DNA from: a virus
Virus record (IMG/VR): IMGVR_UViG_3300030380_003232
Location: 1-28,793 of that record
DNA: 28,793 nucleotides
Direction: 5' to 3' (one strand)
Below are positions 1 to 28,793 of the stretch, piece by piece. The translations under genes were made by a program, and so were the position numbers. The notes under the pieces are model-generated. The model did no database searches. It was given only the letters and a program-made list of their open reading frames with translations, and had not been told where the DNA came from. How positions within the stretch are numbered: position 1 is the first letter of the stretch; each line of letters begins with the position of its first letter.

Positions 1-38
1 GGAGCATTTGCTATATGGTTAGGAAAGGAATCAAATCA

Positions 39-203
39 ATGAAAGCTTTATATGATAAATTAACAAAACGACAGCAACAAACAATGCAGAAACACAGTAA
101 ACATCATTCAAAGAAACACATGATGTCTATGGCTAAGGCTATGATTAAAGGTTCTACATTTACTGCGGCACATAAAATTGCAAAAAAGAAAGTGGGAAAT
201 TGA
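39..203 (+). CDS. small basic hypothetical protein
   Basis: A short protein of 54 residues, very rich in Lys and His, with the stretch KHSKHHSKKH near residues 18-27 and a C-terminus ending KKKVGN. I recognise this type (KLTKRQQ... HSKHH... KKVG) as a recurring small protein of marine phages with no known function; the basic character would fit nucleic-acid binding, which is inference. Two in-frame starts are possible: 15 with GGAG at 1-4, or 39 with AGGAAAGG at 21-28. I chose 39 because the protein then begins MKALYDKLTKRQQ, as I recall for relatives. Its stop overlaps the TTG start of the holin-like gene (TTGA), so the two are probably translationally coupled. Confidence 0.65.
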   Translation: MKALYDKLTKRQQQTMQKHSKHHSKKHMMSMAKAMIKGSTFTAAHKIAKKKVGN

Positions 204-565
204 TATTTAAAGCATTACAACTTGTTGGTGGTATGGCATCTACATGGATGGAATCTAAAGCCGAATCACAAAAATTAAATCTTGAGATAAAAAAGAAGCA
301 ATTAACTGGTGATATTGATTGGGATCTCGAAGCAATGAAGGGTTCGCAGTCGAGCTGGAAAGACGAATATCTGGTAATTTTATTTAGTATTCCACTTATT
401 CTCTGTTTCATGGGGTCTTGGGGTAGGAATATAGTAGAAGAAGGCTTTAGAGCCTTAGAAATGATGCCTGAGTGGTATCAAGTAACTTTAGGCTGTATAG
501 TAGCCGCCAGCTTTGGTGTACGTTCAGTAACCAAATTCTTTGGGTTACGAAAGAATGGGAAGTAA
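200..565 (+). CDS. putative holin (GTA-type/3TM holin-like)
   Basis: The 121-residue protein has a polar N-terminal half with a Lys-rich helix (about residues 18-36) and two hydrophobic segments, about 57-74 (YLVILFSIPLILCFMG) and 92-108 (WYQVTLGCIVAASFGVR), followed by a short basic tail. Size, layout and position directly before an endolysin fit small phage holins, most closely the GTA holin 3TM family, which permeabilise the inner membrane so that the endolysin can reach peptidoglycan. The start is TTG at 200, overlapping the previous stop as TTGA. No enzymatic motif is present. Membrane topology is inferred from hydrophobicity only. Confidence 0.65.
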   Translation: MIFKALQLVGGMASTWMESKAESQKLNLEIKKKQLTGDIDWDLEAMKGSQSSWKDEYLVILFSIPLILCFMGSWGRNIVEEGFRALEMMPEWYQVTLGCIVAASFGVRSVTKFFGLRKNGK

Positions 566-635
566 TTGGAATAAACGTCGTGAGAACATTCGTATACATA
601 GGGATTGGGATATTAGAAACTTTAGGAGAAAAAAT

Positions 636-1103
636 ATGGCATTTAAATTATCACAAAGGTCGCTGGATAAACTGGATGGAGTACATCCGAAACTTGTTGA
701 GGTTGTTAAGAAAGCGATTGAGTATACTGATGTAGATTTTGGAGTTATTTATGGTGTTCGTGACCTTGAAACCCAAAAAAAATTGTATGATTCTGGAAAA
801 TCGCAGACGATGAAAAGTAAACATTTGGTACAAGAAGATGGGTATGCACACGCTGTTGATCTTATGGCTTATGATGGCAGTAATCCATCTTGGGATATTG
901 TGGATTATGATAACATAGCTGATGCTATGCGTAAGGCGGCTAAAGAAGTTGGCATTGATATTGTTTGGGGTGCGGCATGGCATAAGATTCTAACCATGTC
1001 ACCAGATAGTGCAGAGGATTTAATGAATGACTACATCGACACAAGACGAAAAGAATCAAGACGTCCGTTCATTGATGGACCTCACTTCCAATATCACACC
1101 TAG
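636..1103 (+). CDS. M15-family peptidase, putative endolysin
   Basis: A 155-residue D-Ala-D-Ala carboxypeptidase / L-alanyl-D-glutamate endopeptidase-like protein (M15, VanY/T5-endolysin type) that would cut peptidoglycan cross-links at lysis. The zinc site is visible: SKH (H63), AHAVDL (D75) and the C-terminal DGPHFQ (H150). The upstream motif GVIYGVRDLETQKKLY (36-51) is also typical of the fold. An in-frame start exists further upstream at 540, but ATG 636 is preceded by TTTAGGAG with a spacing of seven bases and gives a normal family length. No signal peptide is seen, so export would depend on the adjacent holin-like protein. It is the last clear gene of the rightward lysis block before convergent transcription. 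Confidence 0.85.
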   Translation: MAFKLSQRSLDKLDGVHPKLVEVVKKAIEYTDVDFGVIYGVRDLETQKKLYDSGKSQTMKSKHLVQEDGYAHAVDLMAYDGSNPSWDIVDYDNIADAMRKAAKEVGIDIVWGAAWHKILTMSPDSAEDLMNDYIDTRRKESRRPFIDGPHFQYHT

Positions 1104-1245
1104 ACAACTAGCTTTTGATTTCGATGACTATGATGGACCTGATGAATTATGGTTGCTTTACTTGTGGGAAAAGACCCTATCAAGTCCATCAACTGTATCA
1201 ACTATCTCTCCCAAACATTCTTCTTTTCTAAATAAAGATCTATAA
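1027..1245 (+). CDS. possible small hypothetical protein overlapping the endolysin end
   Basis: This 72-codon frame overlaps the last 77 bases of the endolysin gene and the last 44 bases of the convergent gene on the other strand. Its middle part, RQLAFDFDDYDGPDELWLLY (residues 26-45), looks protein-like and uses codons like the neighbours (AGA, GAT, GAA, TTA), while the N-terminal and C-terminal parts are low in information. AGAGG at 1013-1017 is a usable ribosome binding site for ATG 1027; an inner ATG lies at 1075. I recognise no family. It may be a real small late gene or a chance frame in the convergent gap. Confidence 0.35.
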   Translation: MTTSTQDEKNQDVRSLMDLTSNITPRQLAFDFDDYDGPDELWLLYLWEKTLSSPSTVSTISPKHSSFLNKDL

Positions 1246-1414
1246 TCGTATCAAAGTTATTTGGTTTTCGAGGGGGAACTGTTGAATAAATATTGTATGC
1301 TTCAAAGCATCTATTCTGATTATATACTTTTCTCGAGAGCTCTTCACATTGTCTTGCAGATTCAAGATCAATAGTAAGCATAAGTATTACTGTGTGTGTC
1401 ATTTCTGTAAACAT
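1202..1414 (-). CDS. small hypothetical protein
   Basis: A 70-residue protein (or 66 if it starts at the inner ATG, MTHTVILMLTIDLESARQ). The N-terminus looks like a beta strand followed by an amphipathic helix rich in Glu and Arg, as in many ferredoxin-like folds, but I do not recognise the family. AGGAT stands about nine bases before ATG 1414. It lies downstream of the hairpin/T-tract at 1428-1475, so it would be expressed only by read-through of that terminator or from its own promoter. Its end overlaps a possible rightward frame. Confidence 0.5.
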   Translation of the reverse strand: MFTEMTHTVILMLTIDLESARQCEELSRKVYNQNRCFEAYNIYSTVPPRKPNNFDTIIDLYLEKKNVWER

Positions 1415-1427
1415 AATTTTATCCTAG

Positions 1428-1475
1428 AAAAAAATGGCTGACAAGAATTGAAGGAAACATCGGATCTTGCCAGCC
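1428..1475 (-). terminator. intrinsic-terminator-like hairpin after the SSB gene
   Basis: Read on the minus strand, GGCTGGCAAG (1475-1466) pairs with CTTGTCAGCC (1445-1436) with one mismatch over ten positions, around a 20-base loop. It is followed by an A and then seven T (1434-1428). This is the form of a rho-independent terminator for the leftward operon, 33 bases after the SSB stop. The long loop and the single mismatch make it imperfect. One further gene starts just beyond it, so it may only attenuate. Confidence 0.55.
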
Positions 1476-1508
1476 AAGTTGAAGGGTAGTTTTTGGAGAA
1501 AGCATACC

Positions 1509-2009
1509 CTAGAATGGAATATCGTCGTCTTCTATTTGATTGTCAATAGGTTCAGGATTATTCTTTTGCTGAATATTTGTAACTGCAGACGTACCTTGAG
1601 TAAAATTATTAACTTGCAAACCTACTCCATCTTCATTGAGAAAGTATGCCATTCTTAATTCATTTCCCTCTGCTCTGCGTTTTGCTCGAGCAGAATCTAT
1701 CTCTGCTTTATCATCAGGATCGATGTAAGGTTCATTCCAGTTTTTCGGTAAGATAAAACCACCACTATAGATTGGTGCATTTTCTTTATCTGATTTGTTT
1801 GGAAATGCTACACCAACTCTTATATAGAGATAACGTCTAGCATTATTCTGATCTCCATTATAAACTTCTTTTATCAATGCAACTTTGTGTTTGTTTTGAT
1901 TTGCATCAAAGATATTTCCAGTAGCGGCAAGTTCAGTTTGCACCGAACCACCACTATCATTCTTAAATAACTTACCTTTGTTTTGGTTTTGATACACTAC
2001 TTTATCCAT
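1509..2009 (-). CDS. ssb: single-stranded DNA-binding protein (SSB-like)
   Basis: The 166-residue protein has a predicted beta-rich body (for example LYIRVGVAFPNK and the following strands), a Gln/Asn-rich linker near residues 140-155, and the acidic C-terminal tip IEDDDIPF. That tip is the hallmark used by bacterial and phage SSBs to recruit partner proteins. It probably coats ssDNA made by the neighbouring exonuclease and works with the ERF protein. ATG 2009 has AAGGAG seven bases upstream; an in-frame TTG at 2015 would sit too close to that site. The OB fold itself is not certain from sequence reading, so this rests mainly on the tail and the neighbours. It is the last main gene of the leftward operon before the terminator-like hairpin. 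Confidence 0.72.
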   Translation of the reverse strand: MDKVVYQNQNKGKLFKNDSGGSVQTELAATGNIFDANQNKHKVALIKEVYNGDQNNARRYLYIRVGVAFPNKSDKENAPIYSGGFILPKNWNEPYIDPDDKAEIDSARAKRRAEGNELRMAYFLNEDGVGLQVNNFTQGTSAVTNIQQKNNPEPIDNQIEDDDIPF

Positions 2010-2020
2010 TGTCAATCTCC

Positions 2021-2515
2021 TTATATCCAGTTTTGTGTATTGTGAGTTACTTTAGTAGATTGTGAAGCTTGTTGTTCAGGTGATGTTGGTTCACTACTAC
2101 TATTCCCATCATCATCTGTTTTTGGATCTGGTCTTAGATTTAGAATGGATTGAATCATATACCTACGCATATATGTAACTCCAGATCCTATTTGTTGCTG
2201 ACCTCTTTTAGTATCATCAACGCATGGTGCTTTACTTACAATCATTGTATCTGATGATAAGTGTCTGAACTCCATAATAAGTATTGGAATGAGTGTGCTA
2301 TTCATTTCTTGATAATCAAAGTATGAAAAACATACCACATCATTTTTAATTAGTAATGGTTCAATCTCATTCAATATATCTTCGAGCTTCATATATTTTG
2401 TTTGTGAACCATCAGTTCTTTTGAACTGTGGATTGCTACCTTTTTCTTCAATCTTTCCGATTGAGGATTTTACTTTGTTGAGTGCAGAATAAATATTTTC
2501 TTTAGCTTGTGCCAT
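2021..2515 (-). CDS. erf: ERF-family single-strand annealing protein
   Basis: A 164-residue protein matching the Erf recombinase family of phage annealing proteins. It shows the N-terminal helix IYSALNKVKSSIG, the core KYMKLEDILNEIEPLLIKND (residues 41-60) and the signature VTYMRRYMIQSILNLRPD (113-130), followed by a Ser/Gln/Thr-rich disordered tail. Such proteins anneal complementary ssDNA and, with an exonuclease, recombine or circularise phage DNA. The gene starts inside the end of the YqaJ-type exonuclease gene (14-base overlap), so exonuclease and annealing protein are co-translated as in lambda Exo/Bet pairs. Its start is preceded by the repeated cassette AAGGAGAAAGCAA. Confidence 0.88.
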   Translation of the reverse strand: MAQAKENIYSALNKVKSSIGKIEEKGSNPQFKRTDGSQTKYMKLEDILNEIEPLLIKNDVVCFSYFDYQEMNSTLIPILIMEFRHLSSDTMIVSKAPCVDDTKRGQQQIGSGVTYMRRYMIQSILNLRPDPKTDDDGNSSSEPTSPEQQASQSTKVTHNTQNWI

Positions 2516-3332
2516 TTGCTTTCTCCTTAATTGTTATAGTTCGTCTTTTATTTGATTGTTTAATAAGTATATCATCATTATAAATTTCTGCATCATCTTC
2601 ATTCAAACTATTTAGTAATTCTTTTTTTACTTCGAGATGAGTATCATGCTGTGTTTTTGTTTCGATATATTTATCAGATAACATTTTGAAATGATTGTTT
2701 GCACACAGATCTCTCTTTACTTTCTGATCTATCTTGATTGCATCTTGATTAGTATCAAACGAATCATAATCTTTTGGTTCAATACCTCTTTCAATATGTT
2801 CCCAAAAATCTTGCATCTTATCGAGCAGTAACATTACATAAGAATGATTGTACTCGATAGTTGATGTTTGAATATCATTGCCATGTATTGCAGAGAATAT
2901 AAGCTTATCAGTTTCATGACTACATAATGCTAAGTAGAATTGAATCTGCGGCATATAGTATTGAATCATCTTATCCTGATTCTGAAATCCTCTTGTATGT
3001 TTTGCTTCGAATACATACTTCTCATTAGTCTGTGTATTCTTTATGATTGCATCAACATGACCTCGATAAATAATCTTAATCATGTTTTCAGCTCCAGGCA
3101 TTGCAAAAGCTTTTTCTTCTGCTTCAATCTCGCAATGTGGATTCTGTTTTATAAACCAATCAAGATTAAATTTTTGTGTGAATACACCTAACTGAACTCT
3201 GAATACATTAGAGAGATCCTCGACCTCTACTAATTTTTTCTTCTCTCGATACAGTTGATTCCATTTACCTTGCATGATCTTAACTGCATCAGATCCACCC
3301 ATTACTTTACATCTATCATCATCAAGAAACAT
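2502..3332 (-). CDS. YqaJ-like viral recombinase / alkaline exonuclease
   Basis: A 276-residue protein of the YqaJ/lambda-exonuclease PD-(D/E)XK group, expected to resect DNA ends 5' to 3' and hand ssDNA to the ERF protein. Visible motifs are MGGSDAVKIM (about residues 11-20), GHVDAII (91-97, catalytic D94), FEAKHT (E109-x-K111) and QIQFYLAL, the conserved helix. At the site where relatives usually have Glu in a LG...E motif, this protein has LGVFTQKFN, i.e. Gln. The start at ATG 3332 follows AGGAGAAAGCAA; an upstream in-frame TTG at 3350 would place the binding site inside the gene. The C-terminus ends KEKANGTS because it overlaps the start cassette of the next gene. Confidence 0.85.
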   Translation of the reverse strand: MFLDDDRCKVMGGSDAVKIMQGKWNQLYREKKKLVEVEDLSNVFRVQLGVFTQKFNLDWFIKQNPHCEIEAEEKAFAMPGAENMIKIIYRGHVDAIIKNTQTNEKYVFEAKHTRGFQNQDKMIQYYMPQIQFYLALCSHETDKLIFSAIHGNDIQTSTIEYNHSYVMLLLDKMQDFWEHIERGIEPKDYDSFDTNQDAIKIDQKVKRDLCANNHFKMLSDKYIETKTQHDTHLEVKKELLNSLNEDDAEIYNDDILIKQSNKRRTITIKEKANGTS

Positions 3333-3894
3333 TTGCTTTCTCCTCTTCAATATATTTGTTTACGAACTTTTTGGTACTGGTTAAGAAGTGTACTCGATAT
3401 GCTTTTTCGTTTTTATACATATCGTTTATTTGGAATAGTGTGGGTTTATACAACCAAGTTTTTTTACTCTCGATAGTTATTGCTCTTGCAATATCCAATG
3501 GCATATCAGCTAACTCTTGAATAACTTCTTGTAATCTTATATCCATATCATGTTTGGTATGATCTCGAGGGTTGTTGAAACAACACCACCATCTTTTGAG
3601 ATTCTCTTCATACTTAATTGTATCGAGCTTGATATGAAACTTGAGCATCTCTTTATATAGATTCATTGCTGATTCTAGATTGTCACATTTAAGAATATGA
3701 TTTTCATAACTACACCCTTTGATCACGTTTGGTGTGTTCATCATTATCTCATTGATTTCTTTTGGATCTGAACTGAGAAGAATAACTTTAGCGGCATTAA
3801 CTTCTTCTTGTGTTAGTTCAGGTAATGAAAAGGTGACCTCTTCTGGTTTTCTTTTTGTTCCGAAAAAATGTACGTTATCTGATAGATCATTCAT
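3322..3894 (-). CDS. hypothetical protein, possibly replication/loader-like
   Basis: The 190-residue protein is unrecognised by strong motif. The N-terminal third is polar. A central KRWWCCFNNP stretch (about 100-109) is followed by a helical part with LADMPLDIARAITIESKKTW and then KPTLFQINDMY. The latter is loosely like the 'wPtlaEL' end of small phage proteins found beside helicase loaders and replisome organisers; that link is a weak inference. It begins with ATGA overlapping the stop of the resolvase gene and ends 10 bases inside the exonuclease gene, so it sits in the middle of the recombination cluster. Its C-terminus EEEKANVS contains the translated start cassette of the next gene. Confidence 0.6.
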   Translation of the reverse strand: MNDLSDNVHFFGTKRKPEEVTFSLPELTQEEVNAAKVILLSSDPKEINEIMMNTPNVIKGCSYENHILKCDNLESAMNLYKEMLKFHIKLDTIKYEENLKRWWCCFNNPRDHTKHDMDIRLQEVIQELADMPLDIARAITIESKKTWLYKPTLFQINDMYKNEKAYRVHFLTSTKKFVNKYIEEEKANVS

Positions 3895-4280
3895 TTGCTT
3901 TCTCCTTTTACAATGCTCGTATTTATATAGACGTCGTAGTCTTGAGCTTTTTTTATTATTGGTATTATTGTTTCTTCAAATACCTTGTCGCTGATTATAA
4001 CACAATATCGTGGATCTCCAATCTTTCTTTTACACAATGCAACATCTCGATCCTCGAGCAGATTGAATACGTTTGGGAAGTTGGATTTATCTCTATACTT
4101 TACCTCAACAAAAAGATTCTTGTCTTTGTATAGGTCTATATTCCAAAGAAGATCTGCTTTGTATTCACCACCCAATGAACCTGATAATGGTTGTTTCTTG
4201 ATTCTTAATCCAAGTGATTGAAATAATTTGAGGAACCATCTTTCGTGATAGCTCCCCTTGTTTTTGCTTTTGCTTGCCAT
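3891..4280 (-). CDS. PD-(D/E)XK nuclease, putative Holliday junction resolvase (Hjc-like)
   Basis: A 129-residue protein with the restriction-endonuclease fold pattern of archaeal-type Hjc/phage resolvases: KGSYHERWFLKLFQSLG (E13 in the first helix), GGEYKADLLW (D43) and LFVEVKYRDK (E59-x-K61), then a region for the last strand and helix (YCVIISD). It would cut branched DNA produced by recombination or clear junctions before packaging. A GTG start three bases earlier is possible, but ATG 4280 overlaps the previous TGA by one base (TGATG), which suggests coupling. The gene lies between a small HTH protein and an unknown protein in the recombination operon. The nuclease fold is fairly sure; the junction specificity is inferred. 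Confidence 0.75.
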   Translation of the reverse strand: MASKSKNKGSYHERWFLKLFQSLGLRIKKQPLSGSLGGEYKADLLWNIDLYKDKNLFVEVKYRDKSNFPNVFNLLEDRDVALCKRKIGDPRYCVIISDKVFEETIIPIIKKAQDYDVYINTSIVKGESK

Positions 4281-4510
4281 CACATACCATTCTCTTTCAT
4301 CTTCTCTATATTTATTTCTTTAGATAAGACATTGATTTGTTGAGCTATTTTCTCTGCATTTGCTAGACTTATTTCAACTTCAGGATTCATTTTAAAATTT
4401 CTATGATAAGAACTATAGGGTATACCGGCCCACCTATATGCTTTTTTCATATCCACTTTGTTTGGGTAAGCTAATTCGAGAAGTTGTTTTTTGTAACTTT
4501 TTATCAGCAT
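4280..4510 (-). CDS. small helix-turn-helix protein, putative regulator
   Basis: This 76-residue protein has a likely Cro/XRE-like HTH: MKKAYRWAGIPYSSYHRN (about 21-38), with the typical 'aGip.Sty.R' turn and recognition helix, then SLANAEKIAQQINVL (about 48-62) as the closing helix. It would bind DNA and might regulate the early operon. AAAGGAG precedes ATG 4510 by seven bases, and the start lies inside the end of the preceding wHTH-like gene (77-base overlap). The stop is shared with the resolvase start. The family is identified by pattern only; a replication-initiation or structural role is also possible. Confidence 0.6.
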   Translation of the reverse strand: MLIKSYKKQLLELAYPNKVDMKKAYRWAGIPYSSYHRNFKMNPEVEISLANAEKIAQQINVLSKEINIEKMKENGM

Positions 4511-4877
4511 TATTTTTCTCCTTTGCTTCTAATAATTTTTGATTAATAATCTGTTCCCCATGCCAGTTGTATGCGTACTCTCTAATTTTTTCAGGACAAT
4601 GTTTATGCTCTCCTGAAGAATAGATATGAGTTTTAGAATAATACTCTCTTGATACAATGTATCCTTTGCCATACTCGAGAACATTAAGAACAGAACTGAT
4701 AGTTGATTTTGGTTTTGATCCGAACCATTTTTCATACATTGCATGAATCTCTTTTGATGTTGAGCCTAGTTTTTTTCCTTTTTCCTGAAAGATTGCGTAC
4801 ATACATAAGAGCACTCGTTCTTGATCGCCGCTTCCCTTTGATTTGAATCTGCCATTTTTATTTCTGATTCTATTCAT
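4434..4877 (-). CDS. winged-helix-like hypothetical protein
   Basis: A 147-residue basic protein. Residues about 20-75 suggest a winged helix: a helix (ERVLLCMYAIFQE), a second with STSKEIHAMYEKWF, the recognition-like helix KSTISSVLNVLEYGKGYI, and a wing (VSREYYSKTHIYSSGE). The C-terminal 50 residues are charged, Lys-rich and probably helical. It resembles no named family that I can place; DNA binding in replication or control is inferred. The start carries the cassette variant AAGGAGAAAGTAA. Its last 25 codons overlap the next HTH gene, an unusually long overlap for this operon. Confidence 0.6.
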   Translation of the reverse strand: MNRIRNKNGRFKSKGSGDQERVLLCMYAIFQEKGKKLGSTSKEIHAMYEKWFGSKPKSTISSVLNVLEYGKGYIVSREYYSKTHIYSSGEHKHCPEKIREYAYNWHGEQIINQKLLEAKEKNNADKKLQKTTSRISLPKQSGYEKSI

Positions 4878-4888
4878 TTACTTTCTCC

Positions 4889-5209
4889 TTAAAATAATTC
4901 TTGTTGTTGTGGTTCATCGCCCAGTTTTTCTTTTAACTCGTTAATAAATTCTTCATCGCTAATTTCTTTATCGCAATGAGTAGTACCACCATAATATTTT
5001 GATTTCCTTGCAATCATATAAGATCTGTATCCAGTTTCTGTAAGTTTGCTTTTTGCTTTCTTTCCATTCGAATCGAAAACTTCGAGAACAAAATGATCGA
5101 CAACGTAAGGCATACCACTCTCTGAATATCTTAAATAATCTCTGCTTACTTTGACTGTGTGGCACAAGTTATGCCACACAATCTTTCCAATGGTTTTATA
5201 TTCATGCAT
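4889..5209 (-). CDS. hypothetical protein
   Basis: A 106-residue protein if started at ATG 5209, which overlaps the previous stop by eight bases; in-frame ATGs at 5218 and 5242 would extend it. No clear Shine-Dalgarno site is present, so translation probably depends on coupling to the gene before it. The sequence has a beta-rich centre (YVVDHFVLEVFDSNG) and ends with an acidic helix and DEPQQQELF, a short tail reminiscent of protein-interaction tails such as the clamp- or SSB-binding peptides of replication proteins. That reading is speculative. The family is not recognised. Confidence 0.55.
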   Translation of the reverse strand: MHEYKTIGKIVWHNLCHTVKVSRDYLRYSESGMPYVVDHFVLEVFDSNGKKAKSKLTETGYRSYMIARKSKYYGGTTHCDKEISDEEFINELKEKLGDEPQQQELF

Positions 5210-5483
5210 CGGGATCATTACCAATATTGTTAAGATCTGCAACGCTGTTGAAGTAAACTAGAATTTCATCGAGTGAACTAATTGCAACTCGTAAATTTAT
5301 TTCGATTGGATTTGATTTTCCGTTACAAGTTTTTTCTAAGTTCTGAAATTCAGGAGATCTCAAAAGTAATTCAAGACCTCCTCGAGTTGTATTCAAATAA
5401 TTGTATACTGAACTAGAACCCAAATGTCGTAATACTTCAACTGCATTTGGATTTTCTCCCAATAATTTAATAACTTTATTCAT
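5202..5483 (-). CDS. hypothetical protein
   Basis: A 93-residue, mainly helical protein with no recognised motif. It begins MNKVIKLLGENPNAVEVLRH and contains TRGGLELLLRSPEFQNL and a C-terminal helix SLDEILVYFNSVADL. The start at 5483 follows AAGGAGAAAGCAAACA, i.e. the cassette with two extra bases. It overlaps the wHTH-like gene before it by eight bases and the next gene by eight bases. Position inside the early operon suggests an auxiliary early function; nothing more can be said. Confidence 0.55.
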   Translation of the reverse strand: MNKVIKLLGENPNAVEVLRHLGSSSVYNYLNTTRGGLELLLRSPEFQNLEKTCNGKSNPIEINLRVAISSLDEILVYFNSVADLNNIGNDPDA

Positions 5484-5829
5484 TGTTTGCTTTCTCCTTA
5501 TAAAAGTTTCTATCTTTAATGTGGTAAAACTTATTGATCATTTTATCTGCTTCACCATCTAGCCAATTTCCTGAGATCTCAGCGTTTATTGTCTGCTCTA
5601 ATTGTCTTTCTAAATAAGATCTCAAAAAATATCTTGCGTGTTTCTTGCCCTTTGTTTTTTCAATAACTGGCACAAACTTTTCATTATGTTCCTCGTTCAA
5701 ATCAGAAACTATTTTTCTTAGCTCAGTTGTTTTGAATATCCTCAAAGCATCTAGGGTGGTTAACCCTAGATGATATGTTGATGAACCATTAAGAAATTCA
5801 AAGACTTGTTGCTTGATTGACTTACTCAT
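5476..5829 (-). CDS. helix-turn-helix (HTH_39-like) hypothetical protein
   Basis: The 117-residue protein opens with a small winged-helix pattern: KQQVFEFLNG, then LTTLDALRIFKTTELRKIVS (about 22-41), then a wing KFVPVIEKTKGKKHARYFL. This layout (iT..eAl..f...rl...i..L) matches short phage HTH domains often called HTH_39, thought to bind DNA. The C-terminal helix is of unknown role. The start is preceded by AGGAGGGAAAGCAA. The protein ends YKEKANNE, where KEKAN is the translated start cassette of the next gene. Regulation of early genes is possible but inferred only. Confidence 0.6.
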   Translation of the reverse strand: MSKSIKQQVFEFLNGSSTYHLGLTTLDALRIFKTTELRKIVSDLNEEHNEKFVPVIEKTKGKKHARYFLRSYLERQLEQTINAEISGNWLDGEADKMINKFYHIKDRNFYKEKANNE

Positions 5830-5841
5830 TTGCTTTCCCTC

Positions 5842-6165
5842 CTATGAACAAATAAAAATATAATCATGATTCTTTGCGTCATATGTAAAAGAATGAATGA
5901 CAGCATCTTGAATATTTGGAATCCCATTTTTTCGATAGTCATTCCATTTCTTCAAAACAGCTTGAGCTGATACTAAATAATTTTCATTATGATTAGTTGA
6001 ATAATCCCAGTCATGAATTTTAGAAATAAAAAACCTATCATCTTTTTGTATGGTGGCTTTGATCCTCGAGCCTTTATAGTCAGTCGGGCCGTAATATCTA
6101 CAACGGATCATTACTCCAGTTTTTAATTGATGAAATTCTTTAGATAACATTTCGTGTCTGGTCAT
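5842..6165 (-). CDS. hypothetical phage protein (GPTDYKGSR motif)
   Basis: A 107-residue protein with TGVMIRCRYYGPTDYKGSRI near residues 16-35 and a later NENYLVSAQAVLKKW helix. Small phage proteins with a similar 'Y.GPT...GSRIkA' start and a 'N...AA..l..k' helix are common and of unknown function. I chose ATG 6165 because it has the full cassette (AAGGAGAAAGCA). The frame stays open upstream to ATG 6237, which would add 24 residues (MAKIVQIREEDLPQW...) and begins one base after the stop of the membrane-protein gene, but has no binding site. Both forms may be made. Confidence 0.65.
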   Translation of the reverse strand: MTRHEMLSKEFHQLKTGVMIRCRYYGPTDYKGSRIKATIQKDDRFFISKIHDWDYSTNHNENYLVSAQAVLKKWNDYRKNGIPNIQDAVIHSFTYDAKNHDYIFICS

Positions 6166-6238
6166 TGCTTTCTCCTTATTGCGTTTAATTAACCATTGTG
6201 GAAGGTCTTCTTCTCTGATTTGTACGATCTTTGCCATA

Positions 6239-6397
6239 TCAAATACCAAAGAATAAAAGACCAACTGTCATAACCATTCCACAAAAGAGAATGATATATT
6301 TCATAATCTTAACAGCTAAACTTTCTTGGGTTTCGTCTAGGATTTGGACAAGTAGTCTTGCCCTCCTCCTAGCCTTTCGAGAACGTACCCTACTCAT
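6239..6397 (-). CDS. small Arg-rich single-pass membrane protein
   Basis: A 52-residue protein with a strongly basic N-terminus (MSRVRSRKARRRARLL), a short polar part and one hydrophobic segment at about 33-50 (KYIILFCGMVMTVGLLFF). The positive-inside rule places the basic end in the cytoplasm. ATG 6397 overlaps the previous stop as ATGA, which favours it over the in-frame ATG at 6421; no strong Shine-Dalgarno site is seen. Small membrane proteins at the start of early phage operons sometimes target host functions, but no family is recognised here. Confidence 0.5.
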   Translation of the reverse strand: MSRVRSRKARRRARLLVQILDETQESLAVKIMKYIILFCGMVMTVGLLFFGI

Positions 6398-6597
6398 AAT
6401 GTAACCTTGAGAGTTTTCCACAATCTAGAACAACCAAAAATATGTATATCTGTTTTACCCTCTTTTCTTGTTTCGATATATTCAAGGGTATTCAAGCCGT
6501 AGGAATCTATCCAATTTTCCATAATATCTTTATTAGGAATAAGAACCCTATCCCATAACAGACCCAACATTTTCTCATTGATAGTTAAATTAAGCAT
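6394..6597 (-). CDS. small hypothetical protein, first gene of the leftward operon
   Basis: A 67-residue protein (MLNLTINEKMLGLLWDRVLI...) with no recognised motif; it contains several Trp residues and a central acidic helix (NWIDSYGLNTLEYIETRK). It is the most promoter-proximal gene of the leftward set and starts with the cassette variant TGGAGAAAGCTAA, so it is likely expressed very early. It couples by ATGA to the membrane protein that follows. Confidence 0.6.
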   Translation of the reverse strand: MLNLTINEKMLGLLWDRVLIPNKDIMENWIDSYGLNTLEYIETRKEGKTDIHIFGCSRLWKTLKVTL

Positions 6598-6664
6598 TTA
6601 GCTTTCTCCATTATTGTTTTTATTACTAAGATTTTACAGCAAAAACAAAATAAAGAAAAGTATT

Positions 6665-6790
6665 TTATTGCATATCTGCACTATTGAACGTTATTGGACA
6701 AACTTTTTCTACAGTTGCCGCCGCTTCACCATAAGTAGGATCTTGACAAGCTTCTGGAATTCAACGCAAAATCAGAGCTGAACCCATCAT
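6665..6790 (-). pseudogene. interrupted small reading frame (in-frame TGA)
   Basis: On the minus strand, ATG 6790 opens a frame MMGSALILR, then a TGA, then a protein-like stretch IPEACQDPTYGEAAATVEK continuing to ATG-CAA-TAA at 6665. The codons after the TGA (GGT GAA GCG GCG GCA ACT GTA GAA) match the use of the surrounding genes. TGA is a true stop elsewhere in this window. It could be a small gene broken by a nonsense change, a sequencing error, or chance. No ribosome binding site is seen. Confidence 0.35.
6743..6772 (+). promoter_or_regulatory. candidate sigma70-type promoter for the terminase operon
   Basis: A perfect TTGACA at 6743-6748 is followed after 18 bases by CAAAAT (four of six matches to TATAAT). 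It lies about 35 bases before the terminase small subunit start. The -35 is strong, the -10 weak, and the elements overlap the interrupted minus-strand frame, so this is tentative. Confidence 0.35.
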
Positions 6791-6806
6791 GTAGTTAGAC
6801 AAAGCA

Positions 6807-7169
6807 ATGAATCAGAAGTTAACCAAAAAACAAGAATCACTCATTACAGCCGTAGCAAATGGACACAACATAAGTGAAGCTTCACAATTGGCTGGATATG
6901 CAAAGGGTGAATCTGGCCGAGTTACAGCCAGTAAGACTTTGAAACTCCCACACGTGCAACAAAGATTGTTTCAGGAAGTCCAAAGTATGATTGGTTTGTC
7001 TGCTACGAAATCTCTTAAACAAGTAATCAACCTCTCAAACAATGCGAAATCTGAGTACGTCAAATTGGAAGCAAGCAAAGATATACTTGATCGAGCGGGT
7101 CACAAGCCGATAGACAAAGCCCAACATCAAGTAGTCGGTGACTTCAATATAAAGATCGACCTTACTTGA
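6807..7169 (+). CDS. terminase small subunit-like protein
   Basis: A 120-residue protein with an N-terminal helix-turn-helix (LTKKQESLITAVANGHNISE, then ASQLAGYAKGESGRVTASKT), a central helical part, and the C-terminal pattern EYVKLEASKDILDRAGHKP ending GDFNIKIDLT. This pattern is common in the small packaging subunits of phages, which bind the packaging start site and load the large subunit. No Shine-Dalgarno site precedes ATG 6807; ACAAAGCA before it resembles the end of the leftward start cassette. It is the first gene of the rightward operon, but the large subunit gene is 2.35 kb away, which is unusual. The end of the gene is followed at once by strong hairpins and a +1-frame extension (see findings). 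Confidence 0.72.
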   Translation: MNQKLTKKQESLITAVANGHNISEASQLAGYAKGESGRVTASKTLKLPHVQQRLFQEVQSMIGLSATKSLKQVINLSNNAKSEYVKLEASKDILDRAGHKPIDKAQHQVVGDFNIKIDLT

Positions 7170-7682
7170 GCTCTCGGTGGTGTCGGATGAGCCAGACCCT
7201 CATCTTCGACACGACGCCAATCTCTTCGAGATGCCTAGCCCAATGGCGTCTTAACTTAGTTCTTCGAACAAATGATATACTTGGTTGTTGCATTGGGTTG
7301 TTATTAGATAAACAAAGGTTTGGTTCATAGCATAGTCTAACTATGTATATCTGCATTGGTTCTCTTGAGCTATGGGTGGCTCCGTTCACCAATGAAGTTC
7401 TTATCTTTACCTTTGGCTCTCTACAGATAGCCAAACGTAAACACTAGCTCGTACCTCGCAGGGGTTACACGACAGAGGGGGGTACACCAAAACTAGACAC
7501 TACACATACATGAGAAGTGTTGCCCTAACATTTTTAGCTAAAAAAAGCTCGACAAGGTTGTTGGGTTGGTGGTAGTTATGGATTTATGTTGATTATCTCA
7601 AAAATATTTTTTACTCTGAAAGGTGCGATCATGAGGGTTGGTGTATTAGCATCTGTTCTTCTAAACAGAAAAGGTAAACAAA
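7170..7682. other. 513-base stretch without a convincing gene
   Basis: Between the terminase small subunit and the next clear gene I see no credible protein. The first 80 bases are GC-rich and strongly structured (listed separately). Further inverted repeats are GTTC-TTC-GAAC near 7259-7269, CATAG...CTATG at about 7331-7345, GTACCTC (7451-7457) with GGGGTAC (7479-7485), and the 14-base palindrome TTTTTAGCTAAAAA near 7532. A minus-strand frame at 7162-7434 and a plus-strand frame from 7586 exist but look spurious. The position beside the small terminase gene makes a packaging site or a structured RNA possible; neither is shown. Confidence 0.5.
7180..7250 (+). ncRNA. structured GC-rich element after the terminase small subunit
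   Basis: Two adjacent stems lie 11 bases after the stop. Stem 1: GTGTCGGATGAG (7180-7191) pairs over all 12 positions with CTCATC (7199-7204) and CGACAC (7207-7212), leaving a TT bulge and a seven-base loop. Stem 2 begins at the next base: GACGCCA (7213-7219) pairs with TGGCGTC (7244-7250) and encloses a smaller hairpin ATCTC-TTC-GAGAT. No T-run follows, so it is not an ordinary terminator. It could be an RNA element, a packaging signal, or a stimulator of recoding; the class is unknown. Confidence 0.4.
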
Positions 7683-7991
7683 ATGGCGACACCATTGTGG
7701 CAGAGAAAGGGAGGGAAGAACCCAAGCGGCGGTCTGAACGAACAGGGAAGAAAGTCGTACGAAAGGGAGAATCCAGGCTCGGATCTAAAGTCACCAGTAA
7801 AAAAGGGGGACAATCCAAGACGAGCCAGCTTTCTAGCAAGGATGGGGAACGCAAAAGGTCCAGAGTACAAGGACGGAAAACCAACCAGACTTCTTCTAAG
7901 TCTAAGAGCATGGGGAGCAAGTAGTAAGGAAGATGCTCGAGCAAAGGCTAGGGCGATTAGTAAGCGTAACGAGAGTTCAAAAAAATCTTAG
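7683..7991 (+). CDS. conserved phage protein, DUF6321-like
   Basis: A 102-residue basic protein: MATPLWQRKGGKNPSGGLNE, then GSDLKSPVKKGDNPRRASFL, then ARMGNAKGPEYKDGKPTRLL and SLRAWGASSKEDARAKARAI. This whole pattern is strikingly familiar from marine phages and is, I believe, the DUF6321 family, usually found in packaging/structural neighbourhoods, function unknown. The motifs are unusually well kept, which points to a specific role, perhaps nucleic-acid binding in view of the charge. The start has only a weak AGGT site. A frame in another phase covers the same stretch and is a shadow. Confidence 0.75.
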   Translation: MATPLWQRKGGKNPSGGLNEQGRKSYERENPGSDLKSPVKKGDNPRRASFLARMGNAKGPEYKDGKPTRLLLSLRAWGASSKEDARAKARAISKRNESSKKS

Positions 7992-8024
7992 TGGGTGAGA
8001 ATCCAGAACCAAAGGAGTAAATAA

Positions 8025-8780
8025 ATGCCACATAAACCAGAACATAAAGTATCTGAACATTATCAGAAGATGCAGAAAACCACAGCTGGAAAGGCTGGGA
8101 AAGCTCTTCAAGATATGTATAACAAAAAGAAAAAGAAGAAGAAGAAAAAGAAGAGTGGTCTTTTTGATCGACTCAGAGAGATGGGTAGAAATTTAAAGTC
8201 TACTCTTAACGCACCAGCAAGAAGAGTTAGAGAAGAGAAGCTTGAGCAAAGAGCAGAACGTTCTGGAATAAAAAACCAGTCAGGTGAAAGCCGTATGCGA
8301 AAAGGTAAGCTTAATGAAGATGCTCCTAAAGGATCTGGTGGTAAGGCTTCTAAGTTTATTGATAAAAATGCTCCTCCACCATCAAGAAGAAAGACTGGAG
8401 AAGATAAGTTTGCTCCAAAGGGTGCTGGTGGTAAAGCTAAAAAGTTTATGGAAACTAAAAGTGAAACTGTTTCTGATAAGCGAAAGACACTTCAACAAGC
8501 AAATCAAATGAGAGCAAGAAAGGCTAGAAATCAAGGTGTAGATAAATTTGCACCAAAAGGTCAAGGTGGAAAAGCTAAAGCTATCATTGAGAAATCAAAA
8601 GAACCTTCTACATTCAAAGAAGCATTTAGAATGGCAAGAAAAGAAGGTAAAGCTAAATTTACTTTCAAAGGTAAGTCTTATGCCGCTGTTACTATGGACG
8701 AAGTAAGGAAAGCCAAGAAACAAGGTAAGATTGAGAAGGCAACTCTTGCCGCTTATCTTAGAATGAAAAGGAAGAAATAA
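8025..8780 (+). CDS. Lys-rich protein with internal repeats
   Basis: The 251-residue, extremely Lys-rich protein has a run of ten Lys at 34-43, a triplicated motif APKG.GGKA (units near 98-113, 126-141 and 172-187) and a C-terminal module FKEAFRMARKEGKAKFTFKG followed by KSY (197-219). That last module, 'F..AF..AR..G...F.w.GK.Y', recurs in phage structural or virion-associated proteins of unknown function. The rest is probably disordered. The charge suggests DNA or RNA contact, for example a virion-packed or packaging-associated protein (inference). AAAGGAG before ATG 8025 is a good binding site. It overlaps the next gene by one base (TAATG). Confidence 0.7.
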   Translation: MPHKPEHKVSEHYQKMQKTTAGKAGKALQDMYNKKKKKKKKKKSGLFDRLREMGRNLKSTLNAPARRVREEKLEQRAERSGIKNQSGESRMRKGKLNEDAPKGSGGKASKFIDKNAPPPSRRKTGEDKFAPKGAGGKAKKFMETKSETVSDKRKTLQQANQMRARKARNQGVDKFAPKGQGGKAKAIIEKSKEPSTFKEAFRMARKEGKAKFTFKGKSYAAVTMDEVRKAKKQGKIEKATLAAYLRMKRKK

Positions 8781-8926
8781 TGCCTGGATATAGTCAAGGA
8801 CAATCAATGATTGCGTCACAAGCTGGAGATCCTAAAAAGATTGAGAAAGCTGATTTTGATAAGTTAAGAAAGAGAAAGAAGAAGAAGCAACCTCTTTACG
8901 ATAAGGTCAAGATGAATGGCAGTTAA
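8780..8926 (+). CDS. small basic hypothetical protein
   Basis: A 48-codon gene reading MPGYSQGQSMIASQAGDPKK, then a Lys/Arg block (KLRKRKKKKQPLYDKVKMNG). The start overlaps the previous stop as TAATG and the end overlaps the next gene by 11 bases. The charge pattern is the same as in its neighbours. No family is recognised; the tight coupling and codon use support a real gene. Confidence 0.6.
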   Translation: MPGYSQGQSMIASQAGDPKKIEKADFDKLRKRKKKKQPLYDKVKMNGS

Positions 8927-9083
8927 TGCGGCTGGTAATTATACCAAACCAAAAATGCGTAAGGCTTTATTCAACTCAATCAAGAACCGAGCAGTTCAAG
9001 GTACGGCGGCTGGTAAGTGGTCAGCACGAAAAGCACAGTTACTAGCCAAGACCTATAAAGCAAGAGGTGGTGGTTATACCTAA
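8916..9083 (+). CDS. conserved small basic phage protein
   Basis: A 55-residue protein beginning MAVNAAGNYTKPKMRKALFN and containing GKWSARKAQLLAKTYKARGG, ending GGYT. I recognise this as a recurrent small phage protein (N-terminal 'NaaGNYTkP.mRk.lf', C-terminal 'gkWSaRKAQ.LAk.YKa.GGGY') that sits near terminase and head genes in marine and other phages; its function is unknown. The two conserved basic segments could bind DNA. Its stop overlaps the next start by one base (TAATG). Confidence 0.72.
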   Translation: MAVNAAGNYTKPKMRKALFNSIKNRAVQGTAAGKWSARKAQLLAKTYKARGGGYT

Positions 9084-9325
9084 TGAAGAGATCACAGAGA
9101 AGTCTTAAGGCTTGGGGGGAACAAGATTGGCAAACCAAAAGTGGCAAGAAGTCTTCCGTGACTGGGGAAAGGTATCTACCAAAGAAAGCAATTCAAGCTC
9201 TGTCATCAGAAGAGTACGCACGAACAACAGCAGAGAAAAGAAAAGCAAAGAAGAAAGGAAAACAGTTTTCTTCTCAACCAAAACAGATAGCAAAAAAGAC
9301 AGCACTCTATAGGAGGTTTAGTTGA
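9083..9325 (+). CDS. DUF5872-like conserved protein
   Basis: An 80-residue basic protein: QRSLKAWGEQDWQTKSGKKS, TGERYLPKKAIQALSSEEYA and KQFSSQPKQIAKKTALYR are the three conserved blocks of a family I know as DUF5872, found in large viruses and phages. 'TKSGK', 'TGERYLP..AI.AL' and 'QPK.IA.KTA.YR' are nearly intact. The function is unknown; a chromatin-like or DNA-associated role has only the charge to support it. The gene is coupled at both ends (TAATG upstream, TTGA downstream). Confidence 0.75.
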   Translation: MKRSQRSLKAWGEQDWQTKSGKKSSVTGERYLPKKAIQALSSEEYARTTAEKRKAKKKGKQFSSQPKQIAKKTALYRRFS

Positions 9326-9522
9326 GCTTTATAAATAATCTCAAACCAGAAGAACATAGAATGTTGCGAAGATTGGTGAAAGAAATACACTTCCAATACT
9401 TTGATGAAAAGCATACAAAGTCTTTTGTTACCAACTCAATGCTCGATAGTGTTATAGAAAACATCGGCCCAGAGGTAGCAGAGATTATGATTCGTACTGG
9501 AGTACAAAAAGGTTTGCGTTGA
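9322..9522 (+). CDS. small conserved protein preceding the terminase large subunit
   Basis: A 66-residue helical protein (SFINNLKPEEHRMLRRLVKE... IGPEVAEIMIRTGVQKG). It starts with TTG, chosen because a perfect AGGAGG lies at 9311-9316, five bases upstream, and no ATG follows until residue 14. Its own stop overlaps the terminase start as TTGA. Similar short proteins of the form 'IDnLkPeEh..lr..v......f......t...aD..ie.igPe.ae.m' occur just before the terminase large subunit in related phages; the function is unknown. Confidence 0.68.
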   Translation: MSFINNLKPEEHRMLRRLVKEIHFQYFDEKHTKSFVTNSMLDSVIENIGPEVAEIMIRTGVQKGLR

Positions 9523-11039
9523 TTAATTTTAATTATAAACCTGATGGCGAAACTCTAAAAGACTTCATGAAAGATGATAATTTTTTTCGTGGCATACGAG
9601 GTCCAGTTGGTTCTGGCAAATCTGTTGGATGCTGTGTTGAAGTATTTAGAAGAGCATTAGAACAGAAACCAAATAAAGATAAGATCCGTAGATCTCGATG
9701 GGCTGTTATAAGAAACACAAACCCACAACTCCGAACGACAACTATAAAGACTTGGCTTGATTGGTTTCCTGAAGATGATTGGGGTAACTTCCATTGGAGT
9801 GTACCTTATACTCACCACATAAAAAAAGGGGATGTCGATCTCGAAGTTTTGTTTCTAGCACTTGACAGACCTGAAGATGTAAAGAAACTTCTTTCTCTTG
9901 AACTAACTGGTGTGTGGGTAAATGAAGCAAGAGAGATTCCTAAAAGTATTATTGATGCGTGTACTATGCGTGTTGGTAGATTTCCAAGTATGCGAGATGG
10001 TGGACCAAGTTGGTCTGGTGTTATCTGTGATACTAACGCACCAGAAGAAGATCATTGGTGGGCTATTATGGCTGGTGAAGTTCCAATACCAGATCATATT
10101 CCAAGAGAACAAGCGACTATGTTGGTAAAGCCTGATAACTGGTCTTTCTTTACACAACCAGCGGCAATGCAAGAAAAGCTTGATGATAAGGGTGAAGTGT
10201 CTGGTTATGAGATGAATAAGAAAGCAGAAAACGCAAGTAACATTCTTGATACATACTATCCAAATCTTATACGAGGTAAAACAAAGAGTTGGATAGATGT
10301 TTATGTAATGAATAGATTAGGAATGATTCAGGAAGGTAAGCCAGTATATCCTGAGTTTCTTGGTGAAACACATATTGCTCAAGAAGAAATACCTATTGCT
10401 ATGGGTGTACCTTTATATATTGGTATAGACTTTGGACTTACACCTTCTGCTGTATTTGCACAGAAAGTAAGAGGTCGATGGTTAGTACAATCAGAGATAG
10501 TTGCTATTGATATGGGTATTGTAAGATTTGCTGAACTATTGCGACAAGAGATAAGCTCTCGATTCAATGGTCTTGATGTATATATTTATGGTGATCCCGC
10601 TGGCGATTTTAGAGCGCAGACAGATGAATCCACACCATTTCAAATACTAAGAGGTGCTGGATTAAAAGCTGTCCCAGCTCCAAGTAATAGTGTTGATTTA
10701 CGTTTGGAATCTGTTTCTGCACAATTAAATAAGATGGCAGATGGCAAGCCAGCGTTTCTTATTGATAGAAGATGTCCACAACTTATCAAAGGTTTTCAAG
10801 GTGGTTACTGTTATAGACGTATGCAAGTATCAGGGGAACGATATGATGATAAACCTGATAAGAATATGTACTCTCACATACATGATGCCCTTCAATATTT
10901 GATGTTAGGAGCTGGTGAGGGTAGAACTTTGATGGCTGGTCAAAAACCAGTAAAAGCTTTCAATGCAAGAAAAGGCTTTGATATTTTTTCAAGATCGCCT
11001 AATAATAGGAACAAGACCAGTTTTTGGAATAGATTGTAG
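9519..11039 (+). CDS. terL: terminase large subunit
   Basis: A 506-residue DNA-packaging motor that pumps DNA into the prohead and cuts the concatemer. The ATPase half shows Walker A GPVGSGKS (28-35) and a Walker B/catalytic segment VWVNEAREI (132-140). The RNase H-like nuclease half shows the three acidic sites: YIGIDFGLTPSAVF (D304), YGDPAGDF (D359) and HIHDALQYLMLG (D456). It starts at TTG 9519, overlapping the previous stop (TTGA), with AAAAAGG just upstream. All catalytic residues are present and the length is normal. Confidence 0.95.
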   Translation: MINFNYKPDGETLKDFMKDDNFFRGIRGPVGSGKSVGCCVEVFRRALEQKPNKDKIRRSRWAVIRNTNPQLRTTTIKTWLDWFPEDDWGNFHWSVPYTHHIKKGDVDLEVLFLALDRPEDVKKLLSLELTGVWVNEAREIPKSIIDACTMRVGRFPSMRDGGPSWSGVICDTNAPEEDHWWAIMAGEVPIPDHIPREQATMLVKPDNWSFFTQPAAMQEKLDDKGEVSGYEMNKKAENASNILDTYYPNLIRGKTKSWIDVYVMNRLGMIQEGKPVYPEFLGETHIAQEEIPIAMGVPLYIGIDFGLTPSAVFAQKVRGRWLVQSEIVAIDMGIVRFAELLRQEISSRFNGLDVYIYGDPAGDFRAQTDESTPFQILRGAGLKAVPAPSNSVDLRLESVSAQLNKMADGKPAFLIDRRCPQLIKGFQGGYCYRRMQVSGERYDDKPDKNMYSHIHDALQYLMLGAGEGRTLMAGQKPVKAFNARKGFDIFSRSPNNRNKTSFWNRL

Positions 11040-11048
11040 GAGAATAAT

Positions 11049-11327
11049 ATGTGTTTTGGTGGTGGAAGCTCTCGACCTGAACCAGTAAGCGATACTGTTA
11101 CTCAAGAGCAAAAAGAACAAAAAAAAGAAGAAACCCAAAAAAAAGTAGAACGTAGACAAGAAGCTCTTGAAAAAGAAGTTACTTCAGATACACCAATAAA
11201 AACACAGCTTACTTATGAGATGGGTGCAAAAGCTGGAACACCAGTTACAAGAGGTAGGAGAGGAAGACGAGCTTTATATACAAGTGGTCGAGGTGGTATT
11301 GGATTTAGAAATCCGATGATGTACTAA
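11049..11327 (+). CDS. small conserved protein between terminase and portal
   Basis: A 92-residue protein with a short N-terminal Gly-rich piece (MCFGGGSSRPEP), a central Glu/Lys/Gln coiled-coil-like segment (about 17-48) and a Gly/Arg C-terminus (TRGRRGRRALYTSGRGGIGF). Proteins with this 'RRGRRsL.tsggGGiGf' end are common between terminase and portal genes of T7-like phages; the function is unknown. TGTAGGAG stands seven bases before ATG 11049. Its stop abuts the portal start. Confidence 0.68.
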   Translation: MCFGGGSSRPEPVSDTVTQEQKEQKKEETQKKVERRQEALEKEVTSDTPIKTQLTYEMGAKAGTPVTRGRRGRRALYTSGRGGIGFRNPMMY

Positions 11328-12914
11328 ATGGCAGTTATGTATCAAAACATTGATGTAAACGATAATGATAAGCTATTAGCCGCTTACATGAAAAAATATG
11401 AAAAAGCCAAATCGATACGGCAACGATGGGAACCTTTGTTTAATGAATGTTATGAGTATGCTTTACCTATGCGTGAAACTTTCTACACTACCGCAAGAGG
11501 TGAAAGAAGAGATGAAAGAATATTTGATGAAACGGCTGTTGTTGGAGTACAAGAGTTTGCATCAAGACTTCAATCAGGATTAGTTCCAAACTTTGCTCGA
11601 TGGGCTGACTTTACTGCTGGTAGTGAAATACCAAAAGAAAGCAGAGATGCTATAAATAATGATCTTGATGAAGTTACAGATTATGTATTTGAAGTGATAC
11701 AAAACTCAAACTTTGCTCAAGAAGTACACGAATCATTTATGGATCTTGCTGTAGGTACTGGTGTTCTTCATGTTGCAGAGGGTGATGCTATAAATCCAGT
11801 TAAGTTTACTGCACTTCCATTACCTCATGTTGTTCTTGATGTTGGTCCAGATGATATGGTCGATCATGTATTTAGAGAAAGAGATATGCCTTTTGGTCAT
11901 ATTCCAATCGTGTATAGAGATATGGAACAAATGCCAAAGCTTGTAAATGCAATCAAAACAAATCCTGATGCAGAAGCAAAAGTTCTTGAAGTTGTGTGTA
12001 GAGATTACTCAAAGATAAATGAAGATGCCTATTTATGTTTTGTATTCGAAACAACAACTAAGTGTGTAATTAAGAAAGAACAATTCAAAGGAACTGGTAG
12101 TAATCCATTTATATGTTTTCGTTGGAGTAAAGATCCCGGTGCGGTCTATGGGCGAGGTCCACTTGTCAACGCATTGAGTGCGATTAAAACTACCAACCTG
12201 ACAATAGAACTTGTTTTAGAAAATGCACAGATGGCAATCTCTGGTGTGTATCAGATGGATGATGATGGTGTTATAAATCCTGATACAATCAATCTTGTGC
12301 CTGGAACTGTTATTCCTAAAGCACCAAACTCTGCTGGGTTGCAACCAGTTCAAGCGGCTGGATCATTTGATGTAGCTAATCTAATTCTATCTGATATGCG
12401 ATTGAATATTAAGAGAGCATTGTATAACGATATGCTTGGTAATCCTGACAAAACACCAGCAACAGCTACCGAAATCGCAGAAAGGATGGCTGACTTAAGC
12501 CGTCGTATTGGATCTGCTTTTGGAAGATTGCAGGCAGAACTCGTACAGCCAGTATTACAAAGAGTTGTTCATATTCTAAAGAAACAAAACAGAATAAAAA
12601 TACCAGTAATAAATGGTAGACAAGTAAAAGTACGATCTGTTTCACCACTATCACAAGCACAATCAAATGCTGATATTAGTAGTGTGGCTAGATTTCTTGA
12701 GCTCACACAAGCTCGTTTTGGTCAAGAACTTACAAATATTTTAATTAACTCAGAAGAAACAGCCACCTATTTAGCTAAGAAGTTTGGTGTTCCTGATAAT
12801 CTTGTAAGAGATTTAGAAGAAAGAAAAGAGATAATTAGAATGGCTCAACAGATGCAACAACAACAAATGCAGATGCAACAACAAGGACAGATGCCAAATG
12901 AACAAACTAACTAA
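11328..12914 (+). CDS. portal protein (head-tail connector, T7 gp8-like)
   Basis: A 528-residue member of the podovirus head-to-tail connecting family, which forms the dodecameric ring at the head vertex through which DNA enters and leaves. Recognisable parts are IRQRWEPLFNECYEYALPMR (about 27-46), FDETAVVGVQEFASRLQSGL, FMDLAVGTGVLHVAEGDA, and near the middle YGRGPLVNALSAIKTTN, then KTPATATEIAERMADLSRRI and LQAELVQPVLQRVVHIL. The C-terminus is a Met/Gln-rich tract. The length is usual for the family. The 3' end overlaps the next gene by 17 bases. Confidence 0.93.
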   Translation: MAVMYQNIDVNDNDKLLAAYMKKYEKAKSIRQRWEPLFNECYEYALPMRETFYTTARGERRDERIFDETAVVGVQEFASRLQSGLVPNFARWADFTAGSEIPKESRDAINNDLDEVTDYVFEVIQNSNFAQEVHESFMDLAVGTGVLHVAEGDAINPVKFTALPLPHVVLDVGPDDMVDHVFRERDMPFGHIPIVYRDMEQMPKLVNAIKTNPDAEAKVLEVVCRDYSKINEDAYLCFVFETTTKCVIKKEQFKGTGSNPFICFRWSKDPGAVYGRGPLVNALSAIKTTNLTIELVLENAQMAISGVYQMDDDGVINPDTINLVPGTVIPKAPNSAGLQPVQAAGSFDVANLILSDMRLNIKRALYNDMLGNPDKTPATATEIAERMADLSRRIGSAFGRLQAELVQPVLQRVVHILKKQNRIKIPVINGRQVKVRSVSPLSQAQSNADISSVARFLELTQARFGQELTNILINSEETATYLAKKFGVPDNLVRDLEERKEIIRMAQQMQQQQMQMQQQGQMPNEQTN

Positions 12915-13173
12915 TAATCCAGCAGTTACTGGATTAGATGGATTCCCAAGAAATAAAAATTTAGAAGAAGAAGTATCTCTTAACTTCACACATTTATTCT
13001 CTCAACCAACTGGTCAGGCTATCTTACAGTATTTACGAAGTATTACTATTGAAGCTGTGCATGGATCAGCAGTTACAAATGATGTATTGCGTCATGCAGA
13101 GGGTCAGAGGTATATAGTTGGATTGATTGAAAGACGTATTCAACATGGTCACAAAGTAAAGAAAGGTTCATAA
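12898..13173 (+). CDS. small head-region protein (Bbp19-like pattern)
   Basis: A 91-residue protein with the pattern 'F...F..p.G..iL..L......' (LNFTHLFSQPTGQAILQYLR, about 28-47) and HAEGQRYIVGLIERRI near the end. Small proteins of this type (Bbp19-like) lie between portal and scaffold genes in podoviruses and are thought to be structural or assembly factors. It starts inside the portal gene and overlaps the scaffold start by one base. The exact function is unknown. Confidence 0.62.
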   Translation: MNKLTNNPAVTGLDGFPRNKNLEEEVSLNFTHLFSQPTGQAILQYLRSITIEAVHGSAVTNDVLRHAEGQRYIVGLIERRIQHGHKVKKGS

Positions 13174-13892
13174 TGGAAGATCAAGTACAAGAAGATGTTT
13201 CACGTGAAACAACAAGCGAAGAACAACCAGTCAATTCAATGGGTGAAAGACCTGAGTGGTTGCCTGAAAAGTTTAAAAGTGCAGAAGATTTTGCAAACTC
13301 GTATCATAATCTTGAATCAAAGATAGGACAAAGTAGAGATACTATAAGAGATGAAGTATTAGCTGAGATTGAAAGTGAAGCGTATGCTGATAGACCTGAA
13401 AGTGCTGGTGATTATTTACTACCTGAATCACTTGATCCAGAACTTGCACAAGATAATCCTATGCTCGATTGGTGGGCTGATCATTGTTATAGCTCTGGAA
13501 TGGGTCAAGATGAGTTTGAAAAAGGTATTGAGATGTTTGGTGAGCAAATAGGAGCTGGATATGATGCTGATGCAGAGATCGCTGAGTTAGGAGATCATGC
13601 AGAACAAAGAATAGAAGCTGTTGGTTTGTTTGTAGATCAGATAGTTCCTCAAGAAAATCCACTAAGAGAAACAATAGATGACTTCTGTTCTACATCAGAA
13701 GGTATACAAGTTGTTGAATTGCTTATGTCACAGATGCAACAAACACCTTTTTTAGATGGAACACAACCAGTACAAGTCATGAACGAAACGAAACTAAAAG
13801 AAATGATGCAAGATCCTCGATATTATGGTCATAATAAAGATATGGATTTTGTGCGTAAAGTAGATGAAGGATTTAGGAAGATTTATGGCTAA
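13173..13892 (+). CDS. capsid assembly scaffolding protein (T7 gp9-like)
   Basis: The 239-residue, highly acidic and helical protein starts with a disordered acidic segment, then RPEWLPEKFKSAEDFANSYH and NLESKIG, the usual N-terminal signature of podovirus scaffolds. Its C-terminal block LKEMMQDPRYYGHNKDMDFV and RKVDEGFRKIYG is the family's capsid-contacting end. Scaffolds fill the prohead during assembly and leave before DNA packaging. It sits directly before the capsid block, as expected, separated from it here by a GNAT-like gene. Confidence 0.88.
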   Translation: MEDQVQEDVSRETTSEEQPVNSMGERPEWLPEKFKSAEDFANSYHNLESKIGQSRDTIRDEVLAEIESEAYADRPESAGDYLLPESLDPELAQDNPMLDWWADHCYSSGMGQDEFEKGIEMFGEQIGAGYDADAEIAELGDHAEQRIEAVGLFVDQIVPQENPLRETIDDFCSTSEGIQVVELLMSQMQQTPFLDGTQPVQVMNETKLKEMMQDPRYYGHNKDMDFVRKVDEGFRKIYG

Positions 13893-13923
13893 GAAAAAAG
13901 TAAAGAAACCGATAAAGTATTGA
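13885..13923 (+). CDS. possible 12-codon mini-cistron (leader peptide)
   Basis: ATG 13885 lies inside the last codons of the scaffold gene, six bases after AGGAAG, and encodes MAKKKVKKPIKY before TGA. The TGA overlaps the TTG start of the next gene as TTGA, the same junction type as three other gene pairs in this window. It may serve to bring ribosomes to the otherwise weak TTG start, or be the remnant of a longer small gene. Confidence 0.4.
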   Translation: MAKKKVKKPIKY

Positions 13924-14444
13924 CGTATATCAAAAGAGGTAACCTTGAGTTTCGACCATGTGTTATTTCTGATGTTGATATTATTGTCGATAATATGCGT
14001 TTACCTGATATCAGGGAGTGTGCATTGGTTGGGGTTACACCCAAAGTAGCACTCCATGTGCCTTTTGTAGAAGATGGATCAAAAGGATTTACAATCACAC
14101 ACAAACAGAAACCAGTTGCTATGTGTGGTGTTACACCATTAGATGATTACAACTATCGTGGTAAGATATGGTTTCTTGGAACTGATGATATAGATAGTTT
14201 TGCAAAATCTTTTTATAAATATAGTAAATTAATTCTTTCATTTTTATCTTATGAGTATGATTTTGTAGAAAATTATGTACCAGTAGATCATGAAAAAACT
14301 ATCAAATGGCTACAATGGATAGGGTTTGAAATAGAAAAACAACAATATTTTGTAGATGAACATGAGTTTTGTAGACTTTTTTATTGCAATCCTCAGAGAA
14401 TTGAGTGTAATAGTAAGTTAAGTGAAAGACCCGTACTGCATTAG
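13920..14444 (+). CDS. GNAT-like protein, T7 gp13-type internal virion/assembly protein
   Basis: A 174-residue protein with the layout of an N-acetyltransferase-like fold: FRPCVISDVDIIVDNMRLPD (11-30), a strand KGFTITHKQKPVAMCGVTPL, then GKIWFLGTDD, and near the end DFVENYVPVDHEKTIKWLQW followed by IGFE. The 'N.V...h...i.WL.wlGF' end is typical of the GNAT-like proteins of T7-type phages (gp13-like), which act in virion assembly rather than as proven enzymes. The start is TTG 13920, overlapping the mini-cistron stop; no good binding site of its own is present, and no in-frame ATG precedes residue 26. Confidence 0.72.
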   Translation: MTYIKRGNLEFRPCVISDVDIIVDNMRLPDIRECALVGVTPKVALHVPFVEDGSKGFTITHKQKPVAMCGVTPLDDYNYRGKIWFLGTDDIDSFAKSFYKYSKLILSFLSYEYDFVENYVPVDHEKTIKWLQWIGFEIEKQQYFVDEHEFCRLFYCNPQRIECNSKLSERPVLH

Positions 14445-14530
14445 AGAAGCCCTATATGGATAACTTTTATGACAAATGCAAAGGACAATCTGAAACGTAA
14501 ATTGTAACTTTAACTTTAAGGAGCTGAATA

Positions 14531-15346
14531 ATGGCAAATACAATAGATACTGCCTTTATCAAACAGTTCGAATCTGAAGTGCATCTTGCTTATCAACGTA
14601 TGGGATCAAAGCTACGAAATACTGTACGTCAGGCAAACAATGTTACTGGAAGCACAGTTCGTTTCCAGAAGATTGGAACTGGATCGGCAACAACTAAGTC
14701 ACGAAATGGCTTGATTACACCGATGGAACTAGCACACACAACTGTCGAAGCAACAATGAGTGACAAATATGCCGCTGATTACATCGACAAATTGGACGAG
14801 CTAAAAACAAATATCAACGAAAGACAAGCTGTTGCAACTTCTGCGGCGGCGGCTTTGGGTAGAGAAACGGATACTATCTTATACACAGCAATGGATAGTG
14901 GTGCTAACTCAACTCAAATACATGATACAAGTTCAGCTGTTGAAAAAGCTGATTTGCTTTCTGTGTTTGAAACATTTGGCACAGCTAACATTCCTGAAGA
15001 TGGTGGTCGATATATTGCTATGCACCCAAAAGGATATGCTGATTTATTTAATATAAATGAATTTGCATCATCTGATTTTGTTGGTGAGCAAAATCTACCA
15101 TTTGCTGGTGGTATGACTATGAAAGAATTTCTTGGATTCAAGATCTTTTCAACTGCGGCTATAACAGCTGGAAAGAACATGGCATATCATACAACAGCAG
15201 TTGGTCTTGGTGTAAACTCTGATGTTCAGACGGAAGTAAACTATATTGCTGAAAGAGCATCACATCTTGCAACATCTATGATGTCTATGGGTGCTGTTGT
15301 TATTGATGACAATGGTGTCTATGAACTCTTAGATAATAACTCATAG
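14531..15346 (+). CDS. major capsid protein
   Basis: A 271-residue protein in the position of the capsid gene, preceded by a strong AAGGAG (14517-14522) and a short gap of 86 bases. Features typical of podovirus capsid proteins with an HK97-type fold are seen: FIKQFESEVHLAYQRMGSKL (N-arm), GSTVRFQKIGTGSATTKSRN, a helical 'spine' region (AAALGRETDTILYTAMDSG), AMHPKGYADL, NLPFAGGMTMKEFLGFKIFS and HTTAVGLGVN. It forms the shell. It is somewhat shorter than T7 gp10 (about 345 residues). Confidence 0.9.
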   Translation: MANTIDTAFIKQFESEVHLAYQRMGSKLRNTVRQANNVTGSTVRFQKIGTGSATTKSRNGLITPMELAHTTVEATMSDKYAADYIDKLDELKTNINERQAVATSAAAALGRETDTILYTAMDSGANSTQIHDTSSAVEKADLLSVFETFGTANIPEDGGRYIAMHPKGYADLFNINEFASSDFVGEQNLPFAGGMTMKEFLGFKIFSTAAITAGKNMAYHTTAVGLGVNSDVQTEVNYIAERASHLATSMMSMGAVVIDDNGVYELLDNNS

Positions 15347-15357
15347 GGGGTATTAAT

Positions 15358-15624
15358 ATGGCTTATAGTGCTTCTAATTTGACCCTTTGGTCTATGAATG
15401 GAGTTGGTCCAAAACTCTGGAACTACTCGACATCGGACACAATCGCAACTGTAAATAGCTCTGGTTATTTTAATGATGCGGCAAATATGTTAAGTGTTCG
15501 TGATGTTATCTGTGTTTCAGATACCAATGCTCCAACGACCCATTGGGTAAATGTCCTATCAAACACAGGTTCTGTAGTAGATGTATCTGATGGTACAGTT
15601 ATTGTAGAAACAGATGGTGACTAA
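15358..15624 (+). CDS. small head-associated protein downstream of the capsid
   Basis: An 88-residue, beta-rich protein: MAYSASNLTLWSMNGVGPKL, YFNDAANMLSVRDVICVSDT, then GSVVDVSDGTVIVETDGD. Proteins with this 'LW.Y.t.D....v...GYf.dA...l..GD.I.v' pattern follow the capsid gene in many podoviruses and siphoviruses and are thought to be head decoration or fibre-like proteins. ATG 15358 follows GGGGGT. It ends two bases before the tail tubular A gene. Confidence 0.68.
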   Translation: MAYSASNLTLWSMNGVGPKLWNYSTSDTIATVNSSGYFNDAANMLSVRDVICVSDTNAPTTHWVNVLSNTGSVVDVSDGTVIVETDGD

Positions 15625-15626
15625 AT

Positions 15627-16214
15627 ATGTCTAGCACAGCGGCAGATAGTTCGATTGATATTTGTAGTCGAGCATTGATTCTGATTGGAGCTGAACCGAT
15701 TACCTCTTTTACGGATGGTTCTACAGAATCTTTAGTGGCTTCAAATCTTTATGAGGACATCTGCCGTTCTGCACTTCAAAACTGTAGATGGCGATTTGCT
15801 ACAGATCAAAAAGTTTTAAATAGATTAACTGATGCACCAACTGGTAGATATGATTTTGCGTATCAATTACCAAATGATAATCTCATAGTTCACGCTATTA
15901 CTGTAAATGATAATCTTGTGGAGTATCAGATATATGGTGATATGGTGTATGCTGATACAGATCAAGCTGATACTGTAGTTGCTGATTATACATTTCGGCA
16001 AACTGAAGAAAACTTCCCAGCTTATTTTACAGTTGCATTACAATATGCTTTAGCATTAGCATTTGCGTCCTCTATTGCAAGAGATGCAACAATGGTTACA
16101 CAAATGTCTGCACTTGCAGACAGAGCAATGATGAAAGCTCGAAGTGTAGATTCACAACAACAAACAACACGAAAGCTAGTTTCTACCAGATTTATTGCTG
16201 AAAGGAGGAGTTAA
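15627..16214 (+). CDS. tail tubular protein A (T7 gp11-like)
   Basis: A 195-residue protein with ICSRALILIGAEPITSFTDG (11-30), ESLVASNLYEDICRSALQNC and RWRFAT, and later YDFAYQLPND and ENFPAYFTVALQYALALAFA. This is the gatekeeper protein family of T7-like tails, bound beneath the portal ring, forming the adaptor between head and tail nozzle. Its stop overlaps the start of the nozzle gene by one base. Confidence 0.9.
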   Translation: MSSTAADSSIDICSRALILIGAEPITSFTDGSTESLVASNLYEDICRSALQNCRWRFATDQKVLNRLTDAPTGRYDFAYQLPNDNLIVHAITVNDNLVEYQIYGDMVYADTDQADTVVADYTFRQTEENFPAYFTVALQYALALAFASSIARDATMVTQMSALADRAMMKARSVDSQQQTTRKLVSTRFIAERRS

Positions 16215-18478
16215 TGCGAAAAGCAAAGGTTCCTCTAACTAACTTTCAGTTTGGAGAAATAAGTCCAAGTCTAATATCAAGAACAGATACAAAGGTATAT
16301 ACTAACTCAGCTCAAAAGATTGAGAACTTTTTTTTGAGAGCAGAGGGTGGTGTAATAAAAAGAGCTGGTCTTTCAAAGATATTTGAATTTGATACGACAA
16401 TAGATGCAAACAAAGTACAGCAACATCGATTAGTTCCTTTTATATTTTCAGATGATGAACGCTATATTGTTTCTCTTGAACATCAAAAAATACGAGTGTT
16501 TCAAATAGATACAAGTAATAATGTTACTCTTGCTACTACTATAACTCAAGATGCAAATAGTGCTACTTTACCATTTACCCATGACAATATTCATGAAGTG
16601 ACGTATGCACAATCTGGTGATGTGATGTTTATTGCACATCAAACATTTATGGTGCGAAAGCTTGTTCGTACTGGACTTACATCTTTTCAGGTAGAAACAA
16701 AAACATTTGATACACAATCTTCTGGAGCAAAGATATATCAACCATATTTTCAGTTTCAAGATCTTGGTACAACACTTGATCCTTCAGCAAGTTCTGGAAA
16801 TGGTATAACTCTCACAACGAGTACAAGTTATTGGGATACAACTGGATCACAATCAGGTGGTAACTTTCCTGATTCAAAGCACGTTGGTATTACAGTTAAA
16901 TATCACGATCAAGAAATTACAATTACATCTGTCCAATCGGCAACTCAGGCAACTGGCAATGCACTTGCGACATTGAAAAAGAGATTAACTGTAGATTCGT
17001 TTAGAACAGATAATGGAGTAGCAACTGTAACTGTCACTCTTGCTAATCATGGATTTTCTGCAAGTGATGCTTTTACTATATCAAGTGCAAATAGTGTAGG
17101 TGGTATTTCAGCAAGCAACTTGAATGGTTCAAGAACTGTTGCTGAAGTAATTGATGATAATACATTTACATTCACCGCTGGTGGTAATGCAAATGATTCA
17201 GCGGCTGGTGGTGGCACACCATTTTTAGAAACTCATGCTCCAGCTACAAACTGGTCAGAACAATCTTACTCAGCACTAAGAGGATTTCCAGGAGCTGTTA
17301 CCTTCCATCAAAATAGATTATGGTATGGTGGAACCATTTCACAACCTGATGGTTTGTGGGCTAGTAAATCTAATGAGTTTTTTAATTTTGATATTGGTAA
17401 AGCGGCAGATAATGATTCGATTGATATAACAGCGGCAATAGGTGAAGTGAATACTATACGTCATCTTGTATCTAATAGAGATTTACAATGTTTTACATCA
17501 ACTGATGAATTTATTGTGCCAGCTTTTGTTGAGAAACCTACAACTCCTACAAATGCTACAATTAAAAGACAAACACCTTTTGGATCATCTTTCGTAAGAC
17601 CTTATGTGTTTGATGGTGCAACTGTATATGTTCAAGGATCTGGAAAAATTATAAGGGAAATGTTATTTGATGATGGTCAGCAAGCATATACTGGTCAACC
17701 TATTTCATCACTTGCGTCACATCTTATTAATACACCAATACAAGCAAGCACTTTAGCTGGTGGTATTGATCGTGCTGAAAGTTATTATTTTCTTATAGAT
17801 GCTGATGGAACTCTCGGTGTATTTAATTCTAATCGAGGTGAGCAGAGATATGGTTGGACACAGTTTACAAGTCAGGGATTATTTCATTCTATTTGCACAG
17901 TTGATACAAGAGTGTATGCTGTAGTTAAGTTTGACAGAGGTGGGGGAACAAATAAATATATTCTCTGTGAGTTTAATAATACTTTTAATACTGATATGGC
18001 TAAAACATATTCTGGTAGTAACGGAGTATTCGATGTTAGTGCCGATTTCACAAATGGTGCAGTCCTTGATGTGGTCAGCGGTACTCATTATCTTGGTCAG
18101 TTTACTGTGGCTAGTGGCAATATCGATGTATCAGCTGTGGATAGTTCTCTTTCATCAGCAGAGATAGGATTTAAGTTTGATGTAACACTCACAACCAACC
18201 CAATAGACACAGTTGGACAAAGTGGTGCAATTACTGGAGAACCAAGAAGTTTAAATAAAGTTATTGTTGATTTAAATGCAACATTATCATGTTCAGTAAA
18301 TTCTAAGGATTTGATTATACGACAAGTAACAGATGATCTAAGTCAGGACAGAACACCAGTAACAGGAAAGAGAGAGTTTAGATTGTTGGGATATAGTAAA
18401 GATCCTCAAGTAACAATTAGTCAATCTGCACCTCTTGCCCTACAAGTCAATTCATTAATAGCAGAGGTAACATTCTAA
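16214..18478 (+). CDS. tail tubular protein B (T7 gp12-like nozzle)
   Basis: The 754-residue nozzle protein of podovirus tails. Its N-terminus is diagnostic: LTNFQFGEISPSLISRTDTK (8-27), NSAQKIENFFLRAEGGVIKR and AGL. Further on are PGAVTFHQNRLWYGG, NDSIDITAAIGEVNTIRHLV and RQTPFGSSFVRPYVFDG, all typical of the family. It forms the lower tail tube that contacts the cell. A lectin-like or Ig-like insertion is likely around 240-340, rich in Ser/Thr/Val. It overlaps the next gene by one base. Confidence 0.92.
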   Translation: MRKAKVPLTNFQFGEISPSLISRTDTKVYTNSAQKIENFFLRAEGGVIKRAGLSKIFEFDTTIDANKVQQHRLVPFIFSDDERYIVSLEHQKIRVFQIDTSNNVTLATTITQDANSATLPFTHDNIHEVTYAQSGDVMFIAHQTFMVRKLVRTGLTSFQVETKTFDTQSSGAKIYQPYFQFQDLGTTLDPSASSGNGITLTTSTSYWDTTGSQSGGNFPDSKHVGITVKYHDQEITITSVQSATQATGNALATLKKRLTVDSFRTDNGVATVTVTLANHGFSASDAFTISSANSVGGISASNLNGSRTVAEVIDDNTFTFTAGGNANDSAAGGGTPFLETHAPATNWSEQSYSALRGFPGAVTFHQNRLWYGGTISQPDGLWASKSNEFFNFDIGKAADNDSIDITAAIGEVNTIRHLVSNRDLQCFTSTDEFIVPAFVEKPTTPTNATIKRQTPFGSSFVRPYVFDGATVYVQGSGKIIREMLFDDGQQAYTGQPISSLASHLINTPIQASTLAGGIDRAESYYFLIDADGTLGVFNSNRGEQRYGWTQFTSQGLFHSICTVDTRVYAVVKFDRGGGTNKYILCEFNNTFNTDMAKTYSGSNGVFDVSADFTNGAVLDVVSGTHYLGQFTVASGNIDVSAVDSSLSSAEIGFKFDVTLTTNPIDTVGQSGAITGEPRSLNKVIVDLNATLSCSVNSKDLIIRQVTDDLSQDRTPVTGKREFRLLGYSKDPQVTISQSAPLALQVNSLIAEVTF

Positions 18479-18930
18479 TGGATCCATTTACCATAATGGC
18501 AATAGCAAGTTCAGCTTTGAGTGCAAGTGCATCCATTGCACAAGGTAAAGAAGCTAATGCTCAAAAACAAGCTGAAGCTCAACAGATAGAACAAGAACGA
18601 CAACAAACAATCATTAATACTATGCAGAAGCATAATGATAGATTGCGAGAGTTTGATAATGCTGAAGATATAAATGAATCATTGTTTGCATTTATGAATA
18701 GAGATGATGACAGATCATTGAAAGCATTTAGAGAAAATGAAAAGCTTATAGCATCAGATGATGCAAGACGTATTGATACACAAGGTTTATATCGAGGAGA
18801 GCAGTTACGATTGCAAGCGGCAAGTGCAAGGAGAGCTGGTCGATCTGCTGAAAGAATGGGCTATCTTAATGGTGCTACAACATTGCTTAGTGCTGGCATG
18901 GATGTTTATAAATATAGAAATCCAACTTAA
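18478..18930 (+). CDS. internal virion protein B-like (T7 gp14-like)
   Basis: A 150-residue Gln/Ala-rich helical protein with a hydrophobic N-terminus (MDPFTIMAIASSALSASASI) and a long coiled region of Gln, Glu and Arg, then LYRGEQLRLQAASARRAGRS and a C-terminal MGYLNGATTLLSAGMDVY. Size, order and composition fit the gp14 class of ejection proteins, which enters the outer membrane at infection. It lies immediately after the nozzle gene, as in T7. Confidence 0.82.
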   Translation: MDPFTIMAIASSALSASASIAQGKEANAQKQAEAQQIEQERQQTIINTMQKHNDRLREFDNAEDINESLFAFMNRDDDRSLKAFRENEKLIASDDARRIDTQGLYRGEQLRLQAASARRAGRSAERMGYLNGATTLLSAGMDVYKYRNPT

Positions 18931-18941
18931 AAGGTTAATTT

Positions 18942-21881
18942 ATGGTAAGTGTAGTTAAACAAAGAAGACAATTTCAAAATACACAGATAGGAATCAATCG
19001 AGCAGATATGTCTGTGGCAAATGATCTTGGTCGAGTTTCTCAACTTGCAGATCAAGTTACAAACAGAATGTTTAGAGAAGCGGCAGATCAAGCTGCAAAG
19101 TCTGCACAAAAGTTTGTTGATGAAGCTCCTGATAATGCAATCTATGGTATAGATCCAAATACTGGCAGACCAAAGATAATTGATTTGCAAGAATCATTAC
19201 CCTCAAAAGGATATGGAACGTATGCACAAGATCTTATCAAGAAAGGTATTGATGAGAGATTTGCTCGTTTAGCAACTAATGAATACAAAGAAACCTCGCA
19301 ACGATTAGCGGCAAAGTACCCATTTAGTCCAACAAGATATAAAGAAGAAATGTCACGTTTTGTTTCTGAGATGAAGAAACCTTATAGTGGTAAATATTCT
19401 AATCTTATAGAAACTGGTGCAACAGAATGGATAGGTAGAACACAAGCTGTTATTCTTGAGCAAGCTATTAAAAATCAAAGACGTTTAGCTGGTGCAGATT
19501 TGGCTAATTCTTTGAATGAATTTAATCAAGATGTTGAAGCTATTGGAATTAGTGGTGGTGTAAATTCAAAACAATTTATGTCAAATATTGAAAAATTTGT
19601 AGGATCTCTTAGTGAGCAAATAGTTACTTCAAGAAATCTAGGAACATTTAAGCAAACTCCAAAACAAGTTATAAATTCTCTCAAATCAAACTATGCTCTT
19701 GCTCGAATGAAAAATATATTTGAGAAAGTTACACGTTCAGATACAGATGGTTTAAACGGTGCATTGTTTATAGATCAAGTTGGTGCTGGTAGATTTGAGT
19801 TTCCAGAACAGTTTGCAAATTATAAAGATGAAGCAAAGTTACTTTATAAACAAATTACAAAAACTGGACAAACACTTGAGCTTAAAAGAAATTTAGTAAG
19901 TCTTCAAGAAGATAACAATAGAGTTTTTAGAGCAGAAACAGCTAGAAAAGTAGCTGAAGAACAAGATGCTCAGAACGCCTTACTTACTAATATTCTACAA
20001 GAAAAAAACCAAGTCATCACAAGCTATGATGTTATGGGTGATAACAATGCCTATACAGGTTTTGTTTCATCAATTGCTGGTCAAGATTTAGAAACAACTA
20101 CATCTTTATACTTAGAAGAACTGCAAAAGATTTCTAATTTTGAAGAGCCACAAAGTATTCCAGGCACTATTGGAACTAGATCTGTACTTAATTCTGATGA
20201 AGCAAATGCAATAGAAGCAAGTTTGAGAGAAGCCTATAAAGATCAAGTTGGAACTATGATTGTATCAACATTCGGTAGAGATAAAGCAAAGTTATTAGCT
20301 GTTGCTGAATATGTTGATATGCCAGTTAAACAAGATGGGTCAAGAAACTATCAACCATTTATTGATAAAGGTATAAGTCTTTCACAACCAGAACAGAAAC
20401 TATTAGAATCATTTGGTAATTTTAAAGGTGATCCAACTGAGCCAATGGAAGCTTGGGGTGGTGATAAGCAAGTAAAGTTAAGTAGTAAAATTCGTGGTCA
20501 AATAGTAAATGAAGTTAAAGAGCAAGCAAGTTATGTTTCTGGAACAACAGTATCTGCGGCACAACAAAAACTTCAAGCTGAGTATAATATTGGTAGAGCT
20601 GGATCTTTTCCAGTTACAAGTAAACCTTTGAGGGAAATGCACGAAGGAGCATTTTTTGCTGATGGTACTTATGGTGAAGCATTAAGACAGAAAGGTGATT
20701 TAAGATTTGCTTTTAGTGATCCTCAGTTTATGACACCAGAAGGACAGTACTATAAATTTTATGAAGATCTTAATACTTATTTTGTAAATAATAATATTTT
20801 GCCTGAATCTTTAGTTCAGTTTATGAAAGGTATGGAAAATGGAGCAGTTTCTGCACAAGAAGGTCAATATGTTCTCAACTTTATTAAGGCAAATGTTTTA
20901 AGACCAGTAAGTGCAAAAAATATGTTACCTGAGAATACACAGGAAATAACATTACCAAATGGCAGAAAGAAAACGATTGCTGATTCTGGTAGTTTAATGA
21001 TGAATACAACTCGATTAAATTTATTTAAAAGAGGTCATGGATTAGATGAAGAAGCAAACTTTTTCGCAACATTCATGCAAGGAACACAAGCTTTTGGTTC
21101 AGATAGGATGGTTTCATTATTTGCTAAAGCAGTTGAAATGAAAAATGACCCAAGCAAAAGAGATGATGTTATGAATCATCTTAGAATGAAATTTGATCTT
21201 CAACCTAATCAGAATCCTATTGAGCATGGTAGAAGAATATTGGCTGATGTTGCTGGTGGTACAAATAACCCACTATACAATATGTTAAAAGAATCTGTTG
21301 ATGAATGGGGGGTGTTATCATTTACAACAAATCCAAAGGAATCATTTAGAGATTTTGTCGAGAATGTAAAGAAGACATCTTTTGCAAGTGGTAATGATAT
21401 TGTTCTTGATGTGAATGGAGTAATAGCAACTGACAATCCTAAAGATATTCTTACACCATATTCACCACTTAGACTTTTTGGAGATAAAGCTGATGCGTTT
21501 GCAGAGTGGGCTGATACTCTTATTCATTCTGAATCAAATGGAGTGTTTAGTTTATTTGGATCTAATAGAGGTTCTATGACTACAAGCAAAGGTCTTATGT
21601 CTACATTATTTTCTGTTGCAAAACCAATGACTGCTGAAAGTGATAAAGGATATAAGGTATGGCTTGTTCCTGATCCTTACACATCAATGACAGTTACTGG
21701 TGAACCTGATCTTGCTCAGACAATATTTAGACCACATTTTTTAAATGATGATGGTGAGTTAGTGCCAGCGATATATTTTGATGCTGAAGCTGAAGTAGGT
21801 AAACAACTTATTTATCCTGAAATATTGGCAAGTGATTTTCTAGCTTATGATAGAGCTAAAGGAATGAGAACGTACAACTAA
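18942..21881 (+). CDS. internal virion protein C-like (T7 gp15-like)
   Basis: The 979-residue, largely helical protein begins VVKQRRQFQNTQIGINRADM, followed by a helix LGRVSQLADQVTNRMFREAA. The start is usual for the gp15 class of marine podoviruses. It has no enzymatic motif that I can see. It should form part of the internal core and the periplasmic ejection tube. AAGG precedes ATG 18942 by six bases. The stop overlaps the next start by one base. The length is somewhat above T7 gp15 (about 750 residues). Confidence 0.82.
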   Translation: MVSVVKQRRQFQNTQIGINRADMSVANDLGRVSQLADQVTNRMFREAADQAAKSAQKFVDEAPDNAIYGIDPNTGRPKIIDLQESLPSKGYGTYAQDLIKKGIDERFARLATNEYKETSQRLAAKYPFSPTRYKEEMSRFVSEMKKPYSGKYSNLIETGATEWIGRTQAVILEQAIKNQRRLAGADLANSLNEFNQDVEAIGISGGVNSKQFMSNIEKFVGSLSEQIVTSRNLGTFKQTPKQVINSLKSNYALARMKNIFEKVTRSDTDGLNGALFIDQVGAGRFEFPEQFANYKDEAKLLYKQITKTGQTLELKRNLVSLQEDNNRVFRAETARKVAEEQDAQNALLTNILQEKNQVITSYDVMGDNNAYTGFVSSIAGQDLETTTSLYLEELQKISNFEEPQSIPGTIGTRSVLNSDEANAIEASLREAYKDQVGTMIVSTFGRDKAKLLAVAEYVDMPVKQDGSRNYQPFIDKGISLSQPEQKLLESFGNFKGDPTEPMEAWGGDKQVKLSSKIRGQIVNEVKEQASYVSGTTVSAAQQKLQAEYNIGRAGSFPVTSKPLREMHEGAFFADGTYGEALRQKGDLRFAFSDPQFMTPEGQYYKFYEDLNTYFVNNNILPESLVQFMKGMENGAVSAQEGQYVLNFIKANVLRPVSAKNMLPENTQEITLPNGRKKTIADSGSLMMNTTRLNLFKRGHGLDEEANFFATFMQGTQAFGSDRMVSLFAKAVEMKNDPSKRDDVMNHLRMKFDLQPNQNPIEHGRRILADVAGGTNNPLYNMLKESVDEWGVLSFTTNPKESFRDFVENVKKTSFASGNDIVLDVNGVIATDNPKDILTPYSPLRLFGDKADAFAEWADTLIHSESNGVFSLFGSNRGSMTTSKGLMSTLFSVAKPMTAESDKGYKVWLVPDPYTSMTVTGEPDLAQTIFRPHFLNDDGELVPAIYFDAEAEVGKQLIYPEILASDFLAYDRAKGMRTYN

Positions 21882-24800
21882 TGATCTATACTAAGAACAC
21901 AATACTTTCTTCTTCTGCACCTCAATATAATCAGAAACTATATAGCGACATTCCAACGTCAACGAGTTGGACAGATACATTGGCGGCTACTTTACAGTAT
22001 AACTATGCACCAATGATTAATGCTTACTACAATCGACAGACATATAATGATACAGAGCAAGGTGACTATATTCCTATGGAGAATATACCTGATGAGTATA
22101 TGGAGTTTAGAGATGATTTGATTCATGCAAAGAATCAGAACCATATGAATGATTTGATTGCTCAGATTGATGGTATGAGAAGAGTGAGGTCAAAGTTAGC
22201 TAATGCGTCATTATTCAATCAATTTACTGCTGGTTTGTTTGATCCTATTAATCTTGTTGCTTTACCTTTTGGCGGCCCAACTTATGGTATTGTTCGTTCT
22301 GGTCTTAGGGTTGGTACTGGTGTAGCGGCATTACAAGCTGGATTAGAAGTACCAAGACAAGCATTTGATCCAGTAGCAACTGTTGGCGAATCAGCAATGA
22401 ATGTTGGTGGTGCCTTTATTGTAGGTAATGCTCTTGGTGGACTGATAGCAGTTCCAATGACACAAAGAATAAATGCAATGACAAGAACTGCTCAAGAGAA
22501 TGAAGCGTTTTATAATGCTACACGACAAGTAAATGCAGAGCATATGGAGTTTCTAGGACAAAGAGAAACAAGAATCTTTCAACCTCTTGGTACTCCAATG
22601 AATAGATTGAATGATGAACAGATAGCAAATTTAGTTGATGCACGACAACTCGATGGAGAAACATTAGAAAATATAACTGGTGCTACTGATCCACAATTTG
22701 CATATAATAGACAGCAGTTTAATGATTTGTCATCAAGACAACAAGATGAATTATTAGAAAGCATATCAAGCGAAGCTCGATCAGAACAAGCAATCCGACA
22801 GCTGGAAACAACTGCTGGATTGGCAAAGACAAGAAATGACCTTGTGAAAAATTGGTTTACCGATTCTTTTGCTTGGAGGTTCATAACCACACCATTAAAA
22901 AGAACATTACAAAGTAAGTTTTCAGCCGAAACAAAAGAAGCGATGTTAAACTTAATTGGCGATGGAGGTCATTTTCTTGTTGGGATGAAGTATGGACAAG
23001 GTGGCAGACAATCTATTCATACAAAAGCGGCTACTTATCAAGGTGAATGGCTGAAGGTTCATAAGGAAAATTTAAAGATTTGGGGTGACTTTACCGGTCA
23101 AGGTGTTCCTATCGAAACAAAGATGGATTGGCATTTTGGTAAGAAACGATATGACCAATGGCTTGAAGATACTTGGAAGAAATCACAAGTTGATCCTGAA
23201 AATCTTACACAATATGAACAAAGACTTGTTGATTCTTGGAATAAGTTTTTTAAAAAGTGGGAACAGAGATTAAGGAAGTCAGGTGAGTTACCTGATAAAC
23301 TTTCATTACAAGATGAAGTGCGTAAACTTGATGGTGATTATAGAACATATAATGGCAAGCTCAGACGTATGATGAATCAGGCTAACTATGATCCAAGAAG
23401 TGATAAGGTTATTGCTCTTAAGAAATTAGTATACAAAGTTAAGCAAAATAGAAAGCAAGCTCGTATTAATCTTGATTCTATAGAGAGAGGATTTTTACCT
23501 AATAGAATGATGCGAGATAACTTTTTTCCGAGAATATGGAATGTAGAATATGTAAAACAAAATAGAGAAGCTCTTGCAGAAAAACTTAGATTACACTTTC
23601 GCAACAATCCAGAAACTGTGGTTTATGATAGTAATGAGATGGTATACACTACAACTCGTTTATCTACTCGAGAATCTGATATTGAAACAAGAGTACAAAA
23701 TGCAATAGATGCTATTGTGAATGAAAGTGATCCATTAGGACAAAACATTTTATCTTATGGTTCTGGTGTATCTTCTCATCTCAAACACCGACAACTTGAT
23801 ATACCAAATGGAGATGTTGCTGATTTTATAATGACAAATCCTATTCAGGTTATGCAAACATATACTCGTAGAACAGCGGCAAAGCATGAGTTTTTTAATA
23901 CTTATGGGTATCATGATCCTGAGATTGTTATTGGTAAGATTATAGATAAAGAGTTAGATGCTGGCAGATCTATTAAAGAAGTGAATAAACTGCGTAGAGA
24001 TTTTCTTGCGTCTTATGATCGAGTGGCGGCAACATCAATTAGAAATCCTGATACATACAGTATGACGTTTGCAAATGGATTGAAGGATCTAGCAACATTG
24101 AATTATCTTGGAAGTGCTGGGTTTGCGGCATTGCCTGATGCGGCAGTTACAATTATGCAAAGTGAAATGGGTCCATTATTTCAACAGTTGTTTAGTGTTC
24201 TTAATGATAGTCGAGTGCGTATGAACGCTATGGAAGTACAACAAGCTGGTGAAGGATTAGAAACTATAATGGCTGATGTTCACATGAGGATTATTGCAGA
24301 GGAAACTGCTAATCCTTTTGCTAATTCAAACTTTGAGAGATTGAGAAGAAAAGGACGCCATGTATTTTTTCAGTTAAATTTACTTGGACCATTAACAAGA
24401 ACATTCAAACAGTTTTCTAGTATGGCAAATAGTCATAATATTATTGAGTATTCTACAAAGTGGGCTGATGGTTCTATCACACAAAAGCAAAGAGATTTTC
24501 TTGTACGTCATGGTATTGGAGAAAAAGAAGCAAAGTTAATAGATTCTCAAAGAGAAGAAAATATTAAGATTACTGATAGAGTTGGTTATGAGGATGCAAA
24601 GTTTTTACAAACACAAAATGTTCATAGACAATTAAACGAAGCACTTAATGCAACTCCTGAATCTAGAACTGCTACACAAGAAGCTTATATATCTGATCTA
24701 AGTTCAAGAGATAGAGAACTTATTACTAATTTAGAACCTGATGATTTAAGATTTGAAGATTTTGTTGAAAGAAAATTTCCGTTTATGTTAGATACATCAA

Positions 24801-25774
24801 ATAGAAATGCTAGTATTTTTAATCAAGAAGAATTGCAACAATTTATACAAAGAAGTCAAGAACCTGATTTCGATCCAGTATCAGAAGGTTTACGAGTGCC
24901 CTCTGATCAAGAAATAAAAAGATATAAAAATGCTTATAGTCTTGATGGCTCTCCAAAATTTATGGAAGAGGGAGCTGGTATGCAGAAAAGTGAGAAAGGT
25001 TTTTGGTATGCTAACTCTGATTCTTGGACAAATGATGAAGCTTTAACAGTATTTCGTAGAGCATTAAATATGTCTGTTAGTAATAATGTATTGATGGGAA
25101 CACCAGCAGATAAACCAATAGCAGTTGATGGTGTATTCTATATTCCTATGCGTGTTGCAAGAATGGCTGGTATGCAAGAAGATCCTCGAGTGTTGGGGTA
25201 TGCTCGAATAGAACAACCATTGATGGCATTACCATTTCAGTTTTATTCTTATGCGTTTGCGGCGGCAAACAAGATTACTGGATTGTATGCACAAGGAGCA
25301 GTTACAAATAGACTGACTGGTGTGGTAACTATGATGGGATTAGCCTATATGGGTATGCAATTAAAGTATATGAACAATCCTTATGTACTAGAGAATATGT
25401 CACTTGAAGATAAGATTGCTCGATCTTTTGATATGTCAGGATTGGCGGCAATCTATAGTGATTTATTCTATACTTCATTACATACATCACTAGCATTAGG
25501 TGGACCAGATATTGGAATGGGTGTTATTAGTCCAAAGTATAGGCAAGAAAAGGATTATATTGACGCTGTAACGATGCCTATGGGTGCTGGAGTAGGCATT
25601 GGAACTGATTTAGTAAGAAGTGCTGGATCGTTTGTAATGGGTGACTACGGAGAGGGTTCTAAAGATTTTATTAGCAATTTACCTTATATGAGGTTATGGT
25701 TTTTAAAAGATTTGGTGAATGATATGACAAGATCAATTTCAGATGGCTTCGGTGCAAATAGATATGGGGGTTAA
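21881..25774 (+). CDS. internal virion protein D-like (T7 gp16-like)
   Basis: The 1297-residue protein is the largest of the window and stands in the gp16 position. Residues about 105-200 contain a hydrophobic, Gly/Ala-rich region (FTAGLFDPINLVALPFGG ... GGAFIVGNALGGLIAVP) as in related proteins, and a second lies near the C-terminus (LMALPFQFYSYAFAAANKIT, TGVVTMMGLAYMGMQLKY). The middle is charged and helical. I see no lytic transglycosylase SLT motif at the N-terminus, unlike T7 gp16. It should extend the ejection channel through the inner membrane. Confidence 0.82.
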   Translation: MIYTKNTILSSSAPQYNQKLYSDIPTSTSWTDTLAATLQYNYAPMINAYYNRQTYNDTEQGDYIPMENIPDEYMEFRDDLIHAKNQNHMNDLIAQIDGMRRVRSKLANASLFNQFTAGLFDPINLVALPFGGPTYGIVRSGLRVGTGVAALQAGLEVPRQAFDPVATVGESAMNVGGAFIVGNALGGLIAVPMTQRINAMTRTAQENEAFYNATRQVNAEHMEFLGQRETRIFQPLGTPMNRLNDEQIANLVDARQLDGETLENITGATDPQFAYNRQQFNDLSSRQQDELLESISSEARSEQAIRQLETTAGLAKTRNDLVKNWFTDSFAWRFITTPLKRTLQSKFSAETKEAMLNLIGDGGHFLVGMKYGQGGRQSIHTKAATYQGEWLKVHKENLKIWGDFTGQGVPIETKMDWHFGKKRYDQWLEDTWKKSQVDPENLTQYEQRLVDSWNKFFKKWEQRLRKSGELPDKLSLQDEVRKLDGDYRTYNGKLRRMMNQANYDPRSDKVIALKKLVYKVKQNRKQARINLDSIERGFLPNRMMRDNFFPRIWNVEYVKQNREALAEKLRLHFRNNPETVVYDSNEMVYTTTRLSTRESDIETRVQNAIDAIVNESDPLGQNILSYGSGVSSHLKHRQLDIPNGDVADFIMTNPIQVMQTYTRRTAAKHEFFNTYGYHDPEIVIGKIIDKELDAGRSIKEVNKLRRDFLASYDRVAATSIRNPDTYSMTFANGLKDLATLNYLGSAGFAALPDAAVTIMQSEMGPLFQQLFSVLNDSRVRMNAMEVQQAGEGLETIMADVHMRIIAEETANPFANSNFERLRRKGRHVFFQLNLLGPLTRTFKQFSSMANSHNIIEYSTKWADGSITQKQRDFLVRHGIGEKEAKLIDSQREENIKITDRVGYEDAKFLQTQNVHRQLNEALNATPESRTATQEAYISDLSSRDRELITNLEPDDLRFEDFVERKFPFMLDTSNRNASIFNQEELQQFIQRSQEPDFDPVSEGLRVPSDQEIKRYKNAYSLDGSPKFMEEGAGMQKSEKGFWYANSDSWTNDEALTVFRRALNMSVSNNVLMGTPADKPIAVDGVFYIPMRVARMAGMQEDPRVLGYARIEQPLMALPFQFYSYAFAAANKITGLYAQGAVTNRLTGVVTMMGLAYMGMQLKYMNNPYVLENMSLEDKIARSFDMSGLAAIYSDLFYTSLHTSLALGGPDIGMGVISPKYRQEKDYIDAVTMPMGAGVGIGTDLVRSAGSFVMGDYGEGSKDFISNLPYMRLWFLKDLVNDMTRSISDGFGANRYGG

Positions 25775-25777
25775 TTT

Positions 25778-27310
25778 ATGACAATATCAGTATCAAATAA
25801 CACACCGAGAGTTTCATATACTGTTGCAGAAGGACAAACACAAACATCCTTTACAGTAAATTTTGAGTTTTTTGCAGAAGCAGATTTGAATGTTTATGTA
25901 GATGACACATTAAAAACATTAACTGCTAATTATACAGTATCAGGTGGCAATGGTTCTACTGGTGCTGTTGCTATAAGTGTTACTGGTGCAACTGGTGGAT
26001 CAACTGTTGTTATTACTAGAGATATTGCTCTTGAGAGAACAACTGACTTCCCAACTCAAGGTGCTTTTAATATTACTTCTCTTAATACAGAGCTAGATAA
26101 ACTTGTTGCTATTGATGCAGATGTTGATGATACAATAAGCAGATCTATTAGACTACAAGATCAAGACGCTACAGCATCTATGGAGCTACCTCTCAAAGCA
26201 TCAAGAGTAGGCACAGTATTAGGATTTAATGCAACTACTGGTGCAGTAGAAGCTGGACCAAATATAACTGCTGTTCAAAGTTTAGCTGATGTAACAACAT
26301 CTATAAATCTACTAGGTACTTCTGCTGTGGTAGAAGACATGGGATTACTTGCTACGTCAGCAGTTATAGAAGATATGGGATTATTGGCTACATCGAGCAA
26401 CATATCTGCTATGGCATTATTGGGAACAAGTGATGTTGTTGCTGATATGGCATTGCTTGGTACATCTGCTGTTGTAGAGGATATGGGATTTCTTGGAACA
26501 TCTGCAAATGTAACGGCAATGGCAAACTTAGGAACATCTACTGTTGTAGGTCACATGGCGGCACTCAACGCATCAGGTGTTATATCAAACATATCAACTG
26601 TTGCTACTGATATTTCTAATGTAAATACAGTTGCATCAAATGTATCAGGCATAAATGATTTTGCGGCTCGATATAGAGTAGCGTCATCTGAACCAAGTTC
26701 TTCTCTTGACGTTGGTGATTTGCTTTTTGATACTACAGCTAACCAGTTGAAGGTATATAAGTCTGGTGGCTGGGAAGTGGCAAGTGCGTTTGGTAATTTA
26801 TCATCAGATACAACTCCAGAACTTGGTGGTAACTTAGATGTATTAACGCATAGTATTGTATCATCGAGTGATAGAAACATAGCCATAACACCAAATGGTG
26901 CTGGTGTAGTTAGACTTGATGGCAATGTCGATATATCAACTGGTGCTATAGATTTAAAGAATAGCGGTACACAATCTTATATTAGATTTTATTGCGAAAG
27001 TTCTAATGCTCATTATGCACAACTTCAAGCACCAGCTCACTCTGCATTTAGTGGTAATATAACTCTTACGATGCCAGCTACTACTGGAACACTGGCTCTA
27101 ACATCACAGATTCCAACTGTACCGACTTCTGGTATAGCAAATGGTAATGTTGCTACATTTACAACTGGTGTAGCTGACGATGATTTCTTAAGAGTAAATG
27201 GTACATCGATTGAAGGTCGAAGTGCATCAGAATTATTGAGTGATATTGGAGCAACTACTGAAGCAACTGCTGAAGCTAATAGTGTTGCATTGGCTATAGC
27301 TTTGGGGTAA
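25778..27310 (+). CDS. tail fibre protein (T7 gp17-like N-terminus) with 12-residue repeats
   Basis: The 510-residue protein begins with the T7-type fibre attachment domain: SYTVAEGQTQTSFTVNFEFF (14-33), later TRDIALERTTDFPTQGAFNI, LNTELDKLVAIDADVDDTIS and RSIRL. A tandem repeat follows (about 178-273), then a 'iSTVAtDIsNVNTVAsNVsGI' helical part, a YRVASSEPSSSLDVGDLLFD segment, and a C-terminal part with 'GIANGNVATF' and 'DDDFLRVNGTSIEGRSASEL', which recur in marine fibres. It binds the host surface. The C-terminus looks short for a receptor-binding tip, so the following genes may supply it. Confidence 0.88.
   Translation: MTISVSNNTPRVSYTVAEGQTQTSFTVNFEFFAEADLNVYVDDTLKTLTANYTVSGGNGSTGAVAISVTGATGGSTVVITRDIALERTTDFPTQGAFNITSLNTELDKLVAIDADVDDTISRSIRLQDQDATASMELPLKASRVGTVLGFNATTGAVEAGPNITAVQSLADVTTSINLLGTSAVVEDMGLLATSAVIEDMGLLATSSNISAMALLGTSDVVADMALLGTSAVVEDMGFLGTSANVTAMANLGTSTVVGHMAALNASGVISNISTVATDISNVNTVASNVSGINDFAARYRVASSEPSSSLDVGDLLFDTTANQLKVYKSGGWEVASAFGNLSSDTTPELGGNLDVLTHSIVSSSDRNIAITPNGAGVVRLDGNVDISTGAIDLKNSGTQSYIRFYCESSNAHYAQLQAPAHSAFSGNITLTMPATTGTLALTSQIPTVPTSGIANGNVATFTTGVADDDFLRVNGTSIEGRSASELLSDIGATTEATAEANSVALAIALG
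26309..26596 (+). repeat. eight 36-base tandem units in the tail fibre gene
   Basis: The units encode LLGTSAVVEDMG, LLATSAVIEDMG, LLATSSNISAMA, LLGTSDVVADMA, LLGTSAVVEDMG, FLGTSANVTAMA, NLGTSTVVGHMA and ALNASGVISNIS. Units 1 and 5 are identical as protein but differ in DNA; the last unit is decayed. The period of 12 with Leu and Met/Ile at fixed places suggests a repeated turn of a triple-stranded fibre shaft or coiled stem. Copy number could vary by recombination. Confidence 0.85.
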
Positions 27311-27322
27311 AGGAGATTTATT

Positions 27323-27670
27323 ATGGCAAATACATTTAAGACAGTAACAAAAGCTGGGGTAACATCGGAAGATGTTATTTATACTGTGGCAAGTAGCACA
27401 ACTACTGTGGTGCTTGGTCTAATGCTTGGAAATACAACTACAGGACAGATTACAGCAACAGTTACATTGAACTCAGATACATCAGCTAGGGCTGGTGCAA
27501 ACGATGAAGCAAACCAAGCGGTCGAGTTAGTTACAAATGCGCCTATACCAGCTGGTTCATCACTTGAGATGTTATCTGGCAACAAGGTCGTATTGGAAAC
27601 AACTGACGAGATAAAGGTTACGGCTACTGGCGCAACAGATGTAGCTCTCAGCATTATGGAGATAACATAA
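27323..27670 (+). CDS. small beta-rich tail-associated protein
   Basis: The 115-residue protein (MANTFKTVTKAGVTSEDVIY ... VVLGLMLGNTTTGQITATVT ... APIPAGSSLEMLSGNKVVLE ... ATDVALSIMEIT) has a clear pattern of a beta-sandwich common after fibre genes in marine phages. Its exact role is unknown; it probably decorates or joins the fibres. AAAGGAG precedes ATG 27323 by seven bases. It overlaps the next gene by one base (TAATG). Confidence 0.72.
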   Translation: MANTFKTVTKAGVTSEDVIYTVASSTTTVVLGLMLGNTTTGQITATVTLNSDTSARAGANDEANQAVELVTNAPIPAGSSLEMLSGNKVVLETTDEIKVTATGATDVALSIMEIT

Positions 27671-28299
27671 TGCCCTATCTAGGAAACGAAGTAGCACCTC
27701 TTGTTCAGGCACTAGAGGGCAAAGAACTCAAGCTCGATAGCGATGGTGATAGCAGTATCCAAGCGATTACTGATGATACTGTGGTTTTCAAAACGAATGG
27801 CTCTAATCGTTGGACACTTAACTCTTCTGGTAACTTATTCCCAGCATCAACGTCACAAGGCATAGTTCTTGGTGCAACGTCTGATACATCGGCAAATCGG
27901 CTTGAAGACTTTGAACAAGGAACATTTACACCACTAATCGTAGGAACTTCATCTGCTGGGGACTATAGTAACAAAACTCAAATTGGAAGATATCAAAAAA
28001 TTGGTAGGAATGTATATTGTTTTTTACTGTTTAATGGTAGCTCAGGCACAGGGTCAGGCAATGTGAAAATTACTGGACTTCCTTTTATTATTGCTTCTGG
28101 AACTGGTGGTGTTACGGCTATACAGTATAACAATAATTTTGATTTACCAACTGGTGCTAATACTCCAATGTTATATCTAGACCCTGGAACTAGCTATGCC
28201 ACAACAAGGTGTAACATGGATGCTGCATCACATACACCCCTCCCTTATCCTTCTACTTCAAATTATCTAAGATGTAATTTTTTCTACGAAACAGTTTAA
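27670..28299 (+). CDS. putative tail fibre / receptor-binding-region protein
   Basis: A 209-residue protein. The N-terminal part MPYLGNEVAPLVQALEGKEL, then FKTNGSNRWTLNSSGNLFPA and NRLEDFEQGTFTPLIVG, is a pattern seen in marine phage fibres ('LdDYEEGTWTP' type), where it joins shaft to tip. The later part, IGRYQKIGRNVYCFLLFNGS, is the usual jelly-roll-like end of such proteins. Codon use changes from fairly GC-balanced in the first ~280 bases to more AT-rich afterwards, suggesting a mosaic gene. Function: probably a receptor-binding or fibre-tip subunit (inference). Confidence 0.65.
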   Translation: MPYLGNEVAPLVQALEGKELKLDSDGDSSIQAITDDTVVFKTNGSNRWTLNSSGNLFPASTSQGIVLGATSDTSANRLEDFEQGTFTPLIVGTSSAGDYSNKTQIGRYQKIGRNVYCFLLFNGSSGTGSGNVKITGLPFIIASGTGGVTAIQYNNNFDLPTGANTPMLYLDPGTSYATTRCNMDAASHTPLPYPSTSNYLRCNFFYETV

Positions 28300-28311
28300 T
28301 GGAGATAAAAA

Positions 28312-28563
28312 ATGACAATAACTAAAGAAACAATAGAAGATAAAATTGAAGTCGTAGGTGACTTTAAGCATATACAAGTTCAAACAAAGACCATAATTAA
28401 AGAGGATGGAGTTGAAATATCACGTTCCTTTCATCGCCATGTTGTAGCACCAGATGATGACAGCACAAACGAGAGTGCAGATGTAAAAGCAATGGTGGCA
28501 CAGTTTCATACAGATGCAGTTAAAAAAGCATACGCTGACCATATAGCAGAACAGGAAAAATGA
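28312..28563 (+). CDS. small conserved tail-region protein
   Basis: The 83-residue acidic protein shows the blocks DKIEVVGDFKHIQVQTKTII, EDGVEISRSFHRHVVAPDDD and FHTDAVKKAYADHIAEQEK, all recurrent in small proteins next to phage fibre genes ('ieDkIEvvg.fk.iQVr..t.i.EdG.e.sRsfHR'). Its function is not established; an assembly or chaperone role is a guess. GGAG lies eight bases before ATG 28312. Confidence 0.68.
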   Translation: MTITKETIEDKIEVVGDFKHIQVQTKTIIKEDGVEISRSFHRHVVAPDDDSTNESADVKAMVAQFHTDAVKKAYADHIAEQEK

Positions 28564-28564
28564 T

Positions 28565-28793
28565 ATGCCATACATAGGACGAACATTAGGACAAGGCACA
28601 CGTTCACGATTTCTGTATACAGCTACGGCTGGACAGACTACGTTTTCGGGTTCTGATAGTCAAAGCAATACTCTCGCCTACAGTGATAATAATGGGGTCG
28701 ATTGTTTTCAGAATGGGGTCTTGCTCAAGGGTGGTGGCGCAGACTACACAGCTACCTCTGGAACGTCAGTAGTCTTAACAACTGGTGCGTCTG
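28565..28793 (+). CDS. tail fibre-like protein, 5' part (runs off the window)
   Basis: ATG 28565, one base after the preceding stop, opens a frame that is not closed by the end of the window: MPYIGRTLGQGTRSRFLYTA, then AGQTTFSGSDSQSNTLAYSD and FQNGVLLKGGGADYTATSG. This is the known N-terminus of small marine fibre proteins ('YtAtagQTtFsG.D..G.tLaY..g.vdVf.NGvlL..g.DyTAtsGtsvvL'). It probably attaches to the tail and bears a variable tip that is missing here. Its codons are less AT-rich than those of the structural genes. Confidence 0.8.
   Translation, partial: MPYIGRTLGQGTRSRFLYTATAGQTTFSGSDSQSNTLAYSDNNGVDCFQNGVLLKGGGADYTATSGTSVVLTTGAS

Follow-up and report, generated by a model that had tools for sequence, protein, structure and literature searches.

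The question raised by this locus is what reads a short sequence that stands at the starts of eight leftward early genes ((A)AGGAGAAAGCAA) and at the start of no rightward gene. The DNA analysed, referred to here as the window, is a viral stretch of 28,793 nucleotides (IMG/VR record IMGVR_UViG_3300030380_003232). For repeated phage start sequences such as the Start-Associated Sequences (SAS), described in 2011, the element presented below is a concrete, testable candidate reader.

Start cassettes of the leftward early operon

A preliminary description had placed the cassette before eight leftward starts and before no rightward gene. All eight copies were found, at slightly corrected positions, four of them exact and the others varied (Table 1), and no rightward start in the window was preceded by a copy. 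The same description stated that conservation runs through the spacer up to the ATG. The spacer is indeed conserved, but three extra nucleotides (ACA) lie between the 5487-5499 copy and its ATG (gene at 5483), and the final A of the 6165 copy doubles as the A of the start codon; AAAATG is found at the same place in relatives.

With up to three changes allowed, the 13-mer had 34 matches, while dinucleotide shuffles gave 16.1 ± 3.7. Exact copies number four, all on the minus strand, and the same pattern read backwards does not occur. The copy at 5830-5843 is invisible to an ungapped search, and its predicted pairing with the loop described below is weaker, at -12.8 kcal/mol. The C-to-U change in the 4878 copy retains pairing with the loop through a G-U pair. 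The start of the SSB-like gene reads AAGGAGATTGACA and is without the cassette; the encoded protein shares about 37% identity over 78 aa with the SSB from relative L227, and a family search with it gave no match.

Table 1. Coordinates of genes, cassettes and predicted RNA features in the leftward operon
Feature	Position	Strand	Remarks
Predicted antisense RNA, ~84 nt	1428-1511	-	hairpin 1 plus intrinsic terminator; from sequence and folding
Intrinsic-terminator-like hairpin, GGCUGGCAAGA...UCUUGUCAGCC-A-UUUUUUU	1428-1475	-	
Hairpin 1, AGGGUA - UGCUUUCUCCAAAAAC - UACCCU	1483-1510	-	from sequence and fold
Antisense loop UGCUUUCUCC	1495-1504	-	exact complement of GGAGAAAGCA
SSB-like gene	1509-2009	-	acidic tail DDDIPF; stop 1509-1511; last recombination gene
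Promoter-like TTGACA-17-GATATT	1518-1546	-	inside end of SSB gene; predicted start near 1511
ERF single-strand annealing protein	2021-2515	-	Pfam PF04404 and PHROG 2324
RecE/YqaJ-like exonuclease	2502-3332	-	PHROG 434
Cassette AAGGAGAAAGCAA	2516-2528	-	exact 13-mer; ahead of ERF gene
Cassette GAGGAGAAAGCAA	3333-3345	-	one change (GAGGAG...); ahead of YqaJ/RecE-like exonuclease gene
Holliday-junction-resolvase-like gene	3891-4283	-	without cassette; PHROG 23036/244
Cassette AAGGAGAAAGCAA	3895-3907	-	exact 13-mer; ahead of 190-aa gene
Partial cassette AAGGAGAAAAATA	4511-4523	-	ahead of 76-aa gene; 7 nt paired
Cassette AAGGAGAAAGTAA	4878-4890	-	one change (AAAGTAA); ahead of 147-aa gene
Cassette AAGGAGAAAGCAA	5487-5499	-	exact 13-mer; ahead of 93-aa gene
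Variant cassette AGGAGGGAAAGCAA	5830-5843	-	extra G's; ahead of 117-aa gene
Cassette AAGGAGAAAGCA(A)TG	6165-6177	-	exact 13-mer; ahead of 107-aa gene, start at 6165
Cassette ATGGAGAAAGCTA	6599-6611	-	two changes; ahead of 67-aa gene, which opens the operon

Predicted antisense element downstream of the SSB-like gene

A ninth copy of the cassette, in reverse orientation and overlooked in the preliminary description, lies just past the stop codon of the SSB-like gene. On the plus strand, GGAGAAAGC has one site only in the window, 1495-1503, and no gene follows it. The reverse copy forms the loop of a hairpin whose stem overlaps the SSB-like stop codon. Since a terminator-like hairpin follows and a promoter-like site precedes this loop, the element has the anatomy of an antisense RNA of about 84 nt. 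The predicted element was kept in all ten close relatives (L001-L010); in L008 the loop of the terminator-like hairpin was changed and its stem kept. The promoter-like site, also found in L227, has 10 of 12 matches, a score reached by about 1% of the segments of the operon.

Rfam (4,227 families) was searched at the gathering threshold and by E-value, and the element matched no family; the matches below threshold were weak and mostly to eukaryotic snoRNA and miRNA families. When both strands of the window were scanned without bias for duplexes with the element, seven of the eight cassettes came out on top, directly after the element's own complement, in the order 6165, 5487, 3895, 3333, 2516, 6599 and 4878, with energies of -17.5 to -15.5 kcal/mol. 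The eighth cassette ranked about 20th.

Covariation of cassette and loop in related phages

The cassettes of related phages are lineage-specific (GGAGAAAGC, GGAGAACTA, GGAGAACCA, GGAGAACAC and GGAGAACAR); downstream of the SSB stop, the element bears the complement of the lineage's own cassette, on stems that differ among lineages. In the window and most lineages it lies directly 3' of the SSB stop and is followed by a terminator-like hairpin. Records with the GGAGAACTA cassette had 8, 8 and 5 sense copies and a single antisense copy each, after the SSB gene and on other stems. By lineage, the spacer and loop pairs are AACTA and TAGTTCTCC, AACCA and TGGTTCTCC, AACAC and GTGTTCTCC, AACAG and CTGTTCTCC, and AAAGC and GCTTTCTCC. 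The antisense stretch sits in the loop in most lineages; in one subgroup it is single-stranded at the 5' end instead, with about 7-8 nt paired with most starts.

The dominant spacer of the lineage was paired by its own loop in 18 of 19 lineages (expected 6.1, maximum 14 in 20,000 permutations), and pairing that covered 4 or more spacer nt was seen at 96 starts vs. 28.3 ± 10.2 on permutation (maximum 71 in 20,000). Because the lineages share ancestry, the permutation p-values overstate independence. Pairs on separate branches of the tree (2:0 and 4:0) pointed in the right direction or showed no difference, and are too few for significance. A later scan, which took lineages whose cassette is repeated at least three times, gave nine matches in nine new lineages, six exact and three with one G-U pair. 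For a single ortholog, the exonuclease start, own-loop pairing averaged 8.18 nt vs. 6.85 ± 0.13 when shuffled. Repeated cassette and loop occurred together in 19 cases, singly in 2 and 2, and neither in 10 (Fisher p = 4e-5); SSB relatives without the hairpin were mostly without a repeated cassette.

The possibility that only GGAG is conserved while the spacer varies freely did not hold. The spacer is uniform inside one phage and changes only jointly with the loop, and the exonuclease tree showed repeated switches of cassette and loop type. Several changes of cassette or loop preserve pairing through G-U; the G-U excess (44:143 vs. 28:276) comes partly from shared ancestry. A convincing sigma-70-like promoter was found in some lineages (the window, L227, L271, L293/L295/L299/L307 and a few more) and was absent in most AACTA/AACCA phages, so the RNA may arise by processing of the 3' UTR. 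The putative targets identified are the ERF gene, the exonuclease gene and, in L240, a replication-initiation-like gene.

These phages are frequent in marine viral contigs, but cultured representatives are nearly lacking, with one weak SSB match. Pelagibacter phage Hodr, with a terminase 65% identical, was considered and set aside; cassette GGAGAAAGC was absent from it and only ordinary GGAGG-type starts were present. An antisense partner for every repeated Shine-Dalgarno cassette was likewise rejected, as in most unrelated phages where GGAGAAAGCA occurs 2-6 times the whole record contained none. AAGGAGAAAGCAAATG recurs in unrelated phages as well, mostly without an antisense copy, and the sequence alone is thus not diagnostic.

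Proposed control of the early operon and known systems

Judged by sequence, many marine phages have one cassette before most early genes and a complementary putative small RNA at the end of the operon. It is quite probable that in this phage an RNA originating where the early operon ends makes the Shine-Dalgarno sites of recombination and replication genes inaccessible. The predicted pairing of cassette and loop is strongly supported; we infer that a stable RNA is produced, pairs in the cell and represses. The hairpin that follows the SSB gene would read the cassette as its target. A short RNA, derived from the 3' terminus of the leftward operon or started by a promoter within the last part of the SSB gene, would expose a stretch, usually a hairpin loop, pairing over 9-10 nt with the Shine-Dalgarno sequence and spacer of eight early genes, including those for ERF and the exonuclease. 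Binding of the 30S subunit would be blocked and translation of the recombination and replication genes shut off after the full operon has been transcribed, as negative feedback or as a timer. Because the exposed stretch is the exact complement of the shared cassette, one RNA could switch off the whole early programme; the SSB gene, being without a full cassette, would escape.

The preliminary suggestions included an operon-wide switch read by a small RNA, and for this the antisense element, together with the way it covaries with the cassette, is strong support; the modified ribosome or protein also suggested as reader is not needed. Late genes of these genomes are without the cassette, which also speaks against reading by the ribosome alone. 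With many starts answering to one RNA, a single hairpin could control the whole early operon, and the pair is ready to be tried in E. coli as an orthogonal translational switch. An evolutionary puzzle arises as well, in that seven or eight starts and one loop change sequence jointly and repeatedly among relatives.

Such joint switching might serve superinfection control or competition, the resident's RNA blocking co-infecting phages that share its cassette and these escaping by a joint change of cassette and loop. The several distinct types among relatives, their repeated switching on the exonuclease tree and the precedent of c4 RNA, which sets P1/P7 heteroimmunity via loops near a ribosome-binding site (PMC12197685), are consistent with this, but the RNA's position at the 3' end of the early operon itself fits feedback equally well, and the reading is considered possible but unlikely. 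A purely cis-acting hairpin, paired with a single start on its own mRNA for protection or polarity and not a free RNA, seems improbable. The element does belong to the operon 3' UTR and a separate promoter is missing in most AACTA/AACCA lineages; however, a single loop cannot pair simultaneously with the eight starts of a transcript, and in a few lineages, the window's among them, a promoter-like site is positioned to start at the element.

It is very improbable that the cassette is merely a good ribosome-binding site copied with genes, or homology for ERF-mediated swapping, with an incidental antisense copy. Newly placed genes of relatives do bear the same cassette, and the unpartnered AAGGAGAAAGCAAATG copies of unrelated phages would fit. 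However, this does not predict a single, lineage-matched antisense copy that in every case follows one particular gene and precedes a terminator; late genes of these genomes do not use the cassette, and covariation already disfavours the reading strongly; gene swapping, proposed in the preliminary description, is unsupported as the main cause, since it predicts no single covarying complement displayed on a hairpin. A phage protein as reader, either a translational repressor of the RegA kind or a stoperator protein that binds DNA, would fit the likeness of repeated asymmetric sites in one orientation to stoperators and RegA targets but is hardly to be expected, as the antisense element is shown on varying stems and changes preserving G-U pairs (their excess partly shared ancestry) are unexplained by a DNA-binding protein.

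No published description of a cassette and antisense system was found in the open-licence literature. The regulatory RNA proposed here resembles, in part, several known systems. SAS of the cluster K mycobacteriophages is a 13-bp asymmetric sequence with AGGAG inside, conserved past the part that pairs with 16S rRNA; it is found a few bp upstream of 11-19 nonstructural genes, and K1 phages have one reverse copy (PMC3203893). Both are asymmetric Shine-Dalgarno repeats in one orientation before many nonstructural genes, with a single reverse copy (the window; Anaya). However, GGGATAGGAGCCC and the window cassette AAGGAGAAAGCAA have no sequence relation, and the cassette works alike without being a member. 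In K1 phages the reverse SAS copy is a hairpin loop and stem changes are compensatory. Cluster K was dropped as a clean second case because in Bryler and Amgine an unchanged SAS is matched only in part by the loop, and no loop copy exists in Pixie; it thus remains a lead. That marine podovirus-like lineages and, independently, K1 mycobacteriophages share a widespread coevolving lock-and-key gating the early programme, whose joint switching would set an RNA immunity type between competing phages, is a tentative and rather doubtful extension.

The c4 antisense RNA of P1 and P7 has loops that pair around the ribosome-binding site and block translation, and lineage-specific pairing sets the immunity type (PMC12197685). 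The window element is likewise a phage antisense in a loop, complementary to a ribosome-binding site region. However, c4 has one target, the ant mRNA, whereas here many genes would be addressed by an RNA 3' of a recombination and replication operon. The antirepressor and the control of lysogeny and immunity that define c4 were not found here, no antirepressor being among the identified targets.

OppZ and CarZ of Vibrio cholerae are autoregulatory sRNAs derived from 3' UTRs that pair with their own transcript and inhibit translation, OppZ at a single intergenic site between oppA and oppB (PMC7398697). The window element also lies at an operon 3' end with the operon terminator, and its predicted seed pairs with ribosome-binding sites of the same operon. 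RNAs of the OppZ/CarZ kind are stable, short, set free by RNase processing and dependent on Hfq; the window lineage may use a promoter of its own instead. Here, however, it is phage-encoded, the cassette stands at about 5-9 starts and the seed coevolves with it. CU-rich sRNA loops that target Shine-Dalgarno sites, such as that of Staphylococcus aureus RsaE, have the anatomy of a hairpin plus terminator. The element shares this anatomy and a loop complementary to the Shine-Dalgarno sequence, but while those loops read the generic host sequence, the predicted loop here reads a lineage-specific spacer too, which would confine it to the phage's own early genes.

Cassette copies and an antisense loop in the leftward operon

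The window, part of a short-tailed-phage-like genome, has rightward genes for both subunits of terminase (small and large), a head-tail connector, the major head protein, tail and internal virion proteins and an endolysin. Its terminase shares 65% identity with that of Pelagibacter phage Hodr, which makes a SAR11-like host possible. The leftward block encodes ERF, a RecE/YqaJ-like exonuclease, a Holliday-resolvase-like protein and a protein with the SSB-type tail DDDIPF at its end. As reported in the preliminary description, a cassette of Shine-Dalgarno (SD) sequence and spacer precedes eight leftward genes and 0 rightward genes. On inspection, four of the copies proved exact, two differ at one position and one at two positions, and the eighth carries an insertion. 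Matches with at most three mismatches numbered 34 in the window, compared with 16.1 +/- 3.7 expected. The start of the SSB-like gene is AAGGAGATTGACA, a partial copy precedes the 76-aa gene, and the resolvase-like gene has no cassette.

A single plus-strand occurrence of GGAGAAAGC, not at a gene start, had been overlooked. On the operon strand this antisense copy is the loop of a hairpin followed by a terminator-like one.

Features of the leftward block and its 3' end
Feature	Position	Strand	Remarks
Leftward block	6609 to about 1509	minus
Antisense copy	1495-1503	plus	single occurrence
Promoter-like TTGACA-17-GATATT	1546-1518	operon	predicted transcription start near 1511
Hairpin AGGGUA-UGCUUUCUCCAAAAAC-UACCCU	1510-1483	operon	antisense copy forms loop; stem overlaps SSB stop codon
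Hairpin GGCUGGCAAGA...UCUUGUCAGCC, then AUUUUUUU	1475-1428	operon	intrinsic-terminator-like
70-aa gene	1202-1414	minus	downstream of terminator; 74% identity in locus L227; no family match

The loop region was scored against each 16-nt stretch on both strands of the whole window. After the loop's own complement, the best seven sites were all cassettes (-17.5 to -15.5 kcal/mol); the one remaining cassette, at 5830, scored -12.8 kcal/mol. The C-to-U change in the cassette at 4878 preserves pairing through G-U.

Covariation of loop and cassette

The antisense loop was kept in 10/10 close relatives of the window, one of which (L008) has a terminator hairpin with the same stem and a quite different loop. 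Terminase relatives have an equal arrangement with different cassettes: GGAGAACTA, GGAGAACCA, GGAGAACAC and GGAGAGAGT. Three whole records with GGAGAACTA (G001, G003 and G012) have 8, 8 and 5 copies in sense orientation. In each record exactly one copy is antisense, located in a hairpin directly 3' of the SSB stop, with a stem unrelated to that of the window, and followed by a terminator-like hairpin. The stems of loci L217 and L219, AGCAGG/CCUGCU vs AACAGG/CCUGUU, differ by a compensatory pair of changes. Locus L271/L224 mixes GGAGAACTA and GGAGAACCA cassettes, and its loop UGGUUCUCC pairs with both, one via G-U. L328, a contig binned as Opitutae, provides a further pair, GGAGAACCG with CGGTTCTCC. 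In L282, two cassette types (GGAGAACAA and GGAGGACAN) are accompanied by two matching loops, TTTGTTCTCC and, within the terminator hairpin loop, TTGTCCTCC, in one 3' element after the SSB stop (position 5440). CCTCC-type antisense stretches were also seen in the terminator loops of L273 and L249.

An SSB-anchored scan yielded 80 loci which, combined with earlier loci, gave 39 distinct 3' regions. Five or more SD sites were present in 33 of these, of which 19 had loop and repeated cassette, 2 loop only, 2 cassette only and 10 neither (Fisher p = 4e-5, for sequences that are mostly metagenomic fragments from lineages that are not independent). The dominant spacer was paired by its own loop in 18/19; 20,000 random reassignments gave a mean of 6.1 and a maximum of 14. 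A later scan anchored on the exonuclease added 17 new 3' regions, and the loop matched the cassette in 9/9 regions with a cassette repeated at least three times (6 exactly, 3 with one G-U). The antisense copy was unique in the 10-20 kb loci examined and, wherever the SSB stop had been mapped, lay 12-27 nt downstream of it.

Orthologous starts were also compared. Exonuclease starts paired with their own phage's loop over a mean of 8.18 nt, vs 6.85 +/- 0.13 with shuffled loops. On the exonuclease tree, the cassette requires at least 14 changes and the loop at least 11; the independent pairs, which are few, all agreed or showed no difference. The replication-initiation-like gene and the gene after the exonuclease have GGAGAACTA in L240, GGAGAACCA in L244 and GGAGAACAC in L308, and the SSB start lacks a full cassette in all three. 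The sequences show the anatomy, complementarity and covariation of the cassette and antisense element.

In L305, L338, L368 and L370, one C-to-U change (CUCU or CUUC) weakens the anti-GGAG part of the loop, giving G-U with every cassette, possibly a tuning of pairing strength. In the subgroup L293, L295, L299 and L307, the antisense stretch is located at the 5' end, which is single-stranded, and a promoter-like site immediately precedes it, a layout like that of ordinary sRNAs. With L285, L274 and L288 included, the 5' stretch is likewise single-stranded, the promoter-like site is present in most, and the cassettes are more degenerate, GGAGAACNN. Unrelated phages, many of GC 0.5-0.58 (G016-G029, the records of L026, L036, L037, L050, L027, L089 and others), repeat GGAGAAAGCAAATG before several genes, mostly with no antisense copy.

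Proposed mechanism and comparison with known systems

An RNA of about 80-90 nt would be cut from, or started at, the 3' end of the operon and would pair with SD and spacer, blocking 30S binding. Such an RNA, if processed, would appear only once transcription had reached the end of the operon, and would therefore provide feedback on, or a timer for, the recombination/replication genes.

No earlier description of such a system was found in the literature searched, of which coverage was partial. The cassette system resembles the Start-Associated Sequences (SAS) of cluster K mycobacteriophages (PMC3203893). The one reverse copy of the SAS in K1 phages is CCUCCUAUCC, the apical loop of a conserved hairpin whose stem shows compensatory changes. 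The hairpin lies in a stretch unannotated in several of these phages, downstream of a conserved promoter-like block, TTGAC/TTGGC...TTTTAGACT; the mycobacteriophage records concerned are L313 (Mycobacterium phage Anaya, at about 59760-60010), L314, L315, L318 and L319. With an unchanged SAS, Bryler and Amgine have a loop that is only a partial complement (CUCCCUUCCC in Bryler), and in Pixie it is absent. The pattern does not extend to all of cluster K and is therefore a lead only. The proposed RNA would work like OppZ/CarZ (PMC7398697) and c4 RNA (PMC12197685), but it faces many starts via a repeated, coevolving cassette.
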